Source: Synechococcus sp. WH 8109 (GTDB taxonomy: Bacteria; Cyanobacteriota; Cyanobacteriia; PCC-6307; Cyanobiaceae). Taken from it: DNA of 64,000 nt. Below the pieces are notes generated by a model. The model saw only the letters and a program-made list of their open reading frames with translations, did not search any database and was not told the DNA's origin. Within the stretch, counting starts at the first letter, position 1. The number at the start of each line of letters is the position of its first letter. The position numbers and the translations under genes are program-made. Positions 1-64,000 of this stretch are shown in pieces. Location: NCBI RefSeq assembly GCF_000161795.2, contig NZ_CP006882.1, positions 1,178,001 through 1,242,000 of the forward strand. Reading direction: 5' to 3'.

Positions 1-741
1 CAGCCAGGCGCACGCGCAGCACGCGGCCGGACCAGACCGCTGCCAAGGCCGACTCCAGCAGCGGATCACCGGCGGGAATCACCACGGTCCCCTTCGGATG
101 CAACCCAGCCGTGATTTCGCATTTGGCCGCTGCAATCGCCTCACGGCTGCCGAGACATCCGATGTGGGCCGTTCCGATGTTGGTGATCACCGCAAGATCC
201 GGCTCGGTGCAGCGGGAGAGACGCTCGATCTCCCCAGAGCCCCGCATGCCCATCTCAATCACCAAGGCCGCATCAGCTGCGGTGGCGCCCAGAACGGTGA
301 GGGGAACCCCAACGTCGTTGTTGTTGTTGGCTTCGCTGGCCTGAATCGCTCCCATCGGAGCCAATGCCGCTCGAATCAACTCCCGGGTTGTGGTTTTGCC
401 GGCTGAGCCCGTCACCGCCACCAGAGGCTTGCCCAGGGCACGGCGATGCAGCAAGGCCAGCTGTTGATAGGCCAGCAGTGTGTCGTCCACCCGCCAATGC
501 AACAGGCCCGAAGGGAACGGTTCAGTCCAGCTGCGGCTCACAACAGCAGCCTGGACCTTGTGTTCAGTCAGTTTGTCGAGAAAGTGATGACCATCGAAGC
601 GCTCGCCCACCAGGGGGACAAAAAAATCACCCGCCTGAAGCTGTCGGCTATCGGTGCAGACCCGTCCCACAAGGGCATCGGGTTCAAAGCTGCTGCCCTG
701 CGGAGTTCCCCAGGCAGCAAGCAGCTGACGCAGCGTCAGGG

Positions 742-745
<4 letters not shown>
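1..745 (-). CDS. murF: UDP-N-acetylmuramoyl-tripeptide--D-alanyl-D-alanine ligase, C-terminus cut by window edge
   Basis: MurF is a cytoplasmic peptidoglycan-precursor ligase that adds D-Ala-D-Ala to the UDP-MurNAc-tripeptide using ATP. About 248 residues are visible. The N-terminal substrate domain carries the typical TDSR and GERFDGH segments. The Mur-ligase P-loop GSAGKTTTRE lies near residues 113-122. An N-rich EANNNNDVGVPLT segment and an EMGMRGSGEI segment follow, both typical of MurF. The reading frame is open to base 1, so the end of the central domain and the C-terminal domain lie outside the window. The ATG overlaps the stop of the upstream membrane-protein gene as ATGA, which points to translational coupling. 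Confidence 0.95.
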
Positions 746-3059
<2,314 letters not shown>

Positions 3060-3111
3060 TCAGATCGGCGTTGGCGCGGCGACTTTAAGGGGAATTTAGG
3101 AATCTGTTCCG

Positions 3112-3596
3112 TCAGGGAAGAACCGTCACCTGAGTTCCAAGCGACACCTGGCGATACAGGGCACGCACATCCTCGTTGTAAAGCCGGACACAGCCATGGG
3201 AGACGGCCCGTCCCACCGTCCAGCGGTGGGGGGTGCCGTGGAACCCCGTGGTGGTGCATCCCTTGATAGTGATCCAGGCATCGCCGTCATGGGCATCACG
3301 GCCGCAGCAATCGCGATGGAAGGCGATCCAGTGACTGCCCAATGGATTGTTGGCCCCCTGGTCCTCCACCCGCTCGCCACTCATGGGATGCACCCACACC
3401 GGATGGGGGTCTTCTGAAGCACTTCAAATCGTCCGGTGGGGGTTTCCCAGCCGGGCATGCCGATGGCCACCGGAAAGGCGTTGCGCAGCCTGCCGTTGTC
3501 GAGCAGAAACATGCGGCTACGTCCGCGCAACATCACCACATGGAGACTGATGTAGCCACGCAGATCCTGAGGTAGTGAACCCAGGCCTGCCTTCAC
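3112..3596 (-). pseudogene. L,D-transpeptidase (YkuD family), disrupted by a one-base frameshift
   Basis: YkuD-type L,D-transpeptidases make 3-3 cross-links in peptidoglycan. Two adjacent reading frames carry one family-like protein. The first (3596 to about 3400) ends with GMPGWETPTGRFEVLQKTP. The second (to 3112) continues with VWVHPMSGERVEDQG and holds the catalytic block HGTPHRWTVGRAVSHGCVRLYNED, with the His and SHGCVR Cys intact. The break is at about 3404-3408 on the minus strand, next to a run of five C. Adding one base (an AAT Asn codon) would restore TPNPVWVHP. The only clear start is GTG at 3596, but the open frame reaches back to the end of menB, so the true N-terminus is uncertain. 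It may be a real mutation or a sequencing error. Confidence 0.8.
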
Positions 3597-3661
3597 GGAA
3601 TCCTCAGCCGCTACCTGCAGCAGGGCCAGCGGTTCCGGCGGAGGGAGAGGAAGAATTTCTT

Positions 3662-4531
3662 TCAGGGTAACCAGCCTGTCTCGGAGTAATCCGGAGATCG
3701 CTTCTCAAGGAAGGCATTGCGGCCTTCCACGGCTTCTTCGGTTCGATAGAAGAGATGGGTGGCATTGCCAGCCAACTCCTGCAACCCGACAAGGCCATCG
3801 GTTTCGGCATTGAATGCGGCCTTGAGGCAACGGATGGCCGTGGGGCTGTGCTGCAGCACCTCGCGGGCCCAGCGCACCCCCTCCGCCTCCAACTGCTCCA
3901 ACGGCACCACGGCGTTAACGAGCCCCATCTCCAACGCCTCGTTGGCGCCATAACGGCGGCAGAGAAACCAGATTTCACGGGCCTTGCGCTGGCCAACCAC
4001 CCGCGCCAGGTAGCCCGCACCAAAGCCGCCATCAAAACTGCCGACCTTGGGGCCGGTCTGGCCGAACACAGCGTTCTCGGCGGCAAGGCTGAGGTCGCAG
4101 AGCAGATGCAACACCTGGCCGCCGCCCATGGCATAGCCGGCCACCAGGCCGATCACCACCTTGGGCAGGCTGCGGATGATGCGCTGCAGATCCAGCACGT
4201 TCAGGCGGGGCAAGCCGTCCTCACCGATGTAACCGCCGTCGCCGCGAACACTCTGGTCGCCGCCGGAACAGAAGGCATAGCCACCATCGGGGGCTGGGCC
4301 AACGCCGGTGAACAGCACCACACCTATGTCACGGTCATCCCGGATGCGCGTGAAGGCATCACAGAGCTCCATCACCGTCTGCGGGCGGAAGGCGTTGCGC
4401 TTGGCGGGGCGGTTGATGGCCACACGCGCCAGGCCGTCAGCGCAACGGTCCACAAGGATGTCCTGGTAGCTGCCCCACGGTGTCCATTGCGCGGTTGGCG
4501 CACCGGGGAGCACCTGACGCATGTCAATCAT
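3662..4531 (-). CDS. menB: 1,4-dihydroxy-2-naphthoyl-CoA synthase
   Basis: MenB is a crotonase-fold enzyme that cyclises o-succinylbenzoyl-CoA to 1,4-dihydroxy-2-naphthoyl-CoA. In cyanobacteria this step leads to phylloquinone for photosystem I. The protein has 289 residues. Visible signatures are [15 protein letters not shown] near the N-terminus, [16 protein letters not shown] (the CoA/oxyanion loop), [20 protein letters not shown], and [16 protein letters not shown]. The usual MenB ending Pro-Asp-Tyr-Ser...Trp-Leu-Pro is present. The gene begins 5 bases after the menD stop on the same strand, so the two consecutive pathway steps are probably co-transcribed. A second in-frame ATG lies 9 bases downstream. 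Confidence 0.97.
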
Positions 4532-4536
4532 TGGGT

Positions 4537-6222
4537 TCAGGGCTCAGTGTGTGCATTCTGAGCAGCGGCGCGCAGCTGCTGACGCAGGGCAGCATCACGA
4601 CCGCGGTCGCTGCACAACCGCAACAACACCGGCCGTTGCTGCGACAAGCCCCAGTCCAAGGCCTCCTGCAGATCCTCCAGACAGGCCACCTGGCGTCCAG
4701 GCACACCATGGGCTGCCGCCAAGGCCAGGGGATCCACCTGCTGGGGCATGGCGAAGAGCGATTCGAAGCCCGGCGTGGCAATGGGCAGCTGCTGAAAAAT
4801 GCCGCCGCCACCGTTGTCGATCAGCAGCACCAGCAGTGGTTGAGGTGCAGCAGCGGATGATGCATGCAGCCAGCCATTGCTGTCGTGCAGCAGGGCCAGA
4901 TCACCGGTCACCAGCGCCAATGGACCGAGATTCGCCGCCAGACCCATGGCAAGCGACAAGGTGCCGTCGATGCCCGAGGCCCCGCGGAAGCTGAAGCAAC
5001 GGTGGCGGCTGCAGGCGGGCCCGCCCCAGGTCAACCAGTCGCGCACCGGTGAACTGGCGGCCAGCATCACCGGCAACCGCTCCGGCAGGAGCTGGGGAAG
5101 CCAGTAGGCCAGGGCGGGCTCATTGACGGCACCACACAAGGGCAACTGGGCCTCGATCCACGCAGAGAGGTCGTCGGTGCCGACCGATGGCTTGCTCAGC
5201 GGGTCCAGAGCAGGCTGTTGGGCGATCCAGGCGGCCATGCCCCCCGACCATTGGCTGGACCTCTGCAGAGGATCCAGCGACCTTGAATCCCCTTCGGTGA
5301 TCAACAGCTGGGGGCCCCGGTGGCGGTGAAGCCAAGCCTCCAACCGCCGGCTGGCGGGCATGGGTCCCAGCCGCAACACCTGAGCGTCGTCAGGCAGGTT
5401 CAGCCGATCCAGTTGCAGCTCCCAGTGCTCGATGCGGTTGGGGCAATCGGGAGCAAGGGCAGCGAGGGGATCAGCCAGCAGAGGCCAACCGCTGAGGTTC
5501 AGCCAGCGATGCAGCGCCTGTTGAAAGGCCTCCACCGCGGGCGAAAGGCCCCGCCATGGACCTGCAATCACAATCCCCGGGCTCTCTGGATCGAGACGAG
5601 GCGCAGGCCCGGTCTCAGGCGAAGGCTCTGGGCAAGCCGTAGGCGGGAACACAACCGAAACAAGCTGTTGCTGCTGTTCAAGGGTGGTGTGCAGCGGCTC
5701 CTCGAAGGCCAGGTTGAGGTGAACCGGTCCCGGCGGCCCAGTGCCTACACCTTGAGCCCGCTGCCAGGCCTGAACCGCCAGAGCGTTGAGGGCGTCGTTG
5801 GACTGGGTGTGGACGCCATCTGCCGCTCCACCGCCAAACCAGCGACAGGCCGAGAGCAAAAAGGATTCCTGATTCACCGTCTGATTGGCGCCGCAGTTTT
5901 TAAGCCGGACGGGGCGATCCGCCGTGAGCAGCAACAAGGGCTGACAGGAGCGGTCCGCCTCCACCGCAGCGGGAAGCAGGTTGGCCACCGCGGTGCCAGA
6001 GGTAGTGACCACTGCCACGGCACGGCCATGGGCGGTCGCCATGCCGAGGGCCAGAAACGCGGCGGACCGCTCGTCGATGGCCATGACCAGCTGCAGCTTT
6101 GCCTGGGAGGCCAGCACGCCCGCCGCGGTTGCCAGGGGGCCGGAACGGCTGCCAGGGCAGAGCACCAGCTGCTTTAGCCCCCGGAGACATAGAGCCTCAA
6201 GCAGCGTGAGGGCGGCCTGCAA
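4537..6222 (-). CDS. menD: 2-succinyl-5-enolpyruvyl-6-hydroxy-3-cyclohexene-1-carboxylate synthase
   Basis: MenD is a thiamine-diphosphate enzyme that joins isochorismate and 2-oxoglutarate early in phylloquinone synthesis. The 561 residues match the family. The N-terminal domain has [16 protein letters not shown] and the cofactor glutamate region [15 protein letters not shown], followed by [18 protein letters not shown]. The C-terminal ThDP domain has [16 protein letters not shown] and the metal-binding [15 protein letters not shown]. The only standard start in frame is TTG at 6222. The residues just upstream (TIARAN) look family-like, so a rarer start a few codons earlier is possible; an in-frame stop limits any extension to about 16 codons. 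menB follows directly; lepB is divergent. Confidence 0.96.
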
Positions 6223-6279
6223 ATTGGCGCGAGCGATGGTCAGTGCAGCAGGCCAGGCTGGTGTGATCTTCGGTCAACG

Positions 6280-6870
6280 ATGACCCAACCCACGACACCC
6301 GCTCCAGGAGAAGACAGCAAGGGCTTCTGGCGCAATCTGATTCTCTGGGCCCTGCTGGCGCTGCTGCTGCGCTGGTTGGTGGTGGAACCGCGCTGGATTC
6401 CCTCCGGCTCGATGCTGCCCACCCTGCAGCTGCAGGACCGCATCCTGGTGGAGAAGGTAAGGCCCCGCCTGGCCCGCAGCCGCCACAGCCATCTACACCG
6501 GGGCGATGTGGTGGTGTTCGCCCCTCCCGAACAGCTCGTGGCCGCTGGCTATGACGCATCCGCTGCACTAATCAAACGTGTGGTGGGGCTGCCTGGAGAT
6601 CAGCTGGACGTGCACGACGGCAGGCTGTTCCGCAACGGCGAACCGGCTGCAGAACCCTGGTTGGAGCAACCGATCAACTACGAGATGGCCCCGATCACCG
6701 TGCCGGCGGATCAGCTGTGGGTGATGGGGGACAACCGCAATGCCAGCCTCGATTCCCACCTCTGGGGATCACTGCCGGAAACCAATGTTCTTGGCACGGC
6801 AGTGTGGCGGTATTGGCCGCTGCAGAGGTTCGGACCGTTACGGATCACCGACAGCAGCGATGGCGGTTGA
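6280..6870 (+). CDS. lepB: Signal peptidase I
   Basis: LepB is a membrane-anchored serine protease that removes signal peptides from exported proteins. The protein has 196 residues with one N-terminal membrane segment (about residues 17-34). The catalytic serine is S44 in PSGSMLPTL and the general base is K99 in ALIKRVVGLPGD. The final box MGDNRNASLDSHLWG is complete. The single anchor and short length match cyanobacterial and Gram-positive forms rather than the two-anchor enterobacterial type. It is transcribed divergently from menD, with 57 bases between the starts. Confidence 0.97.
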   Translation: MTQPTTPAPGEDSKGFWRNLILWALLALLLRWLVVEPRWIPSGSMLPTLQLQDRILVEKVRPRLARSRHSHLHRGDVVVFAPPEQLVAAGYDASAALIKRVVGLPGDQLDVHDGRLFRNGEPAAEPWLEQPINYEMAPITVPADQLWVMGDNRNASLDSHLWGSLPETNVLGTAVWRYWPLQRFGPLRITDSSDGG

Positions 6871-6919
6871 AGCCAATGGCTTGCGTTAGGGTCAAGTCCG
6901 TGATGTAGATCACATACGA

Positions 6920-7273
6920 ATGTTTAACCCCGAGTTCCTGACAACTGACAGCAGTGATGGTCACGCGGGGAACAGCCTGATCCAGTACCTGCAGGAGCAG
7001 TCTCCGGACACGCTGCAGCGGGTCGCTAAATCAGCAAGCAATGATATTCAAGACATCATTCGCCACAATGTTCAAGGCTTGCTGGGAATGCTTCCTGGCG
7101 AGCACTTTGAGGTGAAGGTGACGGCCAACCGCGACAACCTCGCAAACATGTTGGCCTCAGCCATGATGACTGGTTATTTCCTGCGCCAGATGGAACAGCG
7201 CAAGGAGCTGGAAGAGACGCTGTTTGCTGACGAACAGATGGCGATCGAGCCGGAAGACGAACTCAAGCTTTGA
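6920..7273 (+). CDS. DUF760 family protein
   Basis: This small soluble protein of 117 residues resembles the DUF760 family of cyanobacteria and plastids, whose function is not well defined. Recognisable parts are the N-terminal LIQYLQEQSPDTLQRVAKSA, the central LGMLPGEHFEVKVTANRDNL, and the helix LASAMMTGYFLRQMEQRKEL. The C-terminus is acidic. It follows lepB by 49 bases on the same strand and may share its transcript. Its stop overlaps the end of the convergent DUF4336 gene by 11 bases. Confidence 0.85.
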   Translation: MFNPEFLTTDSSDGHAGNSLIQYLQEQSPDTLQRVAKSASNDIQDIIRHNVQGLLGMLPGEHFEVKVTANRDNLANMLASAMMTGYFLRQMEQRKELEETLFADEQMAIEPEDELKL

Positions 7274-8459
7274 TAACGGTCTGATCAGGCACCAGGCCGA
7301 GATCGAGTAAACGCTTATCAATAGATCCAAGAAACTCCCAGTTCCCAGAACTTGGAGCCCAATCCCGCTCTTGCAATAAAGCGAGCAGGTGTTGCACGGT
7401 TTCGGGCGTGAATGTAACCGGCGCGCTGTAGTGAGCTGGCACCAGCCAGCGCAGCTCAGCCTGGTCGCTCAACTCCTGCAGCCATCGCAACAGAGCCTCT
7501 TTGGCTCTGGGCAACACCAACCGCTCAAGCACAGGGGCCACTTGCAACTTGGGCGCTTCTTCGCCGATCAAGCCATCGGCTGCCGCCTGCCAACCGGCCT
7601 TCCAGCGGAAGGGGTAGAGGCCGAAGTGAGCTTTCAGGGAACGGAGCCCTGGCTTAAACGCATCCCGGAGCAACTCCGGCAGCTCTGGCACCTCCAGCGG
7701 TTCTGGCCTCAGGTAGGAGGCAAACAGCACCAGCCGGGCCCAGCCGCGGCGGCGGGCTTCCGTTGAATCACTGAGGGGCTCATCGCCGCGTTCGCGGGCA
7801 TGGAACAACAGCGGCGTTGGATCGAGGTCGAACAGGACCGGGGGTTCAGCACTGATGCCCACCAGGGCGTCGGTCACCAACAGAGTGCCTGACGGACGAT
7901 GCAAACAAGAGACTTCCTGGAAACGGCCGACGCCAAGGTCGAGCGGTCCAAGGGAGAACCACTCACAAATATCGCCATGGGGAAGGCCATCGTCGAATAG
8001 CACCTTGGTGCGACGTGCCGGCACACCCAACCAGGACAAAGGCAACTGCAGCGGGAAGCTCCACTGGCCCGGACACACCCAGATGTCCGCATCCGGGAAG
8101 GCGCGGGCCAGTGGAGCGAGGGGAAGCTTGTGCTCCAAACCAGAGGCGGTGGGCAGCACAATCGTGCGCACGGGGCCGTGTTGTTGTTCCAGCCCGGCGA
8201 TGGCTTGGCGCACTTCACCGGTGGGCGGCAGAGGGTTCACCAACATCAAGCCACCGGGCACCTTGGCCACGGTGAGCCGCACCGGCACGGCCACGTAATA
8301 CACCCCCTGCAGCTGCTCCAGGCTCCAGAGCTGGCCAGGGATCAGCTCACTGAACAGGGTGCGGCGACGGCCATAGGGGTAGAGCGGCAGCAGCGGCCAG
8401 AAACCCCAGCGCTGATCCGCAGGATTCACACCAGCTCCAACCACCACGCTCCCCATCAA
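7263..8459 (-). CDS. DUF4336 family protein (metallo-hydrolase-like, cyanobacteria and plants)
   Basis: The 398-residue protein resembles DUF4336, a family shared by cyanobacteria and plant chloroplasts. The N-terminus has WGFWPLLPLYPYGRRRTLF and LIPGQLWSLEQLQGVYYVAVP. Next comes TIVLPTASGLEHKLPLAPLA, which aligns with the position of the metal ligands in beta-lactamase-fold proteins but with few histidines. GTLLVTDALVG and LRWLVPAHYSAP come later. The fold assignment is an inference and no complete HxHxDH motif is present. The first two codons are ATG ATG. A damaged copy of its start and of the 3' end of the adjacent chrA lies at 10604-10725. Confidence 0.85.
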   Translation of the reverse strand: MMGSVVVGAGVNPADQRWGFWPLLPLYPYGRRRTLFSELIPGQLWSLEQLQGVYYVAVPVRLTVAKVPGGLMLVNPLPPTGEVRQAIAGLEQQHGPVRTIVLPTASGLEHKLPLAPLARAFPDADIWVCPGQWSFPLQLPLSWLGVPARRTKVLFDDGLPHGDICEWFSLGPLDLGVGRFQEVSCLHRPSGTLLVTDALVGISAEPPVLFDLDPTPLLFHARERGDEPLSDSTEARRRGWARLVLFASYLRPEPLEVPELPELLRDAFKPGLRSLKAHFGLYPFRWKAGWQAAADGLIGEEAPKLQVAPVLERLVLPRAKEALLRWLQELSDQAELRWLVPAHYSAPVTFTPETVQHLLALLQERDWAPSSGNWEFLGSIDKRLLDLGLVPDQTVIKA

Positions 8460-8484
8460 TGCAGTGATTCTGCAGAGGAATGGA

Positions 8485-9672
8485 TCAAGCGAGGGTCAAA
8501 CCACCCACTCCGGCGCAGAACAGCACCACCCGCCAGGCCGGTTGCCGCCAGCTCACCAACAACACAAACGCCACCAACGCCAGGCTGAACTCAGCGCCTC
8601 CGCGGATGCCTGTCTGCCAGACCGGCTGAAACAACGCCGCCAGCAGGATGCCCACCACCGATGCGTTAATGCCCTGCAGAGCTCGACGCATCGGAGCCAA
8701 TCGGCCCAGGTCGCTCCAGAAGGGCAAGAGCCCACCAACCAACAAGAACGAGGGAAAAAACAGGGAAATGAGCGCGAACGTAGAACCGGCGATGCCCTGC
8801 AGTCCAGGCTGCAGATCAAAGCCAAGAAAGGCCGCGAAACTGAACATCGGCCCTGGCACCGCCTGGGCAGCGCCATAGCCCGCCAGAAACTGATGCAGGT
8901 CGATCCAACCGCTGGGCACAAGCGCTTGCTCCAGCAAGGGGAGCACCACATGGCCACCGCCAAACACCAAGGCACCGGTGCGCAGAAATCCACTGAGCTG
9001 CTGCACCAGCAGCGGTCTGGCCTCAGCAGATAACCAGGGCAGAGCCACGAACAGCAGCACAGCGAAACCAAGCAAAACCACCGCCAGCGAACGACGCAGC
9101 GGAACTACGAGACGTTCCGGCGCCGATGGCTCCACTTCAGGTGGGGGCAGCGCACACCAACCCACCAATCCGCCAAGCAACAGGGCCAACAGCTGGGCCC
9201 AGACGCGAGGCACCAATAGCACCAGCACAGCAGCTGCCACCATCAGGCTGGCCCGCTGCCGATCGGGAGCCAGCTTTCGCCGCAGGCCCAGAACGGCCTG
9301 GGCCACCACGGCCACAGCCGCCACCATCAAGCCATGCACCCAACCCCCGTTGATCCAACTGGGATGGGCTGAAAGCAGCGACGCCGCCAGCACCATCAAC
9401 ACAGCTGAGGGCAAGGTGAACCCTGTCCAGGCCGCCACACCACCAAGCCAACCGGCCCGGATCAGCCCCAGGCCCATGCCCACCTGGGAACTCGAAGGCC
9501 CCGGCAACAGCTGACAGAGCCCAACCAAATCGGCGTAGGCCTCAGCGGTGATCCAACGCTCCCGCTGCACAAAACGCTCGTGGAAGTAACAGAGGTGCGC
9601 CACGGGGCCACCGAAGGAGGTCAGCCCCAACACGAAGAACTGAACGAACACCTGTAGCGGGGCGGGCATCAC
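8485..9672 (-). CDS. chrA: Chromate transporter (two-domain ChrA)
   Basis: This is a 395-residue inner-membrane protein of the CHR family, whose studied members export chromate; some cyanobacterial members are linked to sulfate. It is a long form with two homologous halves. The N-terminal half has LTSFGGPVAHLCYFHERFV, then LCQLLPGPSSSQVGMGLGL. The C-terminal half repeats the pattern with LVFGGGHVVLPLLE and AAQAVPGPMFSFAAFLG. Each half carries several hydrophobic helices. The ATG lies just downstream of the broken ACR3 arsenite-permease remnant on the same strand, suggesting a former metal or oxyanion resistance cluster. The 25-base gap to the DUF4336 gene is the junction copied at 10.6 kb. 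Confidence 0.93.
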   Translation of the reverse strand: MMPAPLQVFVQFFVLGLTSFGGPVAHLCYFHERFVQRERWITAEAYADLVGLCQLLPGPSSSQVGMGLGLIRAGWLGGVAAWTGFTLPSAVLMVLAASLLSAHPSWINGGWVHGLMVAAVAVVAQAVLGLRRKLAPDRQRASLMVAAAVLVLLVPRVWAQLLALLLGGLVGWCALPPPEVEPSAPERLVVPLRRSLAVVLLGFAVLLFVALPWLSAEARPLLVQQLSGFLRTGALVFGGGHVVLPLLEQALVPSGWIDLHQFLAGYGAAQAVPGPMFSFAAFLGFDLQPGLQGIAGSTFALISLFFPSFLLVGGLLPFWSDLGRLAPMRRALQGINASVVGILLAALFQPVWQTGIRGGAEFSLALVAFVLLVSWRQPAWRVVLFCAGVGGLTLA

Positions 9673-9682
9673 GCTGCTCCTC

Positions 9683-9978
9683 TCAGGCGGGGAACAGGCG
9701 TCGGTTCCGGTTGGCCATCGCCACCAGCGACAGCATCACCGGAACCTCCACCAGCACGCCAACAAACGTGGCGAAGGCAGCACCGGAGTTCAAACCGAAC
9801 AGGCTGATTGCCACCGCAACTGCCGACTCAAAAAAATTGGACGCGCCGATCATGGCCCCGGGTGCCGCAATCCATCGTGGCTGCCCTTCTGAGCTCATCA
9901 AGACGCAGCGATCCAGAAGATCAGATAAGTCAGGAAGATCAAAGGAATGTCAATCAAAACGATGGCCAGGGGATTCAT
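9683..9978 (-). pseudogene. Remnant of ACR3-type arsenite efflux permease
   Basis: Two short frames match consecutive parts of the C-terminal half of ACR3 arsenite permeases. The first (9978 to 9898) reads [20 protein letters not shown] then FWIAAS and stops. The second (9901 to 9683) has [19 protein letters not shown], then [13 protein letters not shown] and a basic end. In intact ACR3 these pieces are joined by a short link; here they overlap by a few bases in different frames, so a small deletion with frameshift is likely. The N-terminal 250 or so residues, including the Cys region, are missing upstream. chrA follows directly. The piece is almost certainly non-functional. Confidence 0.8.
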
Positions 9979-10187
9979 GCCTATTCGGATCTCTTAATCA
10001 AGTTGCAATCAAGCCTTGACCTTCAGGCCGTAGATAGCAGTGATCTGAGCAGGTTCCCTTGCAAGACCCACTTTTGAGATCACCGTTCTGGTAGTGGCTG
10101 CTGGCGGCGGGGATCGTGTGGGGGCCAGAGGGAGTCGCACTTCACCTGCAGCACAACGGCGTTATGCCGATCCCCTCTGATCAAGCG

Positions 10188-10322
10188 TTAACGGTGAGCC
10201 AGAAAAGCCAGGACGTAACCAATCACTAGGCCATTAGTGAAGGTGAGCCAGAGGAACTGGTACTTGCTCAGGCCAAGCGACTTCCTGAACTGCTTTGTGG
10301 CGCTTTTGTGCCAACGGAACAT
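10188..10322 (-). CDS. Small single-pass membrane protein (44 aa)
   Basis: The reading frame encodes 44 residues. The N-terminal half is basic (HKSATKQFRKSLGLSK). One membrane helix (FLWLTFTNGLVIGYVLAFLA) follows, ending in His-Arg. The positive-inside rule places the N-terminus in the cytoplasm. It starts with ATG and has a coherent amphipathic-to-hydrophobic plan, unlike the decayed DNA around it. No family is recognised. It is the most convincing gene between the ACR3 remnant and 11.3 kb. Confidence 0.55.
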   Translation of the reverse strand: MFRWHKSATKQFRKSLGLSKYQFLWLTFTNGLVIGYVLAFLAHR

Positions 10323-10329
10323 CGGATTC

Positions 10330-11190
10330 GTGATGCGGAGTCTTGATCAACTCCTACACCACAGTGATGCATGAACACGAGGCCCAGCATGAGAGTGTGT
10401 TGGCTTCGGCCTGGCCCAGTTGGATTACAAATCGGTTTGCCTCACGCTGCTTGTTGTACTCGCAGCGATCAACACAGTGATTAACCTCCGCGCGCATCGC
10501 AGACGTTGAGACAGAGGATCAACTCACACAGGCGCCTAATTCCTAATCGAGCGAACCCACGAAGCGAACAAAAGGATCCCGACAGGATGAGCTGATGGAA
10601 AAGCCACCACACTCCCCATCAATGCAGTGATTCTGCAGAGGAATAGATCAGACCAGTGGCAAACCACGCACTCTGGCCCAGAGAAGCACCACTCGCCCGG
10701 TTGCCGCCAACCCATCAACGCCAACGGTCCATCCCTCAGATGAGGGAGTGTTCAAGTCGGCGCCCTCCCTCAAATGGGGGATTCAACTCGAAGCAGGACG
10801 CCTACCAGACTTTACCGACAACAGCGGGAATCAGAAAGAAGGACCTTACAAACCTTCGATCAACGATCAGGCCGTCTACAAAAGAAGTGGTCAAATGCAG
10901 CGACGACTGGAGCGCTTGGAGTGGCTGTGTTTCGACGACAAATGCAACAGGTTGGATGCCTTGTTTTGCTCTTCTAGCTTGGTGAGCGTTTTCAGCAGAG
11001 TTCAGGTGTCTTGCGCAGATATTTCACCATCTTGCTCCCATTTGATGCACGACAATTCAGCAGGAGACATCAAGGGAAGACATAATTTTTTGACTTAAAG
11101 AACGTGGCATAGATGTGACCGTTGCCACCAAGCGATGTCACTTAAGACAATCGGAAGTTGGTTTGTTCAGATACAACTTGCTGCAAGGAG
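10330..11190. other. Gene-poor stretch with decayed DNA
   Basis: No convincing gene is seen here. Frames exist on both strands, the longest being a plus frame ending at 11098, but they lack family-like motifs and overlap each other. The clearest content is the decayed duplicate at 10604-10725. A 16-base inverted repeat lies at about 10732-10747 (TCCCTCA-GA-TGAGGGA), with a related imperfect repeat (CCCTCAAATGGGGG) about 25 bases later. A possible 28-residue membrane peptide starting at a TTG near 10420 was seen but is weak. Confidence 0.5.
10604..10725 (-). repeat. Decayed second copy of the chrA/DUF4336 gene junction
   Basis: This stretch aligns with about 8441-8560. The shared core CATCAATGCAGTGATTCTGC and the following AGAGGAAT are identical. 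The rest matches at roughly four bases in five, with a small gap near GCCAGGCCGGTTGCCGCC versus GCCCGGTTGCCGCC. The source spans the last codons of chrA, the 25-base intergenic gap and the first codons of the DUF4336 gene. In this copy the chrA end no longer reads as chrA. The ATGGGGAGTGTGGTG start of the DUF4336 gene persists and opens only a 27-codon frame. It is a dead fragment left by duplication or recombination. Confidence 0.85.
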
Positions 11191-11194
11191 GCAA

Positions 11195-11225
11195 TAAAAA
11201 AAGCCTCAGCCACATGGGCTGAGGC
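11195..11225 (-). terminator. Rho-independent terminator, minus strand
   Basis: Read on the minus strand, the stem GCCTCAGCC with partner GGCTGAGGC around a short CATGT loop is followed by seven T. It would end transcripts coming from the small minus-strand ORF at 11360-11506. Confidence 0.8.
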
Positions 11226-11359
11226 CGAGTGATGGGGAACAAATGAAACATACCGGCCCTGCACCCACAATCAAGGGCTGAGGACACCACATCTGGTGGC
11301 TGGTGCAGCCTTGCCCAGGCACTCAACACCACTGACCACAAGCTGGTAACCCGAAAAGG

Positions 11360-11506
11360 TCAGTGAAAACCGAACCAAGAGCAACAGGTGCCAAGACGGA
11401 TCGTCAACAACGCCAGAACGCCAACAGCTGCAGCCACAAACGACACTCCCATCAGCTGCTGACGGCGTTTCTCACTCCTGGCCTCGACCTCTTGGCTGCC
11501 GTTCAA
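11360..11506 (-). CDS. Possible small membrane protein (about 48 aa)
   Basis: The frame gives a charged N-terminus (NGSQEVEARSEKRRQQ), one hydrophobic helix (LMGVSFVAAAVGVLALLTI) and a short Cys-containing tail. The start would be TTG at 11506, right after a run of seven T. An internal ATG at 11452 would give only the helix and tail. A good terminator about 135 bases downstream supports a transcribed gene. No family is recognised, and the start is doubtful. Confidence 0.4.
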   Translation of the reverse strand: MNGSQEVEARSEKRRQQLMGVSFVAAAVGVLALLTIRLGTCCSWFGFH

Positions 11507-11940
11507 CAAAAAAATTCAGACGAGTCAACTTACGCGTTTTCAGTAACTTGCGCTACCAAGACAGGAGTTCTACCGGCGATGCGGCGTCGGCTGCGTGCGC
11601 TGAGTTGCGTTCGTGCCCTGAGATGACGGTGACGGCGACAAGGCCTCTCATACAGATCGGCACTGTTTTTCCACGAGCGCGGGTAGGGCCAGCTGCGTTT
11701 GACCGCAGGCGAATTGGTTGTTCTGCAACACCACCAGGCGTGGAGCCACAGGGCGGTCATGCCACAGATCAAACCAGTCATGGCTGCATGATGAAACCCA
11801 TCGGAGCGGCGTCAAGCGCAGGCCAGCAACCTAAGCAACGATGAGTCATACCCCCCCCGCAGCTCTGCGTAAATGAGTGATACGGCCTGTTGCCAAGTGC
11901 CCTTGGGCCGATGCAGAACGGGTGAATCGGATCAGCAGAC
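11507..11940. other. Intergenic region without a supported gene
   Basis: Several overlapping frames exist on both strands (for example an Arg/Trp-rich minus frame 11530-11781) but none has a recognisable domain or a coherent composition. A run of nine C lies near 11850. No clear promoter or terminator was seen. Confidence 0.4.
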
Positions 11941-12123
11941 ATGGCCAAGCGTCGCTTTCTCGAAAAGCAACCGCTCACCGAAGCGGAAGGACTGACCGCC
12001 CTGATCATGATGGGTGTGGGGCTCACCCTAGGTGGCATCAGCATGACCATCCTGATGGCGCTGAATGCCTCAGCCGCAGGTTCTTGGCAGGAACTCTGGC
12101 TGTCAGGTCAACTGAATTTCTGA
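11941..12123 (+). CDS. Small membrane protein (60 aa)
   Basis: The protein has a basic N-terminus (MAKRRFLEKQPLTEAEG) followed by one long hydrophobic helix (about residues 18-47, with MMGVGLTLGGISMTILMAL). A short polar end, SWQELWLSGQLNF, follows. It starts with ATG and ends 2 bases from the stop of the convergent FAD oxidoreductase gene. The two-part design resembles other small photosynthetic-membrane proteins of picocyanobacteria, but no named family is recognised. Confidence 0.65.
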   Translation: MAKRRFLEKQPLTEAEGLTALIMMGVGLTLGGISMTILMALNASAAGSWQELWLSGQLNF

Positions 12124-12125
12124 GC

Positions 12126-13760
12126 TCAGGCCAGCCAAGGCCAACGGATCCCGAAAGCCTCCAGTGGGTCCATCACGAGCTTGTTGAGGGTGCGGCCTAA
12201 CAGCACCTGGGGTTCTTCCGGACGGATCGGACGCACCGGATGCTCTGGGCGGGTCGCAGCATTCGCCCCTTTCACCACCCCACTGCGCAACAAGGCGTTG
12301 GCCGCCTCGAGGCCGCAGACGTAGGCCCGTTCCTGGCACAGCCCCTTGGCACCGTGCTCGCGTTCGCCCATCCGCACCCAGTCGCCAGCGCAGACCACAG
12401 ACGGAAGTGCCGTCTGCAGCGGCGGGCGTTTGCTCAAACTGCCGGGGGAGAACAACGATACCGAGCCCGGGTAACGCCGCACCTCAAACTCCAGCACCTG
12501 GGCACTCCGAAAGGCCGGCACCGCCTGGGGCAACAGCTCATTCAGCAGGGTGTCGACGATCTCCTCATCACTCAAGGCTGCGATCGCCGTGGCGTTGTAG
12601 AAGTCGCTGGCCACCACGGATCCCTGGGGCTCGCTGCCACCCCAGAGCGCATCAAGATCCGCATTCTGCAGCTGGTCGAGCATGAAAAACGTGGCGCCCG
12701 CACCCTTCAAGGAGTCAAAGCGCGAGAAAACATTGGCAGGATCGGCGACCGCGATGGTGCGATCCAACCACAGACGCACCGACACCACATCAATGGCGCC
12801 CAAACCGCCAGCAGCCGCCAGCTCCGGCAGCACATCACTGCAACGCGGCGATTCCGCCATCAGGGCATGCATGCCCTTGGCACCCAGCGCCAGCACAACC
12901 GCATCAACGTCATCAACAACGCTGGAGCGCCCTGTTGCCTTGCAGCGGACCTCCACCGACCGAATCGCTTCGCTTGGCTGATCAAGATTCAGGCGCGTGG
13001 CCAACGTTCCTCCCAGAACAGTGAGCAGACCGGAGTCGAGCAGGCGTTCCGCCAGGGGAGCAATCAGCTGCTCAGCAATGCTGCCGGAACGAATCCAGCG
13101 CACATCAAAGGAGTCTTGATGCGCCAGGGCGTAGTAGTAGAGCAGCTCCATGGTGACGGCTGCCGATAACTCTTCCGGTGGTTTGAACAGACCCACCAAA
13201 AGAACCGGACGCAAGAATTCGTCTATCAACCGTTCCGTGATTCCCAGTTGGCGGAACAGGGTCAACGCATCGATAGCGTCGTAGCACCGAAAGGTCTTCT
13301 CATTGCGGTTCAGATCAAGCGTCGCCACCAACAGGCCGGCAATGCTCAGGCGATCGGCAACAGGCAGGCGCTTGAAGTTCTTGATCGTTGCCATGGCCTG
13401 CCCCAGGGGGCTGGGCAACTGCAACCCGTCACCGAACACTGGGGCAGTGGCCTCCAGACCGGCGGGAGACCAGAAGGCACTGGTGGTGAATTCAGTGAAC
13501 ACATCGGTAAGCCCAAGCTCATCGGTCAGCGCATTTATGTTGGGGTAATCCCTCCAAAAGCCCCGGGTGCCCGCTTCGAAGGGTTTACCGCTGGCGGTTC
13601 GCATTGGCGTCCTCCCCGTGGGATCCGACATCCCATCGACCATGGTGACGCGAACACCGGCTTCACAGAGGGCTTTGGCTGCACCCCAGCCGGCCCAGCC
13701 AGCGCCGATCATCACCACATGGGAGACATCAGCGTTAGGGGCCTTGGATGGCTCAGGCAT
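12126..13760 (-). CDS. FAD-dependent oxidoreductase (phytoene desaturase / amine oxidase-like)
   Basis: The 544-residue protein opens, after about 12 residues, with a dinucleotide-binding motif HVVMIGAGWAGWGAAKALCE and the acidic end of beta-2 in VTMVDGMSD. The layout is that of the flavin amine oxidase / carotenoid desaturase superfamily. A mid-region runs ELSAAVTMELLYYYALAHQD, and a C-terminal FAD-contacting segment reads VVCAGDWVRMGEREHGAKGLCQERAYVCGLEAANAL in two parts. The substrate cannot be told from sequence; a pigment, isoprenoid or quinone is possible. The gene stands alone on the minus strand between small membrane proteins. Confidence 0.88.
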   Translation of the reverse strand: MPEPSKAPNADVSHVVMIGAGWAGWGAAKALCEAGVRVTMVDGMSDPTGRTPMRTASGKPFEAGTRGFWRDYPNINALTDELGLTDVFTEFTTSAFWSPAGLEATAPVFGDGLQLPSPLGQAMATIKNFKRLPVADRLSIAGLLVATLDLNRNEKTFRCYDAIDALTLFRQLGITERLIDEFLRPVLLVGLFKPPEELSAAVTMELLYYYALAHQDSFDVRWIRSGSIAEQLIAPLAERLLDSGLLTVLGGTLATRLNLDQPSEAIRSVEVRCKATGRSSVVDDVDAVVLALGAKGMHALMAESPRCSDVLPELAAAGGLGAIDVVSVRLWLDRTIAVADPANVFSRFDSLKGAGATFFMLDQLQNADLDALWGGSEPQGSVVASDFYNATAIAALSDEEIVDTLLNELLPQAVPAFRSAQVLEFEVRRYPGSVSLFSPGSLSKRPPLQTALPSVVCAGDWVRMGEREHGAKGLCQERAYVCGLEAANALLRSGVVKGANAATRPEHPVRPIRPEEPQVLLGRTLNKLVMDPLEAFGIRWPWLA

Positions 13761-13842
13761 CGACCAGAGAGAGAGGCTTGGGGCGTCTCACATCATGCAG
13801 CTCAGGGGCGGAAACGGTCGCCATCGCCACAGAGATGAAGAA

Positions 13843-13977
13843 ATGAATAGCGTCGTTCGAAAATTAAATCGTTTTATGGCTTCCGATACAGCCGTCCGCT
13901 GGCCTGCTTTCCTGCCATTGGTGTTGTTCTTTGGTGGCATCGGTGCTGCAGCAGCGATGACTCAGTTGCTGGGATAG
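13843..13977 (+). CDS. Small membrane protein (44 aa)
   Basis: The frame begins with ATG after an AGAGATGAAGAA stretch. It encodes a basic N-terminus (NSVVRKLNRF) and one helix, WPAFLPLVLFFGGIGAAAAM. A shorter 33-residue form could start at a second ATG at 13876. It overlaps the end of a minus-strand 55-residue ORF by 16 bases. No family is recognised. Confidence 0.5.
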   Translation: MNSVVRKLNRFMASDTAVRWPAFLPLVLFFGGIGAAAAMTQLLG

Positions 13978-14129
13978 TTCTGAGTTTCAGCGCACGCACA
14001 GAGCGGGTTCAAAGCCTCAAGCACCTGAGCCCGAATACCGCGGAGGCGGAGCCGAGCTTGAACTGCATTGGCCTTGCAGGTGTAGGGCCGCCAGTCGTCG
14101 TCATCCATCCGACGTCGAGTGTGGCCCAT
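13962..14129 (-). CDS. Small basic hypothetical protein (55 aa)
   Basis: This ATG-started frame encodes a soluble, Arg-rich peptide. It has MGHTRRRMDDDDWRPYTCKA at the start and a helix-like NAVQARLRLRGIRAQVLEAL in the middle. The mix of a Asp run, aromatic residues and a regular amphipathic helix is not typical of random frames. It converges on the plus-strand 44-residue gene with a 16-base overlap. Function is unknown. Confidence 0.45.
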   Translation of the reverse strand: MGHTRRRMDDDDWRPYTCKANAVQARLRLRGIRAQVLEALNPLCACAETQNYPSN

Positions 14130-14204
14130 CACCCCGTTCAGCGACGACAGGGTCGCTAAATGCTTTTAGAACGATCTATCGGCCATTTAGCTCGAACGTG
14201 TCAG

Positions 14205-14357
14205 TCATTTTTTTTTGGGGGGGTTGATCAGCTCACCGGTCTGCAACGACACCACAGCGAAACTGCCCACAAAGACCACCGCCACCAGAGCGAGGAAGGC
14301 CGCTGTGAGATTGCTGATCTCAAGCTGTCCAAGCATGAAGGCAAACAAGGTCATCAT
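14205..14357 (-). CDS. Small membrane protein (50 aa)
   Basis: The frame runs from a tandem ATG ATG to a TGA placed after AAA AAA AAA. It encodes a short N-terminus, the polar patch GQLEISN, one helix (LTAAFLALVAVVFVGSFAVV) and a tail SLQTGELINPPKKK. It is consistent with a thylakoid or plasma-membrane microprotein. The nine-A tract at the 3' end could allow slippage without changing much of the product. No family is recognised. Confidence 0.6.
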   Translation of the reverse strand: MMTLFAFMLGQLEISNLTAAFLALVAVVFVGSFAVVSLQTGELINPPKKK

Positions 14358-14381
14358 CAAAAGCAATAACCGCTTTTGAAG

Positions 14382-14468
14382 CTAAACGGACTCGTCGTTG
14401 TTCAGATTGCCAAAAACCATGCCGGCCATCGACAAACCGATGGCAAGCATCACCACGGCTTCGATCAT
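14382..14468 (-). CDS. Possible 28-aa membrane microprotein
   Basis: The ATG-started frame has a single helix (MIEAVVMLAIGLSMAGMVFG) and a short polar tail NLNNDESV. It lies 24 bases upstream of the 50-residue membrane protein on the same strand and may be co-transcribed with it. It is very short and lacks a clear ribosome-binding site, so support is limited. A longer form extending upstream is open but reads less naturally. Confidence 0.35.
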   Translation of the reverse strand: MIEAVVMLAIGLSMAGMVFGNLNNDESV

Positions 14469-14714
14469 GCGGCTTTGGTGGAGATGCTCGGCGTCTTGAG
14501 CAGAAACGCCGCGGCGGATGGCTTCAACGTCGCCTCGCCAGAGGAAGCGGATTGCGCCTGGAGCTGCCAAGTGGATGCTGCTGAGCAACGGGTGGGATTT
14601 TTCAACCAAGAACTGCGTCCCATCAACCTTCAATCAGCTGAGCCAAGGATTACGGCTGCAGCTCAGAAGATCTGTCTGATTGGCGACCGACGCCGAAAGT
14701 GAGCTGTTTCTTGA

Positions 14715-15362
14715 TCAAGCACTGATGGCGTCAGGCGTTGCTGCCGACAAGCGATCACGGATCTGAACAGCGGCTTGGCAGTAGGCCGCCCAGCCGCCCA
14801 TACGCCGCAGATCGGCACGGCCACGATCATCGACGGCATTCGACACACAAACACCCTCCACCTCTGCTTTTTCGAACGCCGCCAACAAGGGGATTTCCGC
14901 TTGCATCACATCCACATCAAAACCCTCCAAAATTTGGCGTGCTTCCTGCGCAAGCCGTTGTTTTCGGCTGTCCACCTTCACCAACAACGCAGCATGCATG
15001 GTGTCCATCTGCCTGAGGATTGAGGAGAGTTCAACCGTGAGCTCAACCGATCTCGCCTGCGGTGTTGTGGGCAGCAAAACAAGATCTGCTCCGGCCGAAA
15101 GATTCTTGAGTTCATCCTCGTGGCTGCTGGCCTGCCCGTCAGTGATGATCACTTGCGCATGGCGAGTGGCCTTCGCTGCAGCCTCAACAGGCACCACATC
15201 AAACGGAAGCATCCCCCGGGCTGCGTAGGCAGTTGCCGAGCGGTTGCGATCCGCATCAACAACACACACCGACAGGCCCCGCTGAGCCCAAACACAAGCC
15301 AAATGGATGCTGGTGCAGGTTTTTGCCACACCACCTTTCTGGCCAAAGACAGTCAAAAACAT
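14715..15362 (-). CDS. ParA/Soj-family P-loop ATPase (orphan)
   Basis: This 215-residue protein belongs to the ParA/MinD partition ATPases, which switch between monomer and DNA-bound dimer to position cargo. The deviant Walker A is GQKGGVAKTCTSIHLA, with signature lysine K9 and P-loop lysine K14; a Cys follows the usual Thr. Walker A' follows as VCVVDADRNRSATAYA and switch II lies around VIITDGQASS. It lacks an N-terminal helix-turn-helix, so it is the short, plasmid type Ib-like form. No ParB is seen. It is preceded by a small gene ending 9 bases upstream on the same strand, a likely partner. The cargo is unknown. Confidence 0.9.
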   Translation of the reverse strand: MFLTVFGQKGGVAKTCTSIHLACVWAQRGLSVCVVDADRNRSATAYAARGMLPFDVVPVEAAAKATRHAQVIITDGQASSHEDELKNLSAGADLVLLPTTPQARSVELTVELSSILRQMDTMHAALLVKVDSRKQRLAQEARQILEGFDVDVMQAEIPLLAAFEKAEVEGVCVSNAVDDRGRADLRRMGGWAAYCQAAVQIRDRLSAATPDAISA

Positions 15363-15371
15363 GGCTGAGGT

Positions 15372-15581
15372 TTAAATGCGCGGAATGATCGCGTCGTTGG
15401 GGAAGAACTCTTCAAACACACAGATGCGGTCGGCCCAACGGGCCTCCACTTCCAAGCGCATCAAGCGATTGCGCACCCACATCAACGTGTCGACATCAAT
15501 GGGTTTATGGAACTTGTGCTGCTGCACCTTCACCCAATCATCCTTGCTCTGAGAGCTGTTCATGACCGCGAAAACTGACAT
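15372..15581 (-). CDS. Hypothetical protein paired with ParA-like ATPase (69 aa)
   Basis: The chosen ATG gives 69 residues beginning MSVFAVMNSSQSKDDW; the frame is open about 20 codons further upstream. It is a soluble, helix-rich protein with VKVQQHKFHKPIDVDTLMWV and RLMRLEVEARWADRICVFEE. Only 9 bases separate it from the ParA ATPase, so the two are very likely an operon. Its size is similar to the small adaptor proteins that pair with orphan ParA ATPases, but it shows no known DNA-binding motif. Confidence 0.65.
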   Translation of the reverse strand: MSVFAVMNSSQSKDDWVKVQQHKFHKPIDVDTLMWVRNRLMRLEVEARWADRICVFEEFFPNDAIIPRI

Positions 15582-15614
15582 GCCCACACCGTACGGATGG
15601 CGTCCTTCGGCGCC

Positions 15615-15857
15615 ATGAGCTTCACATTGAGTAAGCATCAAAGATCACTCAATCGCAGCCGAACTGTTCAGCAGAACAACGAATTAATGGAAGCTTTGAG
15701 TCCAAGCAAGAGCTATCAGAGCTTGAACCTCGAGATCGGTAGCCGATCCATCATTCAGAGCATTCAAGCGGCGACAGAATCGAACGAATTCCCCTTCAGC
15801 CGTGATGACCCAGAAAGCACCACAACTCAAGCCCCGCCCGGTGCACACACCACCTAA
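15615..15857 (+). CDS. Hypothetical protein (about 80 aa)
   Basis: The frame starts at ATG within CGCCATGAGC and encodes a Ser/Gln/Asn-rich, probably poorly ordered protein, with KHQRSLNRSRTVQQNNELME and a Thr/Pro-rich end. It is divergent from the ParA-partner gene, with 33 bases between the starts. No family or membrane segment is seen, and a chance frame cannot be excluded. Confidence 0.35.
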   Translation: MSFTLSKHQRSLNRSRTVQQNNELMEALSPSKSYQSLNLEIGSRSIIQSIQAATESNEFPFSRDDPESTTTQAPPGAHTT

Positions 15858-16068
15858 ACGCGCTTGAAGCAGTTGAAGGCCTCAATTGACCAATCCGAGC
15901 TGAACAGAGTTTCTGTTCTGTAACAGCACGAACGACACGTCAATTGAAACCACTTATATAAAAGATGTGTAGTAACTGCTACGCAATCACGTTCACCTCG
16001 TTTTCGGCGAGGCGCAGTTCGACTCAGGCCATGGAACGGGGACCTGAGCTTGCTTCGAGGAACCCATC

Positions 16069-16173
16069 ATGACCTTGACCTATCGCGGCCAGAAGTACAA
16101 TCAGAACAATGCTGCTGCTTCCAACGTTCAGCGCCCAGTTCTTGTTTATCGCGGTCAGAAAGTAGCCAGCTAA
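16069..16173 (+). CDS. DUF4278 microprotein with two YRG boxes (34 aa)
   Basis: This tiny protein consists of two copies of the cyanobacterial YRG box that defines DUF4278: LTYRGQKYNQNN at the N-terminus and VLVYRGQKVAS at the C-terminus. DUF4278 proteins are common in cyanobacteria and their role is unknown. The start ATG has a purine-rich GAGGAA nine bases upstream. A strong terminator lies 24 bases after the stop, so the gene is a self-contained unit. The upstream region has an AT-rich TATATAA element at about 15955. Confidence 0.85.
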   Translation: MTLTYRGQKYNQNNAAASNVQRPVLVYRGQKVAS

Positions 16174-16196
16174 CAACAGCACGACGACCTCTTGCA

Positions 16197-16221
16197 AGCC
16201 CCGCCGAGGCGGGGCTTTTTT
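16197..16221 (+). terminator. Rho-independent terminator
   Basis: AAGCCCCGCCGAGGCGGGGC followed by six T forms a GC-rich hairpin with a very short loop. It follows the DUF4278 gene on the plus strand. Confidence 0.9.
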
Positions 16222-16226
16222 ATGGC

Positions 16227-16346
16227 TCATTTGCCTTCAGGATCTGGCTGTTTTGTCTTCCAACGTTCAAACCAAACTGCGAAGGCGAGGGACACACCCA
16301 CGGCAAAGCCAGCACCAATCAGCACCACACCAACTTCCACCTGCAT
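16227..16346 (-). CDS. Small membrane protein (39 aa)
   Basis: ATG starts a frame with an N-terminal helix (MQVEVGVVLIGAGFAVGVSL, continuing AFAVWF) and a charged tail ERWKTKQPDPEGK. The positive tail suggests a cytoplasmic C-terminus. It converges on the DUF4278 gene across the shared terminator. No family is recognised, but the organisation is typical of real picocyanobacterial microproteins. Confidence 0.55.
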   Translation of the reverse strand: MQVEVGVVLIGAGFAVGVSLAFAVWFERWKTKQPDPEGK

Positions 16347-16424
16347 CAACAGCACCTATTGCTGCCACAGATCATCGGACAAGACCGATCAATACGGCAA
16401 AGGCTGCGTTATGGAACCAAGGCG

Positions 16425-17210
16425 TTACTGAACCAACGTCTGATACGCCTCATTGACGCGTCGAAACGCCTCAGCAGAACCACCGAGATCGGGATGGTGC
16501 TGCTTCACCAGTTTTCGATGCGCCTGCTTGATCTCAGCGAGGGACGCGTTGGCATCCAAGCTCAACACCCTTAAAGCTGCACGGCGTGGGTCACGGACGT
16601 GGCCATCGTCCTCACGATCCGTTTGACGCTGGTCCGTTCGGGTGCGGCGACCCTGCCGTCTGGAACCTGATTGGTCCTGACGCTGACGCAGCTGCTCCAC
16701 CACGCGCTGTGGATCCTCATCCAGCCATTCACTGGCGCGAACCCCAAACAAGGCAAACGCCGCCAGAACGGCCGTTGTTTGCTTGTTCGGCTTGGGTCCC
16801 ACCTCCGCCATGAGATCTGTGCCCAGCCCTCGAACCAACCGATCCAACCGCTGTTCAAGGGTTAAGTGAGCAGGAAAACTGCTGCGGTTGAGCTGATCAA
16901 TCAACAGCTCCAACCCCCGCTGACGCAGTGCCGTCCATCCCGGCTGCTGGGCGAGGGCCTGCCCCCAGGCCCGCACCTGTTGGCTGCTGATGCGCGGTGG
17001 AGCTTGTGCCGGTGGCTCACTCCAGTGGCGATGTGATCTGGGCTCCGTACGAATGCGTTGGCGTTGCTGACGTTGCAGGCGCTCCAACTCACGGTTGAGC
17101 CGCAACAACTCGCGACGCAAAGCGTCGTTCTCGGCCAGCAAAGCCTCAACATTGCTGGTGACCCGTTGTTCCGGGCGTCCGCCTGACCACTGACGCGGAT
17201 CAAAGCCCAA
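16425..17210 (-). CDS. J-domain (DnaJ-like) protein with N-terminal coiled coil
   Basis: The 261-residue protein has a C-terminal J domain of about 55 residues. It includes ALRVLSLDANASLAEIKQAH, then RKLVKQHHPDLGG with the essential HPD, and ends with RRVNEAYQTL. Residues 15-50 form a leucine- and arginine-rich coiled coil (LLAENDALRRELLRLNRELE). A globular middle (LEQRLDRLVRGLGTDLMAEV) lies between. The J domain at the C-terminus, with no Gly/Phe or zinc region, makes it a class C J-protein. It would stimulate an Hsp70 for a specific client. The start is TTG at 17210. It lies 15 bases downstream of the SDR gene. Confidence 0.88.
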   Translation of the reverse strand: MGFDPRQWSGGRPEQRVTSNVEALLAENDALRRELLRLNRELERLQRQQRQRIRTEPRSHRHWSEPPAQAPPRISSQQVRAWGQALAQQPGWTALRQRGLELLIDQLNRSSFPAHLTLEQRLDRLVRGLGTDLMAEVGPKPNKQTTAVLAAFALFGVRASEWLDEDPQRVVEQLRQRQDQSGSRRQGRRTRTDQRQTDREDDGHVRDPRRAALRVLSLDANASLAEIKQAHRKLVKQHHPDLGGSAEAFRRVNEAYQTLVQ

Positions 17211-17225
17211 AGCGTGTCTCCCGCC

Positions 17226-17891
17226 TCACCATGGCAACAACTCACCATTGGCATGCCAGAAGCTGCCGCTGGTGGCCAAGGTCAAGCCATCTATCCGGGC
17301 CAGCAGACCCTTCACCGACTGCTCGGGGAGGATCCCGCGGGGATTGAAGCGAATCATGCGGGTGCGCACCAATCCGGGATGCAAAATCGCAACAGCGATG
17401 CCCCGCGATTCCAGATCAATCGCCAACGACTTTCCGGCCATGTTGAGCGCCACCTTTGACATCCGATAGCCATAGGAGCCTCCCGAACTGTTGTCGTCGA
17501 TGGACCCCATGCGGCTGGTCATCAGCACCAACTTGGCTCCGCTGGGCATCTGATCCACCAACGCCCTAGCCAGCAGCAAAGGAGCAAGGGCATTCACCTC
17601 AAACTGGCGGCGAATCCCGGTGGGATCCAAATCCATCAGGCCCATCGACTGCAAAATCCCGGCATTGAGGATGACGCCATCGAGGGGCAAACCATCCAGA
17701 CGCTGCACCAGGTCATCAATGACTTTGCTATCGCTCAACTCAAGGCCGGCTTCCACCCGCAACCCCAGACCATCGAGTTCATAACTGGTTTGACGGCAAA
17801 CTGCCACCACGTCATCGCCACGAGCCTTGAGCTGCCTGCAGTATTCCAAGCCGATCCCACGGTTTGCGCCGGTGACCAGAAACGTCGCCAT
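17226..17891 (-). CDS. Short-chain dehydrogenase/reductase
   Basis: This is a classical SDR with 221 residues, a little shorter than usual. The NAD(P) motif is TGANRGIG at residues 7-14. The structural NAG is in VILNAGILQS near residue 76. S130 and the catalytic YxxxK (Y142, K146 in SYGYRMSK) are present. The TGxxxGIG and the Arg in ANRGIG suit NADP(H). The substrate is unknown. It lies just upstream of the J-domain gene on the same strand and may form an operon with it. Confidence 0.9.
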   Translation of the reverse strand: MATFLVTGANRGIGLEYCRQLKARGDDVVAVCRQTSYELDGLGLRVEAGLELSDSKVIDDLVQRLDGLPLDGVILNAGILQSMGLMDLDPTGIRRQFEVNALAPLLLARALVDQMPSGAKLVLMTSRMGSIDDNSSGGSYGYRMSKVALNMAGKSLAIDLESRGIAVAILHPGLVRTRMIRFNPRGILPEQSVKGLLARIDGLTLATSGSFWHANGELLPW

Positions 17892-17947
17892 CGTGAGGCT
17901 TCAGCAATCGCCATCCTGCCGGCTCTTGCGTCCGTCCCCTGAAGCGA

Positions 17948-18160
17948 TCACGCCGGAAAATCCCCCTCAACGCCGTATTGATGCAAACACTGTTTCACTG
18001 TGAGCACTGAGACCGTACTGCCGCTCTCTCCATCCACCAGCAGATAGGGGCAGCCTCGGAGCACGCAACGTCGACGTGCGTCGATGTAGGCATCAAAAGC
18101 GTTGGCATGGGAACACTCCTCCACCCAACCTTCACTGCTGAGATACCGCGTGAGGATCAT
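17948..18160 (-). CDS. Hypothetical protein (70 aa)
   Basis: The chosen ATG gives MILTRYLSSEGWVEECSHAN; a GTG four codons upstream is also open. The middle has AYIDARRRCVLRGCPYLLVD and the end VSVLTVKQCLHQYGVEGDF. The four Cys are not in a zinc-finger spacing. The composition and regular secondary-structure pattern support a real soluble protein of unknown role. Confidence 0.55.
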   Translation of the reverse strand: MILTRYLSSEGWVEECSHANAFDAYIDARRRCVLRGCPYLLVDGESGSTVSVLTVKQCLHQYGVEGDFPA

Positions 18161-18186
18161 GGCCACAGGCACCTAGGCCACCGGTT

Positions 18187-18288
18187 ATGGCTCAGGACAA
18201 TTCGTATCCAAGAAAGAGCCTTGAAGTCTTCGGGATCGCAACGGCTCGGGAAACGCCGAAGCAGGGCAGATCAATGGGGTTCAGCTGA
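18187..18288 (+). CDS. Possible 33-aa hypothetical protein
   Basis: An ATG-started frame encodes MAQDNSYPRKSLEVFGIATA followed by a basic, Ser/Gly-rich end. It overlaps the convergent 61-residue gene by 18 bases. It is short and unrecognised; the evenly mixed, polar sequence is the only support. Confidence 0.3.
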   Translation: MAQDNSYPRKSLEVFGIATARETPKQGRSMGFS

Positions 18289-18456
18289 TCCCTGCACAAC
18301 GGTGACAACCTGATTCCAGGTTGCATGCACCACGCGATAGGTCTTCAACGTAGCGCGCGATTTGGTGCGGGCATTCACAAAGGCTTTGAACTCCGTTTTG
18401 AAGCAGATCTCTTGGATCCACTGCCCTTCTGTATCAAGCCTCTCGATGCAATACAT
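18271..18456 (-). CDS. Hypothetical protein (61 aa)
   Basis: The ATG at 18456 gives a soluble protein with MYCIERLDTEGQWIQEICFK, a basic middle (AFVNARTKSRATLKTYRVVH) and a beta-rich end (ATWNQVVTVVQG). The frame is open 17 codons further upstream with a hydrophobic stretch, which could be an alternative membrane-anchored start. No family is recognised. Confidence 0.5.
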   Translation of the reverse strand: MYCIERLDTEGQWIQEICFKTEFKAFVNARTKSRATLKTYRVVHATWNQVVTVVQGSAEPH

Positions 18457-18539
18457 CAGACATCTAGCGATTAAAAACATCACAACCGCAAAACATTTGC
18501 TGAGCACAAAATCGAAAGGCGCTGTTCGGGATCAATCAC

Positions 18540-18567
18540 AAAAAAGCCCCCGCGATTGGCGGAGGCT
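18540..18567 (-). terminator. Rho-independent terminator, minus strand
   Basis: On the minus strand AGCCTCCGCC, loop AATC, GCGGGGGCT and six T form an imperfect GC-rich hairpin. It lies 98 bases after the stop of the secreted protein at 18665-18991 and probably ends that transcript. Confidence 0.7.
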
Positions 18568-18664
18568 CGGGTGGTGTGAGGAGTCGACGATTTTGCAACT
18601 GCCGACCCTGATCTCATAGCTCGATTTCAGATCAGCAGCGGCGCCAGCCACAAAGCTTTATCAG

Positions 18665-18991
18665 CTACAGATAAAGAATACTGGCTCGACAACGGCGGAG
18701 TGCATCACGCACAGCTTTCAACCTCGTTTCGTTCGGCCGATGCAGCCCGGCAGGCACCACCATCTCGTCGTCCGCATCCAGATGAACCCGCGCCGAGAAC
18801 CAGGTGCCATGTCCTGGCACAGACGCACGGCAGATCGGATCCTGGTTTGCGTCCAAACGTCGCTCGATCAACCAACCCTCCACCCGATCCAAGGGCTGAA
18901 ACGAAGTTGAGGCAGAGGCGACAGGCGCCATCAGGGTGAGCAGCAACAAACACAAGGCCTGCATCACAAGGCTGGGGCGAGCGAAGCGCAC
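18665..18991 (-). CDS. Secreted or periplasmic hypothetical protein (108 aa)
   Basis: The N-terminus is a clear signal peptide. A short basic start and a hydrophobic core (LVMQALCLLLLTLMAPVASA) are followed by a likely AXA cleavage site. The mature part has ASVPGHGTWFSARVHLDADD and two Cys in CRASVP and RRCRAS that could form a disulfide. The start is GTG at 18991; an ATG at 18964 would shorten the signal. No family is recognised. Confidence 0.7.
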   Translation of the reverse strand: MRFARPSLVMQALCLLLLTLMAPVASASTSFQPLDRVEGWLIERRLDANQDPICRASVPGHGTWFSARVHLDADDEMVVPAGLHRPNETRLKAVRDALRRCRASILYL

Positions 18992-19059
18992 CCATCGTCA
19001 CAGAGAACACCGGTTCAACCGTGCCGTTGCGTTAGAAGGGCTGCTTCGAGGAGCGGTCG

Positions 19060-19245
19060 ATGCCGTTATTTCGCTGTGAAGGGTGCTCCATGCGCATAGA
19101 GCGCTCAATGGCGGCGTACTGGCGCAACAAGGGGAAATTGCTGTGTTCCTCGTGCCTCGACCGTCAGGAGATGCCTCTGAAACCGGGCGAGGGCGGCCGA
19201 AAGCAAGGTTCTTCCGAATTCCGTGCCAACAGCAACAAAATCTGA
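19060..19245 (+). CDS. Small zinc-ribbon protein (61 aa)
   Basis: Two CxxC pairs, CEGC at residues 6-9 and CSSC at about residues 29-32, form a likely single zinc ribbon around SMRIERSMAAYWRNKGKLL. The last 25 residues are polar and probably flexible. A GAGGAG ribosome-binding site stands upstream of the ATG. Proteins like this often bind nucleic acid or a partner protein, but no specific role can be inferred. Confidence 0.75.
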   Translation: MPLFRCEGCSMRIERSMAAYWRNKGKLLCSSCLDRQEMPLKPGEGGRKQGSSEFRANSNKI

Positions 19246-19292
19246 CGCCAGCTGTGGGAATGATGCTCTTGTTGTTCCCTCCCCACTGATCC

Positions 19293-19376
19293 ATGGGTTT
19301 CCTCGCCGTCGCCGGATGCGTGCTCCTAGCCTCCGCCATGTCTGCTGCACTCACCACCAAGCCTTCCAAAGCCTGA
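19293..19376 (+). CDS. Possible 27-aa hydrophobic peptide
   Basis: The frame begins ATG and encodes MGFLAVAGCVLLASAMSAAL plus TTKPSKA, resembling a bare signal or membrane helix with a lipobox-like AGC. A strong terminator lies 32 bases after the stop, which supports a transcribed unit. It could equally be the leader of another product. Confidence 0.4.
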   Translation: MGFLAVAGCVLLASAMSAALTTKPSKA

Positions 19377-19407
19377 GCGTTCAAAACGCCAGCAAAAGCT
19401 GAACAAG

Positions 19408-19431
19408 AACCGGGCCAGACCCGGTTTTTTT
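19408..19431 (+). terminator. Rho-independent terminator
   Basis: ACCGGG, loop CCAGA, CCCGGT and seven T form a compact hairpin on the plus strand. It ends the transcript of the zinc-ribbon and 27-residue frames. Confidence 0.85.
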
Positions 19432-19549
19432 GTGGCGGCGAGCTGTTAGTCATGGATCTTTTCTCCCGCAGAAGTGATTTAGAACTGCAAATCAGATGTG
19501 CGTGCCACCCCCTCATGGCTGTAGATCCTTGATCCAGTGAACTAATCCC

Positions 19550-19714
19550 ATGGAGAGCATCAGTCGCATCTGTACCACCTCCAAGGGCACAACCATTGAT
19601 GCCATCGGACAGGGCCGCTACCGCGTCTGTAATCGACACGAGGTGTGCTCTGACGTTGAAAGTCTTTGGCAGGCCTATGAAATTCTGCGGCGTCAGGAAC
19701 AATCCTTAAGTTGA
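19550..19714 (+). CDS. Hypothetical protein (54 aa)
   Basis: An ATG-started frame encodes MESISRICTTSKGTTIDAIG, then RYRVCNRHEVCSDVESLWQA and a Gln-rich helix. The first part looks like a short beta-hairpin and the last part like a helix. Three Cys are present without a clear metal motif. It is one of several short soluble proteins in this region with no known family. Confidence 0.5.
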   Translation: MESISRICTTSKGTTIDAIGQGRYRVCNRHEVCSDVESLWQAYEILRRQEQSLS

Positions 19715-19838
19715 TCGTTGCGCCCAAGAACAAGTCTCAACACTTACATCAGCTGAGTGTTCGGAACGTAAAACCGGTTAGGGGTAATGCGTCGACTCCA
19801 GGAGTGCCTAGGGAAACCTCCTTTTTATTGCGGGTTTT

Positions 19839-20012
19839 TCAGAAACCCAGAGTTCCTGCACTGTCCTCCCCGAACTCCAGATAAAGGCAGCGGGCATCCT
19901 CAGCCCGACCGCAATCAATCAGGTGTTGAACCCGTGAGCGCCACCACACTGACACACCAGAACTCAATTCTTTGTTAGGAAGACCACCGAAGGATTCACT
20001 CACAGCAATCAT
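19839..20012 (-). CDS. Hypothetical protein (57 aa), possibly related to 22683-22865
   Basis: The ATG at 20012 gives MIAVSESFGGLPNKELSSGV, then a helical segment WWRSRVQHLIDCGRAEDARC and LYLEFGEDSAG. A TTG start 12 codons upstream is possible. The W-R-x-x-V ... R-x-x-DA-x-x-(L/I)Y-x-EF pattern recurs in the minus-strand ORF at 22683-22865, hinting at a small paralogous family. Confidence 0.5.
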   Translation of the reverse strand: MIAVSESFGGLPNKELSSGVSVWWRSRVQHLIDCGRAEDARCLYLEFGEDSAGTLGF

Positions 20013-20085
20013 TCTTGCTGAACAAACGTTAAGCAAGATGATTGACAACGCGAATTGGCTTGTTACCTGCTGTTAGCAGCTGTTG

Positions 20086-20424
20086 TTACCCAAAGGTATT
20101 ACCGTTCCAACCCCAAAAGCTGGCCTGCACATCCTCAAAACCGATGTACACCCGGTTGGCAGGGATTCCCGTGCGTGCCTGGATCAGTTCACAGAATGCG
20201 GCTGTCATCGCGGGCGGACGCAGTGCACCGATCGACTTCACCTCCACGTAGGCGCAGGGCTCGTGGCTGCCAGCGAAGGTCATCGGCACGCCCGTCTCCA
20301 GGAGCGTCATCACGTAGGCCTCCGGCTTGCCCGTCTGGTTGGCCAACTCAGACGAAAGCTCCTGCAGCAGAGCCGATCCGTCTTTCAGTGACGAAAGCGA
20401 CGTGCGCACATTGATCAGAGGCAT
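20086..20424 (-). CDS. Macrophage migration inhibitory factor (MIF) homologue
   Basis: The 112-residue product has the length and pattern of MIF-superfamily tautomerases. Met is followed at once by the catalytic proline (MPLINVRTSLSS), which fixes the start at 20424 even though the frame is open further upstream. Family landmarks are TGKPEAYVMTLLETGVPMTF, then AYVEVKSIGAL and TGIPANRVYIGFEDVQASFW, ending WNGNTFG. The invariant K32-region is seen as GKPEAYV. The CxxC redox motif of vertebrate MIF is absent. A tautomerase activity is likely by homology; the natural substrate in cyanobacteria is unknown. Confidence 0.93.
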   Translation of the reverse strand: MPLINVRTSLSSLKDGSALLQELSSELANQTGKPEAYVMTLLETGVPMTFAGSHEPCAYVEVKSIGALRPPAMTAAFCELIQARTGIPANRVYIGFEDVQASFWGWNGNTFG

Positions 20425-20660
20425 CGGCTCAAGAGTGCTGGCAGAAGCTTGGCACTCTCTAGCCATGAGTGCCAAGCCCTGACAGTTGATCAAACTGGAA
20501 TATTTCCAAAAGCAAAGACCATCAACCTGAACAATTCGAACAGAGAAAGGCTCATAAATTTCCCGCAAAAGTGATCAGTTCAATGATCCTTCTTCACTTC
20601 TTTGGCCTTGGAGACATTCTGCGTCGCTTTGAACTCGAGCAGATCACAGGTCTCACAATC

Positions 20661-20924
20661 ATGGGATTCAGGCCACTGAGCCTGGATGAATTGATGTACT
20701 GGTCGCAAAACATTGCCGACCAGCACCACTGGGATGGGGAGGCGATTCGTCACGATGTGATGAGCACCTGGCTTGATCAAGCCGAGGAAATCACACGCTG
20801 GAGGCATCGGCTGGATCAGGCCCCTGCTGAGGTTGAACTTTTGGCAGGTATTGGCGATCAGCACACCTGGCGTGATCATTGGGAAGGCATGCTGCGCCAA
20901 ACACCGCATGCCGGCTGGTCTTAA
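20661..20924 (+). CDS. Hypothetical protein upstream of GH57-like gene (87 aa)
   Basis: The ATG at 20661 gives MGFRPLSLDELMYWSQNIAD; an upstream ATG (20583) is open in frame but encodes a less family-like stretch. The protein is soluble, acidic and rich in Trp and His (QHHWDGEAIRH, TWLDQAEEITRWRHR, HTWRDHWEGML). It ends 13 bases before the GH57-like gene and is probably in the same operon. Function is unknown. Confidence 0.65.
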   Translation: MGFRPLSLDELMYWSQNIADQHHWDGEAIRHDVMSTWLDQAEEITRWRHRLDQAPAEVELLAGIGDQHTWRDHWEGMLRQTPHAGWS

Positions 20925-20937
20925 CAAGCGGAGTGCA

Positions 20938-22398
20938 ATGACAGGTTGTCCACCGATCAGCGGACGAGAAGCGGACATCGCCGCTGTGATGCTGACTCCG
21001 CGGCACGTCTGGGCCAACAGCGCGATCGACCTTGAACGACAGCGTTCCGGCTTTGCCTGTGCTCTTCACATGCACCAACCAACGGTGCCGGCGGGGACGA
21101 ACAACACCTTGATCTCCCATCTTCAATACATGCTGGATCACCCCAACGAGGGTGATAACCACAACGCAGAGCCATTCGCCCACTGCTATCGGCGTCTTGC
21201 CGACCTGCTGCCTGAACTGATCAACGAAGGCTGCAGCCCAAGAATCATGCTCGACTACTCGGGCAATCTGCTCTGGGGAATCGAGCAGATGGGGCGCGGC
21301 GACATTCGCGATGCACTCCACCACCTCGCCTGTGACCCTTTGATGCAGGGACATGTGGAATGGCTTGGAACCTTCTGGAGCCATGCCGTGGCTCCATCCA
21401 CACCCATCCCAGACCTGAAACTGCAAATCAGCGCCTGGCAACAGCAGTTCGCGGCCTGTTTTGGCAACGCTGCCCTGGAGCGCGTGAAGGGGTTTTCTCC
21501 ACCGGAGATGGCGCTACCCAACCATCCCGACACCCTGTTTGAATTCATCAAAGCCCTGAAGCAAGCGGGGTATCAGTGGCTTCTGGTGCAGGAGCACAGC
21601 GTTGAACGCATGGACGGCAGTCCATTGCCGCGCAGCCAATGCTTCATTCCCAATCAACTTCTCGCCAGGAACAGTCGAGGCGAAGAAATCAGCATGACGG
21701 CACTGATTAAGACCCAGGGGTCTGACACCAAACTTGTGGGCCAAATGCAGCCTTATTACGAGGCATTGGGTTGCGAAAGGCAACGTCTTGGTGACGTTGA
21801 GCTGCCATCCCTGGTGAGCCAGATAGCCGACGGAGAAAACGGTGGGGTGATGATGAATGAATTCCCAGAGGCGTTCCGGCAGGCCAATCGCCACATCCGT
21901 GACAACCCCAATGGCACCGTGGCCATCAACGGCAGTGAATACCTTGAGTCACTGGAGCGCAACGGAGTGAATCGCCACCACTTCCCCACCATCCAGGCCG
22001 TACAACAACACCGCCTTTGGCAAGAGCTTGACAACAACTCCACAGCCAAAGGGATGGAAGAGATCATCAGCAAACTGAGGGCTGACGACACCAGCTTCAG
22101 CATGGAGGGTGCGTCCTGGACCAACGACCTGAGCTGGGTGGAGGGTTACGCCAACGTGCTGGGCCCGATGAATCAGCTCAGCGCTCAGTTTCATGCGCTG
22201 TTCGACACCTCAGTCGCCGCAGACCACACCACCACCGGTACCCGGGCTTATCAGGAAGCGTTGCTGCATGTTCTGCTGCTGGAAACCAGTTGTTTTCGGT
22301 ACTGGGGGCAAGGAACCTGGACCGACTATGCCCAGGAGATCTATCGCCGCGGAGAGGAGCTGCTGAATCAGAGGACGGAAACGACTCCTGCCAGCTGA
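20938..22398 (+). CDS. Glycoside hydrolase family 57-like protein
   Basis: The start at 20938 follows a good GGAG site; the frame is open upstream but overlaps the preceding gene. The product has 486 residues. The GH57 signature near the N-terminus is FACALHMHQPTVPAG. The region around MLDYSGNLLWGIEQMGRGDI and HVEWLGTFWSHAVAP matches the (beta/alpha)7 barrel. The catalytic-type glutamate is E190 in VKGFSPPEMALP. GH57 members act on alpha-glucans (amylase, branching or transferase activity). The exact reaction here is not clear, and the insert after E190 is not typical. glgA and glgB elsewhere in the window make a glucan role plausible. Confidence 0.8.
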   Translation: MTGCPPISGREADIAAVMLTPRHVWANSAIDLERQRSGFACALHMHQPTVPAGTNNTLISHLQYMLDHPNEGDNHNAEPFAHCYRRLADLLPELINEGCSPRIMLDYSGNLLWGIEQMGRGDIRDALHHLACDPLMQGHVEWLGTFWSHAVAPSTPIPDLKLQISAWQQQFAACFGNAALERVKGFSPPEMALPNHPDTLFEFIKALKQAGYQWLLVQEHSVERMDGSPLPRSQCFIPNQLLARNSRGEEISMTALIKTQGSDTKLVGQMQPYYEALGCERQRLGDVELPSLVSQIADGENGGVMMNEFPEAFRQANRHIRDNPNGTVAINGSEYLESLERNGVNRHHFPTIQAVQQHRLWQELDNNSTAKGMEEIISKLRADDTSFSMEGASWTNDLSWVEGYANVLGPMNQLSAQFHALFDTSVAADHTTTGTRAYQEALLHVLLLETSCFRYWGQGTWTDYAQEIYRRGEELLNQRTETTPAS

Positions 22399-22414
22399 GA
22401 GATGCTTTACAGAG

Positions 22415-22432
22415 CGTTACATTCATGTAACG
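22415..22432. promoter_or_regulatory. Perfect 7-bp inverted repeat after GH57-like gene
   Basis: CGTTACA, TTCA, TGTAACG forms a perfect 7-base palindrome with a 4-base spacer, 17 bases after the stop. There is no T run, so it is not a typical terminator. A TTGACA lies 2 bases downstream and could be a -35 element for the following small genes, which would make the repeat an operator candidate. Confidence 0.4.
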
Positions 22433-22454
22433 TGTTGACAGCTGACTGCACCTT

Positions 22455-22577
22455 ATGGGTGATTACACAACCGCAATCATCGCCATGGTGGGCATTGGCA
22501 TCGTGTTGACTGCTGCTGTGGTGTTTGCCCTTATGCGACCCAGTGACATGCCACCCATCGACCAGAATCGCAATTGA
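22455..22577 (+). CDS. Small membrane protein (40 aa)
   Basis: ATG starts a frame with MGDYTTAIIAMVGIGIVLTA, continuing AVVFALM, then a polar tail RPSDMPPIDQNRN. The layout is a single helix with a cytoplasmic tail. It is followed 2 bases later by a second tiny membrane gene, so the two are probably translated from one message. No family is recognised. Confidence 0.6.
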   Translation: MGDYTTAIIAMVGIGIVLTAAVVFALMRPSDMPPIDQNRN

Positions 22578-22579
22578 GC

Positions 22580-22675
22580 ATGGGAACCGTTATCGAACTC
22601 CTGATCGCTGCCACGGAAATCGGAATTGCCCTGCTGGTAGCTGTTTCCCTGCCCGTGACTGAATCCCAGAACTGA
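22580..22675 (+). CDS. Small membrane protein (31 aa)
   Basis: The frame encodes MGTVIELLIAATEIGIALLV and the tail AVSLPVTESQN. It begins 2 bases after the preceding stop, an arrangement that argues for coupled expression. A single helix with a glutamate inside it is unusual and might mediate helix packing. Confidence 0.5.
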   Translation: MGTVIELLIAATEIGIALLVAVSLPVTESQN

Positions 22676-22682
22676 TTTCGAA

Positions 22683-22865
22683 TCAGCCGATACTTTTTAA
22701 GCGAAATTCCGTATAGATCGAAGCGGCATCGCGCTCACGATCCAGCTCCTGCAAGTCGCTGCATCTCGCTTGCATCCAATACACCGTTTCCCTCCAAATT
22801 TCCAGGTGATATCGGCGCTCGAGATTTTGTCCGGAACCTTCCAAAGCTCTACCTGCATCACCCAC
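22683..22865 (-). CDS. Hypothetical protein (60 aa)
   Basis: Starting at GTG, the protein has a basic, helical sequence with RYHLEIWRETVYWMQARCSD and ends ERDAASIYTEFRLKSIG. It resembles the ORF at 19839-20012 in spacing of Trp-Arg, Asp-Ala and Tyr-x-Glu-Phe. It converges on the pair of tiny membrane genes. Function is unknown. Confidence 0.5.
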   Translation of the reverse strand: MGDAGRALEGSGQNLERRYHLEIWRETVYWMQARCSDLQELDRERDAASIYTEFRLKSIG

Positions 22866-23073
22866 AAAATCTAGGCAGTGCAGATCGGCATCGCCTCGGG
22901 TGTCAACATCTAGCGACCGGCGCTTGCTTCACATCACGATGTGTAAGAACGACGGTCAATGTTCTCTCATCCAAACCAAGTACGTAACGGCACACAGTGG
23001 CGATAAAACGTACTAGTTGTTACGACAACGCAGGATCGAGCCAATATTTTGAGCTGATCCTGCCGACGTCAAC
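22866..23073. other. Upstream region of NblA-like pair
   Basis: No gene is seen. The region is AT-richer than its neighbours, with several TACGTAAC or GTTACGAC-like words. These may hold the promoter of the plus-strand small genes, but no clean -10/-35 pair stands out. Confidence 0.3.
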
Positions 23074-23247
23074 ATGGAGCCCATCGCTCTGACACTTGGC
23101 CAACAGTTCGACATCGAACAGCGCAGTCGCGATATCAATTCAATGACTGACGTCAAACAGCTCCAGGAGATCAGCAAAGATCTGCTTCTAGCCTGGCAAC
23201 AGGAGATTGCCCGCTCACGGGCGGCAGCCAGCCCACACAAGAAATAA
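23074..23247 (+). CDS. NblA-like small helical protein, copy 1 (57 aa)
   Basis: The product starts MEPIALTLGQQFDIEQRSRD and continues INSMTDVKQLQEISKDLLLA. NblA is the small protein that triggers phycobilisome breakdown under nutrient stress. It typically begins with a short lead, Leu-x-x-(E)QQF-x-(I/L), then has about ten residues to an Asn-Met-Ser-like helix cap and a second helix. The same spacing is seen here: QQF at residues 10-12 and N-S-M-T at residues 22-25. The end RAAASPHKK is basic. Assignment to the NblA/Ycf18 family is an inference from this pattern. The neighbouring gene (23283) is a divergent copy. Confidence 0.5.
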   Translation: MEPIALTLGQQFDIEQRSRDINSMTDVKQLQEISKDLLLAWQQEIARSRAAASPHKK

Positions 23248-23282
23248 CACTTCGTTACGATTGCATGAACTGCTTGTAAGTT

Positions 23283-23441
23283 ATGAACATGAGCTTGCCT
23301 CAGCAGTTCGAAGCTGAAGCGATCAAGCGGTCAATCAACGACACCGACGATCTCGACCAGTTGAAAGCTCTGGCACGGGAACTCGCAGACCTCTACGTGC
23401 GGCAGAGAGCTGCAACGGCCTGGGTGATCGCCGAGAAATAA
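23283..23441 (+). CDS. NblA-like small helical protein, copy 2 (50-52 aa)
   Basis: Two in-frame ATGs (23283 and 23289) precede SLPQQFEAEAIKRSINDTDD and LDQLKALARELADLYVRQRA. It aligns without gaps to copy 1 across about 40 residues: QQF, an Ile ten residues on, a loop rich in Asp/Asn/Thr, then a Leu-rich helix. The protein is shorter at the C-terminus and lacks the basic tail. It lies 35 bases downstream on the same strand. If the family call is right, it is a second, divergent NblA-like protein; otherwise it is a small paralogous helical-hairpin family. Confidence 0.5.
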   Translation: MNMSLPQQFEAEAIKRSINDTDDLDQLKALARELADLYVRQRAATAWVIAEK

Positions 23442-23444
23442 GCC

Positions 23445-23621
23445 TTACACTTTGCTGTCGTTTCGCCAGCGTCGTTCCAAGCGTTGACGTGCTTCGTCAA
23501 CAGTTTGCTTACGGGAGAGAGCTGTTTTGTCTCGATACGGGCGCGTGATCGACCAAAACTTGAGGGCAGACGCCAACGCCACCATCAACCATGCGAGCAC
23601 AATCCAACCCGGATTCGTCAT
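23445..23621 (-). CDS. Small membrane protein (58 aa)
   Basis: The ATG-started frame has a helix near the N-terminus (WIVLAWLMVALASALKFW) and a long basic tail with TRPYRDKTALSRKQTVDEA and RQRLERRWRNDSKV. The Arg/Lys-rich tail should face the cytoplasm. It ends 3 bases from the stop of NblA-like copy 2 (convergent). No family is recognised. Confidence 0.6.
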   Translation of the reverse strand: MTNPGWIVLAWLMVALASALKFWSITRPYRDKTALSRKQTVDEARQRLERRWRNDSKV

Positions 23622-23642
23622 CGTTGCCCAGCAGTGCGCTCC

Positions 23643-23822
23643 ATGATGGCGAACGTGACGCGAGTCTTGCCTGCATGTCCCCCCATCAGCGCAACAGTGG
23701 ATCCTGAGGTGCGCCAGTTCGTGATCAGCCAGTTGGTGGTGATCGCACTACCGGTTGGAACCCTTTTCGGCATCTGGCTTTGGATGCTGAACTGGGGCGG
23801 TCGTTCCCGCATAGACCAGTGA
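23643..23822 (+). CDS. Small membrane protein (59 aa)
   Basis: The frame opens with two ATGs, then a polar lead with PPISATVDPEVRQFVISQ and one strong helix (LVVIALPVGTLFGIWLWML), ending NWGGRSRIDQ. It is divergent from the 58-residue membrane gene with 21 bases between starts. Its stop overlaps the GTG start of the DUF1499 gene (GTGA), so the two are coupled. Confidence 0.65.
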   Translation: MMANVTRVLPACPPISATVDPEVRQFVISQLVVIALPVGTLFGIWLWMLNWGGRSRIDQ

Positions 23823-24220
23823 CCTTCCTTGCCGGCCTACTGGCCCCTGTTTTGATGCTCTTTCATCTTGCTGGCCCCGTCCCTGCGGATCTCGGTGTTA
23901 GCAACGGGGCGTTACGAGACTGCCCGACAACAGCTCACTGTGCCAGCCAAACCTGGGAGAGCTCCAACCCGATGAATGAATTCAGCAAGCTGAGTGGGTT
24001 GGTGCAGAAGTCGCCGCGGACGGTTGTCATGGAACAAACCGAGACCTACCTCCATGCCGAGGCCAGCAGCGCTTTCTTTGGCTTTGTAGATGACCTGGAG
24101 CTGTTCGCTGATCGCGACAACAACCGGATTCAGGCACGGTCCGAGTCGCGCCTCGGCGACTCGGATCTTGGTGTAAATGCCGCAAGATTGGCGGCACTGC
24201 AGTCGGGGCTAGACAGCTGA
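23819..24220 (+). CDS. DUF1499 family protein
   Basis: Starting at the GTG that overlaps the previous stop, the product has 133 residues. It has a signal-like hydrophobic N-terminus (FLAGLLAPVLMLFHLAGPV), then the DUF1499 hallmark of a Cys pair, ALRDCPTTAHCASQTWE. After that come the family's SPRTVVMEQTETYLHAEASS and FFGFVDDLELFADRDNNRIQ, and the end RSESRLGDSDLGVNAARL. The role of DUF1499 is not known. The signal-like N-terminus and Cys pair suggest a periplasmic or lumenal place. Confidence 0.88.
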   Translation: MTFLAGLLAPVLMLFHLAGPVPADLGVSNGALRDCPTTAHCASQTWESSNPMNEFSKLSGLVQKSPRTVVMEQTETYLHAEASSAFFGFVDDLELFADRDNNRIQARSESRLGDSDLGVNAARLAALQSGLDS

Positions 24221-24227
24221 AGGCCGC

Positions 24228-24368
24228 TTAAACCTTGGCGCGACGAAGTTTGCTCAGATCGATGATCATTTCCCTAATGCCAGCCACGAATCCGATGGCG
24301 GCCAAGGCCACGATGCTCAAGATGATCACCGTGTCGAGCAGCGAGCGTGGATCGATCCAATCAGGCAT
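24228..24368 (-). CDS. Small membrane protein (46 aa)
   Basis: The ATG at 24368 gives MPDWIDPRSLLDTVIILSIV, continuing ALAAIGFVAGI and then a charged REMIIDLSKLRRAKV. The frame is open 25 codons upstream but the lead is unnatural. The helix followed by an Arg/Lys cluster suggests a cytoplasmic C-terminus. It converges on the DUF1499 gene with 7 bases between stops. Confidence 0.6.
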   Translation of the reverse strand: MPDWIDPRSLLDTVIILSIVALAAIGFVAGIREMIIDLSKLRRAKV

Positions 24369-24455
24369 AGCATGAAACGTGGGCTGATCTCGTATTAGCC
24401 AGAGCCAGATAAAATCCCAGCACGTAGCGCGAACGTTCAACACAAATCGTCAGAC

Positions 24456-25832
24456 ATGCACGAGATCATTTGCCCTCACTGCAATACCGCCTTCAAGGTG
24501 GATGAGGCCGGGTATGCCGATATCCTCAAACAGGTGAGGAATGGTGAATTTGAGCAGCAACTGAACAAGCGACTTGCTCTGGCCGAACAGGACAAACGCA
24601 ATGCCATCGAGTTGGCCATCGCCAAAAAAGACCGGGAAATGCAAACGCTTGAGGCCCAACTCAAGCAAAGTGCAATTCATCAGGAACTAGCGATTAAAGA
24701 TGCCGTGCACAAAGCAGAGAAGCAGCGTGATCGCATTGCCGCTGAGCTCCAGCAGATTCGTGAGCAGCAGGGAACAGAACTACGCCTAGCTGAAACCAAA
24801 TTCGCCAAAGAAATGCAGGCGATGACGCTGCAAAAAGAAAGTGAAGTGAGGGATTTGCAGGCGAAGCTCCAGGCTGGGGCCATGCAGCGCCAGCTGGCCG
24901 TGAATGAAGCGGTAAGTTCCGTTGAAAAACAACGGGATGCACTTCAGAGCGGCTTGAAGGAAGTGGAACTGAAGCATCAACTGGAATCTCAATCACTGAA
25001 AGATCGCTACGAAGCCCAGCTCAGTGATCGTGATCAGGCCATTGAACGTTTGCGCGACATGAAGGCGCGGCTTTCTACCAAAATGGTGGGAGAAACTCTT
25101 GAGCAACACTGCGAAACCGAATTCAACAGGATTCGTGCAGCGGCTTTCCCAAAGGCTTATTTCGAAAAAGACAACGACGTGCGCAGTGGAAGCAAGGGTG
25201 ACTACATCTTCCGCGACCAGGACGACCACAACAACGAAATCATCTCGATCATGTTTGAGATGAAAAACGAGGCCGACACAACGGCCACCAAAAAGAAGAA
25301 TGAAGACTTCCTAAAAGAGCTAAATAAAGACAGGAACGAAAAAAATTGCGAGTATGCGGTGCTCGTCTCCCTGCTGGAGCCTGAAAATGAGCTTTACAAT
25401 TCAGGCATTGTTGATGTGTCTCATCGCTTCCCGAAGACCTACATCATTCGCCCACAATTCTTTATTCCATTCATCACATTGCTCCGCAATGCAGCCATGA
25501 AGTCTCTGGAATACAAGGCTGAGCTGGCTCTGGTGAAGGCGCAGAACATTGATGTCACAAACTTCGAGAACGACCTCGAAACCTTCAAAACAGCCTTCTC
25601 ACGCAACTACGACCTTGCCTCCAGACGCTTCCAAACGGCAATCGATGAAATAGATAAGTCGATCGATCACCTCCAAAAAACCAAGGATGCCCTGATGGGT
25701 GCTGATCGAAACCTGAGGCTTGCCAATGACAAGGCACAGGATGTGACCGTTAAAAAGTTGACCCGAAGCAATCCAACGATGGCAGCCAAGTTTGCCGACT
25801 TGAACAACGCTCCTGATCAGAAATCGGCCTGA
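24456..25832 (+). CDS. DUF2130 protein (predicted PD-(D/E)XK nuclease fold) with coiled coil
   Basis: The 458-residue protein begins with a zinc-ribbon-like CPHCNTAF at residues 6-13. Next is a long coiled coil (about residues 25-205) rich in Gln, Lys and Glu. A C-terminal DUF2130 domain follows, with [20 protein letters not shown] and [15 protein letters not shown]-like blocks. D249 in KGDYIF with E268 and K270 in MFEMKNE form the D...ExK triad expected of the PD-(D/E)XK superfamily, to which the family has been assigned. A DNA or RNA role is likely but unproven. It is followed 3 bases later by a zinc-binding protein on the same strand. Confidence 0.9.
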
Positions 25833-25835
25833 GCA

Positions 25836-26333
25836 ATGCCCTCCAGTCCACGCAACCGCATTGGCGAGGTATACGGCAAACTCACCGTGGTGCGCGCATC
25901 CGAACGGCGGACCAAAGCAGGAAACGCCTTTTGGTGGTGCCGCTGCAGCTGCGGGGCCGAACGGGAAGTTCCCAGCGACAAGTTGTCGCTGAACTCGGCT
26001 CGCCGCAAGCCCACCGTGAATGCCTGTGAAACATGTTCCCGCGAACTTCAAATTGAAGGGGTCTATCGCAAAAACGATCGGGAGGAAAAACAACGCCGCC
26101 AAGCATCGCTGGAAGCCAGATCACAGCTGAAGGGCCAAGTGCCTGATCGCTGGCTATCCCTTCCGCTAACCGATGCCCACGCGCGAGAACTGGGACAAAA
26201 ACTCTTTTTCCGTGGAACGATCTGTCTGCGTGGACACCTAGCCCCTTACCGCATCAACGGCGGCTGTCAGGCTTGCTCCGGTCAGACTCCATCAGCGGCA
26301 AATTCGCCATCAACCAAGCCCAAAGGGTCATAA
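25836..26333 (+). CDS. Zinc-binding protein with a phage/homing-type N-terminal ribbon
   Basis: The 165 residues open with RIGEVYGKLTVVRASERRTK and then WWCRCSCGAEREVPSDKL and ACETCS. This is the GRLTV...W.C.C.CG...C..C pattern seen at the N-terminus of many phage and mobile-element HNH or AP2-type proteins. The C-terminal part has a second Cys pair, ICLRGHLAPYRINGGCQACS. No HNH or AP2 catalytic residues follow, so it is a DNA-binding module at most. It starts 3 bases after the DUF2130 stop, so the two are probably one operon. Confidence 0.65.
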   Translation: MPSSPRNRIGEVYGKLTVVRASERRTKAGNAFWWCRCSCGAEREVPSDKLSLNSARRKPTVNACETCSRELQIEGVYRKNDREEKQRRQASLEARSQLKGQVPDRWLSLPLTDAHARELGQKLFFRGTICLRGHLAPYRINGGCQACSGQTPSAANSPSTKPKGS

Positions 26334-26376
26334 CAGCGGCACCAAAGGCCAACATCGCTAGGAGCTTGGCTTCCAT
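26254..26376 (-). CDS. Small membrane protein (40 aa)
   Basis: The ATG-started frame has MEAKLLAMLAFGAAVMTLWA, continuing WLMANLPLM, then a charged tail ESDRSKPDSRR. It starts directly after the stop of the 50-residue gene upstream (TGAATG), a sign of coupling, but its 3' end overlaps the convergent zinc-protein gene by 80 bases, which weakens the call. Confidence 0.45.
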   Translation of the reverse strand: MEAKLLAMLAFGAAVMTLWAWLMANLPLMESDRSKPDSRR

Positions 26377-26529
26377 TCAGAGGAAATCAAAATCGTCTTC
26401 CGAATCACCGGAAAATGCATTCATCACGAGGGCAGAGAAGGGCACAAATACGGCCGCCATCACAAGTATTTCCACTGGGCTTAAGAGCGACCATTTAAAT
26501 TTAATGAGTTTTACTTTACAAAAAGTCAT
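26377..26529 (-). CDS. Small membrane protein (50 aa)
   Basis: Starting at ATG, it has a basic lead (FCKVKLIKFKW), a helix (SPVEILVMAAVFVPFSALVM) and an acidic tail GDSEDDFDFL. The strongly acidic C-terminus and basic N-terminus make a clear inside/outside polarity. It lies directly before another tiny membrane gene on the same strand. The local DNA is AT-richer than the surroundings. Confidence 0.55.
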   Translation of the reverse strand: MTFCKVKLIKFKWSLLSPVEILVMAAVFVPFSALVMNAFSGDSEDDFDFL

Positions 26530-26647
26530 CAGCACTACCGTCCCACTGGAGTGAGTTCAAATACTCATTTCTGATCCAGGCATAGGCATTTCACTCCGTT
26601 GTCAGCCCAGACGGCCGAATCAGACTGAACTGAGTCGGACAACGACG

Positions 26648-26965
26648 ATGCCAAAGGTGCTTAAGGCGGCCTCACAAACGATTCGCAATCTGCTCAAGCC
26701 GGCAACTCAACACAGCTTCTCCGAAGACCGTCTGCGCAACGACCGGCAGAGCTACATCGCGATGACGCGGGCGCTGGTCGATGCCCAGCTCAAATGGCGT
26801 GATGCGGAGCTCAGCTCACGCCTCTGGAAAGAAGTAGCCGAGCGCGGCATGGATCGCGGCCGCCTGCTTCACCTCATCTACAGCGTTAACGCTCATCACG
26901 ATGATGAAGCTCTGCAGAACGCCGACACGGCCTATCTGCAGCTGGTTGATCCAAGGGATCCCTGA
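26648..26965 (+). CDS. Hypothetical protein (105 aa)
   Basis: The ATG-started frame encodes a soluble, helix-rich protein with SQTIRNLLKPATQHSFSEDR, then AMTRALVDAQLKWRDAELSS and RGRLLHLIYSVNAHHDDEAL. The composition is even and the start is clear. No family is recognised. It stands alone on the plus strand. Confidence 0.65.
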   Translation: MPKVLKAASQTIRNLLKPATQHSFSEDRLRNDRQSYIAMTRALVDAQLKWRDAELSSRLWKEVAERGMDRGRLLHLIYSVNAHHDDEALQNADTAYLQLVDPRDP

Positions 26966-26977
26966 GGCGGAACAGCC

Positions 26978-27211
26978 TTAGAGCTCAAACAAAGTGCCCA
27001 GCAGCATGGCGGGATGGGTTGACTCCCCTGCCGTGCTGCGTTCGAGCTGAACAGCCATAACACAGTGAGCCATGAATCGAACGGCCGAAAGAACAGCCAG
27101 ACCAATGCACAGGGGGCAGTGCGTGAGGGTCAAGACAGGGGCCTGCCGGAGTGATGGACCCATCCCAAAGCAGAAGCCGGGACGCGCCACGATCTCTTCA
27201 ACAAGCGTCAT
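26978..27211 (-). CDS. Hypothetical protein (77 aa), possibly membrane-associated
   Basis: An ATG-started frame encodes MTLVEEIVARPGFCFGMGPS and then a hydrophobic stretch with THCPLCIGLAVLSAVRF and MAHCVMAVQLE. The codon choice resembles that of neighbouring genes. The motif HCPLC could bind metal but is unsupported. A chance frame is still possible, as an opposing frame on the plus strand is also open. Confidence 0.4.
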   Translation of the reverse strand: MTLVEEIVARPGFCFGMGPSLRQAPVLTLTHCPLCIGLAVLSAVRFMAHCVMAVQLERSTAGESTHPAMLLGTLFEL

Positions 27212-27311
27212 GCAAGAGACCCACCCCCCACCACCCCGCTGGCAGGTGGTGAGGGGTGGAGTAGAGGGTGGCTGGTAAAGTTGTCGTTTATTGCTCTCTT
27301 TCGGGGAACGG

Positions 27312-27488
27312 ATGAGTCAGGTCACAGTCGGCGAAAACGAAGGTATTGAATCCGCGTTGCGTCGCTTCAAGCGCTCCGTCGCCAAAGCCGGCATCTTTTC
27401 TGATCTGCGTCGGATCCGTCACCACGAGACCCCTGTTGAGAAATACAAGCGCAAGCTGAAGCAGCGTTCACGCAACCGGCGTCGCTGA
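27312..27488 (+). CDS. rpsU: 30S ribosomal protein S21
   Basis: The 58-residue protein has the full S21 pattern: [20 protein letters not shown], then [20 protein letters not shown] and a very basic end ([14 protein letters not shown]). S21 sits on the small subunit platform and helps initiation. The start ATG lies after GGGGAACGG. A strong terminator follows 22 bases after the stop, so rpsU is a single-gene unit. It is one of the few core genes inside the accessory-like region. Confidence 0.97.
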
Positions 27489-27510
27489 GCTCCCACGACA
27501 CAGCAGTTGT

Positions 27511-27536
27511 AAACGGGCCCGAGGGCCCGTTTTTTT
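27511..27536 (+). terminator. Rho-independent terminator of rpsU
   Basis: ACGGGCCC, loop GA, GGGCCCGT and seven T form a strong hairpin. Confidence 0.92.
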
Positions 27537-27647
27537 GTGCCCGTCCGTTGCTCCAAGCGGATCAGCTCGCCACGTCACGCTCTACTTCACGGTGCGCTCT
27601 GGTTTTCGCCAGACTTCATAAATGCTTAATACGACCAAGACCAGCAG

Positions 27648-27887
27648 ATGGTGTTGATCAATCCCTTTTGCCCGATCAGCGCGGCAAAAATCGCTGGCTT
27701 GAAGACCACCGTGGTCTTGCTGTTGGTTTTACTAATGAAGTCGAAATTGCTGCGAATCAAGATGTCCCTCCTGGGATCTGTTCTTGGATTCGCAATGCTG
27801 GTGAGCTTTTTGCTCACCACAGGCCTACTCACTGCAATCACTGGCGGAGCCGTCGCTTACGCCGCCATGCAAAACCGGAGCAACTGA
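27648..27887 (+). CDS. Small membrane protein (79 aa)
   Basis: From the ATG at 27648 the protein has two hydrophobic parts: KTTVVLLLVLLM near residues 19-30 and SVLGFAMLVSFLLTTGLL near residues 43-60, with a Lys/Arg-rich link (KSKLLRIK). A shorter 41-residue form could start at the ATG at 27765. It is followed 3 bases later by the repeat-containing membrane protein and is probably in its operon. No family is recognised. Confidence 0.55.
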   Translation: MVLINPFCPISAAKIAGLKTTVVLLLVLLMKSKLLRIKMSLLGSVLGFAMLVSFLLTTGLLTAITGGAVAYAAMQNRSN

Positions 27888-27890
27888 GTC

Positions 27891-28547
27891 ATGCGCAATC
27901 GTCTTCCTTTCTTGAGCGGACTTGCATTGGCAACCCTCGGGGTTGCAGGTCTTGCCGGCGGTGGTTTGCTTTGGAATTTTCAGGGGCGCACCTTAGGGCT
28001 TGGCAGCACTGTCACGGCGTTGGTTCTGCTGGGAATCAGCTTTGTTCTGCTTCGGCCTGAACCACGACTTTCACCAATTGAAGTCCCTGAAGCCAGCCAG
28101 CCGCTCAAGATCAAGGCACCACAGGCATCCTTCCTTGGCCTGATGCTGGCGATCATCGGCACCTTCGGCATGGCGGGTTCCGGGTTGCTGTGGAACTTTC
28201 AGGGTTTGGCGTTTGGACTCACCGGCACCCTGACGGCCACCGTTGCTCTCTTGCTGAGTCTGCTTTTTCTGTGGCCCCTCGGCACCTCCAAAGCCAAAAC
28301 TTCTCTCAAGGCCGAGCCGGTAGATACGATCGAAGCTGTTTCGGAGAGCGCACCTCCCGCACAAACCACAGCAGAAGCCATTGCAGAATTGCTGGCAGCA
28401 GAGCAGCAGCAGCGCCCAGAACTGACATTGGTGAATTTCGCTCCGCTGAACCTGTTGCCGGGCCAGAGCGTCCCCACAAAATCTCGCCGCGCAGGCAGTT
28501 CTCTTGGTCGTTATCGCTCAATGGCTAACGATTTGTTCAAGAGCTGA
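27891..28547 (+). CDS. Membrane protein built from a duplicated two-helix unit
   Basis: The 218-residue protein carries two copies of one unit. Copy 1 spans about residues 8-54 (ALATLGVAGLAGGGLLWNFQ then GRTLGLG). Copy 2 spans about residues 83-128 (LGLMLAIIGTFGMAGSGLLW then NFQGLAFGLTG). Each has a glycine-rich helix, the motif GLLWNFQG, and a second helix. The copies are joined by a polar linker (EPRLSPIEVPEASQP). The last 80 or so residues are polar and rich in Ala, Glu and Pro, ending in a basic stretch with TKSRRAGSSLGRYRS. I know no named family. The end overlaps the convergent 98-residue gene by 11 bases. Confidence 0.8.
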   Translation: MRNRLPFLSGLALATLGVAGLAGGGLLWNFQGRTLGLGSTVTALVLLGISFVLLRPEPRLSPIEVPEASQPLKIKAPQASFLGLMLAIIGTFGMAGSGLLWNFQGLAFGLTGTLTATVALLLSLLFLWPLGTSKAKTSLKAEPVDTIEAVSESAPPAQTTAEAIAELLAAEQQQRPELTLVNFAPLNLLPGQSVPTKSRRAGSSLGRYRSMANDLFKS

Positions 28548-28833
28548 AGTCTCTCCAGAGATTGCGAATTTGTCGGTGCCAGGGTGTGATGTTGAGATCA
28601 GGGCGCTGAACATTTGATCTGGGTTGATCAACACTTAATCCAGCCTCTTCCATCTCCCGTCGCAGACGACGGGTGATTGGGATGAGCGCGATTGAAAGCA
28701 CCAAAGCTGCGAGAAGCAGAAAGGGAAGTAACGACACCAGCCAAATGGTGGCAACCACGGTGATTGCACCAGCCATAACCGTCTTCAGCCATCGCGGCAG
28801 GGTTCTGCTCTGTTGACCTGGAAGTTGCTTCAT
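28537..28833 (-). CDS. Membrane protein (98 aa)
   Basis: The N-terminal part is basic, then two closely spaced hydrophobic stretches follow (VMAGAITVVATIWLVSLLPF and LLLAALVLSIALIPI), which could be one helical hairpin. The C-terminal half is charged and soluble (TRRLRREMEEAGLSVDQPRS ... RQIRNLWRDF). It overlaps the upstream 63-residue gene by 4 bases (ATGA) and ends 11 bases inside the convergent repeat-protein gene. It is the last member of a three-gene run of small membrane proteins. Confidence 0.7.
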   Translation of the reverse strand: MKQLPGQQSRTLPRWLKTVMAGAITVVATIWLVSLLPFLLLAALVLSIALIPITRRLRREMEEAGLSVDQPRSNVQRPDLNITPWHRQIRNLWRDFSS

Positions 28834-29021
28834 GGCTCAGGACAGTCCGTTCGCCCTTGAAAAATCCGCTGGAGTTCACGTTGAAATGCTGTTGCGCTGA
28901 GTGGTTCCCCCAAGCGCCTGCGTTGGTTGCTCCGAAGAACAGCTCCAATCCAACAAACCTGCAGAGCAACCAACAGCGAAGCAATGATCAGAACCGGAGA
29001 TTCAAGTTCATTCCACTGCAT
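28830..29021 (-). CDS. Small membrane protein (63 aa)
   Basis: It begins MQWNELESPVLIIASLLVAL and continues QVCWIGAVLRS, giving one helix; the tail is soluble and Arg-rich (NQRRRLGEPLSATAFQRELQ). It starts 6 bases after the upstream 51-residue gene and overlaps the next by 4 bases, so the three form an operon. Confidence 0.65.
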   Translation of the reverse strand: MQWNELESPVLIIASLLVALQVCWIGAVLRSNQRRRLGEPLSATAFQRELQRIFQGRTDCPEP

Positions 29022-29027
29022 CTCAGT

Positions 29028-29183
29028 TCAGTAACTGGATTGGGGCAGGGTGAAGCCCGACTGCATATGACCAACATCAAGCATCACATAGGTAAGCCAA
29101 ATCAGCACTGCTGCAACACCAGCCCCTGCAGCAACCTTGGCCAAGGAGCGGCCGATCATCTCGAGCAGGCTGACCTCTTTCAT
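29028..29183 (-). CDS. Small membrane protein (51 aa)
   Basis: The ATG-started frame has a polar lead MKEVSLLEMIGRSLAKVA, a helix with AGAGVAAVLIWLTYVML and a polar tail DVGHMQSGFTLPQSSY. It is the first gene of a three-gene minus-strand operon of small membrane proteins and lies 61 bases downstream of the DoxX terminator. Confidence 0.6.
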   Translation of the reverse strand: MKEVSLLEMIGRSLAKVAAGAGVAAVLIWLTYVMLDVGHMQSGFTLPQSSY

Positions 29184-29243
29184 CGCGTTGATCCAACTTG
29201 GATGATTCTGACGCGTCTTTCGCCCATACCGTCGCCAGCCATC

Positions 29244-29270
29244 AAAAAAGCCCCACCATGGCGGGGCTTT
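29244..29270 (-). terminator. Rho-independent terminator after DoxX gene
   Basis: On the minus strand AAGCCCCGCC, ATGG, TGGGGCTTTTTT forms a GC-rich hairpin with a T run. It lies 22 bases after the DoxX stop. Confidence 0.85.
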
Positions 29271-29291
29271 AAGACCTGGTCACGCTGGCGT

Positions 29292-29795
29292 TCAGCGGCT
29301 GGCCACGGCCTCTTCCAAAACAGCGGCCTCGCCACCTGCGAAATCCGTGTCTTCCGCAGCAGAAAATTGCATGTCGGGCTCAAGGCGACGGGCGATGAGC
29401 TCATCAATGGAAAAGACGCCTGGGCCACAGGCGAGAACGGCCACAGCAGCCGCGAAATAAAGACCAAGCAGCTCCAGCAAATAGATGTTGAAGCCCGCTG
29501 TGACGATGGCGTGATAGATGGCGACGGAAATCGTACCCGCCACTGCCAAGGCTCCCATCCGCGTCAGCAACCCAGTGATCAACAACCAGCTGCCAATCAC
29601 CTCAGAGAACGCTGCGACGTAGGAGAGAAGGATCGGAAAGGGTAGATGGAGAGGGCGAACAAATGCATCTGCAAAATTCTCGATATTGGCGAGCTTTTCG
29701 TAACCGTGGTGAATCAGCAGCGCGCCGGTGAACACCCGAAGCAGAAGCAGACCGAGATCGCCAGCAATGGGGCGGATCAGAATGGCGCGAATCAC
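29292..29795 (-). CDS. DoxX family membrane protein
   Basis: The 167-residue protein has four membrane helices and the DoxX pattern: LGLLLLRVFTGALLIHHGYE followed by KLANIENFADAF, then LLSYVAAFSEVIGSWLLITG and LTRMGALAVAGTIS. DoxX-like proteins are linked to quinone or thiol redox chemistry in the membrane, but the function in cyanobacteria is unclear. The C-terminal 40 residues form an acidic soluble tail (SAAEDTDFAGGEAAVLEEAV). The start is GTG at 29795. It stands as a single gene with its own terminator. Confidence 0.9.
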   Translation of the reverse strand: MIRAILIRPIAGDLGLLLLRVFTGALLIHHGYEKLANIENFADAFVRPLHLPFPILLSYVAAFSEVIGSWLLITGLLTRMGALAVAGTISVAIYHAIVTAGFNIYLLELLGLYFAAAVAVLACGPGVFSIDELIARRLEPDMQFSAAEDTDFAGGEAAVLEEAVASR

Positions 29796-29886
29796 CGCAG
29801 AACACGTCGACTACACACAACTTAAATAAGTTGCGTGCACTTACGCGGCTTCGCGCCAGGGCGGAGCAAGGAATGGGTACTTTTAC

Positions 29887-30105
29887 TCAGTCGTCGTAGA
29901 CCAGACACTCGGGCTCGTCGGGGTTCTGCTCGCAGAACAACTCAAGGGGTGAGGGGTCATGGGGATCATCAGGAAATTCTTTCTTGTGATCCAACAGCCA
30001 CTGCAGCTCCTCCGTGAGATGACGCACCTTGCCTTCGTTGTGCTCAGACAGGGCCTTAAGGAACTCCTCCTGGTCCTTCTGAATGTGCTCGTCAATCGTT
30101 TTCAT
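29887..30105 (-). CDS. CP12-like protein lacking the N-terminal cysteine pair
   Basis: CP12 is a redox-controlled linker that inactivates GAPDH and phosphoribulokinase. The 72-residue product (start ATG 30105; another ATG 15 bases upstream) ends in the CP12 hallmark ELFCEQNPDEPECLVYDD, with C58 and C67 spaced as in the GAPDH-binding loop. The N-terminal half (EEFLKALSEHNEGKVRHLTE and WLLDHKKEF) is helical and has no cysteine, so the second disulfide of canonical CP12 is missing. It may bind GAPDH without forming the full complex, or serve another partner. Confidence 0.85.
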   Translation of the reverse strand: MKTIDEHIQKDQEEFLKALSEHNEGKVRHLTEELQWLLDHKKEFPDDPHDPSPLELFCEQNPDEPECLVYDD

Positions 30106-30281
30106 GACTGAAACTGTCATCTGGCTGACATTCGGGTGTTAGCGAAGACCACCCCGATCGATCAGTCGGTAGATCTACCTTTGTGGCCGAAACCACACAA
30201 CAGATCCGCTTCGGGCCCCATCACGTCCTGTGACACCACAGTGGCCATTGGACGGTGGCCGCAGGAAAGTCAGGACGGCTG

Positions 30282-30452
30282 ATGGTTGAGTTGATGCAAT
30301 TTTCCGAACGCAGCGTTCTGACGGGGCTGCTTGTCTTCGCCGTAGGAGTTGTGGTGGGAATCGGAATTGGCTCAGCCAGTGCTGTTGCCGCCCTAACCCA
30401 AGGCGCACCTGACGTTCTGCAGAGTTGGTCGGGGGTGGTTGCCCTGCCGTAA
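30282..30452 (+). CDS. Small membrane protein (56 aa)
   Basis: From ATG 30282 (after CAGGACGGCT) the protein starts MVELMQFSERSVLTGLLVFA and continues with a Gly/Val-rich helix (VGVVVGIGIGSASAVAAL), ending GAPDVLQSWSGVVALP. Upstream ORF extension is open but lacks a good start. No family is recognised. Confidence 0.6.
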   Translation: MVELMQFSERSVLTGLLVFAVGVVVGIGIGSASAVAALTQGAPDVLQSWSGVVALP

Positions 30453-30509
30453 AGGTTGACGAGCAAGCCTTTCCGGCCTATCAGAAACGCAGATCGGGTG
30501 AGTCGCGCG

Positions 30510-30599
30510 ATGCTGTCAGATGAGCGGCAGATTTTTAGTCGTGACAAGAAGCCAATGCGGCAACTCCTGAAACGGCTTCAACGCTTTTTGTTCGGATAA
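30510..30599 (+). CDS. Possible 29-aa basic peptide
   Basis: The ATG-started frame encodes MLSDERQIFSRDKKPMRQLL and KRLQRFLFG, a short amphipathic basic helix. It ends directly against the stop of the convergent gene at 30600. It is very short and may be chance. Confidence 0.25.
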   Translation: MLSDERQIFSRDKKPMRQLLKRLQRFLFG

Positions 30600-30782
30600 T
30601 CAACGCGTTCCAACACTGATATTCCCCGCGCCAATCAACTGTTCAAGACGTGCAGTAAGTTTCATTTCGGTGCGATCAAATCGTTCCTGATTACCGGCGA
30701 CATAAGCAAGCTCTTCATTGGTGATCACCTGGTGGGTGACGGCGTCAAGGTAAATCTGAACCAGGGACATCCACTTCGGCAT
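30600..30782 (-). CDS. Small hypothetical protein, paralogue of 34016-34210 (60 aa)
   Basis: The ATG at 30782 gives MPKWMSLVQIYLDAVTHQVI followed by TNEELAYVAGNQERFDRTEM and ARLEQLIGAGNISVGTR. It aligns over its full length to the plus-strand protein at 34016: (M)(S/T)L...(Y/F)L(D/E)A...VITN.E.A(Y/W)V...Q..F.RTE....RL..LI..G.I..G.R. The pattern suggests a compact three-helix fold with a conserved FxRTE turn. I know no named family. Two copies within 3.5 kb imply a local lineage-specific family. Confidence 0.75.
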   Translation of the reverse strand: MPKWMSLVQIYLDAVTHQVITNEELAYVAGNQERFDRTEMKLTARLEQLIGAGNISVGTR

Positions 30783-30847
30783 CAACCGGCGGCCATCCTG
30801 GCAACACTTGAACGAAAACGGTGAATCGGGCCACGTGGAACTGAGCT

Positions 30848-31345
30848 ATGGATCGAGAGACCATTCAGAGCCTGATCAAGCAATGCAGTTTGGGGCTGTT
30901 CGATCTGGCCTGTGCCGTTAGCGGACACCCGAGCTGGGACCTCAACGTGCCTGTGGGGGTGATAGATGCACGACGCTCCAAACCAAAGCTGATGGTGAGT
31001 GCCATCGGCACGATCAACTCAACCCTGAAGGCCTCATCCACCATTGCCCACCCGTTGATGGTGCGCCTGTTCGAACGGTTCGAAGACGTGGGACTGGAAC
31101 AGGCGTTGACGGAAATGAAAAGTGGTGAGGATGGGGAGGCGTTCTGCGAGGTCTGGCAGGCCTACAGGGATGAACGCCGTTGTGGTGATGCCCCGATGTG
31201 GAGCATCGAAGACGCCACAGCCTTTGTGGTGCACTCCCGCAAGGCTCACGCTGATCGTGAAGTGGCCTGCGTCGCCATTCTCCCGGGGGATCCCCACCGC
31301 ATCATCACTTTTTCAGTTCCTATCACCTTCCTTACACGAGATTGA
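30848..31345 (+). CDS. Hypothetical protein (165 aa)
   Basis: This soluble protein begins MDRETIQSLIKQCSLGLFDL. It includes VSGHPSWDLNVPVGVIDARR, SAIGTINSTLKASSTIAHPL and CEVWQAYRDERRCGDAPMWS. No membrane segment or familiar motif is seen. The stop overlaps the TTG/GTG start region of the TauE-family gene, so the two may be coupled. Confidence 0.75.
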   Translation: MDRETIQSLIKQCSLGLFDLACAVSGHPSWDLNVPVGVIDARRSKPKLMVSAIGTINSTLKASSTIAHPLMVRLFERFEDVGLEQALTEMKSGEDGEAFCEVWQAYRDERRCGDAPMWSIEDATAFVVHSRKAHADREVACVAILPGDPHRIITFSVPITFLTRD

Positions 31346-32112
31346 GTGTGTCCGAACTGCTAATGCAAATCGCCCTGCTGGGCATCGCCATCGGCGCCAA
31401 TGCCCTCTCGGCTCTGGCGGGAGGGGGAGCAGGACTGGTTCAACTGCCCGCACTCATCCTTCTGGGCCTTCCTTTCTCCATGGCACTGGCCACCCACAAG
31501 GTGGCCAGTGTTGCGCTGGGGCTAGGAGCGAGTGGGCGTCATTGGCGTGCCAGCAGTCTTGACCTGAAACGCTCGGCGCTGGTGTTGGCCGCTGGTCTTC
31601 CTGGAGTGTTTGTGGGAGCCAGCATGGTTCTTGCGCTGCCCGATCAAGTTGCCACCGCGAGCCTTGGGCTGCTGACCCTGGGGCTGGGTGTTTATTCGGC
31701 CCGGAAACCGAATCTGGGGACGACAGACCAGCCCTACCAGCTGACAGCCCGCACCGTTGGGCTTGGCAGTTGCGGGCTGTTCATCATTGGCGTTCTCAAC
31801 GGATCCCTCACCTCAGGCACGGGGTTGTTCGTCACTCTGTGGCTGGTGAGCTGGTTTGGGCTGAGCTACGCCAGAGCCGTTGCCCACACCCTGGTGCTAG
31901 TGGGCCTGGGGTGGAATGGCACCGGTGCGGTGGTGCTGGGTTTAAGCGGTGAAATCCGTTGGGACTGGCTTCCACCGCTGGTGCTGGGTTCGCTGATCGG
32001 AGGCTTCCTGGGAGCCCACTATTCCCTGGTGAGAGGAAGCCGCCTGGTCAAACAAGCCTTCGAGATCTTGGCGCTGCTGATGGGTGGATCACTGCTGATC
32101 CGCAGCCTCTGA
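31342..32112 (+). CDS. TauE/SafE family sulfite- or anion-exporter-like permease
   Basis: The 256-residue protein has about eight helices in two related halves, as in the TauE/SafE (DUF81) family. The first half shows ANALSALAGGGAGLVQLPAL and LPFSMALATHKVASVALGLG. The second has GSCGLFIIGVLNGSLTSGTG and LFVTLWLVSWFGLSYARAVA with AHTLVLVGLGWN. Family members move sulfite, sulfonates or other organic anions across the membrane; the substrate here is unknown. The longest frame begins TTG at 31342, a GTG at 31348 gives nearly the same protein, and both overlap the upstream stop. Confidence 0.9.
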   Translation: MSVSELLMQIALLGIAIGANALSALAGGGAGLVQLPALILLGLPFSMALATHKVASVALGLGASGRHWRASSLDLKRSALVLAAGLPGVFVGASMVLALPDQVATASLGLLTLGLGVYSARKPNLGTTDQPYQLTARTVGLGSCGLFIIGVLNGSLTSGTGLFVTLWLVSWFGLSYARAVAHTLVLVGLGWNGTGAVVLGLSGEIRWDWLPPLVLGSLIGGFLGAHYSLVRGSRLVKQAFEILALLMGGSLLIRSL

Positions 32113-32319
32113 ATCGGCGTCTGTAAGGAAACGCCCCGAAAACCGCGTGGCCAACACCACTGTTGCGGCCCCGTAGGCGATGAACGTCACCGCCTGACCA
32201 GAGCTGGCCGTTTCGTAGACCTCACCCGTCAGCAGCATCCAGTCCATCAAGGACGCCACCGTTCCCCAGATCACCACCCAGACGGACACGTAAGCAACAC
32301 CACGGAAGGTCCGATTCAC
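32089..32319 (-). CDS. Small membrane protein (76 aa)
   Basis: Starting at GTG, the protein has two hydrophobic helices: YVSVWVVIWGTVASLMDWML near the N-terminus and AVTFIAYGAATVVLA near residues 43-57. A polar tail RFSGRFLTDADSEAADQQ follows. Its end overlaps the convergent TauE gene by 24 bases. No family is recognised. Confidence 0.65.
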   Translation of the reverse strand: MNRTFRGVAYVSVWVVIWGTVASLMDWMLLTGEVYETASSGQAVTFIAYGAATVVLATRFSGRFLTDADSEAADQQ

Positions 32320-32389
32320 AAGGCCATGGATCGAGCGAACCCGACGCTAGTGGAAGTCGCTCGAACGAGGAAGGCCTGCGGCTCCCGTA

Positions 32390-32686
32390 ATGTCGCTGAT
32401 TGAACCGGTTGAGGGGATGCCGAAGAAACGCCGCAAGCTCAACAAAGAGATGGAAGCGGAGATGGCCGCTGCCAAGCGCAAGATTGAGCTGGTGGGCGCG
32501 CTGATCAACGACATCCGCGATGAAGACATCCAGGGTGAGTACCTCGGCGCCTTCACGCAAATCCGCAGCGCTGTGGTGAATCTGATCGCGAAGTACACCA
32601 CGGACGGATTCTGCGAAGAAACCGAGGGCCTTCTGGCGCTGTACAAGGGCTTGATTGAGCAGTTTGAAGAGGAGTACGAGCTCTGA
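32390..32686 (+). CDS. Hypothetical protein (98 aa)
   Basis: This soluble, highly charged protein may start at ATG 32390 or, more naturally, at ATG 32417 with MPKKRRKLNKEMEAEMAAAK. It has a long helix, then ALINDIRDEDIQGEYLGAFT and a Glu-rich end (YKGLIEQFEEEYEL). A regular heptad-like pattern suggests helices that pack with a partner. Function is unknown. Confidence 0.65.
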   Translation: MSLIEPVEGMPKKRRKLNKEMEAEMAAAKRKIELVGALINDIRDEDIQGEYLGAFTQIRSAVVNLIAKYTTDGFCEETEGLLALYKGLIEQFEEEYEL

Positions 32687-32738
32687 ACAGGCACTAACGC
32701 AGCACAGTGTTTAGGTTCACTTGCCTTCGTGCCTTGCC

Positions 32739-32864
32739 ATGGCTCTTCGAGAGACCAAACCACAGGTTTCGCCGCTGCGCCTCAAGATCACCGTGTTGAT
32801 CGCCGGCTTCGGCCCCCTGGTCGCCATTGGCCTCTGGCTTCAGTCCAAGGGGTTTTTCAACTGA
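32739..32864 (+). CDS. Small membrane protein (41 aa)
   Basis: The ATG-started frame has a polar, basic lead (ALRETKPQVSPLRLK) and one helix (ITVLIAGFGPLVAIGLWL), ending QSKGFFN. It is followed 4 bases later by a secreted peptide gene and then by a SnoaL-like gene, so the three may be one operon. Confidence 0.55.
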   Translation: MALRETKPQVSPLRLKITVLIAGFGPLVAIGLWLQSKGFFN

Positions 32865-32868
32865 TGCC

Positions 32869-32970
32869 ATGCATCGATTCCTCGCCACGGCTGGACTTCT
32901 CAGCCTCGGCCTGGTTCCCGGCGTGAGCTGGGCCGAGACCATGACAGCTCAGGTGGGCGCTGACTTCTGA
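32869..32970 (+). CDS. Small signal-peptide protein (33 aa)
   Basis: The product is almost only a signal peptide: MHRFLATAGLLSLGLVPGVS followed by a likely WAET cleavage region and about 12 mature residues. The stop overlaps the start of the SnoaL-like gene (TGATG), which suggests coupling. It may be a leader or a tiny exported peptide. Confidence 0.5.
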   Translation: MHRFLATAGLLSLGLVPGVSWAETMTAQVGADF

Positions 32971-33416
32971 TGACAACACCAATGATTCACCCTCCGCTGG
33001 ACGCAGAACAGATCCGTGTCCTGTTCACCAAGCCCTACGGCACACCCGGCCCCACAGCTGCGCAGTGGAAAGCCGTCTATTCCAATGACGTGCATTTCAC
33101 CGATCCAACCCAGGAACGGCAGGGCATTGACGCCTACATCCTTGCCCAGGACGGTCTGATGCAGCGCTGTGAGGACGTGTTCCTGGAAACGGAATCGGTG
33201 GTGGTGAACGATGAAACAGCCTTTGTTGAATGGCGCATGGGCCTCAAGATCAAAGGGATTGAGTTCATCTACCCCGGAGCGACCCGGCTCCGTTTCAATC
33301 CAGACGGAAAGATCGGGGACCACCGCGATTATTTCGATTTCGTAGGCCCCACGTTTGCTCCAGTGCCCGTGATTGGTGGACTGGTGCGCTGGCTCTACAA
33401 ACGCTTCGTTGCCTGA
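32970..33416 (+). CDS. SnoaL/NTF2-like fold protein
   Basis: The 148 residues match the SnoaL/NTF2-like cone fold. An N-terminal helix region is followed by WKAVYSNDVHFTDPTQERQG, in which HFTDP is typical of SnoaL strands. VVVNDETAFVEWRMGLKIKG, FIYPGATRLRFNPDGKI and DHRDYFDF follow. Such folds act as small hydrolases, isomerases or ligand-binding modules; the ligand here is unknown. It overlaps the preceding tiny gene and the following P-loop kinase gene. Confidence 0.82.
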   Translation: MTTPMIHPPLDAEQIRVLFTKPYGTPGPTAAQWKAVYSNDVHFTDPTQERQGIDAYILAQDGLMQRCEDVFLETESVVVNDETAFVEWRMGLKIKGIEFIYPGATRLRFNPDGKIGDHRDYFDFVGPTFAPVPVIGGLVRWLYKRFVA

Positions 33417-33948
33417 ACCACGGGCCCAGGGCCATCTCTTGATCGGTCCCCCGGGCAGCGGCAAGTCCACCCTCGCCAGGATCCTCTCTCCGCGGCTACC
33501 TGCACGGGTGATCGCCAATGACGCTCTGAGGGAACAGCTGTGGGGAGACGCGAATGTGCAGGCCCCTTGGTCTGAATTGGAACCCCATCTGCATGGCGCC
33601 ATCGACCGCGCCATCGCTGATGGCGACAACGTGCTGGTGGATGCCACCCATACGCAACTCAACTGGCGCCAAGTGTTGATGCAGCGAAGCATGGGGGGCC
33701 AGCACCTTCAATGGACCGGTTGGTGGTTGCAGACACCGTTGGATCAGTGCCTGGTCTGGAACCGCTGCCGCCAACGGTCCGTTCCAGAGGCCGTGATTCG
33801 TGCGATGCACTTGAGGCTGAACAGTCCCCCCAACAGGCCCGACCTCAGCGAAGGATTCACAAGGTTGATCCGCCTCAATCCCGCCGGCTCACAGCTCAAC
33901 AATCAGATGAACCGAGCCCTCCAGACCATCCTTAATCCCTTGCCATGA
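33409..33948 (+). CDS. P-loop kinase-like ATPase (AAA_33 / polynucleotide kinase type)
   Basis: The 179-residue product, taken from TTG 33409 inside the end of the previous gene, has a Walker A at once: HLLIGPPGSGKSTLARILS. Next come VIANDALREQLWGD, whose Asp is typical for zeta-toxin or polynucleotide-kinase relatives, and the Walker B-like DNVLVDATHTQLNWRQ. The lid-like RCRQRSVPEAVIRAMHLRL has the basic residues expected. The phosphorylated substrate is unknown. An upstream ATG-less extension of 12 codons is open but would overlap the SnoaL gene by 44 bases. Confidence 0.82.
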   Translation: MPEPRAQGHLLIGPPGSGKSTLARILSPRLPARVIANDALREQLWGDANVQAPWSELEPHLHGAIDRAIADGDNVLVDATHTQLNWRQVLMQRSMGGQHLQWTGWWLQTPLDQCLVWNRCRQRSVPEAVIRAMHLRLNSPPNRPDLSEGFTRLIRLNPAGSQLNNQMNRALQTILNPLP

Positions 33949-34015
33949 AGAAAGGTGAGCAGGTCATGCACCCCCTTTGAAGTCCCATCAACGTGATTCC
34001 AACGGCACAAGTGTC

Positions 34016-34210
34016 ATGACACTCGGCGAACTCTTTCTCGAAGCCATGTCCACCGGGGTGATCACCAACGGTGAGATGGCCTGGGTGACCGCCCGCCAGG
34101 ATCAATTCACACGAACTGAGGAGGCTGTCGCCCAACGACTCGGCCGGTTGATCGACGAAGGCACGATTCAACTAGGTTGTCGCATGCCGAAAATCGCCCT
34201 CAGGTTTTAG
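34016..34210 (+). CDS. Small hypothetical protein, paralogue of 30600-30782 (64 aa)
   Basis: The ATG gives MTLGELFLEAMSTGVITNGE followed by MAWVTARQDQFTRTEEAVAQ and RLGRLIDEGTIQLGCR, then a short tail MPKIALRF. The full-length similarity to the minus-strand protein at 30600 shows a common origin. Its stop overlaps the convergent small membrane gene by 4 bases. Confidence 0.75.
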   Translation: MTLGELFLEAMSTGVITNGEMAWVTARQDQFTRTEEAVAQRLGRLIDEGTIQLGCRMPKIALRF

Positions 34211-34359
34211 TGATGGTGCTTGCGTCGCCGTGAATGACGACGCATCCGCTTCACCAAACGGCCGCTAGCGGAGCGGCTTTCAGCACACTCGAGCTGATTC
34301 CAACGCCATCCCAGCCAGGACAGCACCACGACTATGGCAAGGGCGATCAACCAACCCAC
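34207..34359 (-). CDS. Small membrane protein with basic tail (50 aa)
   Basis: Starting at GTG, the product has a helix (GWLIALAIVVVLSWLGWRW) and a very basic end with ESRSASGRLVKRMRRHSRRR followed by KHHH. The tail should be cytoplasmic and could bind nucleic acid or phospholipid. It converges on the paralogue gene, sharing the stop region. Support is composition only. Confidence 0.5.
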   Translation of the reverse strand: MGWLIALAIVVVLSWLGWRWNQLECAESRSASGRLVKRMRRHSRRRKHHH

Positions 34360-34538
34360 GGGGACAACGGCTTAAAAGAACAACGCAGGAACAAGGCTGC
34401 TGGAGCCAAGTTCTCTTCCATCGTTAATGAAGCAGGTGGGGATGCAGTCCAGGCAGGCCTGAAACGACTCAATGCGTTGTACAGCTGCCAACTCAGCGCT
34501 GTCGCTGCTTCCCTGCTCAAGAGTGAAGGGAGCAGGTT

Positions 34539-34736
34539 TCAGCGCTGACCGTCCTGGTCAAGACTGAACTCAAGCAACGCTGCCGTGAGCAAGGTCTTCA
34601 TCGACTGCAGGGCCTCCTGCTCTCTGGGATCTGGCCCCCCGGGCCATTTCTCAAGGTGAAAGCTCACCGAGCGATGGAGCAGGCGAACAGCTTCAAGGTC
34701 CAGATCGAACTGGAGGGTTGGGCGAGGCTCACTCAT
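34539..34736 (-). CDS. Hypothetical protein (65 aa)
   Basis: This is a soluble, acidic protein: MSEPRPTLQFDLDLEAVRLL, then HRSVSFHLEKWPGGPDPREQ and EALQSMKTLLTAALLEFSLD. The helix-loop-helix pattern with the WPGGPDP turn is regular and looks genuine. No family is recognised. Confidence 0.65.
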   Translation of the reverse strand: MSEPRPTLQFDLDLEAVRLLHRSVSFHLEKWPGGPDPREQEALQSMKTLLTAALLEFSLDQDGQR

Positions 34737-34888
34737 AGGTCCATTCTTCCCGACACCAAGTTGACAGCCGGTAGAACAGAGGGCAGTACATAGTTACCAA
34801 TAAGACGGGTCTGGGCATCGTCAACGCTCTACCGCCAAGCGCATGGCCATCGATGGGATCAGGACAACTACGACCCAGCCGGTCTCTC

Positions 34889-35047
34889 ATGGTGTGCCTC
34901 ACCTGCCAGCACTTTCAGCACACCCTTGCTGAGGCGGGGGTCACCCAGCCAGCCTGCTCACACCACCAAGAGCGCATCCCCCAGGGGGCACACCTCACAA
35001 ACCGCTGCCATCATTGGATGCAACTGCTAGAGAAGCAGATGGGTTAG
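34889..35047 (+). CDS. Cys/His-rich small protein (52 aa)
   Basis: From ATG 34889 the protein has CLTCQHF at the start, then ACSHHQERIPQGAHLTNRC and HHWMQLL. Four Cys in a CxxC...C...C arrangement with flanking His could bind one zinc or an iron-sulfur cluster. The pattern of CxxC, IPxGxHLTxRCxxW is regular. An upstream in-frame ATG at 34853 is less likely. Confidence 0.6.
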   Translation: MVCLTCQHFQHTLAEAGVTQPACSHHQERIPQGAHLTNRCHHWMQLLEKQMG

Positions 35048-35098
35048 TGCCCTGAAGGGGCCTGATGCGCCGCCCAACCTTCTCAGCGAACACAGCAA

Positions 35099-35127
35099 CA
35101 AAAAGCCCCCTCCTCGGAGGGGGCTTT
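35099..35127 (-). terminator. Rho-independent terminator of psbA
   Basis: On the minus strand GCCCCCTCC, GA, GGAGGGGGC and five T form a strong hairpin, 37 bases after the psbA stop. Confidence 0.92.
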
Positions 35128-35164
35128 CCGATTCAGTTGATCTGAATCGTTTGTTGATTCCAGA

Positions 35165-36241
35165 TCAACCGATGGCAGGAGCCTGCAGAGCCACAGGAGT
35201 GGACTCAGCAGCAGCCAGGTCGAGGGGGAAGTTGTGAGCGTTGCGCTCGTGCTGCACTTCCATGCCGAGGTTGGCGCGGTTCAGCACATCAGCCCAGGTG
35301 TTCAGGACTCGGCCCTGACTATCCAGGATGGACTGGTTGAAGTTGAAGCCGTTCAGGTTGAAGGCCATGGTGCTGATGCCCATGGACGTGAACCAGATGC
35401 CTACAACAGGCCAGGCGCCCAGGAAGAAGTGAAGGCTACGGCTGTTGTTGAAGGAGGCGTATTGGAAGATCAGGCGACCGAAGTAACCGTGGGCAGCCAC
35501 GATGTTGTAGGTCTCTTCCTCTTGGCCGAACTTGTAGCCGTAGTTCTGGGACTCGGCCTCGGTGGTTTCACGCACCAGGGAGGAGGTCACCAGGGAGCCG
35601 TGCATGGCGGAGAACAGGCTGCCGCCGAAAACACCTGCGACGCCCAGCATGTGGAAGGGGTGCATCAGGATGTTGTGCTCGGCTTGGAACACCAACATGA
35701 AGTTGAAGGTGCCAGAGATGCCCAGGGGCATGCCATCAGAGAAGGAACCCTGACCGAAGGGGTAAACCAGGAAAACAGCCATCGCTGCAGACAGCGGAGC
35801 GCTGTAAGCGACGCAGATCCAAGGGCGCATGCCCAGGCGGTAGGAGAGTTCCCACTGACGACCCATGTAGGCGGAAATGCCGATCAGGAAGTGGAAGCAG
35901 ACCAACTGATAAGGGCCGCCGTTGTACAGCCACTCATCGAGGGAAGCAGCTTCCCAGATGGGGTAGAAGTGCAGGCCAATAGCGTTGGAAGACGGAATAA
36001 CAGCACCGGAAATGATGTTGTTGCCGTAGATCAGGGAGCCAGCGACGGGCTCACGGATGCCATCGATATCAACCGGGGGAGCGGCGATAAAGGCAATGGT
36101 GAAGCAGATGGTGGCCGCCAGGAGGCAGGGAATCATCAGCACGCCGAACCAACCCACATAGATGCGGTTGTTGGTGTCGGTCACCCACTGACAAAAGGCT
36201 TCCCAATTGCTCTGGCGTCCGCTGCGAATTGCGGTGGACAT
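35165..36241 (-). CDS. psbA: Photosystem II D1 protein, D1:1-type
   Basis: D1 binds P680, pheophytin, QB and the Mn cluster in the thylakoid membrane. The ATG at 36241 gives 358 residues, the normal length; the frame is open upstream but the lead is not D1. Landmarks are [60 protein letters not shown] and the QB region. The residue that equals D1-130 is Gln (GRQWELSY), which marks the low-light D1:1 form rather than D1:2 with Glu. The C-terminal extension is cut by CtpA after LDLA. Marine Synechococcus usually carry several psbA copies, so others are expected elsewhere. Confidence 0.98.
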
Positions 36242-36381
36242 GGAAGAAAAGAAGACGGATGAACCTCTCCCAAAAAATGGGACAGGTGAATCAAGTTTAT
36301 GGACGGAACGTTCCGTTACATGACAACTCAACAATCAGAATCAGGTCTCAAAAAAACTTCATTAAGCGCTTTACTAAGCGT
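36242..36381 (-). promoter_or_regulatory. psbA upstream region with 14-bp perfect palindrome
   Basis: The palindrome ACGGAACGTTCCGT occupies 36303-36316. On the minus strand a TTGTCA lies just upstream of it and a CATAAA just downstream (about 19 bases apart), so the palindrome falls between plausible -35 and -10 elements. That is a good place for a repressor or activator site. The 5' leader is about 50-60 bases, with AGGTTCATCC before the coding start. The promoter boxes are an inference. Confidence 0.5.
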
Positions 36382-37698
36382 TCATGAAGTTGCATGAAGC
36401 AACCACTCTCGGGATTGCTGAACAAAGCCATTCCAGTTCACCCGTTCCTCCTCTGCAGCCCGAGCCACCAACAACGGTGCCTGCTGCTTCAACGCCACAA
36501 GATCAAGCTCATCCACACCGGCATTGATCGCCAGCCAATCCGCCATCGAGCGCCCCACCACACGGGTGAGGTAAGCCGCACTTAGGGCCTGCATCGAACC
36601 TGCGATCAGCCAGCTCCCCCCATCCAGCTTGGCCAGCCCAAGCAAAGTCTGTCCGGTCCACTCCACCACGCCCTGAGCGAGAGCCACCCGAGCCAGCTGC
36701 GCCGCCGCTTCCCTCAACACATCCGGCTGCAGCGATGTTCCCCAGATCTCTCCCATCTCCTTGATCATCAAACCGTTCGCCACCGCCACGGCCAGAAGAT
36801 CAAGGCTGGCGATTGGGGAGGCCATCACAGACCCGGCCACCACCCACTGGGTGCGCTGCTGGATCTGCAGAAAGCGTTCTCGCCGAAGCGATTCGAGGTC
36901 ACGCTGCCAACGGCGATGCAAGTCCGCTAAGAGTCGCGGACGCGTCTCCACCGCAGCTTGTTTCAGCGAACGGCGCAACGGTGCCAGAGCAGTGCGCAGC
37001 TGTATCGAAGACTCCTGAACCAAGATCCGCTCACGCCAGCGTTCGGGAAGGTCGTCCCGAACACCAGCGACGGCATCGGTATGTGCGTCCTGCGCGTCGG
37101 TCGACACAAGCAGCCAGGCCGGCTGATCGTCAGGCACCTGCTGAAGCCAGAGCAGATCTGAGGCCAGCAGTGGCGCCTGCAGGCTGAACAGGATCAGATC
37201 CTGATTCAGCAGGCCGCTGGGCCAGCAACGGCTGCCGTCGTCGGTGGTCAGGGGATGGCAGAGAGACAGCGTCACCGGCGCGGGGCCAGCCAGAGAGCTG
37301 CTGAGGTCTGCTTCATTCGGTCCCTGAGAGCCCCCCAAGGCGACCATCGCCATGCGCACAGGACCGCAGCGGTCCAGCACCTGTTTCAGTTCAATGCGAC
37401 GGGACAGATCGGCAGAGGGTTGCTGCTCAAAACGTGCGAATTGATCGAGCACCTCCTGGCACCGAGCGATCCATCCATCCAGAGAGACCGGCGCTGTAAA
37501 CAGCGGCTGACTTGGCTTGCGACCAAGCCAGATCACAACGCCACCAGCGGCCAGCAGACCCAGACCCCCGCCGGGAACATGCATCACATCACTGATCAGC
37601 CACTGTCCAGCAAGCAGACCAGCTCCAGCCAGAGCCAACGGCCGCAGCAGCGACGACGGTGGAATCACCAGTTCTGGCCATGAAGCCGGGAGTTTCAA
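36382..37698 (-). CDS. DUF697 (YcjF-like) membrane protein
   Basis: The 438-residue protein begins with a hydrophobic hairpin (LLRPLALAGAGLLAGQWLI ... GGGLGLLAAGGVVIWLG). A soluble region of about 180 residues follows (VLDQFARFEQQPSADLSRRI, DLILFSLQAPLLASDLLWLQ). The C-terminal DUF697 domain has WVVAGSVMASPIASLDLLAV, VANGLMIKEMGEIWG and LLGLAKLDGGSWLIAGSMQA. DUF697 is often fused to GTPases; here no G-motifs are intact, so the middle may be a decayed or divergent GTPase. The start codon is TTG at 37698. Confidence 0.85.
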   Translation of the reverse strand: MKLPASWPELVIPPSSLLRPLALAGAGLLAGQWLISDVMHVPGGGLGLLAAGGVVIWLGRKPSQPLFTAPVSLDGWIARCQEVLDQFARFEQQPSADLSRRIELKQVLDRCGPVRMAMVALGGSQGPNEADLSSSLAGPAPVTLSLCHPLTTDDGSRCWPSGLLNQDLILFSLQAPLLASDLLWLQQVPDDQPAWLLVSTDAQDAHTDAVAGVRDDLPERWRERILVQESSIQLRTALAPLRRSLKQAAVETRPRLLADLHRRWQRDLESLRRERFLQIQQRTQWVVAGSVMASPIASLDLLAVAVANGLMIKEMGEIWGTSLQPDVLREAAAQLARVALAQGVVEWTGQTLLGLAKLDGGSWLIAGSMQALSAAYLTRVVGRSMADWLAINAGVDELDLVALKQQAPLLVARAAEEERVNWNGFVQQSREWLLHATS

Positions 37699-37810
37699 CA
37701 GAACGGCTGCTGTAGCAGTGGCCCTTCTTAGCTCAACCCACCACCTGACACCAGGACTTCAGGCCAGAAACACGAGTTCTCCATAAGTTGGGAACAGGCC
37801 GGAGTCAGCC

Positions 37811-38737
37811 GTGACACACAGTCATCCCAATGCGATGGTCGACAACCGCCGAGGGGTGCGCAGGGTTCTGATGGTGGCCCTGGCCCTGAACATCAGCATG
37901 TCGCTGCTGAAACTTCTGGTTGGGGCCATGAGTGGTTCCCTGGCAGTGATCGCCGATGGCATGCACAGCGCCACCGATGCGTTATCCAGCCTCACGGGAC
38001 TGGTCACCAACAAGCTGTCCGACCCACGCCCCGACAGGGATCACCCCTACGGCCACCGCAAATACGAGGCGGTGGGAGCCCTGGGCATCGCTGGTTTCAT
38101 CCTGTTCACAGCCCTTGAGATCCTGCTGCGTTCAGGGGAGAGGCTTCTCGAGGGCCTTCCACCCATCCGGGTGACCAGCCAGGAGCTGGTGCTGCTCACG
38201 CTGGTGCTGGGGTTCAACCTCTTGCTGGCGGGATATGAGCTACGGGAAGGTCGGCGACTGAACAGCAACTTGCTCAAAGCGGATGCTCAACATGCGGCGA
38301 GCGACGTTTGGACCACCGTGGTGGTGCTTGTGGGCATGGCAGGGGCGGTGTGGCTGCAGGTGAGTTGGCTCGACGTCGCGCTGGCCATCCCCATGGCACT
38401 CCTGTTGATCCGTGTGTGCTGGCAGGTGCTGCGCGGAACCTTGCCCTGGCTGGTGGACCACATGGCGGTTGCACCTGAAGCCATCTATTCCGAAGCGATG
38501 GCCACCGCCGGCGTCTTGAACTGCCACGACATCGCCAGCCGGGGCGTTCTGGGCCAGCAGGTGTTCATCGAAATGCATATGGTTGTCGACGCAGACGACC
38601 TCACCAAGGCGCACCAGATCACCGAACAAGTGGAAGAGCGCTTGGACGAAAGTTTCGGGCCGGTGCGGTGCACCATCCATCTGGAACCCAAGGACTACGT
38701 GGAGGACGGGATCACCTACACCGGCGCCCATGGCTGA
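37811..38737 (+). CDS. Cation diffusion facilitator (metal efflux) protein
   Basis: CDF proteins export divalent metals such as Zn, Fe, Co or Mn in exchange for protons. The 308-residue protein has six helices. The first metal site is in LAVIADGMHSATDALSS (D49 and the D56 region). The second is ADAQHAASDVWTTVV. HPYGHRKYEAVGALGIAG is the loop motif typical of the family. The C-terminal cytoplasmic domain includes VFIEMHMVVDADDLTKAHQI and CTIHLEPKDYVEDG. The HxxxD in site A leans to Zn or Fe/Co, but specificity is not certain. The start follows several upstream frames; GTG 37811 was taken as it keeps the His-rich lead. Confidence 0.95.
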   Translation: MTHSHPNAMVDNRRGVRRVLMVALALNISMSLLKLLVGAMSGSLAVIADGMHSATDALSSLTGLVTNKLSDPRPDRDHPYGHRKYEAVGALGIAGFILFTALEILLRSGERLLEGLPPIRVTSQELVLLTLVLGFNLLLAGYELREGRRLNSNLLKADAQHAASDVWTTVVVLVGMAGAVWLQVSWLDVALAIPMALLLIRVCWQVLRGTLPWLVDHMAVAPEAIYSEAMATAGVLNCHDIASRGVLGQQVFIEMHMVVDADDLTKAHQITEQVEERLDESFGPVRCTIHLEPKDYVEDGITYTGAHG

Positions 38738-39257
38738 GGTCGACACCACAAACCATGAGCTCGCTGGGCTGACCGAGCGTCAGCAGCGGGGGTTGATTGA
38801 GGTGCTCGATGAAGTCCGTCGTGCCGAGGGGTGGTCGTGGCAACTGCCGGTGTTGGTGCGGGAACGCTGCTGGCTAAAACTGTCTCGAACTCCCCTGACC
38901 GAGCTGCATCGCTGGCTTCCTCCGGATGGGCGCGATGAAGCCCCGGAATTGATGCATTACCGGCGGTTGCTGCAGCAGGGGATGGATCCACTGTTGGCCC
39001 AACAGAACTGCTGGCGGGAGTTCGGCATCGAGGACTGCCAAAGAGCGCTGCGGGACTACTGGAACAGTCGTGACACAGCCATCCACGGTTGGACAGCCGA
39101 GCGGTACCGACAACTGGTGAGCAGCTATCGCGAACGGATCGAACGGGGGATCACGGTGGTTCCGATGCTGGTACTGGCTCGGAAGAACAGCGTTGAATGC
39201 CACCAACTGCTCTGGATCACCGAAAACACCCCGGTGATGCGTCACACTTGCGCCTGA
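38730..39257 (+). CDS. Hypothetical protein (175 aa)
   Basis: The ATG at 38730 overlaps the end of the CDF gene by 8 bases. The protein is soluble and rich in Arg, Trp and Leu: LTERQQRGLIEVLDEVRRAE, then RERCWLKLSRTPLTELHRWL, and YWNSRDTAIHGWTAERYRQL. It is helical throughout and has no known motif. The longer open frame upstream is antisense-like and was rejected as the start. It is probably co-transcribed with the CDF gene. Confidence 0.75.
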   Translation: MAEVDTTNHELAGLTERQQRGLIEVLDEVRRAEGWSWQLPVLVRERCWLKLSRTPLTELHRWLPPDGRDEAPELMHYRRLLQQGMDPLLAQQNCWREFGIEDCQRALRDYWNSRDTAIHGWTAERYRQLVSSYRERIERGITVVPMLVLARKNSVECHQLLWITENTPVMRHTCA

Positions 39258-39273
39258 TTCCAGGCCATGGGCC

Positions 39274-39765
39274 ATGAGTGATTCCTACAGCGATCCCCAA
39301 CAACAGGCGGGACAGGGAGACGGCGGCCGAGACGGTCAGCGCAGTCGAGGCAACCGTGGTGGCGGCCGTGAAGGCGGAGGCTTCCGGATTCGTCTGAGTG
39401 ACAACGAAATGCGCTCAGCACGGGCACTGCAGGAGGCCTTCAATCTCCGCTCGACCGTGGCTGTGCTGGGTTTCGCAGTCCGCAGCCTTGGCCAAATGCT
39501 GGAGGACGGCCAACTCGACGCTCTGATCGAACAGCAGCGCAATCAGCCTGCCCGAGGTGGCCGGCGTGATGGTGGTGGCCGTGATGGTGGTGGTCGTGGC
39601 CGCCGCTTTGACGATGAACGTGGTGGCCGTGGGTCCCGTCCGAATCCCTTTGCCCGACCGGCCAAACCCCAGCCGGAGGCTGCAGCCGAACCGGTTGTGG
39701 AGCCTGTGTTGGAGTCAGAAGCAACCGCCAGCGACAACACCAACACCGAAGCAACCGAGGCCTGA
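39274..39765 (+). CDS. Gly/Arg-rich (RGG-like) protein
   Basis: The 163-residue protein has three parts. The N-terminus is a Gly/Arg/Gln-rich tail (QQQAGQGDGGRDGQRSRGNR). The centre is a structured, helical core of about 50 residues (FRIRLSDNEMRSARALQEAF ... STVAVLGFAVRSLGQMLEDG). A second repeat-rich stretch follows (DGGGRDGGGRGRRFDDERGG), and the end is acidic (ESEATASDNTNTEATEA). The RGG-like repeats suggest RNA binding. It lies 3 bases before trpS. Protein-DNA repeats at 39560-39600 make the coding region locally repetitive. Confidence 0.75.
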   Translation: MSDSYSDPQQQAGQGDGGRDGQRSRGNRGGGREGGGFRIRLSDNEMRSARALQEAFNLRSTVAVLGFAVRSLGQMLEDGQLDALIEQQRNQPARGGRRDGGGRDGGGRGRRFDDERGGRGSRPNPFARPAKPQPEAAAEPVVEPVLESEATASDNTNTEATEA

Positions 39766-39768
39766 TTG

Positions 39769-40782
39769 ATGAGCCGGCCAAGGGTTCTTTCCGGGGTGCA
39801 ACCGACCGGAGCACTGCACCTCGGCAATTGGCTGGGTGCCATCCGCAATTGGGTTGACCTGCAGGAGACCCACGACACCTTTGTATGTGTTGTGGATCTC
39901 CACGCCATCACTGTTCCTCATGACCCCAGCCGCCTGGCTGAGGACACCCGTTCCACTGCGGCGCTCTACCTGGCCTGTGGCATAGACCCCAAACGGTGCT
40001 CGGTGTTTGTGCAGAGCCAGGTGGCAGCCCACAGCGAACTGTGCTGGTTGCTCAATTGCGTCACGCCGCTCAACTGGCTGGAACGGATGATTCAGTTCAA
40101 GGAGAAAGCGGTGAAGCAGGGGGACAACGTCTCCGTGGGCCTGCTGGACTATCCGGTGTTGATGGCGGCTGACATCCTTCTCTACGACGCTGACCTGGTG
40201 CCCGTCGGTGAAGATCAGAAGCAGCACCTGGAGCTGGCGCGCGACATCGCCCAGCAGCGGATCAATGCCCGCTTCCGCGGCAAGGACACGCCGGTGCTCA
40301 AAGTGCCCAAACCGCTGATCCTCAAGGAAGGGGCACGGGTGATGAGCCTGACGGATGGTCGCAGCAAGATGAGCAAGAGCGATCCCAACGAGGGGAGTCG
40401 CATCACGCTTCTAGACCCTCCGGAGCTGATCACCAAAAAGATCAAACGCGCCAAGACCGATCCAGAGCGAGGCCTCGAATTCGGCAACCCAGATCGACCA
40501 GAAACCGACAACCTGCTTGGCCTCTACGCAATTCTGAGCGGCAAAGGGCGGCAGCAGGCGGCCACTGAATGCGCCGAGATGGGTTGGGGACAGTTCAAGC
40601 CGCTGCTGGCCGAAGCCACAGTGAGCGCGTTGGAGCCCATCCAGGCCCGCTACCGGGAGCTGATGCAGGACCCCACAGAGCTCGATCAGGTGCTAAGAAC
40701 AGGCCGTGAGAAGGCCGAAACCGTGGCCAACGACACCCTTGAACGGGTTCGGGATGCCTTGGGCTTCGCCCGGCCAGCCTGA
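39769..40782 (+). CDS. trpS: Tryptophanyl-tRNA synthetase
   Basis: This class I aminoacyl-tRNA synthetase has 337 residues. The HIGH-type signature is PTGALHLGNWLGAI and the KMSKS motif is in DGRSKMSKSDPNEGSRI. The tryptophan pocket lies around VGLLDYPVLMAADILLYDAD and LVPVGEDQKQHLELARDIA. The ATG at 39769 is preferred over TTG 39766. It follows the RGG-like gene by 3 bases and may be in its operon. Confidence 0.97.
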   Translation: MSRPRVLSGVQPTGALHLGNWLGAIRNWVDLQETHDTFVCVVDLHAITVPHDPSRLAEDTRSTAALYLACGIDPKRCSVFVQSQVAAHSELCWLLNCVTPLNWLERMIQFKEKAVKQGDNVSVGLLDYPVLMAADILLYDADLVPVGEDQKQHLELARDIAQQRINARFRGKDTPVLKVPKPLILKEGARVMSLTDGRSKMSKSDPNEGSRITLLDPPELITKKIKRAKTDPERGLEFGNPDRPETDNLLGLYAILSGKGRQQAATECAEMGWGQFKPLLAEATVSALEPIQARYRELMQDPTELDQVLRTGREKAETVANDTLERVRDALGFARPA

Positions 40783-41007
40783 TCAGCAACAAAGAGAAGC
40801 ATTAGATGCTCTGATCAATGCGACGGCGATGGGCTCAAGCCATGGCCCCTGAGGCTTTAGGGAGACAACTTCAGCTACAGACGCGAGTCTCACAAGACTC
40901 CCAGCCTTCTCTCAGCTGCATATACACAGCACAGACAGAGCGTCAACCCCTAAGGCGCCGATCTCGCGTCCAGGTCTCGTGGGCCAGCACTCTGATCGTC
41001 CACCTGA
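40783..41007. other. Intergenic region upstream of lysozyme-like gene
   Basis: No gene is supported in this 225-base gap. A plus frame (40818-41159) overlaps the lysozyme start but has no motif. A CTACAGACGCGAGTCTCAC stretch and a TATACACAG at about 40920 are the only notable words. Confidence 0.35.
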
Positions 41008-41691
41008 TTGTTCTGCGTGCATCGCCCTTTTTCTGTGTTCAGCCCAGCTACACGTTGGAGCCGGCCTGTCGTCGGTGCAGCCCTGACCGCAGGATTGGTG
41101 CTGTCCGCAGGAGCCAAACAGCCGCTCCAGAACGCAGAGGCGCCTGCAGAACAGGCTGAGCAAAGCTCCCCCAGCAGCCGCGCCACCCTGTCCTCCGGCA
41201 AGGAGGGTGGTCGTTACGAGCTGACACCTGAGCGACGCGCCCTGCTCAACACCATTCGCTACGCCGAGGGGACCTGGAAAGACGGTGAAGACAAGGGCTA
41301 TCGGATCATTTACGGCGGCGGGCAGTTTCAGGACCTCTCACGTCATCCCGAGCGGGTGATCGTGAAGCGCTACACCAGCGCCGCAGCCGGGGCCTATCAA
41401 TTTCTGCCCAAGACCTGGAAAGGCGTGGCGGAGGAACTCAAGCTGTCCAGCTTCGAGCCCAGGCACCAGGACCAAGCCGCTCTGCACCTTGTTGAGCGTC
41501 GCGGTGCTCTCAAAGAAATTGACCGGAAAGGCCTAACCAGGAACGCCATGGCGAAGCTGGCTCCCGAATGGGCATCTTTCCCCACCTGGACCGGCCGCTC
41601 CGCCTACGGTCAACCGGTGAAGAGTCCTCAGGAACTGGCGAGCTTCTACAGCAGCAACCTGCGCCAGCTGCGCAATCAGCTCGGGGCCTGA
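41008..41691 (+). CDS. Lambda-R-type lysozyme (endolysin-like), exported
   Basis: The 227-residue protein has a signal-peptide-like N-terminus (a TTG start at 41008 or GTG at 41017; WSRPVVGAALTAGLVLSAGA), then a linker rich in Ala, Glu and Ser. Residues from about 75 on match the phage lambda R endolysin fold: LLNTIRYAEGTWKDGEDKGY with the catalytic Glu in AEGT. RIIYGGGQFQDLSRHPERV, TSAAAGAYQFLPKTWKGVAE and ALHLVERRGALKEID follow. Such enzymes are lytic transglycosylases acting on peptidoglycan. Here it is a single chromosomal gene without holin or phage neighbours, so a role in wall remodelling is likely. Confidence 0.88.
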   Translation: MFCVHRPFSVFSPATRWSRPVVGAALTAGLVLSAGAKQPLQNAEAPAEQAEQSSPSSRATLSSGKEGGRYELTPERRALLNTIRYAEGTWKDGEDKGYRIIYGGGQFQDLSRHPERVIVKRYTSAAAGAYQFLPKTWKGVAEELKLSSFEPRHQDQAALHLVERRGALKEIDRKGLTRNAMAKLAPEWASFPTWTGRSAYGQPVKSPQELASFYSSNLRQLRNQLGA

Positions 41692-42032
41692 GGCGAACGG
41701 TTCGACCCCAACCTCGCGGCCAGGGCCCACACCTCCGTGACCAAGCCATGCCACGGGTTCATTACCTCCATCGAGACAGCCATGGGCTGCGTTGATGCAG
41801 CCATAAGGGATCGTGTTGCAGCAATGGCCTTCTTGCCGTCCTGCAGCCGCTCCTCCATGCGTTGGCGCTCCTGCAACGGCATCACCTCCTCCGGACAGGC
41901 CTGCAGAAGCTCTTCACCGCGCTGAAACCAATGCTCGAAGTCATCGAGCAGGGATGCCAGCAACTCATCCAACAGTGCGCCAGCTTCCTGATTGGTTGAC
42001 TCACCCACCTGTAGCCCTCGGGTCTCGCCCAT
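41676..42032 (-). CDS. DUF2605 family protein
   Basis: The 118-residue protein matches cyanobacterial DUF2605: ALLDELLASLLDDFEHWFQR followed by GEELLQACPEEVMPLQERQR, then LQDGKKAIAATRSLMAAST. The later half (VSMEVMNPWHGLVTEVWALA) is helical. Its function is unknown. It is divergent from thrS with only 3 bases between the two ATGs, so each gene's control region lies inside the other. Its 3' end overlaps the lysozyme gene by 16 bases. Confidence 0.88.
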   Translation of the reverse strand: MGETRGLQVGESTNQEAGALLDELLASLLDDFEHWFQRGEELLQACPEEVMPLQERQRMEERLQDGKKAIAATRSLMAASTQPMAVSMEVMNPWHGLVTEVWALAARLGSNRSPQAPS

Positions 42033-42035
42033 AAG

Positions 42036-43871
42036 ATGGCGGGCCCTGAACCTGAACCGGTGAGCAGCGCTGCAGCAACCACCCCAGCCCCTTCAGCACC
42101 GGTGGTTCTGCCCAAGACCAGCGAAAGCGATCAACTGCTGAGGATTAGGCACTCCATGAGTCATGTGATGGCCATGGCTGTGCAGCAGTTGTTTCCAAAG
42201 GCACGCGTCACCATCGGCCCCTGGACCGAAACAGGTTTCTATTACGACTTCGACAATCCCGATCCCTTCACCGAGGCCGACCTGAAGGCCATCAAGAAGG
42301 GGATGATCAAGATCATCAACAAGAAGCTGCCTCTCGAACGGGTCGAGGTGAGCCGCAACGAGGCCGAGGAAAAAATCAAAGCCCAGAACGAGCCCTACAA
42401 GCTCGAGATTCTTGAAGGACTGCAGGAGCCGATCACCGTCTACACCCTTGGGGAGGACTGGTGGGACCTCTGTGCCGGCCCCCACGTGGATCACACCGGC
42501 CAACTCAATGCCAAGGCCTTCGAGCTGGAAAGCGTGGCGGGCGCTTACTGGCGAGGCGATGAAACCAAAGCGCAGCTGCAACGCATCTACGGCACGGCCT
42601 GGGAAACCCCGGAACAGCTGGCGGAGCACAAACGTCGCAAGGAAGAAGCGCTTCGCCGCGACCATCGCCGCATCGGCAAAGACCTCGACCTCTTCTCCAT
42701 CGAGGATGAAGCCGGGGCTGGTCTGGTGTTCTGGCACCCCCGCGGTGCCCGAATGCGCCTGTTGATCGAGGAGTTCTGGCGCCAGGCCCACTTCGAGGGC
42801 GGATACGAGCTCCTTTACACCCCCCACGTGGCGGACATCAGCCTCTGGAAGACCTCAGGCCACCTCGACTTCTACGCCGAGAGCATGTTCGGCCCGATGG
42901 AGGTGGACGAGCGGGAATACCAGCTCAAGCCGATGAACTGCCCGTTCCACGTGCTCACCTACGCCAGCAAACTGCGCAGCTACCGGGAACTGCCGATCCG
43001 CTGGGCAGAGCTTGGAACGGTGTATCGCTATGAGCGGCCCGGAGTGATGCACGGTCTGATGCGGGTGCGGGGCTTCACCCAGGACGATGCCCACGTGTTC
43101 TGCCTGCCGGAGCAGATCAGCGACGAGATCCTGAAGATCCTCGATCTCACCGAACGGATCCTCTCCTCCTTCGATTTCAGCAACTACGAGATCAATCTCT
43201 CCACCCGCCCCGAGAAGTCCATCGGCGATGACACCGTCTGGGACCTGGCCACCAAGGGACTGATTGAAGCCCTGGACCGCAAGGGTTGGGCATACAAAAT
43301 CGATGAGGGCGGCGGTGCCTTTTACGGACCGAAAATCGACCTCAAGATCGAAGACGCCATCGGCCGGATGTGGCAGTGCTCCACGATCCAGTTGGATTTC
43401 AACTTGCCGGAACGGTTCGATCTCGACTACGTCGCCGCCGACGGCAGCAAGCAGCGACCGATCATGATCCACCGCGCCATCTTCGGTTCGCTGGAGCGGT
43501 TCTTCGGGATCATGACCGAGAACTACGCCGGCGATTACCCCTTCTGGCTGGCCCCCGAGCAAGTGCGTCTGCTGCCTGTCACCGACGAGGTGCAGCCCTA
43601 CGCAGAACAAGTGTTGGACCAACTCACCAAAGCTGGCGTTCGCGCCACGATCGACCGCAGCGGTGACCGGCTCGGTAAGTTGATTCGCACCGGCGAACAG
43701 ATAAAAATCCCGGTGCTGGCTGTCATTGGTGCTAAGGAAGCGGAGCAGAACGCCGTGAGCCTTCGCAGCCGACGGGACGGTGACCTTGGGGTCACAGCGG
43801 TGGCCGACCTTCTCAGGGCTGCCCAGTTAGCCAACAGCGAGCGCGTCGCGGGCCTGGAGCTAAACCGATGA
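42036..43871 (+). CDS. thrS: Threonyl-tRNA synthetase lacking the TGS domain
   Basis: This class II synthetase has 611 residues, shorter than the 640 or so of E. coli ThrRS because the N-terminal TGS domain is missing. The protein goes from a Pro/Ala-rich lead (PEPEPVSSAAATTPAPSAPV) straight into the editing domain with HSMSHVMAMAVQQLFP and WWDLCAGPHVDHTGQL. The catalytic domain has MNCPFHVLTYASKLRSYREL (motif 1-2 region) and YRYERPGVMHGLMRVRGFTQ; motif 3 is in the later MIHRAIFGSLERFFGIMTEN. A GTG start at 42060 is an alternative that would free space for the divergent gene. DUF1824 overlaps its end as ATGA. Confidence 0.97.
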   Translation: MAGPEPEPVSSAAATTPAPSAPVVLPKTSESDQLLRIRHSMSHVMAMAVQQLFPKARVTIGPWTETGFYYDFDNPDPFTEADLKAIKKGMIKIINKKLPLERVEVSRNEAEEKIKAQNEPYKLEILEGLQEPITVYTLGEDWWDLCAGPHVDHTGQLNAKAFELESVAGAYWRGDETKAQLQRIYGTAWETPEQLAEHKRRKEEALRRDHRRIGKDLDLFSIEDEAGAGLVFWHPRGARMRLLIEEFWRQAHFEGGYELLYTPHVADISLWKTSGHLDFYAESMFGPMEVDEREYQLKPMNCPFHVLTYASKLRSYRELPIRWAELGTVYRYERPGVMHGLMRVRGFTQDDAHVFCLPEQISDEILKILDLTERILSSFDFSNYEINLSTRPEKSIGDDTVWDLATKGLIEALDRKGWAYKIDEGGGAFYGPKIDLKIEDAIGRMWQCSTIQLDFNLPERFDLDYVAADGSKQRPIMIHRAIFGSLERFFGIMTENYAGDYPFWLAPEQVRLLPVTDEVQPYAEQVLDQLTKAGVRATIDRSGDRLGKLIRTGEQIKIPVLAVIGAKEAEQNAVSLRSRRDGDLGVTAVADLLRAAQLANSERVAGLELNR

Positions 43872-44263
43872 CGGATTCCACTGTGCAGCACCTGGCCGAT
43901 CTCGCGCGTCTGCGAGGAGCGCCGGAGTTGCTTCCCCAGACCAGAAACGAGCTGCGAGGAGAACTCGATCAGGCGATGGCCAAGGCCAGCTGGTTCACCA
44001 TCGGCGTCATGGCCCCGTCCAGGGAGCAGGCCCTTACAGCGCTGCGCAGTCTCGAGCAAAGCCAACAGTGGGAGCCGCTGGAGCTCGTCGACAGCCCCGA
44101 GGAGCAGGGCCCTGTTTTCCTGAAAGCCAATCAGAAGGGGGGCACGATCCGCATTCGGATCGAGCATGGCCTTGGCGAAGGAATTCTGATCAGTGGACAC
44201 GGTGACGACGACAACACGCCAAGCACCACCTGGGGACCGCTTCCACTGGACTTCTTCTTCTGA
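43868..44263 (+). CDS. DUF1824 family protein
   Basis: The 131-residue protein has the pattern of DUF1824, a cyanobacterial family of unknown function: KASWFTIGVMAPSREQALTA near the centre. FLKANQKGGTIRIRIEHGLG is the most conserved block and continues EGILISGHGDDDN. The end is PLPLDFFF. It overlaps thrS by 4 bases and is followed 35 bases later by the glucokinase, all on the same strand. Confidence 0.88.
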   Translation: MTDSTVQHLADLARLRGAPELLPQTRNELRGELDQAMAKASWFTIGVMAPSREQALTALRSLEQSQQWEPLELVDSPEEQGPVFLKANQKGGTIRIRIEHGLGEGILISGHGDDDNTPSTTWGPLPLDFFF

Positions 44264-44298
44264 GCCAACCACGCTGGTAGGAGTTGCCGCAGCCCTTG

Positions 44299-45333
44299 AT
44301 GGCCACCACCACACTCCTGGCGGGGGACATGGGAGGCACCAAGACTCTGCTTGCTCTCTACGGGAGTGAGGCTGGCCAGCTGCGCCTGTTGCATCAGGAA
44401 CGCTTCCGCTCGGGAAAATGGCCATCGCTTGAGCCGATGCTCGAGGCCTTTCTCAACAATCGCCCCGCTGATCTCCCGGCTCCAGCGCATGCCTGCATCG
44501 CCGTTGCCGGTCCAGTGCGACACAGGGAGGCCAGGATCACCAACCTGCCCTGGCGGTTGCGGGAGGCCGACCTGGCGCGAGCTGCGGACATGGAACAGCT
44601 CGAGCTGGTGAATGATTTCGGCGTGCTGATTTACGGGCTGCCCCATTTCGACAGCCATCAGCAGGTGATCCTTCAGAAGGGCCACCAAGACAAGGGCCCC
44701 CTGGCCATTCTTGGTGCCGGCACCGGTCTCGGCATGGCAAGAGGCCTGCAGAGCGAACAGGGACTAGTGGCCCTGGCAAGCGAAGGAGGGCACCGCGAAT
44801 TTGCTCCGCGCAACGAAGCGGAATGGGAGCTGGCCTCCTGGCTCAAACAAGACCTCGGCGTCAGCCGCCTGTCGACCGAACGAATCGTGAGTGGCACCGG
44901 CCTGGGGCATGTGGCCCACTGGCTGCTTCAGAAACCCGATGCCGCCATGCACCCCCTGCGCAGCGTTGCTGAGGCTTGGCGGCGCAACAGTTCCAACGAT
45001 CTTCCCGCTCAGGTGAGCGTTGCCGCTGAAGTGGGTGATCCCTTGATGCATCGCGCCTTACAGCTTTGGCTGGAGGCCTATGGCTCAGCGGCAGGCGATC
45101 TTGCCCTTCAAGAACTCTGCACAGGAGGCCTATGGGTTGGCGGGGGCACCGCATCAAAACAACTGAAGGGACTGCAATCCGCCAGCTTTCTCAATGCGAT
45201 GCGCGATAAGGGACGCTTCCGTGAACTGATCGAAGGGATGCAGGTCACAGCGGTGATCGATCCCGATGCCGGACTGTTCAGTGCAGCCTGTCGCGCCCGG
45301 ATGCTGGCGGAGTCAGGTGGGACACTGGCCTGA
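44299..45333 (+). CDS. glk: Glucokinase
   Basis: This is a glucokinase of the bacterial Glk (not ROK) type. It phosphorylates glucose with ATP. From ATG 44299 it has 344 residues. The phosphate-1 loop is LLAGDMGGTKTLLALY. Further marks are CIAVAGPVRHREARITNLPW, LVNDFGVLIYGLP, LAILGAGTGLGMARGL, and LASEGGHREFAPRNEAEWEL. It lies between DUF1824 and thrB in a run of plus-strand genes. A ROK-type kinase at 52266 is a second candidate for hexose phosphorylation. An open TTG five codons upstream was not chosen. Confidence 0.95.
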   Translation: MATTTLLAGDMGGTKTLLALYGSEAGQLRLLHQERFRSGKWPSLEPMLEAFLNNRPADLPAPAHACIAVAGPVRHREARITNLPWRLREADLARAADMEQLELVNDFGVLIYGLPHFDSHQQVILQKGHQDKGPLAILGAGTGLGMARGLQSEQGLVALASEGGHREFAPRNEAEWELASWLKQDLGVSRLSTERIVSGTGLGHVAHWLLQKPDAAMHPLRSVAEAWRRNSSNDLPAQVSVAAEVGDPLMHRALQLWLEAYGSAAGDLALQELCTGGLWVGGGTASKQLKGLQSASFLNAMRDKGRFRELIEGMQVTAVIDPDAGLFSAACRARMLAESGGTLA

Positions 45334-45347
45334 GCAGAGGATCAGCG

Positions 45348-46295
45348 ATGGCGCAGCCGCGCATCGGTCAGAAAGTGGTCGTGGACGTCCCGGCAACCAC
45401 CGCCAATCTCGGCCCCGGATTTGACTGCCTCGGTGCAGCCCTTGATCTGAACAACCGCTTCGCGATGCGGCGGATCGAAGGGGGCGGTGAACGATTTGAG
45501 CTGATTATTGAGGGAACGGAGGGCAGTCACCTCCGGGGTGGGCCTGAGAACCTCGTTTACCGAGCGGCCCAACGGGTTTGGAAAGCGGCTGGGCTGGAAC
45601 CCGTCGCCCTTGAGGCACGGGTACGTCTTGCCGTGCCACCAGCACGGGGGCTGGGCAGCAGTGCCACGGCGATCGTGGCGGGATTGATGGGAGCCAATGC
45701 CCTCGTCGGTGAACCTCTCTCCAAAGAGAAGCTGCTTGAGCTTGCCATCGATATCGAAGGTCACTCCGACAACGTTGTGCCCTCTCTTCTGGGGGGCCTC
45801 TGCATGACCGCCAAGGCTGCCTCTCAGCGTTGGCGCGTGGTGCGTTGCGAATGGACGCCGAGCGTGAAGGCTGTCGTGGCGATTCCATCGATTCGCCTGA
45901 GCACCAGCGAAGCCCGCCGGGCCATGCCCAAGACCATCCCCGTTGGCGACGCAGTGGTCAACCTGGGTGCCCTGACACTGCTGCTGCAAGGGCTGCGAAC
46001 CGGTAATGGTGATCTGATCTCCGACGGCATGCACGACCGTTTGCACGAGCCTTACCGCTGGCGCCTAATCAAAGGCGGCGACCAGGTCAAACAGGCCGCC
46101 ATGGACGCGGGAGCCTGGGGCTGCGCCATCAGCGGAGCCGGACCAAGCGTCCTGGCTCTGTGCGAGGAAGACAAAGGCCCAGTCGTCAGCCGAGCCATGG
46201 TCAAAGCCTGGGAAGCTGCGGGGGTCGCCAGCCGCGCGCCGGTGCTGAATTTGCAGACCTCAGGCAGCCACTGGCAACCGGCCGACGATGAGTAG
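45348..46295 (+). CDS. thrB: Homoserine kinase
   Basis: This GHMP kinase phosphorylates homoserine on the path to threonine. The 315-residue protein has PATTANLGPGFDCLGAALDL at the N-terminus. Its ATP-binding GHMP motif is VPPARGLGSSATAIVAGLMG. The C-terminal motif is AWGCAISGAGPSVLALCEED. The start ATG lies 12 bases after the glucokinase stop. Being next to thrS and glk is a matter of shared transcription, not pathway. Confidence 0.97.
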   Translation: MAQPRIGQKVVVDVPATTANLGPGFDCLGAALDLNNRFAMRRIEGGGERFELIIEGTEGSHLRGGPENLVYRAAQRVWKAAGLEPVALEARVRLAVPPARGLGSSATAIVAGLMGANALVGEPLSKEKLLELAIDIEGHSDNVVPSLLGGLCMTAKAASQRWRVVRCEWTPSVKAVVAIPSIRLSTSEARRAMPKTIPVGDAVVNLGALTLLLQGLRTGNGDLISDGMHDRLHEPYRWRLIKGGDQVKQAAMDAGAWGCAISGAGPSVLALCEEDKGPVVSRAMVKAWEAAGVASRAPVLNLQTSGSHWQPADDE

Positions 46296-46352
46296 ATCCA
46301 CCTAAACAGGGCATTCGGCCCTGTTAGCTTTGTTAAAGATTGCGGACAAGGA

Positions 46353-47888
46353 ATGGACGCTGGGTTAGCAGAGCTTGCTGTCTCGAGCAGTCCTTTCCCT
46401 TGGTTATCTCTGATTGTGCTGTTGCCGGCGGCAGCAGCTCTGGTGCTGCCACTGGTTCCGAGCAGCGAAGAGAAGCCATCCACCACGCCCAAGATCATCA
46501 CCCTGGTCGTCCTTCTGGTCGATCTTCTTTTGATGATGGGAGTGTTTGCCACCCGCTTCGACCCCAGCGCTGAAGGGCTGCAGCTGGTGGAGCGGGTGAG
46601 CTGGCTCCCAGCACTAGGCCTCGAATGGTCCCTTGGTGTGGATGGTCTTTCAGCACCTCTTGTGGTGCTCAGCGGCCTGGTCACATTTCTGTCTGTGGCG
46701 GCCAGCTGGTCGGTTCAGCGCAAATCACGGCTGTACTTCGCCCTGATGCTTGTTCAGGCCTCGGCCCAAGGCCTGGTGTTTCTTTCGCAGGACTTCCTGC
46801 TCTTCTTCCTGGCCTGGGAGCTGGAGCTTGTTCCCGTCTACCTGCTGATTGCCATCTGGGGCGGACAAAACCGCCAGTACGCCGCGACCAAATTCATCCT
46901 CTACACGGCCCTGGCCTCTCTGCTGATCCTGATCAGCGGCCTGGCACTGGCCCTCTCCGGAGACACGTTTACCTTCAACATCACGGAACTGGCGGCTCGA
47001 TCTCCCGGCGGCAGCTTCGGCCTGTTGTGTTACGTGGGTTTCTTGATTGGCTTCGGCGTGAAACTGCCGATGTTCCCGCTCCACACCTGGCTGCCCGATG
47101 CCCACGGTGAGGCAAACGCTCCGGTGTCGATGCTGCTGGCCGGGGTGCTCCTGAAGATGGGCGGCTACGCCCTGCTGCGCTTCAACGTGCAGATGCTTCC
47201 AGAAGCTCACGCCATCCTGGCGCCAGCCCTCGTGATCCTTGGGATCGTGAACATCGTTTACGGCGCGCTCAACGCCTTCGCCCAGGACAACGTCAAACGC
47301 AGGATTGCCTGCAGTTCCGTGAGCCATATGGGCTTTGTACTGGTTGGGATCGGTGCCGTTGATGCCCTTGGAATCAGCGGAGCCATGCTCCAGATGGTGA
47401 GCCATGGCCTGATCGCAGCCGCGATGTTCTTCGTGACGGGCGTGTTCTACGAGCGAACCAAGACCCTCTCGATCCCCAACATGGGCGGATTGGCCAAGGC
47501 GCTGCCAATCACTTTTGCCTTCTTTCTTGCCAGCTCCCTGGCGTCGCTGGCGCTGCCAGGCATGAGTGGCTTCATCAGCGAAATCACCGTGTTCCTCGGC
47601 ATCACCAGCCAGGAAGCCTTCACGTCAGTATTCCGATCGATCACCGTGCTGCTGGCCGCCATCGGACTGGTGCTCACACCGATTTATCTGCTCTCCATGT
47701 GCCGAAGGGTGTTCTTTGGCCCCAGGATTCCGGCACTGGCCAGCGTGGCTGACATGCGCCCCAGGGAGCTGGTGATTGGCCTGAGCCTGCTGGTGCCAAC
47801 CCTGGTGATCGGCATCTGGCCCCGCATTGCCATGGACCTCTACGAAGCTTCTACCAATGCTCTGGCCCTGCAGTTCATTGCCAGCTGA
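46353..47888 (+). CDS. ndhD: NAD(P)H-quinone oxidoreductase (NDH-1) subunit 4
   Basis: NdhD is a proton-translocating antiporter-like subunit of NDH-1 in the thylakoid membrane. The 511-residue protein has about 14 helices. Signature parts are [20 protein letters not shown] with the key Glu, FKLPM-like [20 protein letters not shown], and [29 protein letters not shown] and [17 protein letters not shown] follow. Several ndhD paralogues occur in cyanobacteria, and which one this is cannot be decided from the sequence alone. The next gene, an oligopeptidase, starts 1 base after the stop. Confidence 0.95.
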
Positions 47889-47889
47889 A

Positions 47890-49992
47890 ATGTCGACTGT
47901 TTCCCCCCTCCTGCGCGGCCAAGGGCTTCCCGAGTTCCGGGCCATTTCCCCTGAGCTCGTCAGCACAGACATCCCGGTTTTGCTCGCACAGCTGGATCAG
48001 GACTTCACTACGCTCGAGCAGGCTCTTGAGTCGGCCCTCGCCGGACCCTCGAAGCTGTCCTGGGATCGGGTGATGCAACCGCTGCAGGGCATCGGCGAAC
48101 GACTGCGTTGGAGCTGGGGTGTGGTGTCACACCTCAATGGCGTCTGCAATTCCGCTGAGCTGCGCGATGCCCATGCCGCCCAGCAACCCGATGTTGTGCG
48201 CCTCAGCAACCGCCTTGGCCAAAGCCAGATTCTCCATCGGGCCTTGATGGCCCTTCAAAGCGATCCCTCCGAACCGCTCAACCCAACCCAGGAGCGGATT
48301 CTGAAATCAGAACTGCTCTCGATGCAGCAACGCGGGGTTGGCCTTAGTGGCGATGAGAAGGCAGCCTTTAACCACACCAGTGAACGCCTGGCCGCTCTCT
48401 CCACCCAGTTCGGCAACCACGTGCTCGATGCCACGCAGCAGTGGACCTTGAAACTCAGCCAGCCCAACGAGGTGGAAGGCCTGCCGCAACGGGCCTTGGA
48501 GGCACTGGCCGCAGCAGCGCGTGAAGCAGGGGATGCTGATGCGTCTGCGGAGTCCGGCCCGTGGCTGCTGGGACTGGACATGCCCCGCTATTTGCCCTTC
48601 CTAACCCACGCCAACAACAGATCCCTGCGGGAAAAGGCCTATCGCGCCCATGTGGGGCGAGCCAGTGAAGGCGAGCTCGACAACAGGGCACTGATCGAGG
48701 AGATCCTGACCCTGAGGCGAGAGCAAGCGTCCCGCCTGGGCTATGCCCATTGGGCTGACCTAAGCCTCAGCGCCAAGATGGCCGACGATGTTCCGGCAGT
48801 TGAAGCACTGTTGGAAGAACTGCGCGCTGCGGCATACCCAGCAGCTGTGGAAGAGCTGCGGGATCTCCAAGCCATCGCCAGGGAGCACAAGGCCCCCGAA
48901 GCCGATGAGCTGGCTCCCTGGGACATCGCCTACTGGTCGGAGAAGTTGCGCCAATCCCGGTTCGATCTGGACCAAGAAGCGCTGCGTCCATGGTTCCCGC
49001 TGCCGCAGGTGCTCGAAGGCCTTTTCAGCCTTTGTACTCGTCTATTCGACGTCGAGATCGTTGCCGCCGACGGCGAGGCACCGACCTGGAACGACGATGT
49101 GCGCTTCTTCCGGGTGAAGCGCTCCGATGGCACACCGATTGCCGGCTTCTACCTCGACCCTTACAGCAGGCCCGCCAGCAAACGCGGTGGAGCCTGGATG
49201 GATGAATGCCTGGGCCTGAGCAAGAAACCCGATGGCTCTGTGGTGCTGCCGGTGGCCTACCTGATCTGCAACCAGACCCCACCTGTGGGCGACACGCCCA
49301 GTCTGATGAGCTTCGAGGAAGTGGAGACCCTCTTCCATGAATTCGGCCATGGGCTCCAGCACATGCTCACCACAGTTGAGGAACCGGAGGCCGCCGGCAT
49401 AAGCAACGTGGAATGGGATGCCGTGGAACTCCCCAGCCAGTTCATGGAGAACTGGTGCCTTGATCACGCCACCTTGATGGGCATGGCGCGCCACTGGCAA
49501 ACCGGTGAACCCCTGCCTGAGTCGGAATTCAACAAGCTGCGCAGCAGCCGCACCTTCAATGCAGGCTTCGCCACCCTGCGGCAGGTTCACTTTGCCCTGA
49601 GTGACCTCCGCCTCCACAGCCAGTGGACGCCGAAACTTGGTGTCAGCCCAGACGGACTGCGCCGTGAGATCGCCGCCACCACCACGGTGATGGATCCCAT
49701 CCCGGAGGATCAGTTCCTCTGCGCCTTCGGCCACATCTTCGCGGGGGGCTACTCCGCTGGGTACTACTCCTACAAGTGGGCTGAAGTTCTAAGCGCAGAT
49801 GCCTTCTCCGCTTTTGAGGAGGTGGGTCTGGATCAGGAGGATCAGGTTCGTGCAACGGGAGCCCGCTTCCGCGACACCGTGCTCAGCCTCGGTGGCAGCC
49901 GCTCCCCAGCAGAGGTATTTGAAGCCTTCCGAGGCCGTCCTGCCAGCACCGAGGCCCTGATTCGCCATTCCGGCCTGGTGGCCGCGGCCTGA
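47890..49992 (+). CDS. prlC: M3 family oligopeptidase (oligopeptidase A)
   Basis: This is a cytoplasmic zinc endopeptidase that cleaves short peptides, including leftover signal peptides. The 700 residues fit the family. The zinc motif is in VETLFHEFGHGLQHML, with the third ligand Glu about 30 residues later (AGISNVEWDAVELPSQFMEN). Substrate-binding GYYSYKWAEVLSADAFSAF and the start LPEFRAISPELVSTDIPVLL are typical. It begins one base after the ndhD stop, on the same strand. The gene name follows E. coli OpdA/PrlC. Confidence 0.94.
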   Translation: MSTVSPLLRGQGLPEFRAISPELVSTDIPVLLAQLDQDFTTLEQALESALAGPSKLSWDRVMQPLQGIGERLRWSWGVVSHLNGVCNSAELRDAHAAQQPDVVRLSNRLGQSQILHRALMALQSDPSEPLNPTQERILKSELLSMQQRGVGLSGDEKAAFNHTSERLAALSTQFGNHVLDATQQWTLKLSQPNEVEGLPQRALEALAAAAREAGDADASAESGPWLLGLDMPRYLPFLTHANNRSLREKAYRAHVGRASEGELDNRALIEEILTLRREQASRLGYAHWADLSLSAKMADDVPAVEALLEELRAAAYPAAVEELRDLQAIAREHKAPEADELAPWDIAYWSEKLRQSRFDLDQEALRPWFPLPQVLEGLFSLCTRLFDVEIVAADGEAPTWNDDVRFFRVKRSDGTPIAGFYLDPYSRPASKRGGAWMDECLGLSKKPDGSVVLPVAYLICNQTPPVGDTPSLMSFEEVETLFHEFGHGLQHMLTTVEEPEAAGISNVEWDAVELPSQFMENWCLDHATLMGMARHWQTGEPLPESEFNKLRSSRTFNAGFATLRQVHFALSDLRLHSQWTPKLGVSPDGLRREIAATTTVMDPIPEDQFLCAFGHIFAGGYSAGYYSYKWAEVLSADAFSAFEEVGLDQEDQVRATGARFRDTVLSLGGSRSPAEVFEAFRGRPASTEALIRHSGLVAAA

Positions 49993-49994
49993 GC

Positions 49995-50582
49995 TCAGGC
50001 GCGCAAGCTGCTGCAAAGCCGTCGAATCGCGGCGGGGTGGCTGATCAGTTGCTGATGGGTCCAGACCGGTATTTCCTCACACCGGCCCAAGGGCAGAACG
50101 GCCCTCCAGCCGGGGCAGACCATCAGATCCCAGCGGCAAAAGAAACTGGAGCACTCGACCCCAGCCAGTGCATCGGGTTGGCGATTCAGCTCGCGCAGCA
50201 GGCGACTTCCCACTTTCATGTCTGCCGCACCGGCCAGGAGCGGGCGGGGAATCATCTGAGCAGCCAGGGTGCCCTGCTGCGGGCTGCCCACGCTGAAGAA
50301 GCGCCGGGTGCGCTGCCCCCCCCCCAGTTCCTGCAGCCAGATCCTGCCGATCACGCCCCCCATCGAAAAACCCAGAAGATCGACCTTGGCGTCAGCACCA
50401 AAGCGCTGCTGAATGTGCTGATCCAGGCGAGAGGCCAGCTGCCGCAGGGGAATCCAACCCAGACCATGGGACAGATGCGGCGCCAACAGCGGGCGATCGG
50501 GCTGGTCCAAACCCTGAACCAATCGGTGAAACAGGCGAGGCGTGTCCCAGAGACCATGGACCAGCACCAACGGGATGCTCAC
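49995..50582 (-). CDS. Alpha/beta hydrolase (lipase-like)
   Basis: The 195-residue protein has an HG start motif (IPLVLVHGLWDTPRLFHRLV) and the nucleophile elbow LLGFSMGGVIGRIWL. The rest of the triad would be an Asp in CRWDLMVCPGWRAVLP and the His in HQQLISHPAAIRRLC. The size and motifs fit small triacylglycerol lipase / esterase-like proteins. The substrate is unknown. It overlaps folB by 4 bases (ATGA) and is the last gene of the tamB-to-lipase run. Confidence 0.85.
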   Translation of the reverse strand: MSIPLVLVHGLWDTPRLFHRLVQGLDQPDRPLLAPHLSHGLGWIPLRQLASRLDQHIQQRFGADAKVDLLGFSMGGVIGRIWLQELGGGQRTRRFFSVGSPQQGTLAAQMIPRPLLAGAADMKVGSRLLRELNRQPDALAGVECSSFFCRWDLMVCPGWRAVLPLGRCEEIPVWTHQQLISHPAAIRRLCSSLRA

Positions 50583-50950
50583 AGGGCTGATCTCCCGCCA
50601 TGGCGGGAGCGTTCCACGAACACGCGGCCGTTAAATCCTGGAACCGGTGCAGCACATTTGGTCAATCGCAGCCAGACCGGGATGGGCCCGTACAGCGTTT
50701 CCAGCCGATCCAGCATCTGCTCACTGAAGTGCTCGATGGTGAGGCAACGAACCTGCTGGGACAAGCTTTCCAGTGCCTGAATTGCCACCCCGTAGTCCAG
50801 GCTCTGGCTCAGGTCGTCGGCCACTGCAGCAGCTTTGAGATCGAGCTGAATACTGAAATCAAGTCTGAACCATTGACCATCCCGACGTTCGTGTTCCAAC
50901 ACCCCGACATGGGCCCACAACCGCAGGTCCCTCACACCGATGCAATCCAT
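50579..50950 (-). CDS. folB: Dihydroneopterin aldolase
   Basis: FolB converts 7,8-dihydroneopterin to the hydroxymethyl pterin in folate synthesis. The 123-residue protein has VRDLRLWAHVGVLEHERRDG with the conserved Glu-His region. LDFSIQLDLKAAAVADDLSQ then SLDYGVAIQALE, and LTIEHFSEQMLDRLETLYGP follow. The Lys in LRLTKCAAPVPGFNG is the family's catalytic-type lysine. It shares one base with the end of proA and overlaps the hydrolase gene by 4 bases. Confidence 0.94.
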   Translation of the reverse strand: MDCIGVRDLRLWAHVGVLEHERRDGQWFRLDFSIQLDLKAAAVADDLSQSLDYGVAIQALESLSQQVRCLTIEHFSEQMLDRLETLYGPIPVWLRLTKCAAPVPGFNGRVFVERSRHGGRSAL

Positions 50951-52257
50951 CAGAGCGGCCGATCGATGTGGGTGAAGACGCGGCTGCCATTGGCGTAGTC
51001 GGCAGCGATGTGGCCCTCGCCGCGCAACCGATAGCGGTAAGTCACCAACCCTTCCAGACCAACGGGTCCGCGGGGCGGCAGGGTCTGGGTGCTGATGCCC
51101 ACCTCAGCGCCGAATCCGTAACGGAACCCATCGGCGAAGCGGCTGGAGCAGTTGTGATAGACCCCTGCGCTATCCACCGCCGCGAGGAAACGATCAGCCA
51201 CCTGGGCATCCTCCGTCAGGATCACTTCGGTGTGACGCGATCCATAGGAACGGATGTGATCGGTGGCTGCCTCGAGATCGTCCACCAGCTTCACCGCCAG
51301 GATCAGATCCAAATACTCCGTGCTCCAGTCCTCCTCCCTAGCCGCTTCCGCCACGCCAAGGGCCACGCTCTCGGCATCGCCCCGCAGCTGCACCCCGGCA
51401 GCAGCGAAGGCCGGCAGCGCAGCGGCGAGAAAAGGCTGCGCAATCGAGCGGTGGACCAGCAAGGTCTCAATGGCGTTGCAGGCGGCGGGGTACTGGCTCT
51501 TGCTGTCCAGCGCCACCCGAACGGCTTTGTCGACGTCGGCCGCCGCATCCACGTAGAGGTGGCAAACCCCATCGGCATGGCCCAGCACAGGAATGCGGGT
51601 GTTGTCCTGGATGAAGCGCACAAGTTCGTTGCTCCCCCTGGGAATGATCAGGTCCACGAGGCCATCGAGACGCAACAAGGCCAGGCTTTCTTGACGGGTG
51701 GTGAGCAGAGCCAGGGCATCGGCAGACACCGAACTGGCCGCCAGGCCTGCCTGCAGGGCATCCATCACAGCCTCATTGGTGCAGCGAGCCTCACTGCCCC
51801 CTTTCAACAGAGCACCGTTGCCAGAACGGATCGCCAGCGAGGCGATCTGCATCACCGCATCCGGCCTGGCTTCAAAGATCACACCCACCACCCCAAGCGG
51901 AACGGAGACCCGTTCCAGCACAAGGCCCTGATCCAGCTCCCGATGCAACTGACGACAACCCAGCGGGTCACTCAGGCTGGCCACCTTGCGGACGCCATCA
52001 ATGGCCGCCGCCAACTTGGTGTCATCCAGCTTCAGCCGCGCCATCAGAGCCGGCGCCAACCCCTCGGCTGCAGAGCGTTGGAGGTCTTCACGGTTGGCCG
52101 CGAGGATGCTTTCTGCACGGTCGGTCAGCGCGTCCGCCATCGCCTGAAGCGCCTCGGCTCTTTGGCCGTCATCGGTCTGCCCCAGATCAACAGCAGCACG
52201 GCGGACAGCCGCGGCACGCTGCAGCAACGCAGCAGAAGGCTCTGGAACGCTGGACAT
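50950..52257 (-). CDS. proA: Gamma-glutamyl phosphate reductase
   Basis: ProA reduces glutamyl-5-phosphate with NADPH in proline synthesis. The ATG at 52257 gives 435 residues, the normal length; the open frame upstream is a shadow of the ROK gene. Landmarks are [20 protein letters not shown] and [17 protein letters not shown]. The catalytic Cys lies in [37 protein letters not shown] is near the end. It follows the ROK kinase gene by 8 bases and shares a base with folB. Confidence 0.97.
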
Positions 52258-52265
52258 CAAGGCAA

Positions 52266-53174
52266 TCAATCTGTAGCCATCATCCCGTTCAGCCGCTGCA
52301 GAGCGAGCCGCGCAGCCCCCAAGCGTCCAGCGCCGTTCCCCAGGCAGGCGGCTTCGATCCGCAACCCCTCCCTTGAGACGGCCTGAACCCGCGACTCCAC
52401 CTCGCGGCGCACCGCTGGCAAAAAGTGGCGGGCGGCACCCGCCAGGCCGCCACCCAGCAACACCAACTGCGGCGTGAACACATACACCAGCGAAGCAATG
52501 CCACAGCCCAGGTGCTCGCCGTAACGGCTCCAAACTTCCAGGGCCTTCGGATCACCACCATCGGCCTCTGCACTGAGCTCGCGGGGATCGCGATCACACA
52601 AGCGCCGCAAGCCGGTGATGCTGGCGAACTGCTCCAGGGAGCCACGGTTACCGCTGTTGCAGGCCGGCCCATCGGGCTCAACCCCGATCAGACCGGGTTC
52701 CGCTGCAGCGCCGTTATGGCCAGTAAACAGCTCACCCCTTAGAAGTACCCCCCCTCCTACACCGGTTCCGAGGGTCAGCAGCACCACATCATCAACACCA
52801 CGGGCTGCGCCGAGCCATGCCTCACCAACTACCGCACAGTTGCCGTCATTGGCGAGGGTGACCCGGCGGTTGAGCCTGGACTCCAGCCAATCCGCCAGCG
52901 GCACGTCCTCCCATCCGGGCAGGTTGATGCAAACACGGGCCACCCGAGCCGCCGCATCCATTGGACCGGGGAGGCCGATGCCGACCGCCTCAGCCGCATG
53001 CTCAGGATCAATCTGTTCAATGGCTTCACACAGGGCCATCGTTACGGCTCCAGGAACGGCGGGCTGCGGTGTAGGCCATTGCGCCTCCGCCAGCACCGTT
53101 CCATCAGCACGAATCCGGGCCAACTTGATCGCCGTGCCCCCGAGATCCACTCCAATCACCTGCGCGATAGGCAT
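52266..53174 (-). CDS. ROK family sugar kinase with reduced zinc motif
   Basis: The 302-residue protein has the ROK P-loop [20 protein letters not shown], the substrate block [20 protein letters not shown], and [19 protein letters not shown]. The usual ROK zinc motif (CxCGxxGC) is seen only as [12 protein letters not shown], so only one Cys remains and zinc binding is probably lost. The expected EPGLIG and GG-rich C-terminus are present. It could be a glucokinase or an N-acetylhexosamine kinase. It starts 3 bases after tamB and lies 8 bases before proA. Confidence 0.88.
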
Positions 53175-53177
53175 GGC

Positions 53178-56100
53178 TCAGAACCGGAAGAACACCTGCA
53201 ACTGGCTCTGCCAGGTGCCATTGGCATCCATGGCCGCGGAGACTGATGTAGTCGGTGTCAGCCGATAGGAGACAGTTCCTTGTGGAGGAACGTCGGTTGT
53301 GTTCGGTGCCATCAGAACAGAAAGGTTGAACCGGTCGGTCAACGCCACACCAAACTCCGTCACCACTGTCAGTGTTGGTGAAACACGGCCGGAGGTGCGC
53401 TCCTTCTCTGATTTCACCTCGGGGTTGACGTAGGTGGGAAAAATCGCCACCTGAAGCCGTTGTCCCATGGCATCGGTCAACGTGCCCAGCACCGGTGAGA
53501 GCAGCGACTGACTCAGCATCGTGGCCAACGCGGCGCCACCTGTTCCACCCAGGGAAGACAGGGTGTTGCCACCGATTAAACCCAACAGTTGTTGCTCGCT
53601 CATCGGTGGCGAGCTGCGCAGGACAAGGTTGTTGCTTTCACCCAGACGGTTGGCCGGTCCGCTGACCTGGACCATGACCCTCACCAGCCGCAGTTGACCA
53701 CCACCGACATAGGCACTGCCCGTTCCATTCGAAGCAAAGAGGTTTGCGCTGGTGATCTGATCGTTGGTGCCCGCACTAACGGTGTCAGCGACCCTGGCTT
53801 GCATGGCGATATCCACGTAGGGGACAAGCCCCAGCGAAGGCGTGAACACCGCTGCATTGGCCGCCTGTGGGTCCAAACGCAGTGGAGCCAGAGGGGGTAC
53901 CCAGATCCTGCCGGAATTGAGCTGGATTAAGCCTCGTGCCTTGAGCGAGGGATCCAAGGGGCCGTTCAACGTGACAGCGCCTCCCCCTTTGAAGCTGATC
54001 CAGGGGGGCATCAGCACCTCGATATCAGGGCCGAGGGCCAGCCGAAGGTTCTCAAAGCGGATGGCCGGCAGTTTCGGCATGAACCGTTGCAGCTGATCCG
54101 GAGCTTGAATGGATCGGTTGGGACCCATCAGGACCAGAGGTTCCTGAAAGTCCCACTCCTCCTCCAAAAGTGTTTTCAACGCCTGAGGACCAAGCTGCAC
54201 CGCCGCAGAGGAGCCCTCCACACCGGTGGGTGCCAGGGCTTGAAGTTCGCCCCGCCGCAACCGTCCGAAGAAGCCGGACTGGGGCCGAAGCGTGCCCCGC
54301 GACAGTTCCAGATTTCCGGAGAGGACGGGTTGCACTAAAGCTCCAGACACCTGCAGTTCGCCATCGGCCTGGAACTGCACGATCGGCTGTCGAATCTGCC
54401 CTTGGCTGATTTGCAGGGTGAGCGGTGAAGCCCCGCTCTGGGGGGTGAACAAGCCAAGGCTTCCAGAACCGCGCAGCAAGCCGCCGCGGCCCACTTCAGC
54501 CTCCAGGCGTTGCACCAAGACGCGATCGAAATCGAACAGGATCGAGGCGTTGATCCGACTCAGCTCCTGTTCACCGATGCTGAGATCTCCATTACTGACC
54601 ACCACAAAGCCATTGGCTTGCGGTTGGTTCAACGGCCCGCGCAGCAACAGCCGTAGATTGGTGCTCCCCTGCTTGACAGCCAAGGAATCCCCGGCCAAAA
54701 GCGTCAACACGCCAAGGGCATCCCCATGGCTTTCCAGCCTCAGGTTCAAATTCGAATCGGGGTTGAAGGGCACCGTGCCGGACACGGTGACGGCTTCCTT
54801 GCTCTCGCCTCCCTTCAGGGCCAAGTTCAGGCGGATCAAGTCACGCTCAACGACAACCGATCGCTGCTCCAACTGCAGGGGCTGGCCCGCCAGGGTGGCT
54901 GAGTCGAGCACCAGATCGGAAACCAGCAAGGGAGCCGTTCCGCTGAGGTCGTAGCGGCCGCGGATGCCAACACTGCCGCGGAGCTGCGGCGGCACAGGAG
55001 CCAACAACGCCAGCAGAGAGAGCGGAACCTGCAGCAGGTAGAGGTCACCGGATCCACCGAGCAACGGGCCGCGAAGCGTGGCGACCATCGGTTCAAGCTG
55101 GAGTGCCTTGACCTGGTCATCCCCCTCAACCCAAAGATGGGCCTTGGCGATCAGATCGGCCTTCAGGCGCTTCGGATCAGAACCGTCGATCGTTCCCGAC
55201 AGATTGACTCGCCCCTCCAGACGCTCCAGCTCAGGGCCCTTGCGGGGGTGGGCCAGGGCATAAGCCTCAAGTGCCCGGCGCGATGCCGCCAGAGCTCGCA
55301 ACTGACCATCAAGCGATCCGCCAAAGGTGTTGATGAACAGGGTTCCGAGATCCTCGGCAGGGCCGGGGGCCAGGCCCGGATAGGGATCGCTCCCCCTCAA
55401 CTGACGGGCCAGAAGCGTCAACCAGGTCACATCCAGGCCTTCGGCCTCGATGCCGCTGTGCATCCGGCCACCCAGGTCGCCACGGGCCTTCAACCGGATG
55501 CTGCCCTGCAAGGGAGTCAGTGCTGCATTGGCCTGAAAACGCCCATCCCTGAGGGAACCCTCCAGCTCGAGGCTCTGCACGGCAACCCCCGCCATCGAGG
55601 CTTCCGAAATGGCGGCAGACCCACGGATCGCGAGGGGGGCCATGGCAAGGCTCCCTGCACCCGTGAGCTGACCTGCCACCGCTTTGGGCTGGTTGACCGG
55701 CGGAACGATTAAACGAAGTCCATCGATGTTGAGGTCAGCTGCACGCCAGCGGTAGCGGCGTTGCTCTCCAGCCGGAGCCAGCTCGTGCAAGCGCAACTGC
55801 CCCTCACCCCGGCGCAAGAGCACGGTCTTGGGCCAAGCATCGGCATCGAGTTCAGCCACGAGCGTGCCGGGCAAGGCAGGCTGCTGAGCAACCATCGCCA
55901 GACGAGCACCACGGCCCAGTTCACCGTTGAGGCTGCCTTGCCAGCGTTCGGGAACCTGCAAAGCACCAACGCGGGGTTGATTCAGCATCAGGTTGATGTC
56001 GGGCTGAAGCCCCGACAGGGGACCATCCACGCGACCCCGCGCCGCCACCTGCCCGCCCAGCGCCGTGCCGATCAAGGGGGTGAAACGGCTCAGGCTGAAA

Positions 56101-57626
56101 GGTTGGAGTTCAAAGCCGCTCTGAAGCTCACCGGTTTGCAACCGCCCCTGAGCCAGTTGAAAAGGAAGGCGCGCTTCCGCCCGCAACAGCGGACTGGTGA
56201 AGTAATCCAGCACCAGAGCGGAATCCTCCGAGGACCATCGGGTCTGAAACGACCACTCGTCCAGCAAAGGGTTGGACGCCTGGCCAAGCTTCAGGCTCAG
56301 CTCCGGTGACGCCAACGCACCACTGACGTCGACGGTTCCAAGGATCGGAGCGGTTTGGCCCAGTCCGGCCTGCATGGTCGGCAGCGCAGACCAGAAGCGT
56401 GGATCGATCTGCAGCTCCGTGCTGCTCAGATCCACTTGGGATCCAATCCTCCCAGCCAGCCCGAAGCGCAGTCCCGGGGCACTGAGGCGGAGTCTGTCCA
56501 CGGCAACAGACGGTTGCTGGTCTTGCAGCCAGGGGATGCTCCACTGAGCGTCCAGCTTCAGGACTGTGTTGAGCCCTGTGGCCTCAGGCAGCTTGATCTC
56601 ACCGTCTGCACTCCACCGGGGCTCCGCCCAGGGGCCCTGGATCCTGAGCTTCAACCGGTCCTGGCTTGCAGAGCTGAGGTCTTTGCGGCGAACGTCAGCC
56701 TGGAGATCAAAGCTCTTGTTCAATGCAACAGACCCTGAGGCCCGAGCCTCAAAGGCTCCAAAACGCAGTGTTGCGGGCTGCAGCTTGAGTTGATCGCCCT
56801 TGCAAGCGACCCTGAGACGAGTGCTGTTCAGCGCAGCAAGTTCGAGACGCTTGAGGCTGAGCCCACCTCGGCAGTTGAACGACCCATCGGCCCAGCCGAT
56901 CTGAACATCTCCCTCCAACGTCCCAGAGGCATCCAGATCCTGAGCAGGGGCAATGACGGCCCCCAAAGGTTTCAGGTTGAGCTGATCCAGCCGCGTTCGA
57001 AGCCTGAAGCGAGGGCGATCCCAATGCCCTTGTCCATCGAGCCGTAGCACCCCTTCAGCTTCGAGCCAGCGAAGTTCCGATGCGGTGCTGAAAAAAGCCT
57101 CCCCGAACCGAACTGCGCCCCGACTGCGGAGTTCAAGGGTCTGCTGCTGAGGACCGAAACGGAGCAGTGCAGGATCGGCAAACCGGTACTGGACGCCAAG
57201 TCGCGGCAGGGCGCCGTCGCCGCTCAGTGGCCCAAAGGTCCAGTACCGACCAACCTCATTGGCCTGCAACTGGCCGCGCAGCTTGTGCACCGTGATCTGC
57301 AGAACCGGCTGCAGACGCCGAAGACTCGCAAAGGGAGCAAGGCTCACCTCCAGCCCCTCCAGGCTCAGCTCAGAAGGATCCGCCGCCGACGGCAAGATCC
57401 GACTAGGCCCGATGGCGATCCCCAGGGCCAAGGGGCGAAGTCCCTCGTAAGGACCAAGATCCACGTCGTGGCCCAGAGGACCCGACAACGTGCGCTCCAA
57501 ACTGGGGCGTGCCCGGCTCAGGATGCGTTCGGCAGCGCGATCAAGGGCGATGAAGCCTGCTGTTCCAGCCCCGACCAGAACGAAACTTCCCGCAACCAAC
57601 CAGGTCCTGCGCCGCGTTTTCCCCAT
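53178..57626 (-). CDS. tamB: TamB/DUF490 family envelope protein
   Basis: TamB-like proteins form a long beta-taco that carries lipid between inner and outer membranes. The ATG at 57626 gives 1482 residues. An N-terminal anchor (TWLVAGSFVLVGAGTAGFIAL) is followed by a repetitive beta-rich body (for example LKLRIQGPWAEPRWSADGEI, VDVSGALASPELSLKLGQA). The C-terminal DUF490 block includes ASGSLGLF-like repeats, GSAYVGGGQLRLVRVMVQVS and a final aromatic ending LQVFFRF, like an outer-membrane strand. It heads a tight operon with a ROK kinase, proA, folB and a hydrolase. Confidence 0.93.
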   Translation of the reverse strand: MGKTRRRTWLVAGSFVLVGAGTAGFIALDRAAERILSRARPSLERTLSGPLGHDVDLGPYEGLRPLALGIAIGPSRILPSAADPSELSLEGLEVSLAPFASLRRLQPVLQITVHKLRGQLQANEVGRYWTFGPLSGDGALPRLGVQYRFADPALLRFGPQQQTLELRSRGAVRFGEAFFSTASELRWLEAEGVLRLDGQGHWDRPRFRLRTRLDQLNLKPLGAVIAPAQDLDASGTLEGDVQIGWADGSFNCRGGLSLKRLELAALNSTRLRVACKGDQLKLQPATLRFGAFEARASGSVALNKSFDLQADVRRKDLSSASQDRLKLRIQGPWAEPRWSADGEIKLPEATGLNTVLKLDAQWSIPWLQDQQPSVAVDRLRLSAPGLRFGLAGRIGSQVDLSSTELQIDPRFWSALPTMQAGLGQTAPILGTVDVSGALASPELSLKLGQASNPLLDEWSFQTRWSSEDSALVLDYFTSPLLRAEARLPFQLAQGRLQTGELQSGFELQPFSLSRFTPLIGTALGGQVAARGRVDGPLSGLQPDINLMLNQPRVGALQVPERWQGSLNGELGRGARLAMVAQQPALPGTLVAELDADAWPKTVLLRRGEGQLRLHELAPAGEQRRYRWRAADLNIDGLRLIVPPVNQPKAVAGQLTGAGSLAMAPLAIRGSAAISEASMAGVAVQSLELEGSLRDGRFQANAALTPLQGSIRLKARGDLGGRMHSGIEAEGLDVTWLTLLARQLRGSDPYPGLAPGPAEDLGTLFINTFGGSLDGQLRALAASRRALEAYALAHPRKGPELERLEGRVNLSGTIDGSDPKRLKADLIAKAHLWVEGDDQVKALQLEPMVATLRGPLLGGSGDLYLLQVPLSLLALLAPVPPQLRGSVGIRGRYDLSGTAPLLVSDLVLDSATLAGQPLQLEQRSVVVERDLIRLNLALKGGESKEAVTVSGTVPFNPDSNLNLRLESHGDALGVLTLLAGDSLAVKQGSTNLRLLLRGPLNQPQANGFVVVSNGDLSIGEQELSRINASILFDFDRVLVQRLEAEVGRGGLLRGSGSLGLFTPQSGASPLTLQISQGQIRQPIVQFQADGELQVSGALVQPVLSGNLELSRGTLRPQSGFFGRLRRGELQALAPTGVEGSSAAVQLGPQALKTLLEEEWDFQEPLVLMGPNRSIQAPDQLQRFMPKLPAIRFENLRLALGPDIEVLMPPWISFKGGGAVTLNGPLDPSLKARGLIQLNSGRIWVPPLAPLRLDPQAANAAVFTPSLGLVPYVDIAMQARVADTVSAGTNDQITSANLFASNGTGSAYVGGGQLRLVRVMVQVSGPANRLGESNNLVLRSSPPMSEQQLLGLIGGNTLSSLGGTGGAALATMLSQSLLSPVLGTLTDAMGQRLQVAIFPTYVNPEVKSEKERTSGRVSPTLTVVTEFGVALTDRFNLSVLMAPNTTDVPPQGTVSYRLTPTTSVSAAMDANGTWQSQLQVFFRF

Positions 57627-57692
57627 CAGACGCGGCGGTCTCCGCGGATTCTCGCGCAATATAAGGAGACTGTTTTAAGTCCACCAGACCCC

Positions 57693-58130
57693 ATGGCCTT
57701 CGATCAGCTGCTGCTTACTGCCGCTCCCTGGCTGGGTTGGTCTGGGCTTGGGCTTGGAGCACTAACGGCAGTTGCCTTCCTCACCAAATGGGGCATTCGG
57801 TTTCGACTGGTCGGCGTGAGCAGCTTCACCTTGCTGCTGGCCGTGAGTTGCTGGGCATTCGGCGTGAGCTACACACCGCCAGTAGTAGTGGAGGGTGCAG
57901 TGCGGGCACCGATCGTGTTCGACAACGGCAACGACCTTGTGGTGGCCCAGGTTCCTGCCGACCTAGCCCCAACAACAGTTCAAGCCACCCTGGAGCAATT
58001 GGAGGGCAACCTGCGCGGCTCAGGTCGCTCCAGCAGCACCGTGCTGGTGCGGTTGCGGGGCATCCAATCGGAGGGCGATGGGCTGGGACGCCCCGTCATC
58101 CTGGGCGAGTTGAGCAAGACCTTGCGTTGA
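57693..58130 (+). CDS. ycf51: Ycf51 family protein (DUF2518)
   Basis: The 145-residue protein resembles Ycf51, found in cyanobacteria and red-algal plastids. It has two helices (LGLGALTAVAFLTKWGIRF and FTLLLAVSCWAFGVSY). A soluble C-terminal part includes PPVVVEGAVRAPIVFDNGND and VLVRLRGIQSEGDGLGRPVI. Function is unknown. The ATG is taken at 57693. It is divergent from tamB with 66 bases between starts, and its stop overlaps the next gene (TGATG). Confidence 0.88.
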   Translation: MAFDQLLLTAAPWLGWSGLGLGALTAVAFLTKWGIRFRLVGVSSFTLLLAVSCWAFGVSYTPPVVVEGAVRAPIVFDNGNDLVVAQVPADLAPTTVQATLEQLEGNLRGSGRSSSTVLVRLRGIQSEGDGLGRPVILGELSKTLR

Positions 58131-58531
58131 TGCCGAACTTCAACGACACGATCGAGGAGCTCCCCCAGTCGTTTCGCAGGGAACAAAAGGAACTGGACCG
58201 GGCCGGTATCAAGCGCTGGTCCAGCATCCGTGATCTAACGGATCTGCAACTGAGCCAACTCGCCCGCAGTGGCCAGGCTTCCGCCCGAAACCTCAAGCGG
58301 CTGCGGGGCATGGCCAATTTGGCCTGCCGCTTGGATTTGCCTCCCCAGGACGCCGCGCTGCTGATGCATGCGGGCATCGCCACGCCCGCCGCTCTGGCGG
58401 CATGCACCCCCGAACGTCTTGTGCGCCAGACCGGAAGGCTGGAGCGCAGCCTTGGAACCAAACGGCCCGCCGTGGTGGATCTGCGGGTGGCCGGCGATTG
58501 GATCCGCCGCGCCAGGCAACTGGCGAACTGA
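58130..58531 (+). CDS. DUF4332-like helix-hairpin-helix protein
   Basis: The ATG overlaps the ycf51 stop. The 133-residue protein has helix-hairpin-helix-type repeats: LDRAGIKRWSSIRDLTDLQL then SQLARSGQASARNLKRLRGM in the first half. LLMHAGIATPAALAACTPER then LVRQTGRLERSLG form the second. These agree with DUF4332, a RuvA-like HhH family common in cyanobacteria. A DNA- or protein-binding role is likely by fold. Its overlap with ycf51 suggests coupled expression. Confidence 0.82.
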   Translation: MPNFNDTIEELPQSFRREQKELDRAGIKRWSSIRDLTDLQLSQLARSGQASARNLKRLRGMANLACRLDLPPQDAALLMHAGIATPAALAACTPERLVRQTGRLERSLGTKRPAVVDLRVAGDWIRRARQLAN

Positions 58532-58577
58532 CCCCAGCAACCCTGCCTTGGCGTCCAATCCTGCGTATGAACCTTTT

Positions 58578-58859
58578 ATGGGCTTGAAACTCCTACGCAA
58601 AGCTTTAATCGCTCTGGCTCTCTTGGGCTCACCATTGCTCGTGGTAGCTGCTGACTCGGACTTGCTCAACAGCGTCAAACGCAATCCTGAAAAAGCAAAG
58701 GCCATGTGCCGTTCGTTCCGGCAAATGAACGCTAACGGCCGATCGCCATTCTCCAAGACGTACATCAACCAGGTCGCTGCCAGCGAGAACCTGAGTTTTC
58801 AGGATGCGGAAATTCTCATGACCTACATCGTGGGGATGCATTGCGACGATGTCCGCTGA
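58578..58859 (+). CDS. Secreted hypothetical protein (93 aa)
   Basis: The ATG at 58578 gives a signal peptide (KLLRKALIALALLGSPLLVV) and a likely cut at AADS. The mature part has two Cys (AKAMCRSFRQMN and VGMHCDDVR) and a helix-rich pattern (PFSKTYINQVAASENLSFQD). It is exported to the periplasm or lumen. Its end overlaps the start of the CocE hydrolase by 11 bases. Confidence 0.75.
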   Translation: MGLKLLRKALIALALLGSPLLVVAADSDLLNSVKRNPEKAKAMCRSFRQMNANGRSPFSKTYINQVAASENLSFQDAEILMTYIVGMHCDDVR

Positions 58860-60453
58860 AACAAGCAGAATTGCCTGCCGGTCTGCAGCGCTGAGGACGG
58901 CAGATTGTGTGGTGCTGCGGTCACGGTTGTGGCACCCCAGCGGAGAAGGCCCCTGGCCTGCCCTGCTAATGCGGCAGCCCTACGGGAGCCGCATCGCCTC
59001 AACCGTCACCTATGCCCACCCCAGCTGGTGGGCTTCCCATGGCTTCCTGGTGGTCGTTCAGGACGTAAGAGGACAAGGGGAGTCGGAGGGACGTTTCCGG
59101 GGATTTGGTCAGGAAGCGGCCGACACCACCGCCACCCATGCCTGGGTGAGGCAGCTGCCGGAATGCAATGGACGCCTGGGGGTCTACGGGTTTTCGTATC
59201 AGGGCCTGACCCAGCTCACCGCAGCTGAGTCGGCCCCACCGCCGGAGTGCACCGCTCCGGCGATGACCGGCCTGGACGAACGACGCCATTGGAGTTGTGA
59301 AGGCGGTGCCCACTGGTGGCACCTCGGCCTTGGCTGGGGGCTACAGCTGGCGGCCCTCCAGGCCCAGCGACGCGGAGATGCAACGGCCTGGCTGGAGATT
59401 CGTCGAAGCCTTGAAGACAACCGCTATCTGCGGGACGGACCAAGCCTGCTGGAGCGCCATGACCCCGAAGGCATGGCCTGGAGCTGGTTAAAAAACGACC
59501 CCAGCAACGCTCAGCAGTGGACAGTTCATCACGCCCCGGAGAGCTGGCTTCAGCGGCCGATGCTGTTGATCGGTGGATGGTGGGATCCGCATCTGGTGGG
59601 TCTGCTGGACCTCTGGCATCGCAGCCAGGTGGCCGGCGGGCAGCCATCCCTGCACATCGGGCCGGCCTCCCATCTGCAGTGGTGGCCGGGAACCCAGCAG
59701 CTGATGCTTCAGTTCTTCCAACAGCATTTGCAGGATCGCCCCCCGCAGGAGCCGAAGCCCAGCCACCAGCTCTGGAACATCACCCAGCATCAGTGGGATG
59801 CGATCCCCGCACCGGCCACGGGCAGATCAGCGTCATGGGGACTGCGCAGCAATGGACTGGCCTGCATAGACCCAAGCGACGGTGCCCTTGTGGCGGATGG
59901 AGAAGGAGAAGGAAGCGTGGTCATCGTTCATGACCCTTGGCGACCGGTTCCAGCCATCGGTGGACACCTCGGGACAACCCCTGGGCCGGCGGAGCGCACG
60001 GCCGTGGATCAACGCAACGACGTTGCAACATTCACCACTGCACCCCTGATTGATGAGCTGCTGCTGTCGGGTCAACCGCACCTCCTGCTGGACGCTGAAG
60101 CGGACCAGCCCGGGTTTGATCTCTGCATCAGCCTCTCGCGCCTGTCCGCGGAAGCCAACAGCGTTGAACAACTGAGCACGGGAGTCGTACGGGTTCGCGG
60201 TGAGGAGGCGTTGCAGCCAGCCAGGCGCAGCGTGACCCTCCAGCCGCTGCACGCGAGCCTGGCTTGTGGCGATCGACTGAGAATCTCAGTTGCCGCAGCA
60301 GCGTGGCCCGCCATTGGCGTCAACCCTGGCCACGATGCCCTGCCCTGCGGAGCACCAAGCCCAGAGCATCGTGTGGTGACGCTGACACTGAAACTTGCTG
60401 ACTCCACCCTGCAGATGAACCCCTTTGATTCCGGCAGACTGAAGCTCGACTGA
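58849..60453 (+). CDS. CocE/NonD family hydrolase (X-Pro dipeptidyl-peptidase S15 type)
   Basis: The 534-residue serine hydrolase has the family's N-terminal QPYGSRIASTVTYAHPSWWA, the VVVQDVRGQGESEGRFRGF block, and the nucleophile S116 in LGVYGFSYQGLTQL. GTHDWHL-type later segments are seen as LLIGGWWDPHLVGLLDLWHR and LHIGPASHLQWWPG, which would carry the Asp and His. The C-terminal galactose-binding-like domain (SRLSAEANSVEQLSTGVVRV) is present. Substrates of this family are acyl esters or peptides. The start overlaps the upstream secreted-protein gene by 11 bases. Confidence 0.92.
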   Translation: MSAETSRIACRSAALRTADCVVLRSRLWHPSGEGPWPALLMRQPYGSRIASTVTYAHPSWWASHGFLVVVQDVRGQGESEGRFRGFGQEAADTTATHAWVRQLPECNGRLGVYGFSYQGLTQLTAAESAPPPECTAPAMTGLDERRHWSCEGGAHWWHLGLGWGLQLAALQAQRRGDATAWLEIRRSLEDNRYLRDGPSLLERHDPEGMAWSWLKNDPSNAQQWTVHHAPESWLQRPMLLIGGWWDPHLVGLLDLWHRSQVAGGQPSLHIGPASHLQWWPGTQQLMLQFFQQHLQDRPPQEPKPSHQLWNITQHQWDAIPAPATGRSASWGLRSNGLACIDPSDGALVADGEGEGSVVIVHDPWRPVPAIGGHLGTTPGPAERTAVDQRNDVATFTTAPLIDELLLSGQPHLLLDAEADQPGFDLCISLSRLSAEANSVEQLSTGVVRVRGEEALQPARRSVTLQPLHASLACGDRLRISVAAAAWPAIGVNPGHDALPCGAPSPEHRVVTLTLKLADSTLQMNPFDSGRLKLD

Positions 60454-60576
60454 AGTTTGTGCTTTGACGCAAGCGGTCGGATCATCAACGTCGACATTTC
60501 CCGAGACTTCGTCTGATCAACAGCGGATCTGTTTCGTAAATCGGGCTTAACATCTCGCCCAATTCACAGATCTCCC

Positions 60577-62874
<2,298 letters not shown>

Positions 62875-62955
62875 CGAACGTGATGACAAAGAGGGGGTAA
62901 AGCTCTAGCCAAGGCCTCGATTCGGGTAGGTTTCCGGCTGACCTAACCGGGCTTG

Positions 62956-64000
62956 ATGAGCGACTCTTTACCCCTGCTCCTGCGTGCTGCGCGCGGTGAA
63001 TCGGTGGAGCGTCCTCCGGTGTGGATGATGCGCCAGGCCGGTCGCTACATGAAGATCTACCGGGACTTGCGGGACAAGTACCCCAGCTTCCGTGAGCGTT
63101 CCGAAAACCCTGATCTCTCTTATGAGATCTCGATGCAGCCGTTTCACGCCTTCAAGCCCGATGGCGTGATCCTGTTCTCCGACATCCTCACTCCCCTGCC
63201 GGGGATGGGAATCGATTTCGACATCATCGAGAGCAAAGGCCCTCAGATCGGCGATCCAATCCGGAGCATGGACCAGGTGGATGCTCTGCACCCGCTCAAC
63301 CCCGCCGAGTCGATGCCCTTTGTGGGTGAGGTGCTGGGTCGTCTCCGCCAAAGCGTTGGCAACGAAGCAGCTGTTCTCGGCTTCGTTGGTGCTCCCTGGA
63401 CCCTTGCCGCCTACGTGGTAGAAGGCAAGAGCAGCAAAAACTACGCGGTGATCAAGGCCATGGCCTTCCGCGAACCCGAGATCCTGCACAAGCTGCTCGA
63501 CCACTTCGCCGAGTCGATCGCCAATTACCTGCGCTACCAGATTGATTCCGGCGCCCAGGTAGTGCAGATGTTTGATTCCTGGGCCGGCCAGCTCAGCCCG
63601 GCGGACTACGACACCTTCGCTGCTCCCTATCAGAAGAAGGTGGTGGATCTGGTCAAGCAGACGCACCCTGACACCCCCTTCATCCTCTACATCTCCGGCA
63701 GCGCCGGCGTGATCGAGCGGATGGCCAACACCGGTGTTGACATCGTTTCGCTGGATTGGACCGTGGACATGGCCGAAGCCTTGGCTCGTCTGCCGGAGCA
63801 CGTTGGTGTTCAGGGCAACGTGGATCCCGGCCTGCTATTCGGCACCCCGGAGGCGATTGAGGCCCGCATCGATGACTGCGTGCGCAAGGCCCGCGGCCGG
63901 AAGCACATCCTCAACCTCGGCCATGGAATCCTGCCGGGTACACCGGAAGAGAATGGTGAAGCCTTCTTCCGGGCCGGCAAGAGCGTGATGGACCGTCTCG
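62956..64000 (+). CDS. hemE: Uroporphyrinogen decarboxylase, C-terminus cut by window edge
   Basis: HemE removes four carboxyls from uroporphyrinogen III to make coproporphyrinogen III, feeding both heme and chlorophyll. 348 residues are visible, nearly the whole protein. The signature [20 protein letters not shown] is at the N-terminus and [20 protein letters not shown] in the middle. [35 protein letters not shown] and [20 protein letters not shown] are further on. The reading frame is open at the last base. The ATG at 62956 follows a GGGCTTG lead. Confidence 0.97.

Follow-up and report, generated by a model that had tools for sequence, protein, structure and literature searches.

Two short open reading frames, ORF-A and ORF-B, lie on the same strand, 35 nt apart, in the window (the whole 64,000-nt stretch of DNA analyzed here), which belongs to a genome of 2.11 Mb in one contig. 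They sit where the sequence-only reading had placed two adjacent genes for small helical proteins (23074-23441), and AlphaFold2 predicts two helices for each. The features of the locus are as follows.

23010..23023, + strand: NtcA-type site GTAN8TAC, an exact match whose first base lies 64 nt before the ORF-A start
23045..23050, + strand: -10 box TAN3T (TATTTT), 21 nt after the NtcA-type site
23074..23247, + strand: ORF-A, 57 aa, predicted subfamily A NblA-like helical hairpin (dN/dS, AlphaFold2 model)
23283..23441, + strand: ORF-B, 52 aa, predicted subfamily B NblA-like helical hairpin (dN/dS, AlphaFold2 model)

ORF-A and ORF-B are true genes under purifying selection and not chance frames, because dN/dS is low and third codon positions are the most variable. 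Median dN/dS is 0.12 for ORF-A (variable sites by codon position 16/8/40, n=11 sequences) and 0.06 for ORF-B (16/3/41, n=10 sequences). The two probably form one operon. As the sequence-only reading had proposed, the proteins align with each other: they are 25% identical with no internal gaps in the family alignment, and each retrieves the other in six-frame searches of their own genome (E 0.026 and 0.030). The AlphaFold2 models are two-helix hairpins, with helices at residues 8-23 and 27-52 in ORF-A (mean pLDDT 87) and at 5-20 and 24-51 in ORF-B (mean pLDDT 91). A fold search (Foldseek/VIA) returned best Z-scores of 4.1 and 5.2, to proteins other than NblA; no NblA chain was listed among the 4 and 32 chains compared, which is uninformative for the NblA question because the query is a bare hairpin. 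Three of the eight neighboring genes scanned have a Pfam match (DUF1499, DUF2130, and MIF), and we rejected gene context as a guide to function because these neighbors are uninformative.

The pair is not isolated but part of a large family, most of it without a name. We gathered paralogues by searching 59 genomes with ORF-A and ORF-B separately, and coined the subfamily labels A, B (with a divergent B*), C, D, E, and F. Their own genome holds at least six members, ORF-A and ORF-B included: we found A, B, C (L092), D (L093), E (L095), and F (L094). A genome may hold up to seven copies. The D copy (L093, about 4572-4748, - strand; genome about 2029583-2029744) looks inactivated, because an in-frame TAA stands in place of the conserved Gln in its QxF motif. 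Scans of ORF-A, ORF-B, and six paralogues against Pfam and NCBIfam gave nothing near a curated cut-off. Of the 18 A loci that we read, 13 have B immediately after A and five (G006, G011, G016, G024, and G032) have no B downstream; G021 has B but no A. The tree, which is poorly resolved, places A near C and D, and B joins B*, E, and most of the phage members. From this placement A and B look like two old paralogues, and a recent tandem duplication as the origin of the pair is disfavored. Separately, 4 of 8 C loci have a phycobilisome linker gene nearby: in L092 (7617-8528) it is about 2.7 kb away from C, and in the three others a linker 80-98% identical to it sits at a distance of 2.5-3 kb. We judged this too weak a functional clue.

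Canonical NtcA-activated promoters combine GTAN8TAC with a -10 box TAN3T, as described in passages of PMC3898017 and PMC9430850. The predicted promoter at 23010-23050 has both elements, and the exact site with its box occurs only there in the 64-kb window, both strands considered. The A loci come from 18 genomes among the 59 searched, with one more A-like place in G024 left out. All 18 keep the GT and the TAC, with the site beginning at -63/-64, and 8 keep the full GTA; a site with at most one mismatch, followed at 21-nt spacing by a TAN3T box, is present in 18/18 and exact in 8. The surrounding upstream DNA has otherwise diverged, and the NtcA-type site stands out as a conserved island upstream of ORF-A. 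Site and box also turned up at 6 of 8 B* loci, 3 of them with an exact match, and at 2 of 10 D loci. They were found at none of the 11 C loci (one with only 26 nt upstream), 7 E loci, or 5 F loci, and the site at neither of the two B loci that lack an adjacent A. Site plus box has a background rate of 1.9% in 150 nt, or 0.36% when the match must be exact, and the A loci are orthologous and not independent.

We compared the occurrence of the family with that of phycobilisomes and of NblA, the protein that earmarks the light-harvesting antennae for degradation. The family name Cyanobiaceae and the label Prochlorococcus-type, for small phycobilisome-free relatives, are our reading of the genome tables. 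The curated NblA model PF04485 scored above its cut-off in 170/242 cyanobacterial genomes versus 1/201 Cyanobiaceae, which bears out the statement in the sequence-only reading that NblA is absent or rare in marine picocyanobacteria. The single passing gene, from a phycobilisome-free genome, appears to resemble phage NblA. The genome paper of strain CS-601 (SynAce01) gives nblA and nblB as lacking (PMC6337551). The new family is present in 146 of the 201 Cyanobiaceae (E <= 0.01), and no full-length match was found outside Cyanobiaceae and cyanophages in the 242 cyanobacterial genomes.

Co-variation with phycobilisome genes, on whose presence the sequence-only reading had staked its proposal, was seen across the 201 Cyanobiaceae. 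We counted a genome as phycobilisome-bearing if it had at least three PF00502 (phycobiliprotein) genes, a threshold chosen in this analysis. The family occurs in 118/120 such genomes versus 28/81 with two or fewer PF00502 genes, and matches at E <= 1e-15 in 107/120 versus 0/81. Among genomes at least 90% complete, the counts are 97/97 versus 13/35, the latter with one weaker copy each, and 89/97 versus 0/35 at E <= 1e-15. Because one clade, the Prochlorococcus-type, dominates, the covariation amounts to few independent events, and its small p-values are not independent evidence. Genomes below the three-gene threshold carry at most one family copy. We read five of the 28 such copies (L148-L152), and they look E-like; three of the five were placed in the tree and fall in the E group (support 75). 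Such E-like copies, found where phycobilisomes are lacking, suggest that the family can outlast the loss of its presumed target, and they hint at a role for E outside phycobilisome breakdown.

Our favored reading of the locus, which we consider probable, is that ORF-A and ORF-B form a nitrogen-stress operon like NblA1/NblA2, encoding divergent picocyanobacterial NblA-like adaptors for antenna breakdown. The main rival to this antenna reading is an NblA-derived adaptor with another target: NblA descendants would have been re-purposed as nitrogen-stress adaptors that hand a non-phycobilisome protein to Clp. The single copy kept in 28 of the 81 genomes below the three-gene threshold, apparently E-like in the five that were read, would fit such a change of target, as would the multiple copies per genome, which suggest several targets, and a C-terminal half unlike that of NblA. 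The confinement of the strongest matches to phycobilisome-bearing genomes speaks against it, and we regard re-purposing as unlikely.

Does the family descend from NblA at all? The NblA/Ycf18 profile search suggested in the sequence-only reading came back empty: PF04485, whose gathering cut-off is 25 bits, gave no match to ORF-A or ORF-B at E <= 10, and no match in their genome at E <= 0.001 or E <= 1. The first-helix motif had been given as Leu-x-x-Gln-Gln-Phe; the motif common to the proteins is Leu-x-Gln-Gln-Phe, one residue shorter. The ten-residue spacing to a helix cap is correct for ORF-B (10 from Phe to Asp), whereas ORF-A and NblA have 11 from Phe to Met. NblA carries a conserved LTMEQ-type motif near its N terminus, according to a passage of PMC5083919. 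ORF-A has LTLGQ and ORF-B has LSLPQ in its place, so the glutamate is gone; EQ is retained in paralogues F (LSVEQ, own genome) and E (RLEQ). Genomes of family f23 (L265, L266, and L267) carry a divergent canonical NblA (L[TS][FL]EKQF ... LYL[GN]QQ). Judged by eye, its second helix is similar to that of the picocyanobacterial family, and it is a possible intermediate.

Profile-profile comparison with hhalign did connect the two families. The family alignment (A1, 32 rows) matched a narrow set of 13 NblA proteins with a probability of 90.3% (E 1.5e-6, 26 columns), and a diverse NblA set with 91.6% (E 8e-7, 34 columns). None of 150 column-permuted NblA alignments reached the score against the narrow set (best 18.9 vs 35.3), and the best of 100 permuted controls against the diverse set scored 15.7 vs 35.8. 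When viral members were added, the larger query aligned over 56 columns with the diverse set (86.6%), and the probability against the narrow set fell to 57.9%. Viral members alone gave 1.1% against NblA, and subfamily F alone 50.1% against the diverse set. The best NblA alignment covers mainly helix 1, and the C-terminal half of the family has no confident alignment to that of NblA, whose C-terminal residues bind the phycobilisome. In the PDB (177,635 sequences), the top match of the family profile was phage Gp77 (E 0.0047), with the NblA structures 3cs5 and 1ojh second and fourth (E ~0.2) among other helical proteins; searches with ORF-A, ORF-B, or F singly retrieved no NblA, and those with ORF-A or ORF-B nothing at all.

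Single-sequence scores were less decisive. With HMMER, 21 of 30 NblA proteins, closely related to one another, reached at least 12.1 bits against the family model, versus 2 of 12,000 shuffled sequences. The top real NblA (14.7 bits) is so close to the top shuffled sequence (14.4 bits) that we relied on the profile-profile tests and on where weak matches fall in whole genomes. We regard the positions of these weak reciprocal matches as the most telling test of homology. The family profile gave 23 matches outside Cyanobiaceae at E <= 0.1 in the 242 cyanobacterial genomes, at least 11 of them on canonical nblA genes; the remaining 12 lie off the listed nblA places, and most nblA-bearing genomes gave no match. 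In the reverse direction, PF04485 at E <= 1 gave 69 matches in the 201 Cyanobiaceae, at least 28 of them on family genes. One family gene (G161) aligned with profile positions 2-47 at 22.7 bits, just below the cut-off of 25.

The family is thus probably a remote homologue of NblA and, because the match is mainly to helix 1, not a member of PF04485. The kinship claimed in the sequence-only reading stands in this remote form, by the profile-profile scores and the weak-match positions, although the curated NblA model misses both proteins. A second rival would do without kinship: A and B would be small two-helix proteins that NtcA induces and that share no ancestry with NblA, perhaps inhibiting some enzyme of nitrogen or carbon metabolism, and their QQF would be convergent. 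A hairpin is a simple fold, the curated families of Pfam and NCBIfam contain no match, and the PDB searches, empty for ORF-A or ORF-B alone and led by a non-NblA protein for the profile, are what such proteins would give. We nevertheless consider this improbable, since weak matches in whole genomes land reciprocally on each other's genes, no permuted control among 150 matched the real score, and the family covaries with phycobilisomes.

The family extends to cyanophages. Nadel et al. reportedly described, in 2019, a divergent "nblA" of cyanomyoviruses and picocyanobacteria. We found family members in S-TIM5, S-SCSM1, PSS2, S-CRM01, S-SKS1, and Bellamy, and of 128 viral stretches picked out by pattern matching, 118 code for a relative of the S-SCSM1 protein. 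This protein, ORF237, annotated nblA, scored 41.2 bits against the host family model (E 5.4e-12, Z 1000) and the S-TIM5 protein 27 bits; the viral and host profiles matched at 98.5% over 57 columns. By its score, the S-SCSM1 nblA belongs to the A/B family. In the phage collection, B matched 7 records and C 11, all at E 0.009 or weaker, and ORF-A and F had no match. Four phage copies form a separate group, starred in the tree; a subfamily D-like member on an IMG/VR contig (L061, 3485-3658) falls with host D and not with these four. The Cyanobiaceae assemblies G361 and G290 encode NblA-like proteins (L132 1402-1713, - strand; L133 1423-1719, - strand), and the L133 gene adjoins an ORF that looks MazG-like by reading. 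Both proteins look phage-borne, and the MazG-like neighbor suggests phage DNA in these assemblies. That A and B themselves are phage-derived remnants or defense genes, as the members in six named phages and in most of the viral stretches might be taken to indicate, was already disfavored and we think it very improbable: within the genus the pair is kept together with its promoter and is under purifying selection, ORF-A has no match in the phage collection, and four phage copies stand apart in the starred group.

The viral scores also bear on what is already in print. The phrases "divergent nblA-like gene", used of Synechococcus WH8102, and "picocyanobacterial nblA genes", which comes with a tree, appear in passages of PMC9602691 and PMC7439483. 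Because the S-SCSM1 and S-TIM5 proteins score 41 and 27 bits, the A/B family is probably, at least in part, the group meant in those papers. The system was not as unrecognised as the sequence-only reading suggested it could be, since divergent picocyanobacterial nblA had been published (PMC9602691, PMC7439483). In the texts our literature search covered, we found no account of the A/B operon or the promoter in front of it, nor of the set of paralogues or their covariation with phycobilisomes, the data of the 2019 study lying outside the scope of that search.

Returning to the NblA1/NblA2-like operon, we propose the following sequence of events. Under low nitrogen, NtcA with 2-oxoglutarate would bind and turn on the promoter at 23010-23050, and A and B would be cotranscribed. 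The two hairpins would then pair, probably as an A/B heterodimer by analogy with NblA1/NblA2 of Synechocystis; Baier et al. reportedly found in 2014 that Synechocystis requires this heterodimer. The A/B dimer would dock on phycobiliproteins, our guess being phycoerythrin, which is a large antenna protein store of these cells. By docking on ClpC as well, it would bring antenna protein to the Clp protease for degradation. Directly supported are the genes and their selection, the family and its distribution, the sequence and conservation of the promoter, the hairpin as a prediction, and remote homology to NblA; action of the pair on phycobilisomes is what we infer from them. That the pair works like NblA seems to us just as likely as the operon reading itself.

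A bolder version of this model, which we offer tentatively and regard as less likely than not to hold as a whole, is that a radiated A-F set replaced the single NblA in picocyanobacteria. A and B, driven by NtcA, would be an obligate heterodimer that recycles phycoerythrin under nitrogen starvation; having no NtcA-type promoter, C, E, and F would serve other stresses or antenna parts, and cyanophage versions would strip the host antenna during infection. If the operon reading is true, A and B let the cell recycle its light-harvesting antennae as nitrogen runs out. The family, with a nitrogen-type promoter on the A/B pair, is a small gene set open to deletion tests, and through it the "nblA" found in many cyanophages is connected with genes of the host.

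Several known systems invite comparison. NblD is also a small nitrogen-induced protein tied to phycobilisome breakdown; PMC7760959 treats it as a separate protein. The phage family phrog_27081 of PHROGs, whose function is unnamed, resembles our family in matching B (2.7e-5) and paralogue C (3.8e-7), with ORF-A reaching only 0.044. The divergent "nblA" of cyanomyoviruses and picocyanobacteria would, by the S-SCSM1 and S-TIM5 scores, be the same family as A/B, and the published passages covered here concern one WH8102 gene and a tree, without the A/B operon, the promoter, the paralogue set, or the covariation. The closest parallel is NblA/Ycf18 (Synechocystis NblA1/NblA2, S. elongatus, and Anabaena). 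Its two-helix hairpins dimerize into a four-helix bundle, and it causes bleaching during starvation. According to a review (PMC7760959), the NblA homodimer can bind ClpC while its C terminus is on the phycobilisome. The A/B proteins differ from NblA in falling below the curated cut-off, in having LGQ or LPQ for LEQ, in second-helix and C-terminal sequence, in having several paralogues per genome, and in a distribution that, in our searches, was limited to Cyanobiaceae and cyanophages. They resemble it in size, in an ungapped L[ST]LxQQF first helix, in a predicted two-helix hairpin, and in being tied to phycobilisome-bearing genomes. Tandem pairs likewise occur among canonical nblA genes, in 5 of 23 genomes chosen for diversity (G036, G052, G077, G091, and G100), and the A/B pair adds to this likeness a predicted nitrogen-type promoter of its own.
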